NCBI RefSeq assembly: GCF_025766255.1
Contig: NW_026516719.1
Span: 62,001-126,000 of the forward strand
Length of the DNA stretch: 64,000 bases
Origin: Zychaea mexicana
Taxonomy: Eukaryota > Mucoromycota > Mucoromycetes > Mucorales > Lichtheimiaceae
Direction of reading: 5' to 3'
Every line of letters starts with the position of its first letter. Position 1 is the stretch's first letter. Position numbers and translations under genes: made by a program. Below are positions 1-64,000 of the stretch, piece by piece. Below the pieces are notes generated by a model that made no database searches, was not told the DNA's origin, and worked only from the letters and a program-made list of their open reading frames with translations.

Positions 1-829
1 CTTCGTCATCGTCTGTCTCACTATCATGACTTTTGTTTTCTGTGTCTTTCTTATCCTCGACTGGTCGTTTTCGCTGTAGACGTTTGAGAGGTTTCATTGG
101 TGACGACTGTCTGCGGCTGAGTTTATAAGGCATCCCTCCCAGAAGCTTCAAAGCCTCCATCGCGCTTCCATTCGTTCTTTTCAAGGCGTCTGCGATAGTT
201 GCATCTGACATTTCTGGGAAGAGCTTCTTCAGTCTAATGATACGCTCCTTTCGTTCCCTTTCTGCTGCGAGCTTTTCCTTCATTTCTCTCTCCTTGAGAT
301 CCTGATCGACATAGGCTCCGTCTTCGCCGTCATCCATATCATCGTCGTCATCGCTATCGAGAAATCCGTTGCCACGTTTTCGTTTCCTTGACACCCGACG
401 CGTAAACGTTGCCGCTTCACCATCATCGTCATCGTTTTCCTCGTCTCCAACGTCGTTTGCATCCATCAAGTCTTCGTCATCAATCACCATTGGTTTTGGC
501 TGAGGCTTCCGTTCGCGTAGCTGTCGCGTAGGTGTCACCTCAGGATCGCTGTCTTGATCCTGAGGATTGTCATTTTCACTATACTTAAAGTGATGTAGTA
601 ACGACTGAGCACTACGGATCGGTAGTGGAAGCGATCGTTTGTGTTGTGTCAAGCTAAAGGGAGCTGTTTGATCACGCTGCTTTGCATAGCGTGAGGTAGG
701 CGGGAATGGCGTATATGTGGAGTTCTTGCTTTTAAATATATCCTTGACGGTCATCTTCCTTTTTGGCGAGGGTGAAGAATCCAATGACATTGATGAATTT
801 TGTGTTGGGGACCGTTCAAGTCCTGACAT
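1..829 (-). CDS. CUE-domain N-terminus of a Fun30/SMARCAD1-like SNF2 remodeler (partial)
   Basis: An open frame of 276 codons runs leftward from an ATG at 827-829 to the window edge without a stop, so only the N-terminus is present. A basic, Ser/Pro-rich start is followed by long acidic runs of Asp/Glu (about residues 120-175), a charged helix, and a CUE-like domain at about residues 195-236 with LFPEMSDATIADALKRTNGS. It then returns to a basic and acidic linker. CUE domains bind ubiquitin, and this layout (acidic N-terminus, CUE, then an expected SNF2 ATPase) fits Fun30/SMARCAD1 chromatin remodelers. The ATPase is outside the window, so the family is inferred from the CUE and composition only; another CUE protein is possible. 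No intron is seen in this part. Confidence 0.6.
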   Translation of the reverse strand, partial: MSGLERSPTQNSSMSLDSSPSPKRKMTVKDIFKSKNSTYTPFPPTSRYAKQRDQTAPFSLTQHKRSLPLPIRSAQSLLHHFKYSENDNPQDQDSDPEVTPTRQLRERKPQPKPMVIDDEDLMDANDVGDEENDDDDGEAATFTRRVSRKRKRGNGFLDSDDDDDMDDGEDGAYVDQDLKEREMKEKLAAERERKERIIRLKKLFPEMSDATIADALKRTNGSAMEALKLLGGMPYKLSRRQSSPMKPLKRLQRKRPVEDKKDTENKSHDSETDDDE

Positions 830-2032
830 GGTGTATATTAATGTTAAGTGTATGCTATGTATATCCAGTGCTTGTAATAAAACGAGTGTGCTTAAGGAAA
901 AAAAAAAAAAGAAAAAAAAAATCTTTTCAAAGTCAGTGAAGCCGTTTCCGACTTTCATGCTCTTTCGATCGCTAAAGGTTGCACAAGAGCTCTTATCAAC
1001 ATTCATGTAACCGTTCTGTGTGAACTCCATGGTTCATAGATATTGTTATAATATTTCACAGCGCAAATGATTAATTAAATGATGCTCTTTCTCTTGTAGA
1101 AGGTACATAATTTATGTGGAGAATCTGCGAGTTCAATTTCTGTCACATATGCGATCAGAGAAAGCGATTGTTGTTTTTGTTGGCACGCTATTATCCAATA
1201 AACTGACAGCATCATACCAACAGGTTATATTATTTTTTTGATAGCTTACTAGGCGGGACAAGGATCTAGCTATCGAATTGAATGCTAATTTCTGTCACGT
1301 AATGGCAGCTTTTATGCGTAATAATATTCGTGCAGATTCCAAACTATGATAGTTTCTCGAGTGCTTACTTACATACTACAGTACTTGCTGCTAATATATA
1401 AAATTGTTCTGATAAAAATATTACTGTATAAATGACCGTATGTGCTGGTAGTATATCACCACTAAGGTTCCATGAAAGACGAAAATTGTCATCAAGATAT
1501 TTCGACTTGAAATTTCTCTAATCTGTTTAAAGTGATAACGAGCTGGTAGAGGGCGCTGGGACACATACATACTTTTGCAGATGCCCCGTTTCTATGCACC
1601 TATTTACTGTATGTGCATCGTGTCCTTTTCTTGCTCTACTGGATATAAAACAGCTGATCTAATTGCTACTCGCACATATTGGATTATCACTCTATCCTAA
1701 AGACAACTTTGTCCAGAGTCAGTATAACTTGGGGTATGTATCCTACGATATGGCTCGTCGGGTGCGTACAACAACAACGGTAATAAATAAATAGCCAGGC
1801 AAAACTGGCTTCTTTGTTACTCCTTAATGAAGCCCCTATAACGTTCTACAGATACAAGTGCTCGCTCCATTAGGAAAAAAGAGTACGTAATAGTAAAAAG
1901 AGAAGAAGACGGGCTAGAGGCTGTTTCTTTCAGGAGCTTTAACCATTGGATATATAAACCCCCAGAAATTTCAGCAACAGCAAAAGGAGATTCCTTTTCT
2001 TCTCACTATTAGTCCACCACAAACCATCATAT
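830..2032. other. intergenic region between divergent genes
   Basis: About 1.2 kb between the divergent CUE-domain gene and the multicopper oxidase. It holds an A-rich tract at 897-920 close to the CUE gene start, AT-rich unique sequence, and the oxidase promoter at its right end. No coding frame with convincing composition was found; the 97-aa frame at 717-1010 overlaps the CUE gene antisense and runs through the A tract. Confidence 0.7.
1951..1957 (+). promoter_or_regulatory. TATA box of the multicopper oxidase gene
   Basis: TATATAA lies 82 bp upstream of the oxidase ATG at 2033, a normal distance for a fungal TATA promoter with a short leader. Confidence 0.55.
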
Positions 2033-3971
2033 ATGGTGTGTTACTCAAGTATCTGTCTGTTTACTATGAGAATTGTGCTTGTCGTAGCACTTCTCACTAT
2101 GTTCAGTGCCCATCAAGCTAGCGCAGCCTTGCGACGGTTTAACCTCGACATCAGCTGGGGAAAGATCAACCCCGACTGCTTTATGCAAGATCTCCCCGCG
2201 CCTGTGGTAAATGGTCAGTTTCCGGCACCCACTCTCTACGCATTGGACGGCGATGAAGTTGAAGCCAACGTGTGCAACAAGATGAACGATGGGACTAACA
2301 CGACGATCCATTTTCACGGCATCAAACAATACGGGACGAGTTATTCGGACGGCGTGCCGTATATTACACAAAATCCGATCAAGCCAGGCGAATGTTTTCT
2401 GTATAAATTTAAAGTTCTCAACCAATCGGGAACCTACTATTACCATAGCCATGTGGGAATGCAAGATGACACTGTCAGCGGCGCATTCATCGTATATCCA
2501 AACGAAGCAGCACGGCCTGATGAAAACAACAGCAATAAGAAGCTTAGAGATGGTCCTTACGAGTATGACGAGGAGCTTATGCTTTACTTTAATGAATGGT
2601 GGCATCAGCCGTATTATGAGCGCGAAGCTTATTACTATGGACCGGACTATACCCTCGATTTGGGCTCGGGCAGCATTCTCATGAACGGCAGAAGTGTCCA
2701 TTTTCCGACCATGGGCCTATTCAAGCCAGATTGCCCGGGTTTTACAGTGCTTCAGGTCGAGCCGGGAAAAACGTACCGGCTACGCATCATTGGCGGCCAC
2801 ACATACCAAATTTTGGGATTCGCAATCGCAGGACATCAGCTAACGATTATGGAAGTGGATGGCCAACTCACGGAGCTATACGATACGGACTACCTCGAAT
2901 TGCCTGCTGGCCAGCGTATATCGCTTCTCCTCAAGGCGCATGATGAAACTAGCGATCGCAAAAGATATACCATTGCGACAAATTATCGCTGGCACCTCAG
3001 AATGCCGCAATACTCTAACAACGGATATGCATTCATTGATTATGTTGACAATAAGAGCATGAATTCAGCATCATCCGGAATCTTCGGTGACCTGCAGCTC
3101 GCCAACAAAGCTCTTCATAGCATCGTCGACCCGCTACGTATACCCCTTTTACCACTTACATCGCTACCCATTCCCTTCCCCTGGCCCGAAATGGCATCCA
3201 TCAACGTGCCTGATCTGGAACGTCGAATCTTTGAAAGAAAAGAGGCCGACCGCACCATTATTATAAAATCAGTCCTTAATAAGATGCCAGACGGCCGTGC
3301 TCGGTTCCGTATCAACGATTCGCTCCCACCTATCGGTGATCCTGTCACTCCACTCTTATTTGGTCTTTTAGAACGATTTCTTCCTGATATGGACATTGAA
3401 GCCATGTCCATTCTAGCTGACAATGGCTACTATGCTCGAAATCGCACGTTTCACGTCAAGGCGAATGAAGTGGTTGACGTTGTATTCCAGGATAACAGTA
3501 TTGGGACGTTCCCTTGTATGACACATGCTTGGCATATCCATGGACATTCGCACTTGCTGATTGCGCGTGGTGAAGGCTTGTACGACCATGAAAAACATAA
3601 GGATCTGCGGTCCTATCCAAAACCCATTTTGAAAGACGTCAGTGCGGTCTACGGGACAGCAGTAATTGAGAAAGAGAAGGATTCCGATTATGCGTTAGAG
3701 CACGGTTGTGGCTGGACCAAAGTGAGAATTTACACGGTAAGAGTCTGCTTTTTATCATCTTTAATCATTTCGTTTGAATGAGGACTTAAATTCGTCACGT
3801 ACAACCAATTTTTAAACAATACAGGACAATCCTGGCTACTGGTTAGTTCATTGTCATATTACACCCCATATGTTGCAGGGTAAATGGGCTCTTCTTGCCG
3901 AATCGCCGGACCTTATACCCTCCACATTACGTTATCCAGCACCAGAACAATACCACCCAACTGTCGATTGA
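2033..3971 (+). CDS. secreted multicopper oxidase (laccase/ascorbate oxidase-like)
   Basis: Exons 2033-3736 and 3825-3971 give 616 aa. The intron (3737-3824, GTAAGA...ACAG) joins KVRIYT to DNPGYW in phase. An N-terminal signal peptide is present; the second Met (2066, MRIVLVVALLTMFSAHQASA) gives the cleaner signal and may be the true start. All four copper motifs are present: HFHG at 93-96, HSH at 138-140, HAWHIHG starting at 498, and HCH at 577-579. The protein is therefore a three-cupredoxin-domain enzyme that would couple substrate oxidation to reduction of oxygen to water outside the cell. Ten residues after Cys578, where type 1 sites usually have Met, Leu or Phe, there is Lys588. No C-terminal membrane segment is seen, so it is not a typical Fet3 ferroxidase. 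The substrate cannot be told from sequence. Confidence 0.88.
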
Positions 3972-4920
3972 TAAAATGGTATATAAGCTTAGTGCTATCG
4001 TGCGAACATAGTTCGACATGAAGTATAGATGTTTGCTTTTTAAAAACAACACCTTGTTTGTTGAGATGATGTTTAAAGACTCATTCTTTTTTTCAAGTAG
4101 TACTACTACTTATTGAGCATCAATTACATGTGTTATCAACGTCAATTATGACCGTTCAACCCTGTATAGCAGCCATAAAAATAATAAGTAGAGACATGTT
4201 TAAAAAGCAAACAGTAAAAGCACTGCGAATTGTCAAATTAAATAACCTCTCACCCCCCAAGCAGCCTATATGTTTCTTGCGGAGAAGAGCGCAGTCGCGT
4301 CCTTTCAAAAATCCTGCTAGTACGCGAACTTTTTGTTCCAGATCAAGACATTCTTCAGCAAAGTAAACTAATAGCTCTCATCAAAGGTATAGTATAGCTT
4401 CCACTTACTCATAGCTCGAGTAAGTTGTCCATTAATGTATCATGGATTTGAGTGCTTGGTCGATGAGCAATATATTAAAACAGGGTCTTTCCGAGGTATA
4501 GCAACGGTTACCATGTGAAATTGCTCATGGGCCACTGTTATCTCCGAATTGAAAAAAAGTTAATTATAAAAAAATCTTGTTCTCCTACACATCCAACATA
4601 TAGCATACGTCTCGAAAAAAAAAAGAGAAAAAAGAAATGGCAGAGCATGGGCAGCTTTCTAAAAAAAACTGATATACACTGCTTGAAGCAGTATATATAA
4701 TTGAATTATGTACCTTTAATAACCAAAAAGAAAGAACGGTCCGAGAAGAGAAATCACACTTGCGGTTGCCCTTCGGAATCGGAGCTCGTTGTTAAAAAAA
4801 GTTGATTGTGGAATATATTTCTCACCTGTTTTCCATGGTTCTATATTATTCTTCGAAAATAACACAACAAACCAGCTTGCTTACAACAATCTAAATGCTT
4901 GAATGCCGCAGCTGTAAACC
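3972..4920. other. intergenic region, oxidase 3' end to carrier promoter
   Basis: About 950 bp, AT-rich, with several A runs (around 4552, 4614-4635, 4660). The short frames at 4130-4366 and 4515-4700 have lysine-rich or low-complexity composition and no supporting signals. Nothing else is recognised. Confidence 0.6.
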
Positions 4921-6854
4921 ATGCCATACGATTCAACTACGATAGTCAGCACAAGTGGTAACAGCAGTAGTAGCAACGACAACAACAATAAGATCTTAAA
5001 TGACAACAACTTGCAGATAGCGACCGAGTTTTACATTTCCGAGACACCGAGCGAACGAGATAAACGAATACGCGATCTGTTTAAAACGCTCGATCGTAAG
5101 AACACCGGGCATCTCGACAGCGATGCAATTCGAAAAGGATTTACGCAAATGACGCATCTCCCGGCTCGCAACAAGTATGTCCATGAGCTGTTGCAACGGT
5201 GCGATACAACTAACGACGGCGTGGTGGACTTTGACGAGTTCAAGACCTATGTAAACGACAAAGAAAGAGAGCTCTGGCAGCTTTTTCAAAAGATTGATCG
5301 CAGTGGCGACGGCCGATTGTTGCCTAGCGACCTCAAAAGTGCCTTGCAAAGCACAGGGATTGAAATTTCCCAGGAAGAATTTATGGATTTCATGCAATTG
5401 ATGGATTTAGGTAACAGAAACCAGAAGAAATTCCCTGTTTTCCAAACAACTTCTAATTATTGGCTTGTTATTATTACAATCGTCAGATGGAAACGGTGTC
5501 ATTGATTTCAACGAATTTAAAAACTTTCTGCTGGTAAAGTAGAAATGCAGGGATGTGTTTTCCTGCCGCTTGGTAGCGTGCACGGACAGTCGTACTTGAT
5601 TGTTTTGTGATTGTGCTTACATTCTCATTTTGCCCGCCTAGCTTTTGCCACAAACAAACATGAGCGAAGTGTATCGTTACTATCAGTCCTCGACTCGCTT
5701 GTCGCCCGATGCCGAAGTGACCATACCACCGACCGACGAGACATCCAACCACGCATTACGGTATCTGGCTGCAGGCGGCATGGCAGGTGCCTGCTCAAGG
5801 TCGTGTACAGCACCCTTTGATCGTCTCAAAGTGTATCTCATCACACACCAGGAAAAGTCGCTGACATTACGGCAGGCTGTCGAGTCCATTTATAAACAAG
5901 GCGGATGGCGCGGCTTTTTTGTCGGCAACGGGCTGAATGTCATGAAAATTGTGCCCGAATCGGCAATCAAGTTTTACTCGTACGAAACATGTAAAAGGAT
6001 CATGGCAAGTGCCCTGGATTGCGAGGATAAGGACTCCATCCCAACAAGTGCTCGGTTTATGGCAGGAGGTGTTGCCGGCATGTGTTCACAGCTTGCGATT
6101 TATCCGGTTGAAACACTCAAGACGCGAGTCATGTCCCTCCAGAGGGAGGGAAAGATAGATAGCCTGAAACAGCGATCGTTGATTTTAAATACAATTAAGG
6201 ATATGTATGCGCGTGCGGGTTTTCGTGGATTCTGGCCTGGTTTGGTAAGCTCATCGTGAAGAAAGAAAAATGAAAACCTTTTGATAGAACTGAGTTGGCT
6301 GACAATATATATCGGAACAGACATTAGGCTTGGTGGGCGTGTTTCCATATCAAGCTTTGGACTTGGGTATCTACGAAACCCTGAAGCTGACGTATCTTGG
6401 ATACATGGAGGAGCAAGGAGCTGGACCAGCGCAGCCAAGCGTATTTGTGCTTTGGGCGTGTGGTATGGTTAGCGGGTCTATAGGTGCAACAAGTGTATAC
6501 CCTTTAAACGTAAGTTACCAAAAATATGTAGTGTTGGAAAAGTGCAACTTACTAATTTTTTCCCTGTATAGGTTGTACGAACGAGATTACAAGCACAAGG
6601 CACAGCGGCACATCCAACGATATACCGATCTCCATGGGATGCTGTTAGAGTAACTTATCAAGCAGGTGGGCCTCGTGAGTTTTATCGCGGTCTTGGCCCT
6701 ACTCTTTTAAAGGTAAGTCAAAGGTTACTGTAGTTATTTATTAAGCTATGTGCCTGCTCTTACGGACGCTCTTGTGTATTTGTAGGTTGTACCTGCCATT
6801 AGTATCAGTTATGTCACGTACGAATGGGGCAAACAACAGTTGGAGATATCATAA
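4921..6854 (+). CDS. SAL1: calcium-regulated mitochondrial ATP-Mg/Pi carrier (SCaMC/Sal1 type)
   Basis: Six exons (4921-5410, 5487-5533, 5642-6244, 6321-6509, 6572-6712, 6786-6854) give 512 aa with every junction in frame. The N-terminal half has four EF-hand loops starting near residues 58, 95, 126 and 162; the last is split by intron 1 (DLDGNGVIDFNEF after splicing). The C-terminal half has three mitochondrial carrier repeats with signature motifs PFDRLK, PVETLK and PLNVVR, the last matching the non-acidic third motif usual in this subfamily. The family exchanges ATP-Mg for phosphate across the inner mitochondrial membrane under calcium control from the intermembrane side. A short Ser/Asn-rich leader precedes the EF-hands. 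Introns are 61-108 nt GT-AG. Confidence 0.9.
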
Positions 6855-7197
6855 ACACCCATGCACACATGCACTCACACACACACACAAGCAAACACTT
6901 GCACAATCACGCATTCACCCACTATATTATGTATTTGTTACCCTTTGCTACACCCACACACGCACTTACACATTCTATTTAACAACCATTCACCCGGCAT
7001 CACTTCTCCATACTTTTGTCTTCTCACAAAAAAGAGACAGAAAACCAACACCTCAAGGCATTACCATTTCTTTACAATTTAATTGTTCTTTATACTCTTG
7101 CAAATCAATCGCTATTATAGACATTCTTCGTTTGAATATAATCCGCTGGAAATTAATAGTATTATCGTTCTTGTTAAAAGAGTTACTGGTTAGCTAA
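6855..7197. other. convergent 3' region with AC-rich repeat
   Basis: Region between the stop of the carrier and the stop of the coiled-coil gene on the other strand. It contains CACA-rich low-complexity DNA (about 6858-6965). The long frame at 6748-7197 is a by-product of this composition and of the last intron. Confidence 0.6.
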
Positions 7198-8366
7198 CTA
7201 TTGTACAATATGACGAAGGTTCTGATCTCGGTATTGTCGAAGTTCTGCTTGCAAGACAGCCGCACGTTCCATCCATCGCTCTTCTACCTGAGCGACACGA
7301 TCTTCTGCTTGCCGTCGAATCTGATCCATCCAGACTTCTTGCTCAGCCGTTTCGTTACTGAGCCAGTTATCCACAATTCGTTCTAACCCCACACGGTACT
7401 TCATTTTGAGTGACTCGAATTGTTCTTGTTGCTGATGTAATAATGCTTCCTTTTCTTCCTCGAATTTGCGGCGATAATCTGCTGGATAAATGCATCTTAT
7501 CAGTCCCATGCTTGTCTTCGCTCTCAGTCCTGCTCTTGTTTACCTTTGTTTGATCTTTCTCGAGTTAATGCGCGTTCCAAGTCTTGGATATACAAAGCTT
7601 GATGATCGAAATGCATCTTTAACTGCTGTATAATCTGAGTACCGCTTTCCTCTTCGTGGTCAAGTATATTACCGAAAGCCAGCTTCAATTCATGCATAAA
7701 GTCCAGCTGCCGTTCCCGTGCCAGCATCAGGCTCCTTAACCTTGACTGAGCTGCCTCGACTAGATCGCCATCATCGTTATCGCTGATACCATCACTATGC
7801 TCTTGAAGTGTGTATTGGCCGTTGGCTGTTGCCCATATTGAATGTAAGTTGCCACTTGTACTATTATGCGATTTTTTCTGTAGCCACCGCGTTCGATCGT
7901 GTTCTGCTGCCAGTGCTGTTGTTGCTGTTTTACTCCGTAGTCGAACGGCTCTGCCGTTACTATTCAAGTTGTTTGTTGTCTCGCTTTTTGTAGCGCGTGC
8001 CGTCAAAGGAGTGGGTATAAGTCTTGTTTGCTGGCTGACACTCGATTGTAAACGACGGCGTGGCAATTTAGAGGTGGGCAAATGGTCCTCCATCGACAAT
8101 CGTGCCATTCGTTCATGGATTGCTTTTATGCTATTCACCGGAGACTTTTTTCGATCAGTAGCAGCAGCAGTAGCAGCTGCTGCTGCTGTCGTTGAAGAAC
8201 GGGACGAGCGAGTAGCATGAGTTAGTGGTGTACTACCACTACTGCCCCGACTAGAAGACGAAGTTGATTGTGGTGGGAGTTGTTGCCGTTGTTGTAATGA
8301 AGTTGCCCGTCGTCGAACTCCTCGTTGTTGCCGAGATTCAATATTGTTCCGATGATTGTCATTCAT
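7198..8366 (-). CDS. coiled-coil protein of unknown function
   Basis: Two exons, 7544-8366 and 7198-7481, give 368 aa. The N-terminal 110 residues are basic and low-complexity (Ser, Gln, Ala, Thr runs), the middle is polar, and from about residue 210 the protein is strongly helical with heptad-like Leu/Glu/Gln/Arg patterns (ARERQLDFMHELKLAF, then the second exon), ending IVQ. This suggests a dimeric coiled coil. No enzymatic motif was recognised. The intron 3' end is CAGCAG, so splicing after either AG keeps frame and would differ by one residue (Ala before Asp). The gene converges on the carrier upstream of it in coordinates. Confidence 0.7.
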
Positions 8367-8754
8367 GTTGTAGGTGTAGGTCGGACGTGTTGTATATATA
8401 TATTTTACTTTTTATAAGAATAGAAATAGTAGAGAACGAGAGAGAGAGAGAGAGAGGGAGGGAGAGGAAGAAGCTACGAGGAAGGGGGCGGTGCAAGCAC
8501 AGCAAAGGGGGTTGTTTATAAGAGAAAGGGTGAAAAGAGCAAGTGGTACTATCTATCACCACTACACCTAGCGCCAATACTACCGAGGGGCAGTAGTGGC
8601 AGCGTTGCACGTGTTCTCTGCTGCTGGAACTTCCCAAGCTATGATCTCTGCAACACCCAATCCACCCAACGGGAACCCATCCCAGAAATCACCATAAAAA
8701 AGACAGGACGTCAGTATATCATCCAGGGGTGGAAGTTGCAAGGGGGTTGTCAGT
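8367..8754. other. promoter region of the coiled-coil gene, with GA microsatellite
   Basis: 388 bp between the coiled-coil start and the stop of the AlkB-like gene. A purine-rich GA repeat lies at about 8438-8475 just upstream of the coiled-coil start. Frames here are spill-over from the AlkB-like gene's last exon read in another phase. Confidence 0.6.
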
Positions 8755-9712
8755 TTAAAAAGCAAAAACATGATGTTCACCTCGGAAAGTAAAGGACACG
8801 CGTCGATCCCTGTGCACGGTGGTGCCATCCGATGCCGTATCGATATGATCCTTGGAAATTGAATGTTTGTATTTGTACCTTGAATCGCCCGTCATTACCA
8901 CCATTGATAGACGTGCTTAATTTAGGTTACAATATCCAGTGAGCACAAATGTCCATGCATGGCAGAATCGGTAGCAAGTAGCAGCAAGAACTTACGTAGC
9001 AGGATGTCGAGGGTATGACCTGTCTCCACGTGAGTAAACTTCATAACGCATGCAGACAACAGCGACAGTGATAAAATGGCCGGTCCAAATAGCGCTGGTG
9101 CATCTACAAATTTTGATTTTGTGCGTGAATACAATGTACCGTCGCCTTGCTTTTTTGTTTGTCTTGTTACTTTGTTACCTGTGTGTGGCATGATTCCCTG
9201 GCCGAGATTATATTCATTTACCAGAAGGTGATTTGGTACGTTTGGCATGAGTTCTTGTTTCATAATACGATCGACGATCGCACTTGAAAATTCGGGCAAT
9301 GGACCAAGTTCCTCAAGCACCTTTCTTCATTGTTGTTGTTGTATGTACTATTGAATGAGCTTCTGAACCAAGACGTGAAAGCGCGAGTACTAGTAGCTAC
9401 CATTAAACGGTGAATATTTCTATCGTAGCAATACCTGTATCTGTAGCTGAACAAATGGCCATATTGCTGTGTTCTTCTTTTCAGCTCTGGGTTGGGACTA
9501 CATAGCAAAAGTGACAATTATAACACCACTTCTACAGCAACTACCGCAAGAACTTGTTTACCGCTATTGCTGTATTCGCTTTACCTGATACCTAAACCAC
9601 ACCATTGATTGTCGTCCACAGCGTCAATCATTGCTGCTTCTTCCTCGCGACCGACAAAGTCCTCTATCAATATAAGACCAGGAATTTGGTTACTGTAATC
9701 CGTCGTACGCAT
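8755..9712 (-). CDS. AlkB-like Fe(II)/2-oxoglutarate dioxygenase (ALKBH8-like domain)
   Basis: Five exons, in order 9585-9712, 9435-9497, 9179-9324, 8996-9103, 8755-8915, give 201 aa; all four introns are short GT-AG and phase-consistent. After splicing the protein begins IPGLILIEDF and shows the complete AlkB catalytic set: NEYNLGQGIMPHTD with iron ligands His111 and Asp113, the second ligand His166 in RYKYKHSI, and the 2-oxoglutarate-binding pair Arg187/Arg193 in RVSFTFR. A PRLSMVVMTGDSRY stretch matches the strand before the distal His. Overall it looks most like the AlkB domain of ALKBH8, without RNA-recognition or methyltransferase domains. The family removes or hydroxylates alkyl groups on nucleic acids; the substrate here is unknown. 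It shares a divergent promoter with VPS11. Confidence 0.85.
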
Positions 9713-9868
9713 GATTTTTGTTGCAGAATAGAGAAGCAATGATTATTGTTTTTTTCTAATCGGGAGATTTGAAACGGACGTCTCTCCTCTCTCCGCTTTT
9801 TGCCTCGCTCTCCGAAATAACTGCTTGAATCTTGCACACACGCACCTTGTTTAACGCTTTATTCCGCA
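9713..9868. promoter_or_regulatory. bidirectional promoter between AlkB-like gene and VPS11
   Basis: Only 156 bp separate the two divergent ATGs (9712 on minus, 9869 on plus). The segment is pyrimidine-rich on the plus strand (ctctcctctctccgc around 9781-9796) and has no clear TATA box, as expected for housekeeping divergent promoters. Confidence 0.6.
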
Positions 9869-12800
9869 ATGTCAATTGCTCAGTGGCGACAATTCAACTT
9901 TTTCGATAAACAACAAGTCGTCGATCCTACCGACAAGTCCAAATCGCCTGCCGTATTTCAGGTGTGTATATATATACAAAGACGAACATGAAGAGCAGGG
10001 GTGAAAGCAAATTGTCAGTAACATCTATATATGTTCTATGTATTATAGAAGTCTGATATATCAGTACTCACTAGCGGTCGCGGACAAATTGCACTAGCTG
10101 ATATCCTTTTTATTGTTGCTATTAATTGAAAGTTGGATGCAAGATTAACATATCTATCACTCGCTCGAAATATGCTTCCTTAACCGTTTTATGTTTACAT
10201 TCGAAAGGCCAGGTCTATATCAGCGATCGCAACTTTAAAACTCATTCGTTCGTCGCGTATGATGGCGGTCGCGTTACTCACCTTAAGCAACTCAAGCAAA
10301 AGAATATCTTGGTGACAGTTGGTGTGAGTAGAACTATTATACGGATGTCTACGTGTGAAAGGATGCCTCATACCTTATTGTGTATGCATATTTCAGGAAG
10401 AAGATAACGGCACACCAGTGGTTAAATTTTGGGACCTTGATTCAGTGGATCGATCCAAATTAAACGAGTCCCAGCCTTACACACCTACCTGCATTCGAAC
10501 AATCAAGATCCAGCATGGAACCAAGCCTTATCCTGTAAGTAAGAGAGATAATCCCATGAACCTTTGATAAAACAAAACTAACGAAAGAAACCGGGAATCT
10601 ATTGTTACAGGTATCTACCATTGCTGTGCTGGATAACATGTCTCAACTTGCTGTTGGTTTGACTAGTGGCGTTGTAATTCATGTTCGGGGAGACTTGTCA
10701 AAGGATCGTACTGTTAAGCAAAAGGTCATTTTTGAAGGCGAAGAGCCAATCACAGGTAATTTAAGCAAGACATTCTACAACGAGATAAAAGAATCTCCTA
10801 ATAAGCATGAATATTTTTGTTTTTGCAATATTTAGGTCTGGGATTCCGCGAACAAACAAAATCCACCATCTTGTTTATTGTCACCACCGGCAGCATCATG
10901 TCATATAATACTACTGCAAATAAGCCCACAGTGGTAAGTTTGGGAGGAGGAGGGGAGCAGGAGGTTGAATTTGGATAACACCAATTTTTTATCACCGAAT
11001 GAAATTTGATGTATTATACATGTACTATAGACTACGTTGGACGAACAAGGCTGTGATTTGGGATGCGCTGTCATGAGCGATGTACAAGAGATGGTAGTGG
11101 GTCGCGATGAAGCCATCTACTTTTACGATTCGACAGGAAGAGGACCATGTTTTGCATACGATACACCCAAATCATCATTGACCTGGTTCAAGGCAAATTA
11201 CTTGGTTATTGTGTCGCCACCAGTCACCACGACCACCCACTTATCAAGCCCAGCACGATCCGCCCTATCTTTCAGTCCAAAACGAAGTGCCATGAATGAA
11301 CTGACGAAAGTCACGATTTTTGATACGGCCAACAAGTTCATTGCCTACGTTGGCACGTTTGTTGGTGGTATCCGTGGTGTTTTCTGCGAATGGAATTCGG
11401 TCTGGATTGTGGGCATGGATGGCAAGGTAAATATATCAAAGAGCGGTCGTTGCTCGAATTTCTGATTCACCTCCTTTCACTTATCTATCACTTCTAGGTC
11501 CATCATCTCGATGAAAAAGATACCCCTACAAAGCTAGAGATTCTCTTCAAGCTCAATCTTTACGTTTTGGCAATCAATTTGGCACACATGCAAAAGTATG
11601 ATGATGCAAGCATCGCCGAAATTTTTAAAAAATATGGTGATCACTTGTATTCGTAAGTCTACATCCGGAAAAGTTGTACTTTACTTCTTTGGTTATGCAT
11701 CAAGGCAAAGATTAATTTCATCCTTTCAAAAAAAAAATAGAAAGGGTGATTATGACGGTGCAATTGAGCAATATGTACGAACAATCGGTCAGCTTGAACC
11801 ATCCTACGTTATTCGGAAGGTAATCAGTGTTCTATAAGAATAGGGGCTAAAAGTAAATATGTAAGTGCTAACCTCCACGGAATAGTTCTTAGACGCACAA
11901 CGAATATACAATCTAACAAACTATCTGCAAGAGCTGCATTCACAAGGATTAGCCAACGCTGACCATACCACATTGCTGCTAAATTGCTATACCAAACTCA
12001 AAGACGTATCACGATTGGATCAATTCATTAAGGTCAGTTCGAGAAAAAATTTGGCCTTGGGATTTTATACTGACATGAAAAATAATATTAGAATGACTCG
12101 GACTTAAACTTTGATCTCGAAACGGCAATCAGCGTATGTAGACAAGCGGGTTACTACGAGCATGCTGTCTATCTAGCAGAAAAGTTCCTAGAACATGATT
12201 TGTAAGTGGCGTTCGAAAAGAAAATTATAGACAATAATGGACTTACCAACAGCAACATATTGTCAACGACAGATATCTCGATATTGTTATTGAAGATATC
12301 CGAGATTACGATGCTGCCCTGACATATATACGAAAACTGACGCCCCATGAGGTGCGATTAGGAACAATTTTCTTTTCGAGCTACAAGTGGTAAAAGAAAC
12401 ACTTACTAAATAAATGACTGTATAAATAGGCCGACAAAAGTTTGCAAAAATACAGCAAAACGCTCCTTACATATCTTCCAGAGCAAACGACACAGCTACT
12501 AATCGATCTCTGCACAGGAGCTCTGACCATTACAAATATCAACGGTGGCAGTGCTGAAAGAGAAGATGCACTTTCACCTACACCTTCAGCCAAAAACAAC
12601 ACCACACTTCAAACATTATCGATCCTTCCGTTCGCTGGACCATCCAATGATGCAGCATCAATCCAGTCGGGCAGTAGTGGACATAATGGCGGCACAGGAA
12701 CGCCCAACGGCATGGGCGATAGCAGCAGAAAGCAGCGAAAAGGTCTCAGCTACACACCACCGTCTGCACGGATATTCATGCCTGCATTTGTCGAACGGCC

Positions 12801-14348
12801 TGATTGTCTCGTCATGTTGTTGGAGCGTGTTTACGAAAAGCGATGGGGCTACTCTGCGGAAAAGCTAACTGCGGCGGTGGCAACCAGTGATGCAGCATCG
12901 ACTCGCAGCTATAGCACCAACGACAAGCACCAGACGAATGGTGCTTCTGGTACCCCCACTACAACATCCGCTGCTGCTGCTGCTACGCAAAGTACATTAT
13001 CTCTACAAGAGAAAGAGGAACGCAGAACAATTTGGAACACGCTGCTCGAGCTGTATCTTATGGACGAGCATCCTGTTCCACTCATGTTCCCTCAGTTGAA
13101 CACTCAAAGACCTAATCAGCTCAGTGATCGTGATCAGCAAAAACGTCGAAAGGAGTTCCGCGTCAAGGCATTGGCGCTCTTAAAGGATGATTCAGTTGAA
13201 TATGATACAAATCAGGCTTTGGTGCTATGCCAGCTCAAGCAATTTGATGAAGGCATTGTATATCTGTACGAAAAGACGGGCATGTACACTGATATCTTGC
13301 GATTCTGGATGGATAAAGAAGAGACAGACCGTGTCATTGAGAGTGTACGAAAGTACGGGTAAGTACTTTCTTCTTCTCCCTTTTTATTGCTTATATTGTG
13401 TACCTTCGCACAAAAAACGAAAGGCAAGCTAATAAACAATCTCCAAGTGCTACGAGAAAAAAGCTGATCAAGTCATTGTTTGATTCTATTTTCAACGTCT
13501 AGACCAAAGGATTCGTCATTATACCCCATGGTGCTCACCTATTTTTCATCCAATCCGGAAATATTATCCAAATCCACGCCTGAACTTTTATCTGTTATCA
13601 ACCATATCGACTCTCAAGATCTTTTGCCACCTATTCAGGTAGTTCAAGCTTTGTCTCAAAGCAATGTGGCTACTATCGGTTTGATCAAGCGATACATTGG
13701 CAAAAAGATCGAGCACGAGCGAGAAGAGTTGAAGCAGGTGGGTACAGCAAAGTGAGGTGGATATTCGTGGGGGAACTGATATGACTAATATTCTTACTGA
13801 CCGTGAATAAATGATTCAGAACGAAGAGCTAATAACAAGTTATCGCGAAGAGACTGAAAAAAGAAGAAATGAAATTGAGGAACTACAGACAAGTGCGCGT
13901 ATATTCCAAGTTCAAAAATGTAGTGGATGTGATGGCATGCTTGATTTACCCGCTATCCATTTCCTTTGCCGTCACTCGTATCATCAGCGGTAAGTAGCTC
14001 TTGTCACACGTAGAACTGAGTACGTCAAACACGTTGCAGCCTAATCTCTGACGCTATCTTCCTAGCTGTATTGGTGAAAACGATCGAGAGTGCCCACAGT
14101 GTGCTATCCAGCACCGTATGATCAGCGAAATTCGTCGAACACAAGAAGCCAACGCAGATCGTCATGATTTGTTCTTTGATCAGGTACGCATATAATAATT
14201 GGAGGGAGGTTATTCAGTTAGAAGACCCGATTGCTAAACACCAGTCTTTATACGTACATCGCAGCTCGATAGCGAAGAAGATGGGTTCTCGGTCATTGCA
14301 GATTACTTTTCAAGGAACACGATGGCATTTGCCAAACTAGTTGATTGA
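9869..14348 (+). CDS. VPS11: VPS11, HOPS/CORVET tethering complex subunit
   Basis: Seventeen exons give 1050 aa: 9869-9961, 10049-10100, 10199-10323, 10397-10534, 10611-10755, 10836-10933, 11031-11426, 11498-11652, 11741-11819, 11886-12032, 12092-12201, 12273-12351, 12430-13358, 13503-13737, 13820-13989, 14066-14183, 14265-14348. Motifs characteristic of VPS11 appear in order: an N-terminal beta-propeller (RVTHLKQLKQKNIL, GPCFAYDTPK), the alpha-solenoid (YGDHLYSKGDYDGAIEQY, LANADHTTLLLNCYTKLKD, LPEQTTQLL), and a C-terminal RING-H2 near residues 960-1000 (CSGC, CRHSYHQRC, CPQC), then FSVIADYF. VPS11 scaffolds the HOPS and CORVET complexes that tether late endosomes and vacuoles. Exon 13 carries a Ser/Gly/Ala-rich insertion (about residues 570-700) that makes it longer than the roughly 940-residue animal protein. 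Intron 2 is AT-AC. Confidence 0.95.
10101..10198 (+). other. U12-type AT-AC intron in VPS11
   Basis: The 98-nt intron begins ATATCCTTTT at 10101, has TTCCTTAAC at 10176-10184, and ends TTTAC at 10198. These match the minor-spliceosome 5' splice site and branch-point consensus, and the branch adenosine lies 15 nt from the intron end. Joining 10100 to 10199 gives ALADSKGQVYISDRN, which aligns with the GD-x-x-GQI segment of other VPS11 proteins. No GT-AG alternative restores this frame. Confidence 0.92.
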
Positions 14349-14365
14349 AAAGAGCGTGGGACCAA

Positions 14366-14386
14366 CTATATATATATATATATATC
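14366..14386. repeat. TA dinucleotide microsatellite
   Basis: About ten TA units directly after the VPS11 stop, in its 3' untranslated region. Confidence 0.8.
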
Positions 14387-14679
14387 ATATATTACGTTAC
14401 TATGATTGTTAACAACACAACTCATTCTATATATCCATATTATATGTTGCTTTACTAAAGATTCGAGAACGCATATCCTCCTCGAATTCAATAAGTACAG
14501 TGTACAGAACAATTTATTTCCAAAGAGTAGTAGATGTATGACTGACTCAAACGCCTAGGGATGAAATGATGAAGTATGATACAGGGTAGAACAAATATAT
14601 GTGATAGCCGTGAAGAGTGGATATAACCGGGTATAGATAGATGTGATGCAGAATGCTTTGTTGGGTGTAAATTTGTGGT

Positions 14680-16412
14680 TTAGCATACGCTTTCAGGATC
14701 ATGCAACTGCAACACGTTGTCAGCGCCTCCCAAGTCAGATAAGAAAGTACTTGCAACGCCTTGTGATCCATGCTTTGTTTCTTCCTTGAGGACATTGATA
14801 GCATACCCGACCACTAAAAGTCCTGGAGGGCGACTTCCACCCACACTGTCCAACAGCTGAACGATATTTTGCAAGGAACCCCACACAATCCGCTGATCTT
14901 TACAACTTGCTCTTTCGATAATGGCGCAGGGTACATCGGCAGGGTATTTTTGCTTTCCAATTAAATCTTGAGTCAGTGCTGATAGGCGATGAATGGCCAT
15001 CAAAAAGACGTCGGTTCGGTGTGCGTCAAAAGTTGGTAGAGGTATTGTAGAGTTTTTGGCACCTGTGCCAGTCGTAACTAGGAATTGAGATGCAACAGAT
15101 CGATGGGTCAAAGGGATACCAGCCAATAGCGGTGCAGCATATGAAGATGAAATTCCAGGAATGACTTGTGGAGTGTAGCCGAGCTTTCTAAAGTGCAGAA
15201 CTTCTTCACCACCTCGGCCAAATAAGTATGGATCTGAAATAAAAATCCATATCGTTTGAGTCATCTGGGTTCTTGCAGATATCCTTGGTATGCTGCTTCT
15301 CTACATTCCCCATAAATTCTAAGAAAATTACCTCCTTGTTTCAAGCGAACGACACGTTTGCCTTGCTTGAGTGCAACCAGTGCCATTTGGTTAAACTCCT
15401 CCTGTGCAGCATCGGCATTGCCTGGGAACTTGCGGGAAATCTTCAATTCACACTTGACAAGTGCAACTACTTCAGCTGGTACGATCTTGTCTGCCAGAAC
15501 TAAGTCTGCATCTTCGATAGCCCTATGTGCAGCCATGGTCAACAGATCGGGATCGCCGGTACCTGCACCGACCAACGTAATGACACCTTGCTTTTCCTGC
15601 TTCAATGGTTGTTCATGTTGGCTTATTACTGGTTGTTGCTGCAGCTGCTGTTGAGGACGTGGTGGAGCACCAAGTGATGCCAAACGTTCCGACTTGCCGA
15701 TACTTTCATATCCTTCGTCATGGTGATACGCTTCCAACAGATCCTCCATATCACGATCTGACAATTGCGCCAATCGGTCCATGCTCCAGTATTCACAGAT
15801 CTGAGCCAGCCACTTCATACGTCGACCACTAGCAGCTGAGGACGGATCCGAGCAACGTACTTTATGGCGTAACAACCCCACTCGTCGTACAGCATCACCG
15901 AGATTAGCTGGCAGCGATGCAGCCACGTGACGCCTGATACGGTTCGACAGTTTGGACGCCAGGCCGTTGGTCGAAACCGCAATTTGGAGTGATTGATCGC
16001 GGTAGGTCGACGTCATGAAGAAATCGCACAGATCGTTGGCGTCAGTGACATTGATAGGAATGCGCCGAGCACGGCAAGCCTGTGCAATCGGTGTGGCAAA
16101 CGCACGATCGGAGACACAGACAAAGACGAGATCAGCCAGGTTCTCGTCGAGATAAGCAACGTCAAAGTCAGAACCGAGCCATTGGATTTGCTTTTGTTCA
16201 ATACGGTAGACGAGTTCAGAGCACATGTTTTCTATGGGTCCAACGAGAGAAACGGCAGCGTCGGCTTCGAGAGACGCCAGTACTCGGCTGGCGGCAATAG
16301 TAGTGTTGCCAACGACAACCACCTTTTTGTTATTGCATTGCATTGCGATCATGAGGGATGCACCGCCCTGAGGGTTGGGTACCTGAGGCAGAGGGGTAGC
16401 GGTAGTTGACAT
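14680..16412 (-). CDS. MET1: siroheme synthesis protein: Met8-like domain fused to uroporphyrinogen-III C-methyltransferase
   Basis: Exons 15332-16412 and 14680-15233 give 544 aa; the intron is GTAATT...TTTCAG in phase 1. The ATG at 16412 is used rather than a nearer upstream TTG. The N-terminal part resembles precorrin-2 dehydrogenase/ferrochelatase (CysG-N/Met8): a Rossmann-like start (KKVVVVGNTTIAASRVL), PINVTDANDLCDFF and LQIAVSTNGLASKLS. A Gln-rich linker follows, then a SUMT methyltransferase: VGAGTGDPDLLTM, GDPYLFGRGGEE and PGISSSYAAPLLAGIPLTHR. The SUMT half would methylate uroporphyrinogen III to precorrin-2 with SAM, feeding siroheme for sulfite reductase. The usual GxGxxA nucleotide loop is GNTTIA here, so dehydrogenase activity of the first half is uncertain. 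The name follows yeast Met1, which has the same architecture as far as I recall. Confidence 0.88.
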
Positions 16413-18254
16413 GGACAAAGATAGAGTAGGGGTGTATATAGTAGAGAGAGGTATTAAAGAGAAAAGGTGTGCTCTAGAGTGAGTTTATGAGGAAGCATCT
16501 TCTTAATATATATACGCTTTCGCCGAAATGGGCTAACAAACAAATCAAATGCGTTGAAGATTAGGCAAGCGATGGCGAAGCTTGCGTTCGGTAAATTGAT
16601 TGGCTGATAACGCTTATGCCTCATCTGTGTTGCTCACCTAAATAAAAAAAAACTTTTTTTTTACTGGTTCCTGTATTTTGTTATTTCTATACGGTCAAGT
16701 GCACCGAATGAGTGCATTATCATATCAGTACTCTCTGATAACAGGAATGCACGACCCGGTATGTGTATGCTTTTTAGACCAGATATTCCTTATCTCTTTC
16801 TATCAGAATAATCTACCAGCTTTGTTTATCAGCCCGCCGCTGCCCCATCTTTTTAAAAGCTGTGGAGCATCATTTCCTTGAAGAACACTGCTCCGGAACC
16901 ATCCTCAGTTCTGCGCATCTTTTATCAACAAAAAGCACAATAGCCACAGTCTTATTACAGAATGGAATATGTATGTGGCTGCGTCCTGTTTTCGTTTAAG
17001 CGCTCAAAAGTATGGTTTCCGCGCTTTTGATCATCAGAAACCATTGCACTGCTGGCATCAACGACGTCGCTCAGAGATATGTTTCGAAAGTATTAACCTT
17101 ATCTTTAATAATACGATCGTAAGCAATATTGCTTCTACTCCAAAGAAAACACTACGACAGGTCTTACCGGAATGAGTCGATCTTGGTTCAAAAGTTCTGT
17201 AAAAGTACTCAGTGATCGGCCCTCGTCGTGGAGTTGTCGAGAAATGCTCTTGTGTCAAGCAGAATGTGTATAAATAGAAACAGCGTTGCGTTGCCTTGGT
17301 AATTTTAACGCTTGCGACAAGTTAACTTAAAGATACTAAAGATACAGTAACAAAAGCTTTTTTTTGGATGTTACTTTATCCATCGTACGAGGTTCTTTAT
17401 GATATGCTGTCGATAGAAAGATATTATCTAGTATAAATAACGAACAATAAGCAGACTAGGCATCGATGATCTTACTGGTATAATCATTACACTTCTCGCT
17501 ACCCTTCTCTTTCTTTGCTCCGTATGGTTTCAATTGTTGTATATGACTTATACCACATTTCGTGCCAGGCAACAGTACATAACTCGTCTGTACGCATTTA
17601 TTAATCAACAGTATTTACTTTGGAGCGTTGTATTTTATAGTAATATATTAGAATACAATGGTGCAGTCATATCATATATATCCAAGTTTGTGAACATTTG
17701 ATAAATATCACACGCGCCAATCATCAAAATACTGTACAGGCATGTTCAGGTAAATGCTTTCCACAATGCACTTGATTACTGCGCGCAATCAGGAAAAATT
17801 ACTTGGTGAAAATCCGAGTGTACCGAAGGTTATATTATGTAACACGTTTTCACCTTAGTTTTGGCTTCACAATCACATAAGCTTACGACATATAAAGAAA
17901 AGTGGTGTAATATAGCATGCAATCATGCATGGCTACTGCGGTTATGTGTGAATACATATTTATTATAGAAAGAGAAAGAAACGCGTTGCGCAGCATCTTC
18001 AGTTGACTTTAAAAAAACCTATAGTGATGAGTTCACTTGTGTGAACTGAATGGTTTATTAATGCCTAAATGGTTTTGCTCTTTCTCGTTTCATCGCGCTT
18101 TTTAATTGGCAGTTGTTTTTCTTATTTACGCACACACACCAGGAAAACATACATAAAAAGTGGTATATGTAAGTTGTCCGATTCCTTAGAAGAGTGTTCT
18201 TCTTGGTGGAAATACTGGATCGTATGTATGCAAGAGACTGCCGCAGCGGTAATA
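16413..18254. other. intergenic region
   Basis: About 1.8 kb upstream of the siroheme gene. It contains T-rich tracts (16650-16663, 17360-17368) and short frames (16678-16881, 16969-17175, 17058-17258 minus) that lack motifs, splice support or coding-like composition. Nothing recognisable. Confidence 0.5.
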
Positions 18255-18597
18255 CAGTGCCCGCTCGATAATTCAATACTCGATAACTCGATATTTTTGA
18301 TAATTCGATCACTTTCTCAAATGACCAGGCTGGTAAGCAGTAAAATATCGACAAAGCGATAATTCGATCATCGATCGCTTGGCTGTGACATATCGACAAG
18401 TATAAACCAATAGAAATGCTTAGTGACGCGGAATTCAACCAGCGATCAGTGCCGGATCATACATCAGAGTCTAGAGTTAACAGTATTCCCAATGAATATT
18501 CCTTTTCTTAACGAGTCCCAATTTCATAACTCGATATTTCGATATTTCGATCACTTATGGCCGTTACCAAAGTGATCGAATTATCGAGCGGGCACTG
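18255..18597. mobile_element. pogo-like MITE, 343 bp
   Basis: The ends are inverted repeats: the left starts CAGTGCCCGCTCGATAATTC at 18255, and the right, read on the minus strand from 18597, starts with the same 20 bases. A second shared block, GATAATTCGATCACTTT, lies inside both ends. TA dinucleotides flank the element (18253-18254 and 18598-18599), as expected of Tc1/mariner-pogo target duplication. There is no transposase frame, so it is a non-autonomous element. The subterminal regions are packed with short CGATA/TCGAT motifs. Confidence 0.82.
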
Positions 18598-19302
18598 TAC
18601 TTTGCTTGTTGAAGATGATAGCCAAAAAGCCTCAAAGATAGACTTAGTGCCGCTTATTACACATGGCAAATGTCTAGAGATGTTTTGTAATAATACTAAC
18701 GAAAGTGTAACAAAGACATACTTGTGTTTACGTGGAATGCTAGATAGTTTGTATTACTAATGAATCTGCATTACTATCCTTCATTTCCAGTAGATGTTCG
18801 ATCGGTTTGTCATCATCGCTTGACTACCATCAATTTCTGAGGCAAGTTTTTTTTATTTGATTGACAAACTTGTATATATTTCAGTTTTCTCATCATTGAT
18901 TGTTGTGTTATGTGCTCTTTAGTCGTGCTCTGTCTACACCGTTACGTACTTAATTTGTTAAGGCCTTGCATATATTATCTTTTAAACCACATCACAGAGC
19001 AATTTTGAACACACGTTACTGCGGTCAGATGTAAGTATGCTCCTGACTTTTTTAAGATAAGCGGCTTATCATGTCTTATGATGGTATTTGCTATGACAGA
19101 ATCATTAAGATTATGGTGACACTTTACTTCAAGCGAAGAAGTGAATGCTAAAGCTTTTTGAGAACAGCTTGATGTTGAAGTCACAATGGTTGATGACTAG
19201 CTGACCAACCACAAAATGCATATATGTGACTTTTATTACCGGTTAAAAACATAGAAGGGAAAATGAAGCTAAATAAATAATATGGATCGACTGCAGCATA
19301 TA

Positions 19303-19691
19303 CAGTAGACCCCCTCTAATGTCAACCCCTTTAATGTCAACTCTCGATAAGGTCAACGTTTTTCTGAGTATGCCTAACATTTTAGCAGAGGAAAATGTCA
19401 ACTTCTACGTAAGGTCAATGTCAACACCTAAGCCAGGGTTGACTTTTTATCAAGAACAAACATAAATCAAAAACGTCTATTCCGTCGTTAGTTGAAACTA
19501 TTCTGTCATGGATGACTGCATATATAGTATACATTTTTTAAATACAGTGTGTTGGAATGCGTTGATTTAATATCTTTATTATCTGGTTATAAGCTTTGTG
19601 CCTAGATAGTCCATCCCCGCCAAACGTCAACCCGCGTTAGCGTCAACACTTTCAGCTGAACTTGAGGGTTGACATTAACGAGGGTCCACTA
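19303..19691. mobile_element. second MITE family, about 389 bp
   Basis: The left end (CAGTAGACCCCCTCTAATG at 19303) and the reverse complement of the right end (TAGTGGACCCTCGTTAATG from 19691) form an imperfect inverted repeat that continues into TCAACCC on both sides. TA flanks lie at 19301-19302 and 19692-19693. GTCAAC or GTTGAC occurs about nine times inside, including subterminal copies near both ends, as in transposase-binding arrays. No coding frame is present. Sequence differs from the neighbouring 18255-18597 element, so it is a separate family. Confidence 0.75.
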
Positions 19692-19693
19692 TA

Positions 19694-21557
19694 TTAAAGA
19701 ACGTCGGTACAGGAGCTAACAGCGGTGTATATACTGTATAAGTACACAGGTTGCATTCACTATATGTACTCGAAGGATCTGTACAAATGCGTATCATACA
19801 TACGTGAGCATGAAACCATGGCCATAATACAGTAGTCTTATGAAAAGAGAATTGCTTTTTCTTCTTGTCCCTCCACCCCTTCGCTTTCATTACATATTAA
19901 TAATACATACCCAATTCGTTTTCCTATATCTGATATTGAAAATGCTTTCTTGCGTAGTATTTCTTCGTCTCAGTAAATATGTCTGCATTGATCTATCATC
20001 ACTTTCGACCAAAACCAAACTTGATGGCTAACCAGTATTTGCAGGGACAGTTTTTAGCCCGATGTTTACTGGTCCGAAGATCAATGCGAGAAAGAAAAAA
20101 GGTACAGATGATAGGAGAAAAAACATTCTACATACTATGTATATAATAGGGTTTTGAATATTTGAACTTGTTTGTACATAGCGCTTTCCCACAATAAGTT
20201 CGTTATAAACGTGATATAAATTTAAATGAGCAAAGAATCAGACTGTGCAATAGAGAAAGTGCCCATCATAGCGAACAAGATCAGTACAACTACTACACTT
20301 CTGTATTGTGCTGTCATGCTTTTTCTCTATTATGTAACTGCAGTGCAAAATGAATACCACGACGACGACAATGGTTATGCATGCTGTAGATGGTTTTGTA
20401 AACTTTACCATGCAACTAAGTATGTGCGTTACAAAAAAGCTGACTGCTCCCTGAGCTATTGTTGCTAGAGCAAAAGAAGATTGGATTCCACAGACAAGGG
20501 CTCCATCATGGTATTATTGGGCTATTGTACTACTGCCACTAGTATTGTCAGGTTGTGACATAATAAAGCTTTATGACGTAAGAGTATTTACTTCGACCTG
20601 GACAGCTGTCTATAAAGAGGAAAAGTAGAGGGGTCAACATTAAAGTGATGCGTATGTATGTAGAAGCACTTGCTGACAATTTGCTGCATAGAAAACGACA
20701 ACTTTTGTCGGTGCTGTCATCATTGTTGTCATTATCACTATAGTAATAATTGTATCTTTGGAAGCATGTGCTGGTTTTTCTAATATCAATGAGCATCACT
20801 ATTGCTACCGAGTGTTGTTTGCAAAAATCTCTTTTCTCCTCAATTCATTCATCTTAGGGTAAATTTTTTATCAATAGACACCAAGTAAAAGAGATATGGA
20901 GAGAAAGCATGTTTAAGCATGTAACCATCTTGTTTAGCACATGTTGTAATGATGATGATGATATGATGTCTATGTGGTTCTTGCTGCACGTACGTGGTTG
21001 TAAATAGGGGCAGCACGGATGGAATTCTAGGTCGTCTACAACCAAAGTTTAAAAGAATATCTAGTCAAAAGCATTATATATCTATGCAGCCCATCATGAA
21101 AGCAAAGGGAAAAAGAAAAGTCGAGATAATGACCCCCATACAGTATGTTTGTAAGGATGAACGTAGAAGAGACGAGCACGATGTTGGATCGCTATCCTGT
21201 TCAAGTAAAGGGGATAAAGGAACTGGATGCAAGAGCATTTTCATACTCAGCGATTCCCCAAGAAATTTTACTGTGATCTAACTATTCGATACCACATAAC
21301 ACATAGCTCACACCAAATATTTATCGTGATGCTGTCCTGCCGCACAAAATAATTATCACTACAATATCCATCATAGCCCAATTTGTTTGCATTTGTTCCA
21401 GCTAGCCGAAAAAAGGAGAATTATGGTTTTAAAAAGGTTTTTTATTTATTAAAATATATGAAAGGGTATCGTAACTATCGAATTCTTGAAGAGAACCTGT
21501 ATGTAGTAAAAGAGAAAGATATCAGTTATGACTGATCACTAGTAACATCCACATATG
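19694..21557. other. intergenic region with one weak small-ORF candidate
   Basis: About 1.9 kb. The 80-codon frame at 20226-20468 (MSKESDCAIEKV, a hydrophobic segment, then a Cys-rich tail ending SYCC) could be a small membrane protein but has no TATA box, splice or family support. The rest is AT-rich with no motif recognised. Confidence 0.4.
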
Positions 21558-21713
21558 TCACATTTCTTCCTCCCTCCCTTTTCTTCCTTTCCGTATACAC
21601 CACCCAATCTCAGCAGAAGGTAATGGAAAGCTTTTTTCTTTCAGTAGAGTTTGTAAGGTAGCGGTTGTTTTTTCCACATCGTCATAACGACTCGAGCCAA
21701 ATGCCTGGATCAT
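21558..21713 (-). CDS. candidate 51-aa protein, unknown function
   Basis: An ATG at 21711-21713 opens 51 codons starting MIQAFGSSRYDDVEKTTATL and ending in a charged RKGRKGREEEM tail. The first 40 codons have balanced, protein-like composition with an amphipathic helix pattern. A plausible leader intron exists: on the minus strand CTATCG/GTAAGT ends an exon at about 21781 and TTATGAAAAG precedes 21728, so the ATG would sit 15 nt into exon 2. No family was recognised. The purine-rich 3' end (21560-21585) may mean the real C-terminus differs through a further intron. Confidence 0.35.
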   Translation of the reverse strand: MIQAFGSSRYDDVEKTTATLQTLLKEKSFPLPSAEIGWCIRKGRKGREEEM

Positions 21714-22375
21714 CCTTTCGAAAAAAGCTTTTCATAACCTCCCAAATTCCCAAACAATATAGAAAATAAAAAAAACTTACCGATAGTGCGAAAGAGCAAT
21801 GATTAAAGCAAGAAGTCGCGTGCGCGTCGCTTAAATAACTTTTTTTTGCGGTCATTAAATGAGAAAAAAAACTTTTTTTCGTCGCCGATTAGAGTTTTTG
21901 GGTGGCTTCAACGGCATTTACCAGCCCGCTCAATTATCCCGCACCCAATAGCCCGCTCCATGTGACTGGTTGAAAGAAGGAAGATGAGAGCGAGGGTGTT
22001 GTTATTATCACGTAAACAAAAAGAAACGGGGATATCAAACCAAGCATAGTGGACCGGGTGATACGCAAGTCAACCGGGAAATTTGCGAGGTCAGCCGGAT
22101 AAGAATAAGATTAGATGACTTGATGCCTCGGTTCGCAAAAAAGGACCATACGATGACAAAGCACTATGAATATTAGCGATCCATTAGAAACGTTACATCA
22201 ACATGACGGTGACGATGACATTATACACACAACAGTATTATACGCGATTATATCATGGTATAACATAGAACCTGGCACTTATGCCATCGTTGACAGGAGT
22301 CCATATATAAAAGTGGAGAAACCCAACGAAGCAACATCAACAACAGGCGAAGCAACAACAAGTGTAAGTAAAACG
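21714..22375. other. intergenic region, divergent promoters
   Basis: About 660 bp, with T-rich and A-rich runs (21840-21847, 21866-21883) and a TATA box (TATATAAA at 22304-22311) about 65 bp upstream of the next ATG. No gene recognised. Confidence 0.5.
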
Positions 22376-22869
22376 ATGATGATCAGCGGTACACTTCTGA
22401 CTGTGTCCCTGGCCTTGATGGTTTCCATATTGCTGGTGAACACTACAATCACCATGCCGATGGCAGCTATCCTTTTCCTTGCCTTGTGCCCACGGACGGC
22501 GGTAACACTGGTGACCAAGCCACGACCATGGTTATGGTGACCTACACCGAAACTGTCACTCAGACAAGCACTACTACACAGCACCCAATCAACAACGGCG
22601 GTAACAGCAACGATAACAACAACGAAGATGACGCTGCTAGGTAACGAATTCATTCTACTGTGTCTCCGTGGCTATTATTCCGTGGTTCATCTCCATAGTT
22701 ATTATCCCCATGGCTCCCAGTTTGAAGAGCACAGAAAATGAGCCTACTATTTTTTCCTTTTATGAAAACAAACACCAGCCTCGCAACTGGTTCCACAATG
22801 GCTTTGACTCTGGCTGCCACTGCAGTAAGTTATACGGCTTGGCCTACTACACACCAAGTCTCTTTCTAA
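22376..22869 (+). CDS. possible secreted/GPI-type Thr-rich protein, frames conflict
   Basis: A TATA box at 22304 precedes ATGATG at 22376, which opens a good signal-peptide-like stretch (MMISGTLLTVSLALMVSILL). That frame closes at 22540. A different frame is open from about 22369 to 22640 and looks like a mature extracellular region: HHADGSYPFPC, then TYTETVTQTSTTTQ and an Asn/Asp-rich end. It reaches a donor at 22641 (AG/GTAACG); splicing to 22779 adds SLATGSTMALTLAATAV and a stop at 22869, resembling a GPI-anchor signal. I found no intron that joins the signal peptide to the Thr-rich frame, so this is a missed small intron, a frameshifted pseudogene, or a sequence error. Confidence 0.3.
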
Positions 22870-23186
22870 AATTGTGCCCACAAAACCTTTTAAATCTCTA
22901 CCATTTATCCATCTATAAAAAAAACCGTGGAAAACTGGCTTTGTTGTGAACGTTGCGGTGATTGTTATGACCGATTCCTGTTATTCTATATGACCAAAAC
23001 AGGGTGTCATGATTGTACAACCTGATCCGCTGTCTGCTGGAAAAAAGGAAAAAGGGTTGCTCAGCTTATGCACGATTGTTTGATCCGAGGTACGGTCCGA
23101 TGGAACACGGACGTGAACCCTTTGGGTACTGCTTGCAGTTCTTTTGGTGCTGGTTCAAATCTCAATTTTATTCTTTTCACACACAC

Positions 23187-23218
23187 CCTCTCTCTCTCTC
23201 TCTCTCTTCCTCTCTCAA
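23187..23218. repeat. CT-rich microsatellite in 5' leader
   Basis: A run of CT dinucleotides about 60 bp upstream of the ATG at 23274. Pyrimidine tracts at this position are common around fungal transcription starts. Confidence 0.7.
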
Positions 23219-23273
23219 CCGTTCTTTTTGTTACACATATACGCATATTCATTCACATAAAACGTCCTTACTG

Positions 23274-24183
23274 ATGGGTCAAGCTACCGACAACAACTAT
23301 TACAGTAGTCCCCCGCAACAGGGTGAAGCAAGTTCATACGCACCACCGCCACCACCCACGTATCAACCACCAGAACAACAACACACTTATCCGCCACCGC
23401 CACAACAACAGCCAGCAGCAGGACCACCCCCACCTGGATCCACCTATTATGCTCCTCCACCACAACCACCACATGGTGGCCACCAGCAGATGCCTCATGT
23501 ACCGAACCAGCAACCTATTCGTAACCCCGTCGTGCAATTCTATGCTCCTCCCGACAACAGATCTCTTGCCATGAAACGCCGTTTGTTTTCATTTCTATGC
23601 TGCTTCATCATTATTGGCCTCATTGTGGGGTTGGCAGCCGGCTTAACTCGTAGAACTTATGGATGTAACTGGTAAGCTCAAGTACTTTCCGTAGTTGTTA
23701 TACAAGTTTACGTTATGTCGTCACGATTACATAGTAGTATACTATGCATAACGTAAAAATTTGAGGGAGGATGACGTTGTGCGATAAGAATGTGTGACAT
23801 GTTTTTATATTACTGATGCATCCTGCATGATTCTTTTTCAAATTTAATATCTCAACCTTTAGCCGATACAATGCAGATTGCTACCGACAGTATGGTATGT
23901 TGTTTTTGATTGCCTATAGGAACAAGGCCACGTTTGCATTTGATGTGTAGTATATAGTATATAGTTTATATTTCCCTGGAACTGAAGAGAACCCCCCTAT
24001 AACCTATTGCTACTACTACCTACATACATCACGTTATCACATACACACTCATGTACAGACGCAAGCAACAGTAGTCGTAGTTCTGACCATGTTCTCGTTA
24101 TTTTTTCTATATTTTTCATTCTCATACACCCTGTAGGTACGAACTATTACTGCAGTCGCAATTGCCGGTGCACACGCTTCTGA
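23274..24183 (+). CDS. Pro/Gln-rich single-pass membrane protein with six-Cys tail
   Basis: Exons 23274-23671, 23863-23894 and 24137-24183 give 158 aa in a continuous frame. The start MGQATDNNYY is preferred over the longer upstream frame, which has no protein-like content. Residues 1-100 are Pro-, Gln- and Tyr-rich (PPPPPTYQPPEQ and similar), then come KRR and one transmembrane helix (LFSFLCCFIIIGLIVGLAAGL, about residues 107-127). After splicing, the tail of about 30 residues has six cysteines: CNC, DC, YYC, NC and RC spacing. Arg/Lys before the helix suggests the Pro-rich part is cytoplasmic and the Cys-rich tail faces outside or a lumen, where it could form three disulfides. No known family was recognised. 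Exon 2 is only 32 nt and supplies one of the Cys. Confidence 0.72.
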
Positions 24184-26389
24184 TACATCATGCATTCCAT
24201 AAACCTAAAGATGTAATAACCCTTATTATGCTGCTAGTATTATAATTATAATTATTCCTTAGTATTAATATTACGATAATAAAAAATGCCCCTCTCTTTC
24301 ATCTCCTCCTCAGATGCGTACCTACCTCGCCCTCCTTTTTTCTTTTTTATAATTGTTCCACCATCGGAAGTAAGGGGTCGATTATACACAGAGAGTGTGT
24401 ACACAACCAAGGGTGAGAACTGCTATTCACGCAGTAACTATGTGACGTTAATACTTTTATGCGGCTATAACGAAATAGTAGTTTTGGTGGCGTATTGTGT
24501 GCGTCGTGAGTTCATAATGAGAGATTTTAATAACGAAGAGCTCCTAGAAAAAAAAAGGCATTTGATCATCAACGCATATTTTGCCCCATCCTTGAAAGGG
24601 AAGAGAACGGGAGTTCGTGAAAGGGAGAAAGAGATAAAGGGAAGGAATAGTACGTATTAGACTTTAACGTTCCCTGTTCACCCGTCTTGCATTACGAGCT
24701 GTAAGTAACTCATGTACGAATTTTTCTTTTATGAACATGCATACGTCTAGCAATGGTACGTATATCAGTCGGATTGTAATCATGTATGCGCAGCCCTAGC
24801 GAGAGAAAGTAGCAGTAGAGCTAATGGCGTCTTTTTTTGAGTTAGTGTTATATGCTACTGTAGTAGTATCAAGTTTACTTCTGCGATCGAACAAGAGATA
24901 TTAATTTTTACTAGTAGTAACAGAAATGCAACGCGTTGATAAAGGAGGAAAAAGGATATTCTTATTCTATTCTACACAGAATATCCAATATCTCTGAAGG
25001 GTACACGGACAATGGTTTTAGCAACAAATCACAGACATTTTTCTTGGAATTTCTACTATTTATTTTTTTGCGGGAGGATCAAGGGCCGGACCGAGGGGTG
25101 GGATGCTAGTAGTAATATGTACACAAGCTTCAGCCCTTACTATTTTTATGGATCGACAAAATGTCTGTTCAGAGCCTTCCCCACCATAATTAATAATACT
25201 GTACCAATGATCGAAGATTATAATGTTAACTGAGAACGATAGATGATGTATAGAAAGAGGCGGAAAAACCTTTATGTAGGTATCATGCGTACGTATAAAC
25301 AGAGTGAACCCTGCATACGCAAAAGAAAAAACTTAAATGTTGTAGTACTATGAAAGACCTCATAGACGATTCATTTCACTATCTGCATAATGCAGGAAAG
25401 TGGGGTGACTTTTTTTTTGGAGCATAGCCAATAGCTCTTTCAGCCCTTTCACACTGCAGTTAGTCATCGTACTATACTTACAGATACATCGCATACAGTA
25501 ACATCATAGGCAATTACGCATTCATGTCACAGCATATATCATCCTCACGATAGAGAGCAGCAACCTTCCTCCAAAACCACTTTCTGAATTCGATTACATG
25601 CCCGTTAGGGTTCTCCCCTTCCATCGATGTATCATTAATACTTTGACTTTGCATTACATATTTTTTTTCCCAGATGTGTTGTTGCTGTTGTTTTCCGTGC
25701 CATGAGGTTCTTTTTATCCTCGTTTTGTTTGCTGTCGCCATCGTCATCGTCCTTGCTGCTGCTACAAATCGAACACGCATAATACACACGTTCATCATAC
25801 ACACGACGCTCCTCCTACCCCTCCTACACCACCCCCTCCTTCTTCTCTAACTATACCACTGCTACTGCTACTGCTACTACAGCTACAAGTGTATGCATAT
25901 GCGTCCGTGGCTTGCTCTATCAAAAAGCGCTTTGATAGGGACCATAAGGATGATTAATGGAGTTCCTGCACACACAAGCACACGTATTACAGGGAGAGAA
26001 CGGCCCCAAGTAAGAGCAGCAACCAGACACAACCTGCTTAGATGTACACAAAGCAGCAAGTAAGGATACACAGCCTCTCTCTCTCTCTCTCACTCTACCG
26101 GCAGATCGATGATTGACCCTGCATTAGGCGCGCAAAAAAACGAATTCACTGTTTAGTTCTTATCGTCATGAAAAATGAGAATTGTTCCTTTTACTCCTTT
26201 TTTTAAGGTTCCTTGCTAATAGTTTTTCTCACAAGCTTCTTATTTGGCTTTTATATAAAGGCAACATTAATTTCTTCTTTTTCTACTATTTCTCCATCAC
26301 TCAGAATCTTGTTCTCACTTTTTTAAGCAACACTTATTACACTACTCCTACTAGTACTATCACATATTACCTACCTTTAAAACACAAAT
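24184..26389. other. intergenic region
   Basis: About 2.2 kb. It contains GCTACT trinucleotide-type repeats (25860-25880), a CT run (26074-26091), and overlapping frames on the minus strand at 25514-25804 whose composition follows the local repeats. One minus-strand frame there contains ACSICSSSKDDDDGD and another WFWRKVAALYREDD; neither can be assigned. A TATA box (26252-26259) lies near the right end. Confidence 0.5.
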
Positions 26390-26707
26390 ATGAAATTCTT
26401 CTCTGCTTTCTCTTCTTCACGCGTAGCTGCTGCCAGCAACAACAGCAATGATGATCATTGTTTTGCACCGGCCCCATACGAAAAGCCAACAAGTCGTAAC
26501 AGTCTCGAATGGTTGACTCAGGTGGTTACACCTCATCGCCGTCGCCGAACATCGACCTCTTCTGAAGATAGTACCTTATCGAGCGCATCATCGATCTCGT
26601 CTGCTTCTTCCATAATGTCGCCCAAGTCCAGGGAATTCGAATCCTTGATTGTGGAACACCCTACGCGAACAGTCAGACTCAGCGTTACACCTGGTTATGC
26701 AGTTTAA
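26390..26707 (+). CDS. small Ser-rich protein, unknown function
   Basis: Single exon, 105 aa, MKFFSAFSSSRVAAAS to SVTPGYAV. A TATA box (TATATAAA, 26252-26259) is 130 bp upstream. The centre is basic then Ser-rich (HRRRRTSTSS, SSASSISSASSIMSPKS), typical of a phosphorylated, disordered regulator; no domain or signal peptide is evident. Codon composition is even and differs from the flanking AT-rich DNA, which supports it as a real gene. Function unknown. Confidence 0.55.
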   Translation: MKFFSAFSSSRVAAASNNSNDDHCFAPAPYEKPTSRNSLEWLTQVVTPHRRRRTSTSSEDSTLSSASSISSASSIMSPKSREFESLIVEHPTRTVRLSVTPGYAV

Positions 26708-27680
26708 TTTGCAAAAGAGCTCCAAATCCAACAGCAACGGAACAAACGTCTCTCTTCCTCACATTGTGTACATACTACAAGTTATATAACCCCTCCTCCT
26801 CCGTTTCCATAACGCATTTAAAACTGTATATAGCATTACCTCTTCTTCCTCTTTCTACATACTACACTACTACTTCCATTAGCGTTACCGTTCTACTATT
26901 ACATTGACAATGAAAATTGCAGCGTCCTCCTGCTCTTTCTACATTATAGCTTACTCCTTCAACCCATTTATATAGCACCTGCAAAATTAAAATATTTACT
27001 ACTGGTTAACCTGATACGAGCTTGATTGTTGTTGTTGTTGTTGTCGTCGTCGTGATATAAGCATTTATCCCACTTATCGCCTCCTTTTATTGAACATTCT
27101 TTTGTTGATACATTTTTTGTTAATGATGCGCTTAATATGAGCCTTATAAAAGGAGCAGCAGGGCAAAATGGCAAGTAAAACAGGTACACCTACTACTACC
27201 TCTCCCACTCAATCCCTCCTTTGCTTTACTAATAACATAAGCCTGATTATATATGGCTATTTCTCACTGAGGCTCTGTCTCCATGTCCGGTTTTTGTCTT
27301 CCCCTGCCATGTTTTGCTCCTATCGTCCCAGGTAATCCTCTTGTCGAGACAACAACCAATATACGCGAGACCTCCCACAAAAAATCATGCAAAAAATAAT
27401 GCTTGTGTGCGTACGGGTTTTATTAAATACAGTGGGGGAAAGACAGGTGTTTTTTGTTGTCGTATGTTTCGTGCGTGTATGTAAGAGTGAGAGAGAGAGT
27501 GTGTGTGAGAGAAAGAGAGAGCGTGTGTGAGTGTGTCTCTTAAGCTTGTGGAGAAAGGATAACGAAGGGAAGAACCTGGGTTTGCGAGATATCGAGGAAA
27601 GCAAAATTCATATTTTTTGTCGTGTGCGTAATTGAGGATGTGTCAACAAATCGCTTTGCTCAATGGCAAAACTAAGTTGT
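26708..27680. other. intergenic region
   Basis: About 970 bp with a GTT/GTC repeat (27025-27051) and a GA/GT-rich stretch (27476-27535) downstream of the KGD2 stop. The frames covering it are low-complexity. Confidence 0.6.
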
Positions 27681-29594
27681 TTAGACACCGAGAAGGAATC
27701 GTCTTGGGTCTTCAACCATCTCCTTGAGGCGCACCAAGAAGGTGACAGCTTCACGACCATCAACAAGTCGGTGATCGTAGGTAAGGGCAACGTACATCAT
27801 AGGACGGATTTCGACCTATTCATAAATAACATGATCAGTATCCACCACCCTTCTTTAGCAAACCCAATCAAATCTAATCCAGTCCAGTACAATCATCCCT
27901 TCCTCTCTACCGCCCCTTTCTTTGAATATTTACCTTGCCGTTGACAGCAATGGGTCTTTCCTTGATACTGTGCATACCCAAGATGGCAGTCTGGGGCAAG
28001 TTGATGATGGGAGTGCCCATCAATGAGCCGAAAACACCACCGTTGGAAATGGTGAAGGTACCACCGGCCATATCCTCAATAGTGATCTTGCCATCACGAG
28101 CCTATGCCATTCGCAATGGTAAGTTGATACGGTACGGTAAAAAAAGAAAACACACATGATCCTAAGAAATACAAACCTTTTGACCCATAGCAGCAATGTT
28201 CTTCTCGATGTCAATAAAGTTCATGTCCTCAACGTTGCGGAGGACGGGGGTGACAAGACCCTTGGGAGTAGAAACAGCAATGCTCATATCAATGTAGTCG
28301 TGGTAGACGATCTCATTACCGTCAATGGAGCCGTTGATGGCAGGAATTTCCTCCAAAGCGACAGCCGAGGCCTTGGCGAAAGCGGACATGAAGCCAAACT
28401 TGACGCCGTGCTTCTTGATAACAGCATCCTTGTATTCAGAGCGGAGAGCCATCAAATTGGTCATGTCGATCTCGTTAAAGGTGGTCAAGGAAGCGGCGGT
28501 GTCCTGGGACTGCTTCAAGCGCTCGGCAATGCGCAAACGCATGCGGTTCATCTTGACGCGGTTCTCGCTACGGTTGCCGAAGACCTTCTTGCCCTCATCA
28601 GCAGCGGGGGTAGGAGCAGGGGAGGATGCGGGTGCAGCTGGGGGAGGAGAAGCAGCGGCGGGCTTGGGAGCTTCGGCGGGCTTGGGAGCTTCAGGTTCGG
28701 CAGCAGCAGCAGCAGCAGGCGTCTCTTCCTTCTTGGGAGGAGGAGCAGAACCTTCCTTGGGAGCATCACCCAATTCCAATTTGAAAAAGTCGGCACCCAC
28801 AGCAACATTGTCCTCTTCCTGGGCATAGACCTCAATAATGGTACCCGAGGCAGGCGAGTTGACGGTGACATCAACCTTGTCGGTCTCAATGGTGGCGATT
28901 TCCTCGTCCTGTTGCACGAACTCACCGACCTCTGTATAAAGAAAAAAAAAAGATACCGTTTGTGTTAATTATGCTGTAGCCCCCCTTGAACAACTTCACA
29001 CGCTCACAAGCATTGCTCTCTCTCTCTCTTGTCACACAATAAATATGCAAAGATTACTCACGCTTGACCCATTGCTTCAAAGTGCCTTCAGAGATAGATT
29101 CAGCCATCTGGGGGACTTGGACAACCTTGTCAGCTATTATCGCCAATAAAGAACACGTTAGTAGCTCGACTGATGACGCGTTGTTCTCTCCACAACCATT
29201 ATTTACCATAGTATCTAACTTGGGTATGGGAGACACCGTTGTTTAAGGGAGAGTGGCTGTCGTAAAACAAAGATGTTAGGGCCTTCGTTGGACATTTGCA
29301 CTTTTCTCTTACCAACCCAAACCAAACTTGCACTCTCTTTTATGTATTCTTTCCTCCCGTCCTTTGTTGTTTATTTTTTTTGGCACAGAGAGCCACCCGC
29401 GAGTTACAACAAAGCTGATTCTTCATATATAATTACCTGAGACGATCAGAGCGGACGTACAATGCAGTAGGCATTTGGACGTGCAACTTTCTAGTAGCCT
29501 GATGGGCGAGCGAGGGAGACGAGCGGGAAACCACACGACGGGCCGAGGCTGACAAGGTGCGCATGGCCATTGGTGCAATACGAGTAGACTGCAT
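27681..29594 (-). CDS. KGD2: dihydrolipoyllysine succinyltransferase, E2 of 2-oxoglutarate dehydrogenase
   Basis: Exons in order: 29437-29594, a proposed 20-nt micro-exon 29237-29256, 29062-29133, 28177-28931, 27934-28101, 27681-27815; total 435 aa. An Arg/Ser-rich mitochondrial presequence is followed by a lipoyl domain ([17 protein letters not shown], with the lipoyl Lys in IETDKVDV near residue 102), a Pro/Ala/Glu linker, and the acyltransferase domain ([35 protein letters not shown]). The active-site motif DHRLVDG is near the C-terminus. It transfers the succinyl group to CoA in the mitochondrial matrix. As in other succinyltransferases there is no clear E3-binding domain. The presequence junction requires an exon of length 2 mod 3 between exons 1 and 3; the 20-nt candidate fits but is inferred. 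Confidence 0.92.
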
Positions 29595-30366
29595 GACTGT
29601 ATAGGATGCGTGAGTATATGAGAAAAGAGAGAGGGGAAAAAGCAATGTGGTTAAATGAGACCGGTATTGACGTCCAGCTCTGTTGAAAGACAAAGAGAAG
29701 AGTTGAAGGGAAAAGATTACGTTGAAGAAAACGTGTTTCGTAACAAAAAAAAAGCCGGGGTTTGCTGAGGAGGGGGACGGTTGATTGTTTTAACGCACCT
29801 TGGAAAATCGCGGAATTTCGTTATAATAGTCCGGCAATCCCCGTTGCTGTCCTTGTGAAAAGAAATTTCACACTCTCTATTTAATTACTTCTTGCAGCAC
29901 CAGTGCCATAGTACATAAACCGTGGCTGATACAAGGTCATACACTCATTTGATTACATCACATCACATCACACCAGCAGCAGCAGCAGCGTCACGGCTGC
30001 TTACATCACCTCTTTTGTATACTTCTCTTTTAGAGTTCAGTTCTCAGGTATATCGACGACACTCCAAAGATTTACGAGTCCGGTCGTGCTTCATCAAGTG
30101 CACATCGGTGGAGTTCATTTTACTGCGTACAGCGAAAGCATAGAAGGAAAGGGGGTCCAAAAACTTTATCCAGCAGCTTCGATTTCGGGTCTTTCGGAAA
30201 TTCTGCCCGGCTAGTCCCGTAAATTCACTCTTAAACCCCACACTTTTTCAACAACTAGCGTATGCACGTACGTACACGAAATTTACACAGGGGCCAGCTT
30301 GTCAAAGCGAGAGGGCTTTCCTTCTCTTTTATACTCTCCCCTTTATTTCCACCATTTTAACCATGC
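29595..30366. other. intergenic region, KGD2 promoter
   Basis: About 770 bp between the KGD2 start and the stop of the methyltransferase gene, both on the minus strand. CAG/CAC-rich repeat near 29955-29992. A leader intron for KGD2 is possible (CTATACAG lies 2 bases before its ATG context). No gene seen. Confidence 0.55.
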
Positions 30367-31740
30367 TCAATTGCCTTGGCGTGCAGGACGACGACCACTA
30401 ACAATCACCGGGACGACCCATTGCTTACGAGCCAACAACCCAAACAACGACGCGCTTGCCAGCATGAACATTCGGTTTGCAAACGGCGGCAGGATGTCCC
30501 ATGCCTCGGCCTGCGCATACTGACGTCGAATAAACCGGCTCAGACCACCAAACACGCGATCTGCAGGCACTGGCTCTACCTCCACCTGCGCATATCCCAT
30601 GGCCTCCAACCGGTCACGGTATGCTTCAGCTGTCACCATGTTTTCTTTTGGAATACCGAGAACGTATCGTCCAACGATCTCGGCAATCCATCTTGTTCGC
30701 TGCTTCACAAGAAGACTTGGATGAACCGTCAGGTCGTACAAGCCCAGGGTACCGCCCGGTAAAAGATGGTAAAGTGCGGCTTGCAAAAATTTCCATCGCG
30801 TCACGTAGTGATAAGCAGAGTCGATCGAAATGATATGGTCAAAGGGGCCAAACTTGTCGATAACAGATGAGAGCTTGTCGTCAGTAGCAGATGCGCACAG
30901 GAAGTTGATACGATCGTTTCTTTGACGTGCTACTGGTGATGGTGATGCTTGTAGGCGTTGCTGTGACACACGCCACTGACTTATCTCATTGGTCAGACCC
31001 TGTTTACATATCTCTCATTAGATCAGCCGAGAATTTAGCCCCCACAACTCCCTTTATTTCTTTCGTCATACCGTAACTTTGCACTCATATCGATCTAGTT
31101 GAACGTTATCAAGTAGATGAATATCATAGCCCATTTCTAGCAGTGCCGACTGCTTATGTTCAGAGGATAAAGAAGCTTACCAGCTAGCATAAAGCATGAA
31201 TCCCCACATCCATAGCCAACATCTATATAGTAATACACGCATTTGAGTTTTAAAAAACACGCACAAACAAACAATAAGGTTTGTGGGGAAAAGAACGACG
31301 TAGTGAGAAAAAGGGAGAGAGCGAGAGGGAGAGATGGCAGAGGAGAGATTACCTAATACGTTACTGGCATGTTTCATCTCCATGCGTTCAAGGACCGCTT
31401 CCACCAACTTCTCGCATGCATCCGAATATTTCATATGACACCTGTCGTCATCGCTACTCTTGCCATTGTCACTGTTGATGCCACCGCTTTCATTGGCGTC
31501 CCACAAGCCCATATTGAACCACAAAGTTTTAGGCGGAATTTCGAGATTAAACATTACGTGGCGAAGATTGTACATGTCACTGCCTTGTTGTGGTGAAGAA
31601 GAGCTTGTTTGGAAAAACAGTAACCATGCGAGACCGAATGCATGAAGATAAATTGCAATGTCGCGTAAAGGGCCCGTCGTTGTCACCAGGCATAAACCGG
31701 GAAGAAGTGCTGCGTATAGAGCGATAGTAGTAGGCCCCAT
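30367..31740 (-). CDS. membrane-associated SAM-dependent methyltransferase
   Basis: Exons 31353-31740, 31181-31222, 31072-31136 and 30367-30999 give 375 aa. The N-terminus is hydrophobic with two likely membrane helices (LYAALLPGLCLV and YLHAFGLAWLLFF). The SAM-binding motif I appears only after splicing: NVLDVGYGCGDSCFMLA, followed by EMGYDIHLLDNVQL (motif II) and a motif IV-like FDHIISIDSAYHYV. LLPGGTLGLYDL is the post-motif strand. A second hydrophobic segment near the C-terminus (FMLASASLFGLLARKQWVV) suggests re-association with the membrane. The substrate is unknown; lipid-type methyltransferases have similar hydrophobic flanks, but that is inference. The second intron is only 44 nt (31137-31180). 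Confidence 0.82.
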
Positions 31741-34700
31741 AAGAAATTGTTTGAAAAAATCACAAAAGGAAAGGCTTTTTATCGAGGACTCGCTCGGACC
31801 TTTACACCTGTTAGAATTTGCTGCCCTAAAAAGCAGCGTTTTTACAGCATGACGCCGCCGTAAAGCGCTTTACATCATGAAATACATCTTTGAATACATA
31901 ACTTGTGTGTCAGCTTCCTGTAGTTTATAATTACGTTGACGCCCAATGTTCTCTAGAAGCAATTCACGGACGAAAGAGAAGGAAAAGCGAAAGAGAGAGA
32001 AGAGGGATAGCTTATCAAACATGTTGAAGGAACACGAGAAGAATATCCTACTTTATCCTCCTAATTTTTTTTGGCAAACAAGTATTATATGCGACGACAG
32101 CTGTAGTGCATACAGGAATTATCACACTACAACTACTACTGTTCTTGTACTTGCCCAACATTCAGACTGCTTTGCAGTAGTAGTGCATATCACAGCGTAG
32201 AGTACGCTTTTTTAAAAGCAATATCAATTATGCCTCGGCGTATTCGGTGCACAAAAGGATGATCATCGTCAACATTTTGTAATTAGTGGGTCCCACCGTA
32301 TCCCATCTTTACAGTAGCTTACCTCAACATCATATGTAAGAACCATGCATCTTCTCATTATCAGAAGATAGACCTCTCAGGACACTTGACAATTTGCAAG
32401 CAAGATTGTCGGCTGACAGAACAGTAATGATAGACAGTATATCGTGATCAGCTACAAGACTATATGACTTAGAACCTTCTTTTCCCTCGCAGCACTTGCC
32501 ATCCCGAAATTCAAGGCTCAAACCTTGACCGCCGTCTGGTGAACGATGAGCAGCGCCTATCATATAGTTATGTATCTATGCACAAGCATGTGTAGAGCGA
32601 TGCGATACACTGACTGGATAACAGCGTATATACTAATACCTCTTGTGCAAAATGCATGCTTACGACGAAACTCGGTCAACCACAAACTTTCCTGAATCAT
32701 GATTTTAAATGGGTGAAGCCGTTCGCTGAATGCATTTTGTAATTGTTCAAGCGCATATATAGTATTCTCTTCTTGGACAACACCGTGTGTTCTTTTATCG
32801 CTTTTGTCTACATCTTAGTGCTCCCAATTGCCAACTACTCAGAAATACTGTTTCCGTTCTTTTGCCGAAGGGGAATTACACCGCACATGCCTATATGTAG
32901 CTAACAAAGTTATACGAAGCTTCGTATTATCCATTAAGATCAATAACACCTTTTTCATCCGAGATCTCACAACCCGAGTCTTTTCCGCTCTCTTCTCGTC
33001 TTTACATATTTTTAATCGCACCATCCGAATGTACTTCGAATGCATGGTAGTTCAGAAGCATCTTTTCCTGCCAGAGCTATGTCGCTTATACCGAATCGAG
33101 TAGCCATAGAATATTGGTTGAGATTCCATAACTTAGAAAATTCAAGGTTAGCAACTCAAGTAAAGCTCTAATCAATTGCCCATGAACTGCATAAATAGAT
33201 ATACTCGTCCTGATTTATTTTCAAAAGAAAAATTTCTCGTATTGCTTCGTAAGTGTAAATGAATTAAAAATAAGTAGGAGGAAAGGAAGATTACCACTCT
33301 GCAGTGTTCTTGCTGGCTAGTTCAAGTACTGTAACTACAAGAAGTTTAACAAAAGATCATGCTCCGGATTTTTGCCTCCCTCTACCCCATTACGATGCGC
33401 CAAAGGTAACACACATAACTAGCTAAGACTTTTATGGGTTGAATATAAGCTTCTTGTTTGTAACTGTGGGTGTATATATAATGCGGATCGCTGAACACTA
33501 CTCGATGATGGTTGGGTCATTACTCGTCAATGCAACAACGTCGGAACTGTTTCAATGCTTGTTGATTGTATGTGAAGATATAGCCGATAGACTGGATAGC
33601 TACTGCTATTGCTCATAAGCGGCCTTTCAATGAAGGTGTACATATCATATACACGGCTTAATGTTCATTTGCAGTTTGGTGCTGTCTCCCCATATTATCT
33701 GCTATTTTCCTCACAAACAGCAGCTGTTGCTGGTAATCCGTATCATAGACTACACTAATGCACTAATTGATGATAAATATGTACAGTAACTAAGTGAAAT
33801 ACTAACTAACTGGTGTGTTTGTCCTGTGCCCGCAGCACCATAACATACATACAAAAGTAGATGCGGTGATCTCTATTGAATGAATCATTGTTTTCTTTTT
33901 ATGTACATTACTTTCTGTGAAATAATAGCAATGGTGCGATTAGAGGAGCAGCTATAATTTTTGTTGCATACCTACTCTTAAGGCATATGCAGCTTGCAGA
34001 TTTGCGGGTACTGTATGTAATATACAAAAACGATCTTTTACATGAATATCAATTGAATTAGCTAGTTCATCATGACCGCTATACTTCTCGCTGAATCAAC
34101 CCACTTAACCTATAACTGTTTCTATTCCTGGTCGCCATGCTATATATCTAGTACTGCTACAGCTTTACTAATCCGGCTTTCACGGCCATCTTCGCGTCAC
34201 CGGTTGTTCTTCATGATTTCAACTGACAAATAACATCATGCAGTTTGCGTCATCATATGTCTTGCCAGTGCCGTACAGTACTCGTAAAGTTGATGATAGA
34301 GGGTTATGATATGCGATATTACGTAAGCTGGTCAAGTCAGTGCCTACGTACCATATGTGGGATACATGCCACTGAATTTCTGCCTCGAAAAAGACTGTGA
34401 GTAAAGAACGTACTGACTAGCAAGCAGCAAAGGTTAATATCTACTCGATAGATAATGACGTTGGCATCCATTTAAGAAGCGTACAATGGTACCATTGTAG
34501 TTCTCTCTGTGCTTATTTGTATCTATATTACGAGCTATTATTGCTTCGCCTGTTCGTACCTATCAGTGGGGTGGCAGGGTACAAACAGCCTGTGCAGGGA
34601 CACCTTGACCCCCCAAAAAAAGTTGACAGCGTCACCTACGTACTTACGCAGGTCTTTCCATGTTACACGAGCACACTGGGCACGCCGAGCAACGCGTCAT

Positions 34701-36260
34701 TCATCCCCCAAAGCAATGACATTCAACCTGACATTTCCCTTTGCTATGTCACGTTCCAGGATATGTACGTGTACACACTACTCTCGTCTTCTTACACGGC
34801 TATTTCAAATTATTTAGGTCAAAATTGAGCAAAGACAGCATGTTTTTCCTTCTTCTCGTCATTGAAGTTGCACGAGGACTTCAGTATCAAAAACGAGCAA
34901 AAAAGCATGTCGGAACAGTCAAAGATGGGGAGACGTCCATGATATATCTCTCTGCGAAAACTCATCAATTATATCGCCCATGGGGAATGGGTTATCTTTC
35001 CGGGCGACTCCGAGTGGCAGCAGAATCTTTACACTCAAACCGCACTACCATATCACTTCTTAAGGCATGGACGTTTAAGGCAATCATGAGGCTGGCACGC
35101 TCTCGTCCCTTAATGTCAAGTCATTTGGGCTTTGGAAGTGCCTCTGGACCGTTAATTAGATGACGGACAAGTATTGATCGCTTTCATAGATCACAGCTTG
35201 TCTGGATGACATTGCTTGCATTATGCAACTATCTGTAAGGTTGCGTTGGTGCTCTCTTTGGCTTGTTCATCTTAGATTGCTGTACAAAACACCTTTATTT
35301 AAGCAGTTTATTATTTTCACATCTCGTAACACTGTCTCTTGTTTTATGGAATTTAGGTTTGAGGCAATCAAGCCGAGGACAAAGCGTCCGAATCGGCCAT
35401 CTCGGCATCCAAATAAAGTTTAGCGAGCCTCTCACAAATATTGCCGACGTGAATGTGAGCACGTCGTCCTTCTACACATGTGTCTAAAGTATGGTTGTCG
35501 TGCTAAAGGTGGACATCAAAACCACCACCATTTTCTTGTTGTTCTTGTTGTTCTTGTTGTTGTTGTTGCAGTTACTGCTCTTCATCGTGTTTGTTATTGC
35601 TGTTGTTGCCCTTGCGGCTATTGCTCTGGTGGTATGGGTGCTTCGTGGTTCAAGGTGCCACCATTGTCCCGCTAGTCTTCTCCTTGTGGTGTTCTTGCTT
35701 TCCTTTACTTTAGAAACAATTTCATGAGTACAGTGAGAAGGAAGATAGAGTAGACGCGTGATCCAAAGCAAATTGTACACCAAGGACAAGTGGTGAGGTT
35801 CGGTAACGGTAGAATGACGATGACGTCGAGTGTCTTTGAAGCCCTTCTATTTGTTAATAGCCTTTAACAAACAGAGCTGCATCAGTGTTGGCTGCCTCAT
35901 TCTGAATGTCGACTCCTTTGTTCCCGAATCACAGCATTGTTCGTGATAAAATCAATGTCACTTTGACGACGATCTCTAATGGCAACCATGTTGCTCGAAG
36001 CAAATGTCTTTATTGTGCAATTAGGAACGAGAATTACGAGTCTCGCTCGCATATATGAAGAAGGCATACAACAATATAAAACACCGCACAAATAAGTTCA
36101 GCGAACGAGAAGCATTTTTTATTTGATACATGATACTACTAATCAATAATAGGGTGTCGATGTCATAGGCGGTAACCCTCTACCACAAAGCTAGGGGCTT
36201 GTCTTGGTCGCTTTGTGGATCATCGAAAGTTAAATGGTATTGAGATGCCCAGTCCGGTCT
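31741..36260. other. gene-poor region
   Basis: About 4.5 kb with no gene that can be supported. Frames at 32828-33103, 34509-34828 and 34741-35163 overlap one another on the plus strand; the latter two have near-protein composition (for example TLGTPSNASFIPQSNDIQ near 34675-34730) but conflict in frame. A TTG/TTC repeat lies at 35530-35570. Confidence 0.45.
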
Positions 36261-36268
36261 CACCAATC

Positions 36269-36432
36269 ATCCCCCGCCCCCCCACCTACCTTTACGCCTT
36301 CGTCGCCCGTGCCTACATAACAAGCACCACCACCCACCCACCCACCCACTTACCTTCAACCACCTACCTTGCATTTCCGTCGACCCGTGCCTACAAAACA
36401 AGCACCACGACCCACCCACGACCCACAAAAAC
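36269..36432. repeat. two-copy C-rich tandem repeat
   Basis: CACCTACCTT, then a 60-70 bp unit containing CGCCCGTGCCTACATAACAA and a (CCCA)n run, occurs twice (about 36277-36350 and 36359-36425), with the second copy diverged. The (CCCA)n block at 36330-36351 gives four or more G3 tracts on the minus strand. Confidence 0.6.
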
Positions 36433-36702
36433 CCGCGTTGGCCCCCCTCCCTCCCCACACATCCACAGAAAAAAGAGAGGAACTTACCATATGTGATCGT
36501 GAAAAAGTGAAAAGTGAAAAGTGAAAGAAAAAGCGAGGAAGCAACACGCTGCGGAAAGTGGGTGTCTTTTTATGGGCAAAGTTCATTTCCAAAAAGAACG
36601 CTGGTCTGGGGCCCAATGAGATTCTGAAGAAGGGACGCTTGCTTTTTTTTCCTTTCCTGTATCTTTTTTTTTGCGTACAAAAAACTAAAATAGGCAAAGA
36701 TA

Positions 36703-36864
36703 AGCTCCGTGCTCAACAAAGCGCAGAACAATGACAGACGACAGTAACACGATCACGACGCGCTTTATCACACTTTGGCACCGTTTTTCATTACTTTCTG
36801 TGGTCGCATAGTTCAGTTCGCGAAAATAATGGAAAGGAAAAAAAAGTTGGTACGGAGGGTACGT
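36703..36864 (+). repeat. dispersed repeat, copy 1
   Basis: Begins AGCTCCGTGCTCAACAAAGCG and includes CGACAGTAACACGATCAC, GCGCTTTATCACACTTTGG and TTTCTGTGGTCGC. A copy with the same order and orientation lies 4.9 kb away. The copies are too diverged and lack TG...CA ends, so they are not obviously LTRs. Nature unknown. Confidence 0.6.
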
Positions 36865-39800
36865 TCCGACCAATCTGGTTTGCTTTTTTCACATGTATCA
36901 TACTTCACGCGCAGCCTGGGAAAACCAGACAGATAGGATATAGGGTCGACGCTGTTTTTCTTGAAAAGAATCCCTTTCTCTGCATCCACCACGCTTGCCA
37001 GCTTACGATCATCGTTCGTTAAGCTGACCACCGAGCAAGCTCAATGCGAGACTAAAGACGACAAGCAGTCTAAAACCACACCTCCATAAGCGTATACAGC
37101 GTAGTGTTTTCGCCTGGACGAGAGACGTCCCCCAACTTTGGCTCCATCCCCCCCATCCAACCCCCACCCCCCAATTTTATTCACGGCCAGCACGGAAGGT
37201 CTGCGCATGAAGAAGCCGAGCATGACAGCAAAGTACAATGAAGACCCTGCGCAAAAAACATCGTAACTTGGCCTCAGAGCCTCAAAAAACAAGGGTTGAG
37301 TATGTGCGTGTTGCTACGAGCCTGCCCATTGCGCTGGTTGCAATTGTGTGAACAAAGCGCTGCGAATCTCTTCGCAAGAACAGCCGCCATTTCGCTCGGA
37401 ATTGGTCAAAATGGGTGACGCGAATAAAATAAAATGTGTTTTGACATGCTTGTCCTGGCAACAAGCGGCTTTCGGGAACATGGATTGTCATGACTACTGA
37501 ATGTTGTCATGGCAATAAGCAGCTTTCTTATGCAGCGTAGTTAAGCAAGCTTCATAAAGAAGGATGGTCACTGAGTGGTAAAGAGATCATGGGTGGAGTG
37601 ACCCGGAAAAGGAAAATTTCGTTGAGATGTTTTGTGCAGATCAGAGCAACTACGAAAAGGAAGCAGGATACAGAAAGCGTGTTGTTCTTCTTCTCTTCAT
37701 TTCTTACGATGAATCAACATACGATACGATAAACACCAAAGAGTATAGACTATCATAATTTGGACGACAACGACACAGCCACTACTCCTAATGAGAGCAA
37801 TTTGATGCACCCTTGGTAGCATTAACAAAATTCAAAAAGTAAGCTATTTTACATTGACACGTACGCTCACTGACCTGAACACGTCTATTCTGTCTGCTAT
37901 GATAGACTTTTGTGGGGATAAACCAATAGACGGATCGCAGACATGCCGGATATTGAATATTTCCAAGATGAAGAAGATGAAAAAGGTGGAGTTTGGATGC
38001 CATGATGATGGATGTTATCTTCCGAGTGAAAGGAGTTATTTTCGCCTTAAACAGTGTGTTCCTTGAAGCAGTGCCACCTTCGTGTGTTGAAATTGATTTT
38101 TGACAGGTGATAATTTGGTAAACCCAGGTATTTGGATCGAAAGGAAGTGTCGACTAATTACGAGAATAGAAGATTGTGAATACAACGGCTGGTTCTGATT
38201 ATTCTCATTGTGATCGATGTTTGAGGGATTATTGATATTGATATGGCAGTGATTATGTATTGTCTATATCAGCTCACCAGTGTGCGTTGTTTTCTCTAAT
38301 CGCATCATAGTAATTAATAAGACGGTGAGAAGTGGGATGAGTTTTCCGTATCGATTTTAAAAAGTCGTGTTGCTTACTACACACAGCTATCGTTTCTGTG
38401 TTATGTATATTTATCAAGAGAAGCCTTGTTACATGCTGCATTATGATAGTGCTATAATGCATATCTATATCTTTTTCATGCCATTCTACGGACGATAGTA
38501 TGCATGCATAGTTAGTGTCTTGCTGCTGGTTGATGAGTTGCGCTTTTAGCGAGAGACTACTTCTGTACCGTGCTACGAGTCATCACTAGATAAATGATAA
38601 CGGATGAAATCCTACATATTAGAAGCCACACTGGTAATACATATTGCTATACAGTATGCAGACTGCGTGTGAACAATGATAACGTTATCTTGCTGCAATT
38701 TCATAATGATGCACTTGATAGGTTCTCCTACTAAATGTTCATACGCGCGAACATTTTCTGTGCCATCTTACAACAGCAACTTTAATACAAGTTGGGTTGA
38801 AAGAAAAAATTATTGTGTACATGTGTCGTTTAGCCATTTTAACGTCCAGTTTGACAGAAACAACAGCCTGCACAACTTTGACAACAATGTCAGTACCGTA
38901 TGGATCGGGTGCTAGTGAACTCACTGTAATGGTGCGTGTTGTACGCCGGAACGAAAGAAGAGAAAAGACTAAACTGCTGGCATTTATTACTATAAAAAGT
39001 TACATAGAAAAGCGTGCGTGTGGTGTGGCAGCGAAAAATTAGGTATATACGTGCCTGGATTCAAAATGTGCATTATCACCAATTTCGTGCCCTAGGTTTA
39101 TTTACTGAGAACTCTGTGGTAGAGTTAAAAATCCGTCCTGCTACATTACATATAATATTACTATTACGTCTATAGTGTTAGCAGCAGCAGCAGCAGCAGC
39201 AACGGATGGTATCACGGTATCATATGCTACTATCCACACATTTATATGACCAAACGATTCCCCAAACATCATAATCCACTGTTGGGAAAACTCCATTGAA
39301 ATCCAGGAATTATGATTATTTCTGCTAAGCGACGATCCCTATTGGAGGGACAGATAGTCATTTCGGCGCTCATTATCAGTAGTCGCCCACGGTATGCAAT
39401 GCCGTTGAAAGCGATCCATAGACTAAGTCCTTCTTGACCTATTGGTAAAGGTGACATGAGCTTCGTGAACATTTCCGTACACTGACCGGATCAGTGGCTC
39501 AAACCAAAAACGTAGCCTTGGAGCGTTCATTATACGGGAAATCCTACATGGGTTAAAGCAAACGCATGTAGTCCAAGAGTAAACACACATTACTATCCCT
39601 ACCAACTTTAATTGATATGTCATCTTGCCACCAATCAATGCACCAGTCGTGAATAGGATTACTGCTGTAAGAAGTCTTGTAGTGAAGAAGCTACTCGTCC
39701 CAACACACTTTTCTGTGGCATCTAAAGACAAGGCATAGTAAAAATAAGCGGATCGTAATTTATACCAAAAGGGACTAGATATTAAGCTAAATGGGACGTA

Positions 39801-41211
39801 ATGCACAGTAAACGGTGCTCTTAACGTGCAGAAAAAGCAACCGCAAAAGAGCAGGACTTTTCTCTCGGGGTTTATTATGACATCATTGATTCGGCAACGG
39901 CAAGAAGTGTGCAAAGAGCCGGTCAGAGACACAAGCCCACATGATGTGAATTTTGCTGTGAAAACAGGCAACAGTAGGGGTAAATTCGCTGCGTCTCTCT
40001 TTTTCTTTTTTTATTATCACATAACGAAGGCTCCGATCACGTACGCAAATAATCAAGGAAGCAAAGGTAGTCTAGGAATGAGGAATTCAGGAAGAGCGCA
40101 ACACAGATCTTTCTTTTTTGGATAGTGACGAAGTTACGCGTGTGTCAAACCTTGAACGTTCCAACAGCTTCCCCTGAAACGAAAACTATGCGCATTGTGA
40201 CGCAGCGATTTGGCCATTTGACTTCGCACTCGAAATGCACAAAGGGATGGCGAATGAACAAGGTGATCAATGGAGCAACAATATGCGCAAAAGTGTCAAA
40301 CGTTGGAGGAAGTCATCGTTTGTAGTGTTATTCTTCTGATCGTCCCAAAGGAACTTAAACGCTGCTTTAAAAGAACGTAGAACCGCACAAAAACAAACGA
40401 ACCGATTTACTTTATCGGCAGCAATGGAAAACAATGAAGGATGAGTCGAATTCACTAGCGGCAGCGGATACTTATCTATGAGCGGGCCAACTTATCTGCA
40501 GCAGCATATACTAGGGATGGAGGATAGAACTTTAGTAGTAGCATCAACGGGATGGCAGGATGGAGGGAGGAGGTTACACGGCGTGGTTCAGAGAACTGTT
40601 GGCGGATAGCGAATGGTAAAGCAACAGTTGACGAGCACGGTTAAGCATAAAGATTACGGGTCTTTATTATATATGCAGCGATGGGGGCATCTTTTTCCGC
40701 ACACACACAACATTACGTACCATACACACAGTCAAAAGATAATATTAAAGTACTGTGTATTTGTCTGTGAAGTACGCTATATACACACGCTGTTTGCTTG
40801 TTGGCTGAAGGACTGTAAACTGGCTGCTGGTGGATGGTGTTTTGAATGTTCGCTGATGGTGAATTGTCTACCTTGTCAGTCACGCTATTTCCGTCATTTT
40901 GCTCGCAGAAATGCGCTTCTACACGCTCCTTCGCATTCGTGTCTTTGTATTTGCTTGACACGGTGCCGTGCACGGCCCACACAAACAAGCGGCGACAGCA
41001 TCGGAGGTACAGCTCCGCATGGTGAGAGACACGTACCACTACCGCCGCAACACATTTGTTTAGATGACCACCAAGCACACCCCCTTTCCTTTCCTTTTGT
41101 GATAGTCCCTTTGAGCCATATGCTAAAAGTTATACTATTACGCAAGAGCCAATGAAATGCATGGAACTTGGTGGAACTTTTGAAGTCCCGAGCGTGACAG
41201 TCAAAAAACGT
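36865..41211. other. gene-poor region
   Basis: About 4.3 kb. Minus-strand frames at 39269-39472 and 39423-39971 adjoin in different phases and contain hydrophobic stretches (LLTAVILFTTGALIGG) that might be a decayed membrane-protein gene, but no family was recognised. A CAG-type repeat lies at 39181-39200. A short peptide-like frame (MPDIEYFQDEEDEKGG, about 37944) has no context. No feature is firmly supported. Confidence 0.4.
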
Positions 41212-41405
41212 CTATATAAAGCGAGCAGTTTCGCCTTTCTTTTTTCTCTTCTCTTCAGTTCGTTTTGGTACAGCTTTGATCTGTAGTACAGATTCACTGT
41301 TTGGTGCCATGATCGGGTCATTGCTTGTGCTGGCGATTGTCAAGAGGATTCTGAGGATTGGCCGGATTCAGTGGTCCGGTCATAGGAAATCTTTTGCAAT
41401 GTACT
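41212..41405. other. TATA promoter with overlapping sense/antisense micro-ORFs
   Basis: On the plus strand a TATA box (CTATATAAAG, 41212-41221) and a CT-rich initiator (41231-41256) precede an ATG at 41309 opening 32 codons (MIGSLLVLAIVKRILRIGRI, then a short basic tail and TAG at 41405-41407). On the minus strand an ATG at 41310 opens 32 codons (MAPNSESVLQIKAVPKRTEE, then lysines and a stop at 41212). The promoter layout favours the plus strand; neither peptide was recognised. Confidence 0.3.
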
Positions 41406-41598
41406 AGTGGGAATGTGGACACGTACCTTCGGGTATGTGGTGGGATAATTAAAACGAACTTTTTATTTTTTATTAAACACAAATAAACAAAATGATAAAC
41501 AAAATAAAACAATCTTTTTCTTTTCGCACTCTTCTCATAAAAGTTTTGCCGCTTTTTTTCATGTGCTTGACAAGTTCCTTAGTTTTTTGCCCACCCAC

Positions 41599-41773
41599 AG
41601 CTCCGTGCTAAACAAAGCGGGAAACAGTTGACGTAGCCGACAGTAACACGATCACAGCGCGCTTTATCACACTTTGGAATGCACTTTGCACCTTTCTTTT
41701 TTTTACATTTCTGTGGTCGCGTAGTTCTGCTCGCGAAATAATCGAAAGGAAAGAATTTGTTGGGAGGGTATGG
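41599..41773 (+). repeat. dispersed repeat, copy 2
   Basis: Partner of the repeat at 36703-36864, starting AGCTCCGTGCTAAACAAAGCG and keeping GACAGTAACACGATCAC, GCGCTTTATCACACTTTGG and TTCTGTGGTCGCGTAGTTC. A short insertion follows the TTTGG block. Confidence 0.6.
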
Positions 41774-42900
41774 ACTCCAGCAACAACGGCGCTTAAGGCA
41801 AGCTGTTCTAAGCTGAGAGAACCAGTTTAATGGTTTGTTTCGCTCCCCACGCCCCTTTCAACCCCTTGATTAACCGAAAACAGCCATGCTGGTCTATAAT
41901 TTGACAATTTGTTTAAAGCTGCCCACATCCATCATTGCGGGCTTGGACGATCGGCAATCGCTGATTGCCGGGGCATATACTCGTATGAGAAGACGCTGGC
42001 TACGGCGTTCAGCACACATTTACTCCAACCCAATCCAATACACGCTCAGTCATGCTGGTGATAAGATATCATATTAAACAACTTGCATAACACTATCCGC
42101 TATCATACCCCAGATACTTTTCCTTTTTTCTGATTTGAATTCGTCAATATAACTTGTGGTGACAAAACTTCCGTTCTGAGTGCATCATCGGCTCCCTTTT
42201 CTTGGTAAATAATCGTATAAGAGATTAAGAGATCACAAATGACATACGTCTATGCATCATATCGCGTCAGTCCATATCGGGTTATAATAGCCTTACATAT
42301 GCTGGATCATCCGAGTATAATGTTTACGTGCTTTACACAACTCGGTTGGATTGTCTCTATGCGACAGTGCTTAGCTTATTGCCATGGTAATTGCTGTGTA
42401 TGCTTTTGCTTGATTTTTAGCCGAGTACCTTATTCCGATGATGATTTAGGTAGTGTAATGGTGTGTTTTACCACAGTGTATTTATATATGTGTTTGCGCT
42501 CTGTATTCTCTTTTATAGTATAATAAAATCTGTGGCGAAGGTATTTTACCGAAATGCAAGCACACCATAGCCAGTGCTTATTTTTATGTACTTAATACAT
42601 AGGAGTTGACGGTTTACGTAAATGCAGGATCCGTCAATTCTCACACCTCTTTGAATTTCACACAAAAATCGGGAATCTTAGCTTTGAGCTGTTGTCAGGT
42701 TACAGTGCCGCTGCGGGCTGCTCAACCCTGTTGATGATCTCTCCATTACAGCAAACAGCGCAATACTCTTCCGTCGACCATAAGATAAGACATTAAAAAA
42801 GAAAAAGAAAATCAGTTCGACGAACCGCCGAAACCCTCTGCTAATCAGACATCCACGTCGAAAGGCTCAGCACTATGTTGTGCGAGCTCTACTGTATGAG

Positions 42901-42974
42901 ATGCGGGTGTTATTGTTGCTCGCTCTTTCTAATCCTGTTCTTGCTCACCAGCGTTGCTGCCGCTGCTGCTGCTG

Positions 42975-43007
<33 letters not shown>

Positions 43008-43047
43008 TGGAGATGATGGTGGTCAAAACACTGATACGTTTATAACG
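42901..43047 (+). CDS. signal-peptide exon with poly-Cys run (first exon candidate of the repeat-exon gene)
   Basis: ATG at 42901 opens MRVLLLLALSNPVLA, a clear signal-peptide shape, then HQRCCRCCCC and a run of eight Cys encoded by a TGT (TTG) repeat, then DGDDGGQNTDTFIT. It ends at ACG/GTTTGACATT (43047/43048), the same donor context and the same following intron sequence as the modules at 44833-45133. The exon ends in phase 0 whereas downstream modules begin in phase 1, so the direct connection is unresolved. A hydrophobic overlapping frame starting at 42875 is an alternative. Confidence 0.35.
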
Positions 43048-43646
43048 GTTTGACATTCTCTTTTATGAAAGATGATTATTATAAATGAGGCGTACCCAGC
43101 AATACTATTGATATTCGATATGACCTTCTTTTCTTCGATGTATGTAGGTGACGATGACGTAATCAGCCGGCGATTACGCCCTCAAGGTAATATGTTGTGG
43201 TTTGGGTGACATCTTCAACCATACGGTCGAGGGAGAGTGCATTATAGTTCTTAGTACTATTGACTGCTATTACTCTTAGTCACTGATGGTACTTTCTGAT
43301 TTTATATACATAGTTGATCATAGAAAACGGGCGCCGTCGATCTCCTCAAGGCAGCATACAATGGTTTGGGTTGGTTTCACGGAAAGTATGCTTCATATTA
43401 CATTTCTTTTACAAACATACATATTTGATCATAAAAAAAAAGACTGCCGCCGAATTCTTTATGGGAAGGTACTAATGCCGGCAACAGAAAACGTCATGAC
43501 GTGCTTTATACTTTTTCTAGATTCTACAGTGCTGTGCCTTTGGAGCGGACTTTGTTTTACATGGCTAGTATAGCAAGCAGAACAATATGTGTGCGCACAG
43601 ACGTCGATTTTGCGGCATAAAGTATAATTTGATCGCCTGTGGTTTT

Positions 43647-44200
43647 GTATAAAGCGGTTCTGTAACTGGAAAAAAGGTGCTCTTACAGACACTCAACGTG
43701 GGTGGCAGTACGCAATTCGCGCATTGCGTACAACAATCTTTGCAGCTGATCGAGTCGCGGTGTCAGCGAAAGTGTATGTTATTTTATCTTTGTTGCACAT
43801 ATAAAGTATTTTTTACAACGAACAATGTCAAAGGCAATGTCAAAGTTAACTTTATTGCAATCGGAATTGTACACTGTAGGGCAACACAAATCTCAAACAA
43901 TTGCGGTTGGTGAATGGTGGAATGAACGGACAGGTACGACCTGAACGGTAGCAAGCTCTTTATGCCCTCTCTTTGTGTATAAAGCGGGTCCGTCACTCGA
44001 AAAAAGGTGCTCTTGTTGCCGTGTGAGTATTATTCTTTCTTTGCTGCACATATATAAAGTAGTTTTTATAACGAACAATGTCAAAGTTAACATTACTGAA
44101 TCTAGCATTGCAAACGACAACAAAAGTCTCAAGTCATTGCGGTTGGTGAATGGCAGAAGGAAGAGAAGGGTACAGCCTGAAAGCGTGGGAAGCAAGCTTT
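43647..44200 (+). repeat. diverged tandem duplication of about 330 bp inside the array
   Basis: TATAAAGCGG...GGAAAAAAGGTGCTCTT at about 43648 recurs as TATAAAGCGGGTCCGTCACTC at 43978. CATATAAAGTA, AACGAACAATGTCAAAG and CATTGCGGTTGGTGAATGG-like blocks follow in the same order in both copies. Confidence 0.65.
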
Positions 44201-44344
44201 TGACAGAAGCCCGCCACCATGATCTTTATTACTACTAATTCATATAACTTTCTTTTTTTGTATATACATAGTTGATCAGTTCTTGGCTGTTTTGACGGTT
44301 GTACAGCCACTTTCCAAACACACAACATGCTGCGTTGTAGACTT

Positions 44345-44399
44345 TGGGCTCTATGGTAACTTCTCATACGGATCTCTGTTTAAATTACCATAGAGCTCT
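44345..44399. repeat. inverted repeat (hairpin)
   Basis: GGGCTCTATGGTAA at about 44345 pairs with TTACCATAGAGCTC at about 44386, a stem of about 13 bp with a loop of about 27 bases. It lies between array modules. Confidence 0.5.
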
Positions 44400-44832
44400 A
44401 TGCTAAGCGCACATACGGATTTTTTACAAGACACAATGGCTTTCGCGACTAGGGTTACACAAGAGGGTTCTCATTTGTTTTGATGTTGTATTGCACGACA
44501 ATTCTTATTGCTATTAATTGCTACGATTCTCTTTTCTTTAATATCCATAGTTGACGATCACGAAACAGCCGAGACACATCCTTCAAGGTGATATGTAGTG
44601 GTTTGGATAACATTCTTAAAGGCATACGTGAGGGGAGAAATATAATTGTTATTGCCATTGATTGCTACGATTCTCTTTTCTTTAATACCATAGTTGGCGA
44701 TCACGAAACAGCCGAGACCAGTCCTTCAAGGTGATATATATTGGTTTGGATAACATTCTTAAAGGCATACGTGAGGGGGAGGGGGTAGCAACAATAATAT
44801 TATTGGTACTTGATATGACCTTTTATTTATAG

Positions 44833-45249
44833 TTGACAATGAAGATACGGCCGCTGCCAATTTCATCAGCGCAATTTATGACGGTTTGACAATCTCTTTT
44901 ATGAAACGTGGGGATCGTGATGGATTTTTATAAGTGATGCGTACCCAGCAATACTATTGATATTCGATATGACCTTCTTCTCTATATAGTTCACGATCAA
45001 GCAAGGACCGCTCACAGTTTCATCAGCGCAATTTATAACGGTATGACACTTTTTTATATGAAAGATGATTATTATAAATGATGCGTACCCAGCAATACTA
45101 TTGATATTCGATATGACCTTCTTCTCTATATAGTTCACGATCAAGCAAGGACCGCTCACACTTTCATCAGCGCAATTTCCAAGATTTATGAGTCCGTTGA
45201 AGCATCACAAACTGCTGATGACTGCATTCGCAAAGTACTGGTGCTGTAA
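44833..45249 (+). CDS. 3' exons of a gene with tandemly duplicated exons
   Basis: Three exons, 44833-44883 (51 nt), 44990-45040 (51 nt) and 45134-45249, read in phase 1 with no stop until TAA at 45247-45249. The two full modules each encode 17 residues: VDNEDTAAANFISAIYD, then VHDQARTAHSFISAIYN. The last begins VHDQARTAHTFISAISK and continues to IRKVLVL and a stop. Both introns (106 and 93 nt) are GT-AG and nearly the same sequence. The 5' exons cannot be connected with certainty. Function is unknown; the repeat is short, polar and probably helical. Phase-preserving 51-nt exons mean that copies can be added or skipped without breaking the frame. Confidence 0.55.
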
Positions 45250-48200
45250 AATCGTGTGTACGACAAGCACGATTCAGCCCCGAGGAAAACGTGCTTGTCA
45301 AACAGATTGCTGAAATTTGTTTTCCATAGCACAGTGTATGTATCCCAAGTTTTTTCTCGTGTGTATGTCCGCCTTGGTCAATCCGGCGCTATAAAGTCCA
45401 TGTTATCTATATACTCGAAATAGACATTGCGTAGCTCTAAACAATTGCTCAGCAGTTAAAAGAGACAGAATAAGTCAAAGAGACCCGATGGGATCTAAAA
45501 CCGGGTTATCATGATAACAAAAGTACTCACCAGCATGTGCATTGAACATATTCATTGAACTCATCCGAGTAAACGTCTCAGATAGTAGCTAATGTGAATT
45601 ACATGATCTATATTATGACAGCTTCTTCCTGAGCATAGCTAATCCGTGTAGCATCAAGATCTGTCTGGATGAGGAGATGTCCGCACATGTGAGGTTATAA
45701 GGGAAATCACAGCAATCTTTAATGACGGCTCAAAGGATATGATATGTGTTATTTATCATGTTCGACACAACACTCCAAATGCAAACTACCCTCCCATCTG
45801 CCTTCCGTAAAGCCTTTTCGTAGTGATCACACCATGGAAGTGGTCGTCTGTTTTATTTTCCATTGATGTACATGATTTTTATGGCTCATAATATTGCTGC
45901 GTGATGAAATTACCTATATGTTGTATATAGTGTACGCTTCACCCAACGACATCTACTTCCTTAATCCTAATCCATGTAGGAGAAGAAGACATGTCGTACT
46001 TGGCAAAGAATTCTTACGACTCCTTCAGAGAGACGATGTCGTGTGCTGGCGGCAGGATATCGTGTTCGCGTGGCTAGTATAGGTTTACACTTTCATTGAG
46101 ACGATTTAGAAAATTAACTTAAAGACATCATTATGATACGAGGATGACTCTTGGTCTTTTATTTTGTATGAATATATCATCAGGTAATAGAACATCCCGT
46201 CAATATATAGTTGGTACAAGCATTATTTGCAGACAAGCCAAAGGACTATCAAAGAAAGAAGTTAGAGAAAGCCATACTTGGAGTATATAGTAAAAGCAAA
46301 CAACAATTGAATCAATCACTCACACGTATTTCCTGAACAGATCGTCGCGGCCCCTACCCTACCCTCCCATTGCTGGGAGAACCTCCACTTTCGTCTGGGC
46401 TCCAGAACCTATAATAGATGCAATTATCCCCTCGCTCGCTCTTCAGACGTTTTCTTGTGTATATTTTGCCACTAACCTTTCTCTGTGACGCCTCCTCTTA
46501 TCCGTGTACGTGACCTCACCATACTGCCCAATCCCGTATGGCTGCCTGCTACGGCGGCATGACCTTGACAGTCATCGCGTTTAGTTGTGGCCGCGCTCCA
46601 CTGCATAGTCTCTACGTGTTGCCGACCCGTGCCCCGAATCTAACGTCTACGCGCGGCCGGTGGTCAGTTTATACGAGTCATTCTAGGACTCAGCAAGCGG
46701 TCACAGGGAGTACAGGATCAAGAGGTGGGCGCAGGTCACGATTTACTGGAGAGGTGCATGCGCAATCGAACTTACCATGCTTTCGCTCTTCCACTCGCAA
46801 GGTAAACCAAAATTTCTTTCAGGCCTTCCGGCAAAAGAGAAAAAGGTTAGGCATCGCCCAATCCGCGAACCAATCCTGATAAATCTTAACAACTACAGCA
46901 ACGAAAGCACGTAGAAAATCAAGTTATTAGACGTAAATACCAGAAGAATGCTACCCTCGTTGAAGAAGCACAGATAAAAAATAGTTACCCTGTAGTCGTC
47001 ACGCATATCCGTCCGCCGCCGCTACTACTACTACTACACTACACACGCAAAATCAACGACAGTGACTCAAAGAAACGTTGGTGACGCATTGGAAAAAAAA
47101 CAAGTTGGAGATCATTGAAATTTGAAAGGTGTTTTTTAGAAGAGAAAGATTAAAATAAGAGGAAAAACTTACACTGTAAAGGTTCCATAGTACACCGCGT
47201 GTGTCAAAAGCAGATTCGCCGACAAGGGTTCATAAAGAAAGCGAATTGCCAATGGAGTATGTGTTAGAAAAAAGAACTCTTTTGAAAGAGCGAGTGAGGA
47301 ACTGATTGAAGTAACTCGTTCGCGCATTGCTCTACTTACATACCCAGTTTTGTTGCCATCACGGTTCTTGTTGAAGAAAGAGACAAGAGTGGTGATGAAA
47401 AAAGCTTCACTTGACTGTCTAATTATTGAAACAACGACACAACCATGGCGCACTGCCTAAGCCTTTCTGCTTCGCTGCTTATTTTTGCATGGGATATCAT
47501 TAAGAGAGAAAAGAGGTTTACACATACACCGAGTATCTCCATGTCTCCCGGTTCGTGCCTCGTCTGCATTACACCCAGGTTTCACCTTGGGACTGAGCTC
47601 CGCACCCTTTGCAGGTACCGCTATACTCGCACGGATAAACTAAAGAACCGGATGTGTCATGATCACCTCCTTACAACATAGCAATCGTTGCCATCGTTAC
47701 TTCACCTCACATGCTGCTGCAGAACCCCCGTGCTTAGCTCACATAGCTTTCTCTATGTGTTTGTTATCAAAACACACCTCCCCTGGCTAGTAGTACCTCC
47801 GCCTCTTGTGCGCCCTCTGTGTAAGCTTCAATTCACTTGCACGATTAACCATCATCTCCCAGTTAGTGCATACTGATGAGTTGACAGTGAATTTGGCATT
47901 ATCATAGTAGTCACTAGAACAACTTAGTACTTTGGCGCTTTTGTGTACCCATCGCTATACCTCTATTAACGAATCTCCTATTCTATCTTTCTTCCCTGTG
48001 TATTTCGTTTGTCTACTTTTTACACTGTAAAGCGTCAATCAGTAGCATTGGTGCGTATTGTATCTGTTGTTTCGGCCCCAATTCTACCACTGACACAATA
48101 AAAAAGACGGTTATTTTGAGACAATTTAAGTCTACACACATCAGTACTTTAAGCGTAAGTGGGAGGCGTACGCATAGATTCGTATCCAAACACTCTGTTT

Positions 48201-51200
48201 TTCCGCCTTACAATACAAATTAGAATGTGTATTTGTTCGTTGCTTTTGTTATCACCCCTGTACAAACTGTTGCTACCCGTATCAGTAAACTCGGTAATAC
48301 ATCATTGGCTTGAGACCGTGATCCGACAAGCGATCAGGATCTAAGCAATTCTTCCAACCACCTTGCGTTTCTCGGGGAGCGTTCAACTTTTCTGGAGCAT
48401 GCACATTTGCGCTTGTATATTTAGTCTTCAGCCTTCAACTTTTCAGGAATTATTTAATATCAGTACATTAAAATGCGCCACGATTTGAGACGAACGAACA
48501 TGTTGTTAAAAAAAAAGATCCGGATAGCGACTGCCATTTCTCCTTCTTCTCGATCATCATCCTCGTAGTTTCGCAGCTCTATGAATCTATGCAGTCTATT
48601 CACAAGGGTGCTCTCGTATCTGGAAGAACCACATACCTTTGTTTTACGCCGCCATTTCTGTGATTGCTTACACATGAGAATACAGTCGTAAGCGGAGGAG
48701 ATGAGATGGCTCGGTTGTTGCGCGCTTAATACAATTTACTGATGAAGAATCATATATCCGTAAGTAAAATCACGCGTATAATAATATTATTGCATCGTTT
48801 ACTCACACATTCTTTAACACCTCGTGCCACGCCAACTCTTACCAACAAAAGTAAGCTGACTGATGCAATTGGCAACTTGCATTGTATATGTGTATATGTG
48901 TATAGCACGATGTGCCACATAAATTAGTCATGCAGGTTACGCGACAGAGATAATGCGAGGATGATAACTAAAATGATAAAAGGGTCATTCTTCGCCTGTA
49001 AGCGCGAGGGAGAAGTAACGCAAGCTCAATCGCCATTGACAAGGTGGAATCCGTTTACGAAAGACGAATGGTCAAGAGGAAAGGGGTACTTTTTGAAACC
49101 GGAGAATAGCGGGAAAAAAGGCATCCTACTTGCGTTATAAAATATCGTATAAGCCCTTTTTAAACCAAGCTTTGACAATGCGAATCCGCAGCAGTCAGTC
49201 AAGCTTGAAGTCAAGCGTGTTTCAATTGCTGCCGTTGGTGGTCATTTGTTTCAAACGGATCTTGCATCACAGAAAAGAAAAACACAGACGCAACCTCGTT
49301 TTTTTACTTTTAAGAACATTAGCAGGGTCCGTGCGTAGAGAGCACGGTGTCAAAGAGTTGCCACCGCTTTATATGCACTTGAAAAAGATCCTAAGTCTTA
49401 ATCAGTACATTCACAAACAAAGTACAAAAGTACATGACAAGGTCGATCGATACGCGAGAGATCTTTCTTTGTGATTTGGGATGGCATTACCCAACGATAG
49501 ATTAAGTTTCCGTTATAATAATAGTCAAACATAGAAAGCTTCTCTTGTTGATTATTATCTTTTTGTCATTTTCTTATTGTATTTTAAAGAGAAACCCTCT
49601 TTTCTAGGAAGTTCCAATAGAAAAAGAGGGGAAAAACTCCTGCTGTCTCTTTTTTCCAGGAAAACAACAAAACCTGATCGAAGACGCAGGTAGTGAATGG
49701 TCGCTACGCAATGAGAGACCTTCGCCATTCACTAGTGGCGCCCGTGCCGTGTGTGCCCACAACGTCAACTAAGCACAAAGATGCCTCAAGGTTGTTGTAC
49801 TACGTTGGTGCAGCCCTAGGGCATGCTTCCAACAACCTTGCTACCATTGAAGCATCTTTCGGGTAGAATATATCCACCTCAACCTGGCTAATAGCTTTCC
49901 AAGTCAAGGATTCACACAACACTTTGCGCTTCATAAAGTTTGTGTAAATGGAACTGGAGAAGAAAAAAAATGGGAGGGGTGGGGGGTTTTTTGGTATTCT
50001 TATCCAGACGGAAGCTATAGTTATCAATATCAGATGTCGAGCAGTACAAATTTTATTATATGAAACACAATTAGTGGACAATAAAGACAAATAATAAGAA
50101 CGCGATTTTACAAAGTGCCCTCAACAAGCAGTTCGCACAACTTGCAGGCTATACAAAAAGCATGAAGAAAGCAAGAAGAAACAGAAGAAGTATGTATGTA
50201 AAAGGGTGAGGGAGGGGAAAACCACCAAATGCCTCTGTCTGAGTGTCCCAGTCTCCCAATCATTTGGCTTATTTGAGTCAATCAACCACAAACCCAAGCC
50301 ATCATTGGTACCAACGAGCGGGAGCCACAGCGTACACATAGTTTGAGAGTGAAGTGAAAGCAATCGGTTGAAGATTGCTTGTGAGTGGAGAAAGTGAAAG
50401 GAAGGACGGAAGGGAGGGAAGACGGAAGGAAGACGGAAGGGTAGACCGAAGGGAAGCACGGGAGAAAGAAGGGAAGAGGAAAGGGAAGGGGTAGGGGTAG
50501 GGGAAGGAATTGACTCTCTAAACACCCAAAAGGACGGCCATTTGCTGCTGTTGTCGAATGCTGGAGGAGCTGCTTACTGGATACTCGGATGCTGGGAGCC
50601 GAACACTGAAGCTGGGAGCTGATTGCCGAGCGTCGATTGCCGAGAGCCGAATGCCAGACAGTCGATTGCCGATAGTGAGTCCTAGGAGTCGAACGCGATC
50701 TACAGTGGCACCTGGCTCCTCATTGCGAACCCCACCATGGCAGACTAGACCAGACAAGCAGACAAGGCATCCAACCGAAAGAACGCTACCATAAGTCTAT
50801 GGCAAAAAACAGAGAAGCATTTCTCCGCCCTCTGATCTCGCCTGGAGACCGGTTGTGACCAACACCGTTGAACGCCAGACTAGACAGCCCAAAGCAGGGG
50901 CCGGTTGTAGGCAGCCAGGGGGACCACGGAAAAAAGGCCGAGACCAGGACCGGCAGAGGCAAGACCAGAACCAAGGGAAGAGCCAAGGGAGTGAAGAGAA
51001 AAAAGGAAATGGCCCGAAAAATGTGGGCGTTTTTTTTGGATTCAACCCTTGGGCTTAAAAACACGTCACCTGGCCTGTGATCCGTCAATCAAAAACATGT
51101 GAGAAAGCAAACGGTAGGGAAGAAAAAAACATGTGCAGAAGAGACATGGTCAAGCGGTCAAGCGGTCAAGAAGAAGGCGTATGTGGTTCGCGTGTATTGA

Positions 51201-53093
51201 TTGTCCTACGAAATATGTTTCATCGGTATCATGCAGGGCGTGCCCCGACGGTGTCGCCGCCTGTTTTTAAATAGGAAGATACGTGCACCCGTCAAGCCAC
51301 AAGGTGCGCACAGACACGGTTTGCAGGGTCTCAGCAACAAGATTCCAGAGAAAAAGTCAATGGCAGGTGCCGGGATTGGTTGACATAAATAAAAGCCATG
51401 TACACTAAGAAATAATGGCGCAGAAGTTGATGACAGAAGTTGCGTTTGAAGTGGAAGTAAGACAAGAAGGAAGAAAGTGCGTTTGGTTACAGCCAACTGC
51501 TTTTATGTCTCCTCAAATACATTCTTTTTGGGAGTCGCAGAGCTCACGTCCTACACACACCTTGAAAGTTTACATCGCACCATTGCAATGGCCGGTCTCC
51601 TTTATCCTCTTGGATGTTGGTGAATTCAGTCCGTCCCTCACCAGTTTAGTATATTGGAGGCGAAGATGGGTTTACCGTAAAATCTAATTTACTGTTACTC
51701 AAATGTAGAAAGTACCAGATATAGAGTCATTTGATGTGTTCTCTATACTAAGAAGTGCAGTTGGATGTTTCTTATCTCCAGTTGCTTTCTATCAACTTTG
51801 CGTTATTATGTGTTGAATGTACCAGTTTTTTTCTTGCGCTCCCTCTCTTTCAAGATCAAATTTGCGCAAACAAGTATAAATGTCACCATAGAACACACCA
51901 CTTCCATCTTTATATTTTTTAGGGCTCTTTGTTGCTTCTATGAGATTAAGTTTTCTTCTTCCTTTTAAAGTGCTACTACAACCTCAAATTAAGCAGGCAA
52001 CACCGTCATTACTGCATTGTAGGCCCCTCTTTCTCCCACGACATCTCAATCTTACATACATCACCAAGTACAAATCCAGACAAACATTTGGAGTTTTATA
52101 CTCTTACCTTCTGTAGGATTATACTGTAGTAGTAGCCATAGTAAGTGAGCACGGCACTAGGGCTCCTTCAGTGGGGCCTTCCTAAAAGATACTGTTTTTT
52201 ACCCCCTTTTTCTTTCTTGTTGTTGTTGTTTATTCTTTCTTTTTAGTTCCGATGTCATTATGGTCAGGCATTGAAAACTCAAGAGCCGACGCTATAACGC
52301 AATGTACATGCTTATTACTGTTTAAAACGTTCTCCTACCTTGCCGAGATCCAATAAGTTACGAAATGTAGAAAAACTCTCATATAAGCTACAGAATGTAT
52401 TTTGCGTTGTAAAATCGCAGCGACAAAATGGAGGACGCCGACGATGAATAAACTGACAGCAAGGCAGTCAATGCTATATTCTTTACTCTGTACAGTGTAG
52501 GTCCTTGCTTTTGGTAACATTTGAGGGCTTTAATAGAAATGGAGGCTGATATGAGAGAAGAAGAAGAATATTGATGCAAATTTGTATACTGATTTAAATA
52601 AACAAGAGCATGGGTCCCTCAAGGTCATGTGCTGCTGACCGATCCGGAGCGTAGACAGTTACATTAAACACCGTCTCCTCTCTATATCCAATCAAGCAGA
52701 CAACATTAAGTGCATTAGACAGCAGCATATATACATGTGCTGCTTTCCCACAAATGTCGAGGACATGGGATGTCTGCCGGGTCGTTGTATATACAGTAAG
52801 CCTTTTATTTCGCTATCGCATAAACCAGGGTTTCACTGTAGCATCGACAGCGTGAGATTGACTCAAACCTAAAAAATATATAGAATAGCTTATAAGACTA
52901 GTAATAAGGTTTATTTGAATATATGTATACTATCTGGTTTACATAAAAAGACGGTATATACTAACGTCCTCGGGATATGTTGCTGTAGAATATGAGGATA
53001 TACAAAATAGAAATAGTATAGAGCACAACAGATTGGATCAGGTGAGAGCCGTAATGTGAAGGTAGTAAAACAAGAGAAACCGGTAGTAGTGAA
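45250..53093. other. gene-poor region
   Basis: About 7.8 kb. Plus-strand frames at 46538-46879, 49130-49474 and 51415-51687, and minus frames at 48460-48675 and 50121-50525, lack motifs or splice support. Notable are a GGTCAAGC triplication (51150-51170), a degenerate GATTGCCGA repeat (50617-50670), a polypurine tract, and a 45-bp TA-flanked palindromic remnant (52794-52838: CAGTAAGCC...TTTCACTG). No gene is supported. Confidence 0.45.
50391..50513. repeat. long polypurine tract
   Basis: About 120 bases that are almost all A or G on the plus strand, built from GGAAGG and GGGGTA-type units. It is capable of forming triplex DNA. Confidence 0.65.
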
Positions 53094-55273
53094 CTAGCAG
53101 TGGCGTACCAGTGTTATATCTGCAACATATAAGCTATAGTCGAAGCTTATGACGCATGGCTGACTATCCCACGGAAGGCTGTGCACCGAAATCAGGTCGT
53201 CGATAACAGCCCGAGGATTTGTAGGAGGTCGTCCGATCGCATTTTCAAAAGTTATCTTTTTCAAACTTGTGCTACAAAGCAATGGTAATATACTGGAGAT
53301 GTCAACGTCTCGTTGGTCGTTGGGCGCTGGGAGATCTATTCTGGGCGCCTCTATATGAAGTTCGTTCAGGACCAGCAATTCGCCTAGGGCTTGGAGCACA
53401 CCATAGGAAGGGAGGTAGCAGATTCGACGCAGGGATAAATACTCGATTGCTGTCTTTTTGAGCTTTGTGACAATGTCAAGTATGTCTGTTTCATTCTCGT
53501 CGCCCAAGGTTTCTTCGAGCTGCACATCCAGATACTTGATCGTTGATATACTGGCAATTGCATTAAGGTGCTCGAATGTAATGTTCGGGACATTGACTAT
53601 TCGTACAAACTCAAGATTTGATCCATGTAAGGCTAGGCCTCTGAAAATTTCAGGTCGCAGTATCACTGTAGGTTGCTGCTGCTGCTGTTCTTCTCCTTCA
53701 TTTTCTTGAACGTGCCAATCAATATTGCAAAGTTCAAGATGCTTCTTCTGTTTCATCAGGTACCATGAAGATTCGCCCAGTTCCTTTAGCGATAACGTTG
53801 ATTTTTTGATGACAAGTCTTTCTAGTGCAGGAAACCGTTCAAGCATCGTGATGGCGACATGTTCGTCAGAAAACGTGATACCATGCAAATGTAGGCTGTG
53901 TAACTGCTGCATCATATCGATGGATCTAATATTCGACCGATCGAGCGTGAGCGGAATACGTTTTATTTTCAACGTATCAAGTGTGGGCGCGTGATTGAGT
54001 AATGTAATCATTGTAGAAGAATCGAGGTCAATACCATCACAGATTAACGTGCATAACTGAGTCAGATGTAGAGATTGAACAAGAGATGCCCAACCGAACC
54101 CATGGTAGCCGTAATATTCTGAGCCAATAATCTCCAAGTGTTGAAGCATGTGCTGGTTTGTGATCAGAAAAGGAGCAATTTGATCATAGCCAAAATCTTC
54201 GCATAGAGAAAGGTGCTTCAATCCCTCTCCATGATCGCGAGTATCATAGTTATTTTTACTGATTGTCATTCGGGTGATGGTTTCTTCGCTAATTTGTTGG
54301 TTATAGCTGCCGTTACTCTTGAAACCTATGAGATTTGGGCACCATGATGCTAGCTCGTACTGATACACAAAACTGTCGCTGTTATCGAAACGGTGTTTTG
54401 AGTTTAGGTTGTATGTGTCCAACGATGTGGCGATGAAGTATCGGAGCTCGGGGCACTTTTGTAAAATGGGCTGAAGACGGTCTTCTTTGTGCATCGGGGC
54501 GTCGAAATGTAAATAAACGATGTTGTTGTTACTGCTGTATTCTCGACCATCGTTCATCGTCAGTGGCGTCATAGTCGATATTGGCTCTTGATTGTACGTC
54601 TTACGGTGAACCCGTAGGTCCTGGTTAATTATGTAAACCAAATGGGTGAGTTGCGGGCATACTGATAGTATGATTTGACGCAACGCAACATTTGAAGCAT
54701 GATATTTCATGTTCAAATGTGTTAACGTCTGTCCCATTTGTCGTAGTAGACCTATGAATACGTCTTGGTCTTCTGTTTTGCATTTGATCAATTCTACGTA
54801 TAAATAAAATGTGATTAGTTATTAAAAAAACGAGACAACTATCGAATCCGTAGTATTATTTTGTCTGAATTTTCCATGCTTTTACCTAAACCCGTTATTT
54901 GATCGCAGCCCAAGTCTAGTAATCTCCGGAGCATAGTATACAACTCATCCTCGTTACTGAAATCGTCAAGTTGAACACATTTAACATGGGCCCCTAGGAA
55001 ACGATCTCGAGCCTTGTCCTTTATATCGTGGAGGCGTCTACATATTCTAAGAGTTCTCCAGGTACTTCTTGTGTACTGCGGTACGTGATCGTACCAGGCG
55101 CAGCTGACGTTCAAGCACTCCATACAATCTTCTTGATTAAGATACGAGAAGATCGCGATGACAATGTCGTAGGGAAGGACATGAATGAATCCGCCATTTT
55201 GTTCTGACATTGGCACATGGTGCGATCCGGCATCGTCCTTGGCTGTTGTTGCGTTACCGTTATTGTTCACCAT
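53094..55273 (-). CDS. F-box and leucine-rich repeat protein
   Basis: Exons 54886-55273 and 53094-54793 give 695 aa; the intron (GTAAAAGC...CGTAG) joins ITGLE to LIKCKTEDQ. The ATG at 55273 is chosen; the longer frame upstream begins at a GTG. An F-box lies near residues 30-65 (HVLPYDIVIAIFSYLNQEDC, then CAWYDHVP), followed by leucine-rich repeats of irregular type (LKHLSLCEDF, LQHLEIIGSEYYG, LHSLHLHGITFSD, LERLVIKKSTLSL, LKKITFENAI). F-box proteins recruit substrates to SCF ubiquitin ligases through Skp1, with the repeats choosing the substrate. Such families are expanded in early-diverging fungi and targets are usually unknown. Confidence 0.85.
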
Positions 55274-56091
55274 AAAAATCGAAAGTAAAAATGAGAGAAA
55301 GATGTTGTAAGTGGCTGCAAGCACATTATATAACAGGAGTAACTACTGGCAACAGTGTGGATGTCACTGCTATGTTCAACGTTGCACAGCGTCACATCTT
55401 GGAATATCAATGAGAGTGATCATTTGGTGGCACGGAAATGCAAGCATAATATGCTTGCGTGCATCATTGGTTGGTAAACGACTCTCAATTATATCGCGTG
55501 AACAGTTTTTCTTCAGATAAAGTGGAGATAAGTTTAAAGAGAGAACATGTTCCGCAGCTCCGAGCACTATTTATCGAGTGCATCCATCAACTGTTATGTA
55601 TAAGTACCTTATGCAGAAGAGTGTAAACACAGTAGATTGCTCACACTGCCACAACGTCCATGTACCTTGGTTGTACTTCTCTTTTCGTAAAACGTCACGT
55701 CATAGAAATTAAAGACGCCTCCTACATTAGCACACTTTCTGTTGATATCGATAAGTAAATTAGACAAGAGCATCATTTAACACGATTGATGATGCTATAC
55801 GTATGTATGTAGCTGACGAAAGAGTAGTACATAAGAATTACGTTATATGATGGCTTACATTTATGTCGAGCGTGAACAAAAACACATGCAGCCTATGTGC
55901 CGTATTGTTTATTCTAAAACTTTGCTGTGCATGAGGAGCAAAACAGTAACGAAAGCTTATTCTTTTTCAATAAAAGAATAGTAGGGTAATTGCATAACGC
56001 GCTATTCATTCTTTTCCTTTCACTTTTTCTTTGTTCCCTATTCTTTGTTCTACAGAGAACACGTAAAAACGTACAAGAGCCGTTTACTACG
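55274..56091. other. intergenic region
   Basis: About 820 bp upstream of the F-box gene. Short frames only; nothing recognised. Confidence 0.55.
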
Positions 56092-56514
56092 ATGATGACC
56101 AGATTTTTTGAGAATAAGGTCGCTGTTATCACCGGCGGGAGCCGTAATTTTGGATATGTAGTTCAACTGTTTTAATACGATGTAGACGAAGCAGACGAGA
56201 GAATCATAAAGATCCATGCCCTGGGCGTCTCGTCAAGGTTACCAAAGTAGCTGTGCGCTATTTAGCAAAACGATATGGTGGCATTATTGTCAATACAGCA
56301 TCGACAACGGGTCTAGGGCTATAGAATAGGTACACTAAAATGTACAACCACCGCTCTATATACTGCTTATGATCTACATTATGATTATACTGAGTCTCTT
56401 TCTTTACCTATGTATACATCAAAAGCTATTCGATCGTTTAAATTGCATTAACGCATGCAGAGGTTTCATACATCTACAGTACAAAACATTGCCAAAATAC
56501 GCATAAATGCAGGC
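56092..56514 (+). pseudogene. decayed short-chain dehydrogenase/reductase
   Basis: Fragments of one SDR fold appear in the right order but in different frames. The N-terminal Rossmann start is FENKVAVITGGSRNFG (56092-56156). A central strand is VRYLAKRYGGIIVNTASTTG (about 56253-56312, stop at 56322). A remnant of the active-site helix is YTSKAIRSF (about 56413), one residue short of the YxxxK motif. The following strand is NIAKIRINAG (about 56485-56514). Roughly 100 residues between the first two fragments are missing and stops interrupt the rest, so the gene is dead. Introns could explain some breaks but not the missing segment. Confidence 0.7.
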
Positions 56515-57575
56515 ATGAAGATCTTTCGAGTTTATCATATACTAAAATAACCGCTCCCATTAAAATTCATACACTAGTATGTGGTAGCTCTTTGAGCGAC
56601 AAAGATCAGACAATATGGACTCACGTATATGATATCTGTATACTCTATAAACCTCGAAATGAGTGAAAAATAGTGTGTCCTCACGGAGTCCGTATGTAAT
56701 TACCTCTCAACTGTTAAAGTGAAAAGTATCAACAGTGGTGTTTTTGACACACACCAGCTGCAACAACGAAACAATTATGGTACACATCGTTAGTTTTAGA
56801 GTTGTATTGTTGAGCGATTTCCCTAGTCATCACAGAAAATTTCTTGAAGCAGCAAGCTTATCACGCGACACTTTTGCTCATGGAAAATGAACAGTATAAT
56901 GACATGTATTTATGTTACTCACTCGTGAAGAGTGATATCGCTTATCTATATATGTTGCTTTATACTATTTTCCTCTTATTTTTAATGTTAACAGGGGTGA
57001 CACTTAAAGCATTGCCTGGAGACGTGGTTGAAATGCTTAAGGTAAGTGTGGTAGAGCACTCATACTGTGATAAAAGCTACAATAAGAAAGGAGAAGCAGC
57101 AACGTTTATTTTGCTGCTCATACGCTTAGTACATCTCCCTACACCGATAAACTATATAGAATCAATTACGCAAGCACTGGTATCAGAAACTCAGTTATCG
57201 AGCACAAAGGTGACTTTGACAGAGCTGTGAAAAGTTATTTCGACAAGAAGCAGCCACATTAGTGATGATCTATATTATATTAGCCAAAGCAGCGTAACAG
57301 TTTCATGAATCAAGTGTCTATTCTGCGAAAGAGCAGAATGATCCAGAATAAGGTGATATGAATACACCCTTAATCTAAAGTTAGGCGGAAACATTGGCTG
57401 TGATTGGTCCCAAGTACGCAACAGCGATTGCCCGCCTTTGTGACGTAAACGGGCTTCAAATTGGAAGGAAAATTGTTTATTTGCCCTTTTTCGAAACTGC
57501 GCGCAGTCTGTGAACAACAACGCGATCCCTTTGTCTCGAAAAGAGAAAAAAAAAAGACCTCCACTTTTCTCGTAC
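56515..57575. other. intergenic region
   Basis: About 1.06 kb. A 128-codon frame at 56844-57230 contains GVTLKALPGDVVEMLK followed by GTAAGT (a possible exon end at about 57041) and a weak tail; no family recognised. The right end is the PPR gene promoter. Confidence 0.45.
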
Positions 57576-60032
57576 ATGTCTCTCCAGTCTTTGTTACGTC
57601 GCGAAGGCTGGAGACAGCAGACGACGACACTAGCATTTCTCGCGTCTGCACAAACACTTTGTCGAAATTGCCTTTCTCGTCGACTCGCCACGCGACCTGC
57701 CGTCACACCATGGACATCATTACGCACGATCAGGGCCAATAACAACAACACTAATTATACAACAAGACGAATGTTCCTGTCACGATCACAACAGCAGCAA
57801 CAGCAACAGCAGCAGCAGCGTTATCAGCACAAGCCACAGTCACCGTCCAGTGCAGTTGACATTGTTGTCCCTGAACCAATTCAACGATTACGAACGCAGT
57901 TGTACGATTCACACCTTCCTTCGCGCGACACAATGAAAAGAAAAAGCCGGTCTCGACGTCTTCAGGGTCGAGTATACAATAGCATCATACGGCGTATCCA
58001 ACGTATCCATATCATGCAGCTATACCGCGAAATCCGTCGAGACCCCCACCTGCTGGCAGCGCTGACGCACGAAGACATCGAGGCAGTGGTCGGATTATTT
58101 GCATCGTATTTCCCACACGCAAATGATCAGCAGAGTAAAATGGCAGCAGAGATATTGTACGATTTGAGCATTCACAAACCGGCACAGTTCAGTGGTCAGG
58201 ATGCGGAGATGCTCGTTTGTTTTTATGCGGCGTATGGCGAGACGACGCAAGCGGAAAAGACGATGCAAGGGTTGATTTATAGAAAGCAAGTGCCTTCACA
58301 GCGGGCTTATGAGGCACTTGTTCACTGTCTGGCTGTCAAGGGTGATATGGAAGGTGTTGCGGCGTGGCTGAAAAATATGCAAGCAAACGGGTTGGCACCA
58401 ACGCAGATGGCGGTGCGTGCGATCGTGGATGGTTGGCTGCGATTGGGAAACGAGGACAAGGCTCTGGAGACGCTAAAGACGCTTGGCAAGGATTCAATTG
58501 ATGTGGTGCGCAATGCCATTGAGCAAGGACAGGATGATCGGGCAATCCTCAATGTCGGATTGAAGTTGTTTGGACACGGAGCGATTAATGCCTGGCTGTT
58601 GGAGGACGCACGGCGGTTTTATCAGTATTTAAGGGAACGAGGGTTGCCTACACAAATGTTGGTGCGGCATCTTGTGGACAAATCGCTACAAACATTCCAG
58701 CTAGCACATGCGTACAAGCTATTAGAAGACGCGCGAGCATGTCGGGATAAAAATGGGACACAATTAATAGGGCATAAGCTGCTGAAGTACTACCTGACAC
58801 GAAGCAATATGACACACGCGTTTCGGCTATGGTCTCAGCTATCCACTGTGATCGAGCCAAATCTGTGCGTTGAACTGTATATGGCGCTAGCAAAAACGAA
58901 CCGACACGAGCAACTTATGCGGCTATACCGCGCCATCAAGAAACGATACCCTGAGCACATCTCTATAGAGTTGTACAATGCAGGTTTAGCGACATTTGTG
59001 CGCACGAAGAGTTACACTTATGCATTCAAGCTCTACCACGACATGAAAAACTCCAAGATATCTCCACAAGACATGCCCAGCGGGACGTTTTACAGCCTCT
59101 ATGGGTTGTGTGCACAGACAGGTCGTACGCAGATGTTTCGCGAAGTGTTGGAGACCGCTGCTGAGGCTGGCATGGAGATGGATAACAAAGCACTCAGCTC
59201 GTTGATGGCATGTTATATCAAGGCGGGCGATATACCGGCAGCAAAGCAAGTCTTTGAAGCGATTGCCGAGTCGCACGGTCCGGATGTGGTCGATTTCAAC
59301 CTACTGATCCGAGCGACGGCCGAGGAGCAAGAAGAAAACGGGGTGGATTTCAGCAAGATCCTGAAAATCTTACAGCATATGGGCAAAGTGCAAGTCGAGC
59401 CCGACGCATCCACGTATCGCACCTTGCTGGATATTTATCGCGAAGGGCAAATCGAGCGCCAGCTCTTTGACCGCTTACTGCCGGACACGAACGCACGCAA
59501 GCTGGACGAGGTGTTTGTGAATAACATTGCTCTGACCCGCGAATGCGAACGTCACGGTGTCGATGTTGCAGCGGCCAAGTTCATGAACAATGACCGCGCG
59601 GCCTTGTTTCCCGGTACTCCGCATGTGCCTATTCTCGCAGACAGCATGACATACAAGCTGTTGCTGGATGCTTCGGCCGGTCGACCCAAACACATGCATG
59701 TGGCGAATCGACTGTATGAAAAGATGCGGAAGAAAGGTTGGATGCCGTACCGGGGTGTCTACGAGCGCATGATTCTGGGATGGGCGCGCAAGGGCCGTAT
59801 CCAACGTGCACGGAAATTGATGCGAGAGATGGAAGAGGATTTAAATGTTGAGGCCGATCTGCGGATATACACCATGTTGGTGGACGGATTGCTGCTCCAG
59901 AACAAGTCCCACGCGGCGATAGAAGTGATTGGAGAAATGCAGACACTAGGTCTTGAAGCGGATCTGGCGTTGCTAGACCGAGTGGAGCGGTTTGAACAAG
60001 ACAATTACAATAAGGCACTCGCTCCTGCTTAA
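57576..60032 (+). CDS. mitochondrial pentatricopeptide repeat (PPR) protein
   Basis: A single exon of 818 aa starting at ATG 57576 (the longer frame begins at a GTG at 57510). The first 50 residues are Arg/Ser/Thr-rich without acidic residues, a mitochondrial presequence, followed by a poly-Gln run from a CAG repeat. The rest is a helical solenoid of PPR-type 35-residue repeats, for example YEALVHCLAVKGDMEGVAAW, TFYSLYGLCAQTGRTQMFRE, LSSLMACYIKAGDIPAAKQV, YERMILGWARKGRIQRARKL and IYTMLVDGLLLQNKSHAAIE. PPR proteins bind organellar RNA and act in its stability, processing or translation. The RNA target is unknown. It is intronless, unlike most neighbours. Confidence 0.85.
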   Translation: MSLQSLLRREGWRQQTTTLAFLASAQTLCRNCLSRRLATRPAVTPWTSLRTIRANNNNTNYTTRRMFLSRSQQQQQQQQQQRYQHKPQSPSSAVDIVVPEPIQRLRTQLYDSHLPSRDTMKRKSRSRRLQGRVYNSIIRRIQRIHIMQLYREIRRDPHLLAALTHEDIEAVVGLFASYFPHANDQQSKMAAEILYDLSIHKPAQFSGQDAEMLVCFYAAYGETTQAEKTMQGLIYRKQVPSQRAYEALVHCLAVKGDMEGVAAWLKNMQANGLAPTQMAVRAIVDGWLRLGNEDKALETLKTLGKDSIDVVRNAIEQGQDDRAILNVGLKLFGHGAINAWLLEDARRFYQYLRERGLPTQMLVRHLVDKSLQTFQLAHAYKLLEDARACRDKNGTQLIGHKLLKYYLTRSNMTHAFRLWSQLSTVIEPNLCVELYMALAKTNRHEQLMRLYRAIKKRYPEHISIELYNAGLATFVRTKSYTYAFKLYHDMKNSKISPQDMPSGTFYSLYGLCAQTGRTQMFREVLETAAEAGMEMDNKALSSLMACYIKAGDIPAAKQVFEAIAESHGPDVVDFNLLIRATAEEQEENGVDFSKILKILQHMGKVQVEPDASTYRTLLDIYREGQIERQLFDRLLPDTNARKLDEVFVNNIALTRECERHGVDVAAAKFMNNDRAALFPGTPHVPILADSMTYKLLLDASAGRPKHMHVANRLYEKMRKKGWMPYRGVYERMILGWARKGRIQRARKLMREMEEDLNVEADLRIYTMLVDGLLLQNKSHAAIEVIGEMQTLGLEADLALLDRVERFEQDNYNKALAPA

Positions 60033-60940
60033 GTACGCTATAAATAATTATTATACCCTTCTCCTTCCTTTTTTCCTTCAAACACACACTCTCTCACTGC
60101 TTGTATGTAAATTACATCGTTCGTCTTTTCTAATAACAAATCACCCTCTCTTTCTCTTTGACGTTGAACATTTCATTGGAACAATCAGGGAGTGGCTGTA
60201 GGGTTGCGCCACCTTTTCTTTGTACTCCTGTCTCTTTTTTTATGCACATTTGGTAAATTCTCCTTATGGAAGAGGAAACTTTGTTGATCGTCCTCTCGCT
60301 CTCTTTTTCCAACTGTACTACTTTCCAACCTCATTTTCTAACCGACACATCCTTTTCGATTTTGGAGAGGCTAACAGGACAGTGATGCTTGTTCACAGTG
60401 CGCCATGTCAACTACTGCCACCTGGAAATAAAAAAAAAATCCAAGATGGTGGGGCCAAAACCCCGAAAACAGGAAATTATAGATGGTGGCTCTCATTGGC
60501 ATATACAGAGTACACTTACAACCACGTACCTGAGCGATAGTAAAAAGTTCCAAATTATCTTTTTTCACCGGTGCCTAGCTGCAAACTTATCACAGTGCAG
60601 TTATCTTTTTGCCTTTCGGACAAATTACGTCTTGTTGTTATCATGAAAGGATGATGGCAAGAGGGTGTTGTTGGAAACGATCTTGTGAAACAGGCAGCCC
60701 TGACTCACGACAAAGGGACGCCAACCAAAAAAAAAGAGAGATGCGTCGGATGAATTGAAACTCAAATAACACTTTTGAATATCATACACACTGGGTAACC
60801 CAACCTTTTTTTTTCAAATGCTCTTGTGTGACTGATTCCGATCCAGCCCGTGCAATGATAATCGGTTTTGTCAAAGAAAAAGAGGCGCGCCTTCCTTTAC
60901 TTCTCCACACTTTTTTATTTCTCTTTGTCATAACAGAAAC
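60033..60940. other. intergenic region
   Basis: About 900 bp from the PPR stop to the ODC start. Pyrimidine-rich in the first half, with A-runs near 60429 and 60728. No gene supported. Confidence 0.55.
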
Positions 60941-62428
60941 ATGTCCTCTGACGCACCACCAAAACGCAAGTATCACTTTATGAAGTAGAACATGGTTTAC
61001 GTTTTCGCTGCAAAAAAAAAAAGTTGGAAAGGAGTGCTAACACACGCGCACACTACCTCTGTGTCTTCTCTCATACATACATACATACATACATATATAC
61101 AGCCTTGCCATTCCACTTTCAGTTCTTGGCTGGCGCCATTGCTGGTATTTCCGAAATCTTGACCATGTATCCTTTGGACGGTAAAGTCTACAGGACTTTT
61201 CTTTTTATAAAGACGGTGGGGAGTACTTTTGGTTTTGAGTGAAAACCCTGTATTGACATGTTGTGTGCCGTATACCTAGTGGTCAAGACGCGTGCACAGT
61301 TGAGCACCACGGGTAACGTCGGCATTGTTCAGAGTCTGAAGGATATCGTCAAGAAGGAAGGGTAAGGAAGCATGGATTATTTTTAAATTTGAAACGTTTA
61401 TTTTTCCTGCGAGACAACAAGCCCAACGCTAATTTTCTCCCCCGTTTTTTTTTTTTTTAGTCCTGCTACACTTTACCGTGGTATTGCAGCCCCCATTCTC
61501 GTCGAAGCACCCAAGCGTGCGACCAAGTTTGCCGCCAACGAACAATACACGACGCTTTACAAAAAGATGTTTGGCATGGACAAGGTTACCCAGCCATTGG
61601 CCATTGCCACCGGTGTCAGCGCCGGTGTCACCGAAGCCGTCATCATCGTTCCTTTTGAACTGGTCAAGATCCGCATGCAGGACAAGGCCAATTCTAGCAA
61701 ATACAACGGTACCATGGATGCGCTGCGAAAGATCTTGAAGCAAGAAGGTCCTTTGGCTTTGTACAATGGTTTGGAGGCCACCATCTGGCGTCATGCTGCT
61801 TGGAACGGTGGTTATTTTGGTGTCATTTTCGGTGTCAAGGATATCTTGCCCAAGCCAAAGGTAAAACGCATGTAGGGTGGATGGGAACACAAAAGATTTT
61901 CCCTACTCTGTTACTTACAAACAAAAAATGGTCTTTCTACATGTAGACCAAGAACGAACAGTTGGCAAATAACTTTGTCGCCGGCACCATCGGTGGTACC
62001 TTTGGTACTATGCTCAATACCCCCATGGATGTCGTCAAGACTAGAATCCAAGGCTACACCGGTGTTGGACCCAAGAAATACAGCTGGACCGTGCCATCGT
62101 TGGCTTTGGTCGCCAAGGAAGAAGGGTAAACCTAATGTTGGGTCGTGGGGGGGGGTTAGGAAGCCGAGACAAAATCATCCTTTTTTTGGAGGGAACGATG
62201 GGTTGTTATGGTTACGTGTTTGTATTAACAATACGGGTTTAGTGTTGCTGCTTTATATCGTGGTTTCACCGCAAAGGTGCTTCGTCTTGGTCCTGGGTAA
62301 GTTGTTGCTTTGCAAGGATACGAATAGAGTTAAAATACTGATCCAAATTCATTGATTTGTGTAGTGGCGGTATTCTGTTGGTTGTCTTTGACACTGTATC
62401 TACTTTTATGCGCAAGCACTTTATGTAA
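60941..62428 (+). CDS. ODC1: mitochondrial 2-oxodicarboxylate carrier (ODC type)
   Basis: Seven exons (60941-60965, 61103-61180, 61280-61361, 61461-61860, 61947-62125, 62243-62296, 62365-62428) give 293 aa, the usual carrier length. After the first splice the start reads APPKPLPFHFQFLAGAIAG, which matches Odc proteins. The three carrier signatures are MYPLDVVKTR, VPFELVKIRMQ and NTPMDVVKTRIQ, with RGIAAPILVEAPKRATKFAA between the first and second. The protein exchanges 2-oxoglutarate and 2-oxoadipate across the inner mitochondrial membrane, linking lysine and glutamate metabolism to the citric acid cycle. The first intron has a GC donor (CGCAAGTAT); the other five are GT-AG. It converges on the Rho GEF gene with 120 bp between stops. 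Confidence 0.92.
60966..61102 (+). other. GC-AG intron in the ODC carrier gene
   Basis: The donor is AAAC/GCAAGTATC, the best-known GC-type 5' splice site. It gives phase 1 and the conserved KPLPF. Using the GT four bases downstream (60970) would put exon 2 out of frame. The intron contains an ACAT tetranucleotide repeat (61075-61095). Confidence 0.82.
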
Positions 62429-62548
62429 ACAACAACAACAACAACGATTCGAAAAAAAGAAAAAACAAAATTGCAATAGAATTTGTAAAGTATCATAATC
62501 ATTAAGAAAAAAAAAAGTTACTATCTATTATTTGCTATTACAAGAGAA

Positions 62549-64000
62549 TTATACAACATGGGGTCGCCGAAGGAGGTTGAGACTGTATACTCGGGTAACA
62601 TGTTCTTCTGGATGTAACATGCTTACATGGATCGTCGGACACTCATTGTCGTCGTGTGATACGTGGACGCAGCGAATGTGGCAGCCAGCAATCACTTGTA
62701 CCACCTTGCCCTGTTTCGTTTAGCAATAGTAGTAATAGTGGTAGTAAGTATCTCCAAAATTAACCCTCAATATCAATCTTATTACCGTTTCAACATGTCG
62801 CACTTCAATCACAGAGTGCGAGAATCCAATTAGGTAAGGAAATACAATGGCTACACGTTGCACGCGACTTTCAAACTCGATGCGATCCTGTATTTGCATG
62901 CGTAGTAGCTGCTGCTGCTGCTGCTGATGATGATGATGATCTGGAAAAAAGTTGACGGATTGGGCTGTTCGAGAGTCATAGACATAACCACCATGCGTCG
63001 CAAACGGTACAAAGCCATTAACAACAACGGGTGTGTTGCCGTTATTGTTACAGTTACTACTACTACTACTACTACTAATAGTAGTACCACTACTGCTAGT
63101 GTTGCTGTTGCTACTCTTATCGGTGATATTCAATTTCTTCCAATGTTCGTCTTGGGATATGCGACAAACACCTTGTGTGGGCGATAGTAAAAATACAGTG
63201 TTGTGTGCAATCTGGACATGCACCGCGTCTTTGACATCGAGTCGGTACTCTTTCAACTTTCGAAAACTGGCGGCTTGTTTATACTGGACAATGACTAACC
63301 GTTGATGTCGATGCCGTCGTTTCCGTGTCAAGTAGCAGAGGACGGTCTTTTTGTCGAGTACACCCACAGCAAATGAAGTGACTGCGGATCGACGCACGAA
63401 GCCCCAGCGTCGGTGGATGGCGAGGCGTTGGCATATCATTTTCAGATCGTAGGCTATCAGTGCGTTGCGTCGATGGTAGGCTCGGACTAACAGGATTGAA
63501 TTGTCGAGAATGGCAAGTTGCTGGCAGTCGTCATGCGGTACTGCGAGCCAAAAGTCTTGCGATCCACCATCGCGTGGCCCAACCCACACACCGTATTGTG
63601 TGCCTAGCGCCAACATGGCTTGTCCCGTTTCATCATTGACTATAGCCAAACAATGAAACCAACCACCCCCCCCCCCAGATTCATGCATTTTTTTAGTATG
63701 ATTGAACTCCTATATTCCCTGATTTTTGCCTCCTTGGGGTGATCGATGACCGAGAAAGAAAGGGGGGGGGGTGGGAGGAAAGTGCGGGGAATCATACTGA
63801 CATACCAAAGGGAAGCGTGCACCATATCCGACCACAGCCTGTAGGAAACTTGGCACTTCCTCCGACCATGATAGACTGCCGACTTGATCCGGTAGCTACT
63901 TCACACAACGGATTCAATCCAAAGGGCGCTCTATGCTCAATGGCCCCTTGAGCATTGTGGGATGCGGTCACCAGCCGCTCGCACCACCGCTCACGTTCCT
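62549..64000 (-). CDS. Rho GEF C-terminus with CNH domain (Rom2-like), partial
   Basis: Exons 63806-64000 (continues beyond the window), 62786-63639 and 62549-62710 give about 400 residues ending RRPHVV. The first exon has ERERWCERL near its start, typical of the end of the PH domain before CNH, then GCGRIWCTLPFG. The CNH (citron homology) beta-propeller follows: QAMLALGTQYGVWVGPRDG, ILDNSILLVRAY, IEVRHVETGKVVQVIAG. Between them are Ser/Asn and His/Gln runs encoded by trinucleotide repeats. In fungi this DH-PH-CNH arrangement belongs to Rom1/Rom2-type exchange factors for Rho1, which drive cell-wall synthesis and integrity signalling. The DH domain is outside the window, so another CNH protein is possible. 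Intron 63640-63805 has poly-C and poly-G runs. Confidence 0.8.

Follow-up and report, generated by a model that had tools for sequence, protein, structure and literature searches.

A predicted U12-type AT-AC intron in a fungal VPS11 gene and the probable age of its position

Background

The window analysed here, a stretch of 64,000 nucleotides (C258:62001-126000 of an assembly of 50.3 Mb in 305 contigs), carries a VPS11 gene whose second intron begins with AT and ends with AC. Minor introns and the corresponding snRNAs have already been published for Mucoromycota (PMC2846911, PMC10639083, PMC4133162); the present analysis adds that the VPS11 intron probably dates back to the opisthokonts, and it hints at a prevalence of AT-AC among the minor introns of this genome. 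No earlier report naming a minor intron in VPS11 was found among the papers listed by the literature search, which did not extend to supplementary tables.

Results

The VPS11 gene and the elements of its second intron

The hand-built model of the gene (Table 1) is an open reading frame whose sole stop is the terminal one; 15 of its introns are GT-AG and intron 2 is AT-AC. Its identity as VPS11, proposed in the original prediction, is borne out by Pfam, where PEP5_VPS11_N scores 431 bits and is accompanied by clathrin-type repeats, a zinc finger and VPS11_C, and by the PDB match to 7zu0_A PEP5 (1.7e-75). The protein is 78% identical to that of Lichtheimia corymbifera over the full length and 92% to that of Zychaea mexicana (over 80%); identity is 89% with Phascolomyces, 87% with Fennellomyces and 86% with Circinella, in these three over 77%. 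Such relatives place the fungus in the Mucorales, close to Lichtheimiaceae. Elsewhere in the window, clustered direct repeats of 64-112 nt occupy positions 43074-45178.

Intron 2 opens with ATATCCTTTTT, and its branch site is separated from the intron end by 14 nt (CGTTTTATGTTTAC). The 5' splice site, the branch site and the coupled AT-AC termini all match the U12 type and AT-AC subtype originally assigned to it; only the spacing of 15 nt between branch site and intron end had to be corrected on recount. The intron interrupts an aspartate codon after its first base (G/AT, phase 1). The spliced junction reads ...GRGQIALA-D-SKGQVYISD... and restores the conserved frame, while a retained intron leads to a stop after ...LADILFIVAIN (GRGQIALADILFIVAIN, then stop). 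The expectation that splicing restores a conserved VPS11 segment is thus upheld by recovery of the SKGQVYI junction and also by the best fit to ten relatives, given below.

Table 1. Features of the VPS11 locus, in window coordinates
Feature	Positions	Strand	Remarks
VPS11 gene (HOPS/CORVET subunit)	9869..14348	+	hand-built model, 17 exons, 1050 aa
Intron 1	9962..10048	+	ordinary GT-AG, phase 0
Exon 2	10049..10100	+	KSDISVLTSGRGQIALA plus base 1 of the D codon
Intron 2	10101..10198	+	predicted U12-type AT-AC, 98 nt, phase 1
Minor-type 5' splice site	10101..10110	+	ATATCCTTTT, matches RTATCCTTT
Minor-type branch site	10176..10184	+	TTCCTTAAC, matches TTCCTTRAY and lies near the 3' splice site
3' terminal AC of intron 2	10197..10198	+	read from the sequence
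Exon 3	10199..10323	+	remainder of the D codon, then SKGQVYISDRNF...

Minor-spliceosome components in the assembly

Infernal places a U11 snRNA at C232:324205-324340 (72.7 bits, E 6.5e-12) and a U6atac snRNA at C262:166089-166232 (55.4 bits, E 1.9e-11), both above the Rfam cut-off; the latter ends in poly-T and is divergent in its 3' half. The Rfam search of the assembly at E <= 0.001 returned nothing for U12. The relaxed search (E <= 10) gave a candidate at C295:483548-483686 (33.9 bits, E 0.00101 genome-wide, the Rfam gathering score being 53) and a second, weak match elsewhere (17.8 bits, E 6.95). The score of the candidate is weak taken alone, because 7 of 14 control genomes also give matches at that threshold, none of them above the cut-off. 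Its alignment includes AUGAGUAAGGA, a stem II loop with GGGUAACGCC and an Sm-like AAUUUUUU, while stem III is shrunken. As it combines the branch-pairing core with stem II and an Sm-like site, the C295 locus is probably a U12 of reduced form.

Other routes to U12 were set aside. The pattern ATGAGTAAGGAAAATNAC with at most 2 mismatches occurred at 21 places, near the control level (11+10 versus 10+7), and cmscan on 20 of the 21 detected nothing; GTAAGGAA...ATTTTTG occurred at 16 places (control 4+4), and 13 of these 16 loci were run through cmscan. One locus, L056, had a plausible look but gave no U12 match in cmscan, and its fold is ordinary (z -1.27).

U4atac was not found in the assembly at E <= 0.001. 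A candidate at L067:1501-1650 (C14:125962-126111) scores 22.9 bits with E 1.91, a threshold at which 11 of 14 control genomes also match, and its pairing with U6atac is equalled or bettered by 112 of 600 random stretches; its Sm-like 3' end and CCUUUU...GGGGUUG presumably resemble human U4atac. Human AT-AC minor introns depend on CENATAC (PF14968), for which there was no match, one candidate having been scored without a positive control.

The components are predicted to pair with the intron. In the minimum-energy register ATATCCTTTT forms 8 predicted pairs each with the 5' end of the assembly's U11 and with its U6atac, and the candidate U12 is predicted to pair with TTCCTTAAC through the stretch around GUAAGGA. 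The predicted energies for VPS11 intron 2 are -6.7 kcal/mol for U11 at the 5' site, -7.9 for U6atac at the 5' site and -6.8 for U12 at the branch site; for the intron of a CDK gene, described below, they are -6.7, -7.9 and -7.4 kcal/mol respectively.

AT-AC introns in other genes

A genome-wide search with the pattern RTATCCTTTN{61,91}TCCTTRAYN{7,17}AC gave 17 rows, corresponding to 13 places, and the reversed-pattern control gave 0; all 13 places start with ATATCC and none with GTATCC. AT-AC introns of the VPS11 design are present in seven further conserved genes, whose spliced flanks match importin-9 (L069, E 4.2e-7), FANCD2 (L070, E 4.9e-17), PPME1 (L076, E 1.4e-13), IPMK (L079, E 1.6e-11), Pfam Glyco_transf_22 (L074, 88.3 bits; we take this protein to be of the PIGB type), Pfam Alg6_Alg8 (L081, 105.9 bits) and a CDK5-like kinase (L025, E 7.6e-15). 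The homology spans the junction in six of the seven; for IPMK the Pfam match starts just past the junction and the PDB match about 2 residues before it. The organism had been said to keep a working U12 spliceosome, a claim exposed to the absence of every component; this did not occur, and U11, U6atac and a probable U12, together with the AT-AC introns of these seven genes, support it.

The 3' ends of the identified introns are model choices, in which a nearby AC that restores homology was picked. The pattern-matched AC differs from the chosen one in L070, L076 and a further candidate, L068, because the branch match sits too far from the latter, beyond the range of the pattern (34, 22 and 27 nt respectively). 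L068 (C17), L072 and L073 (both C112) are additional candidates for AT-AC introns, flanked by open coding sequence; these flanks have no Pfam match, those of L068 no PDB match either, and all three were left out of the identified genes. The CDK intron came from a separate AT-AC pattern search with 26 rows, in which it was the only hit retained as an intron of a gene, L004 and L026 having been inspected and dropped; L071, L084 and L026/L083 are unlike gene introns and seem spurious.

Repeated sequences were noted along the way. On C168 (230844-241413, L009-L021), 13 copies of one AT-AC pattern match form a tandem array in which twelve copies are spaced at about 640 bp, and one copy, L014, has no ORF of at least 150 aa. 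On C12, L030:502-2367 is an open reading frame of 621 aa with HVHIWIQ and GPSNVGKT, which we take to be HUH-like and Walker A motifs. It has no Pfam match; the same or nearly the same 18-mer with similar flanks recurs on C140, C174, C179, C292 (twice) and C83, the L030 copy alone having been read, and the locus resembles a rolling-circle Rep gene, viral or transposon-borne, that is present in several copies.

The same position in relatives

Where a gene predictor does not allow AT-AC ends, the intron leaves read-through marks in VPS11 protein models. The 5' mark, DIL, is the phase-1 reading into the intron (G/AT ATC CTT); the 3' mark, HS-x-G, arises when the last intron base is read into exon 3 (H being C/AT, then S-x-G). 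Among the 120 models listed in a first search, DIL occurs in five (Acaulospora, Racocetra, Gigaspora and two Actinomortierella) and HS-x-G in four (Dichotomocladium, Parasitella, Umbelopsis vinacea and Rhizophagus clarus), a false match in P0198 having been removed. The marked fungal models presumably belong to Glomeromycotina, Mortierellomycotina, Mucorales and Umbelopsis. A holozoan search (120 listed) added DIL in 5 of 113 new models, all of them from bony fishes and representing four species (Silurus, Scleropages, Astyanax and, twice, Stegastes). None of the 120 listed plant models has DIL; the plant models inspected have G-x-(D/N)-G or a like sequence at this point, which carries no information on the intron. 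Overall, 10 of 353 listed models carry DIL.

When the marks are combined, nine models from other Mucoromycota and five from bony fishes point to the same position and phase, so that the comparison of position suggested by the original prediction comes out, at the level of protein models, in favour of a shared site. Because these marks agree between Mucoromycota and bony fishes, the intron is probably as old as the opisthokonts and was present in the ancestor of animals and fungi. That the two groups gained minor introns separately at one site is unlikely. The marks are protein-level only and plant models show none, which leaves separate gain some room; against it stand the shared codon, phase and ATATCCTT start, and the treatment of U12 intron gain as negligible in PMC2831892.

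The models also show how often this junction is damaged. Of P0001-P0092, which are Mucoromycota apart from the Basidiobolus model P0079 and the model P0002, 40 of 92 have the junction intact by alignment, while a second test put the number at 42 of 92, a difference due to P0074 and P0076, which are N-terminally short yet intact and were scored as not intact by the alignment test. Models damaged or cut short at this junction or ahead of it number 52 and 50 of 92 respectively; in 16 of 92 (second test, whose pattern missed some, e.g. P0033 and P0082) exon 1 is present and the junction damaged. The remaining 28 of the listing run through the junction without a break, as the script found for 13 of them and inspection by eye for 15. 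The damage is probably due to gene finders refusing AT-AC ends, although many of the roughly 50 non-intact models are simply N-terminally short and other causes are possible. P0002 is probably a transcript with the junction spliced, since its contig of 3311 nt leaves no space for 16 introns.

Chance and competing splice pairs

The full U12 composite of VPS11 intron 2 is unexpected by chance. The combination of ATATCCTTT, TTCCTTRAY and an AC 6-13 nt further on occurs once in the two strands of the window and not at all in both strands of 60 simulated windows (order-1 Markov); the separate elements are not rare, RTATCCTTT being observed 4 times versus 1.26 expected and TTCCTTRAY 6 times versus 2.73.

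Around intron 2, 47 in-frame, stop-free GT-AG, GC-AG and AT-AC pairs were compared by their fit to ten VPS11 reference proteins. The AT-AC pair of Table 1 fits best (306.3) and the second-best fit is a GT-AG pair at 10115..10212 on the + strand (289.5), which we rejected as it turns the conserved SKGQ into ILFI. It is very improbable that the major spliceosome removes this GT-AG intron, or uses another cryptic pair, and that the likeness to an AT-AC intron is accidental: a similar reading does appear in some public models of relatives, e.g. P0033 (ADILFIDRTF), but the ILFI product departs from the 53 models (of 120) whose junction is intact, the donor GTTGCT and acceptor GGCCAG seem weak beside the consensus, and a full composite would not be expected by accident.

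That intron 2 belongs to the U2-type AT-AC introns, which the major spliceosome removes, is scarcely credible, since its 5' site is ATATCCTTTT and not of the ATAAG type, its 3' end is preceded at 14 nt by a perfect U12 branch site, and U11 and U6atac genes exist in the assembly. Introns of that class are known in human, where 85 were counted (PMC8280824).

Discussion

A joint reading of the locus

The elements of the intron, the reading frame, the snRNA genes and the sister introns are read directly in the DNA, and taken together they make it very probable that intron 2 of VPS11 is a U12-type AT-AC intron removed by the minor spliceosome; its position is probably inherited. In the order of assembly that general knowledge suggests, U11 would pair with ATATCCTTTT and U12 with TTCCTTAAC, and U6atac would then displace U11 at the 5' site; the genome encodes U11, U6atac and the probable reduced U12. 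Actual splicing, as we infer it, would join the exons at G/AT and restore the first beta-propeller of VPS11. The marks in the same codon and phase in other Mucoromycota and in bony fishes would then reflect common descent of the position.

If so, VPS11 offers one traceable minor intron with apparently the same position, phase and AT start in vertebrates and Mucoromycota, whose history can be read across the opisthokonts. The damaged VPS11 models are a practical warning for gene annotation.

The balance of AT-AC and GT-AG introns

The matched GT-AG pattern, GTATCCTTTN{61,91}TCCTTRAYN{7,17}AG, gave 0 places in the assembly versus the 13 AT-AC places, without a GT-AG positive control. This comparison covers one length class, a strict consensus and one genome, so that minor introns of the GT-AG kind would escape it if their spacing were shorter or their 5' site weaker. 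The identified AT-AC introns of this length number seven, that of VPS11 and those of six other genes, the one in the CDK gene being shorter; under two counts from Phycomyces the odds of finding no GT-AG intron range from about 1 in 600 (0.4^7) to 1 in 85 (0.53^7). The minor introns of this genome may be mainly of the AT-AC subtype, and the original remark that this is the rarer one may fail here, within the one length class compared (13 versus 0 with matched patterns).

Elsewhere, 24% of human minor introns are AT-AC and 69% GT-AG (PMC8280824), the GT-AG to AT-AC ratio in the U12DB genomes runs from 3:1 to 1:1, and conversion from U12 to U2 is mostly in the GT-AG subtype (PMC2831892). The skew, if real, would fit such conversion and leave AT-AC introns as the survivors, an idea testable in a fungus whose minor introns are few. 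A bolder version, which we hold only tentatively and would sooner doubt than accept, is that the minor spliceosome of this genome has been retained for AT-AC introns and hardly any others, its GT-AG minor introns having been lost or turned ordinary, perhaps without a recognisable CENATAC.

Comparison with known systems

Among early-diverging fungi, minor introns are also retained in Rhizophagus irregularis (205) and Basidiobolus meristosporus (249) (Larue and Roy 2023, PMC10639083); in Rhizophagus phase 1 outnumbers phase 2 and phase 2 phase 0, and a subset of positions is common to animals and plants. As regards the snRNAs, an Apophysomyces assembly is described in PMC5604411 as being without U12 and U4atac. 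The U12 stem III is shrunken and the 3' half of U6atac divergent in Lichtheimia corymbifera (PMC4133162), as in the candidate U12 and the U6atac here; according to the same paper U12 stem II and the last U11 stem are extended in that fungus and U4atac was undetected, and in our assembly none appears at E <= 0.001. Lichtheimia is another species, with a VPS11 78% identical to ours. A close parallel in intron class and subtype is provided by Phycomyces blakesleeanus and Rhizopus oryzae, both Mucoromycotina, for which the RTATCCTT rule was described (Bartschat and Samuelsson 2010, PMC2846911); those genomes, however, have both subtypes, with 8-9 AT-AC versus 8-12 GT-AG introns in Phycomyces, whereas the matched GT-AG pattern gave 0 here.
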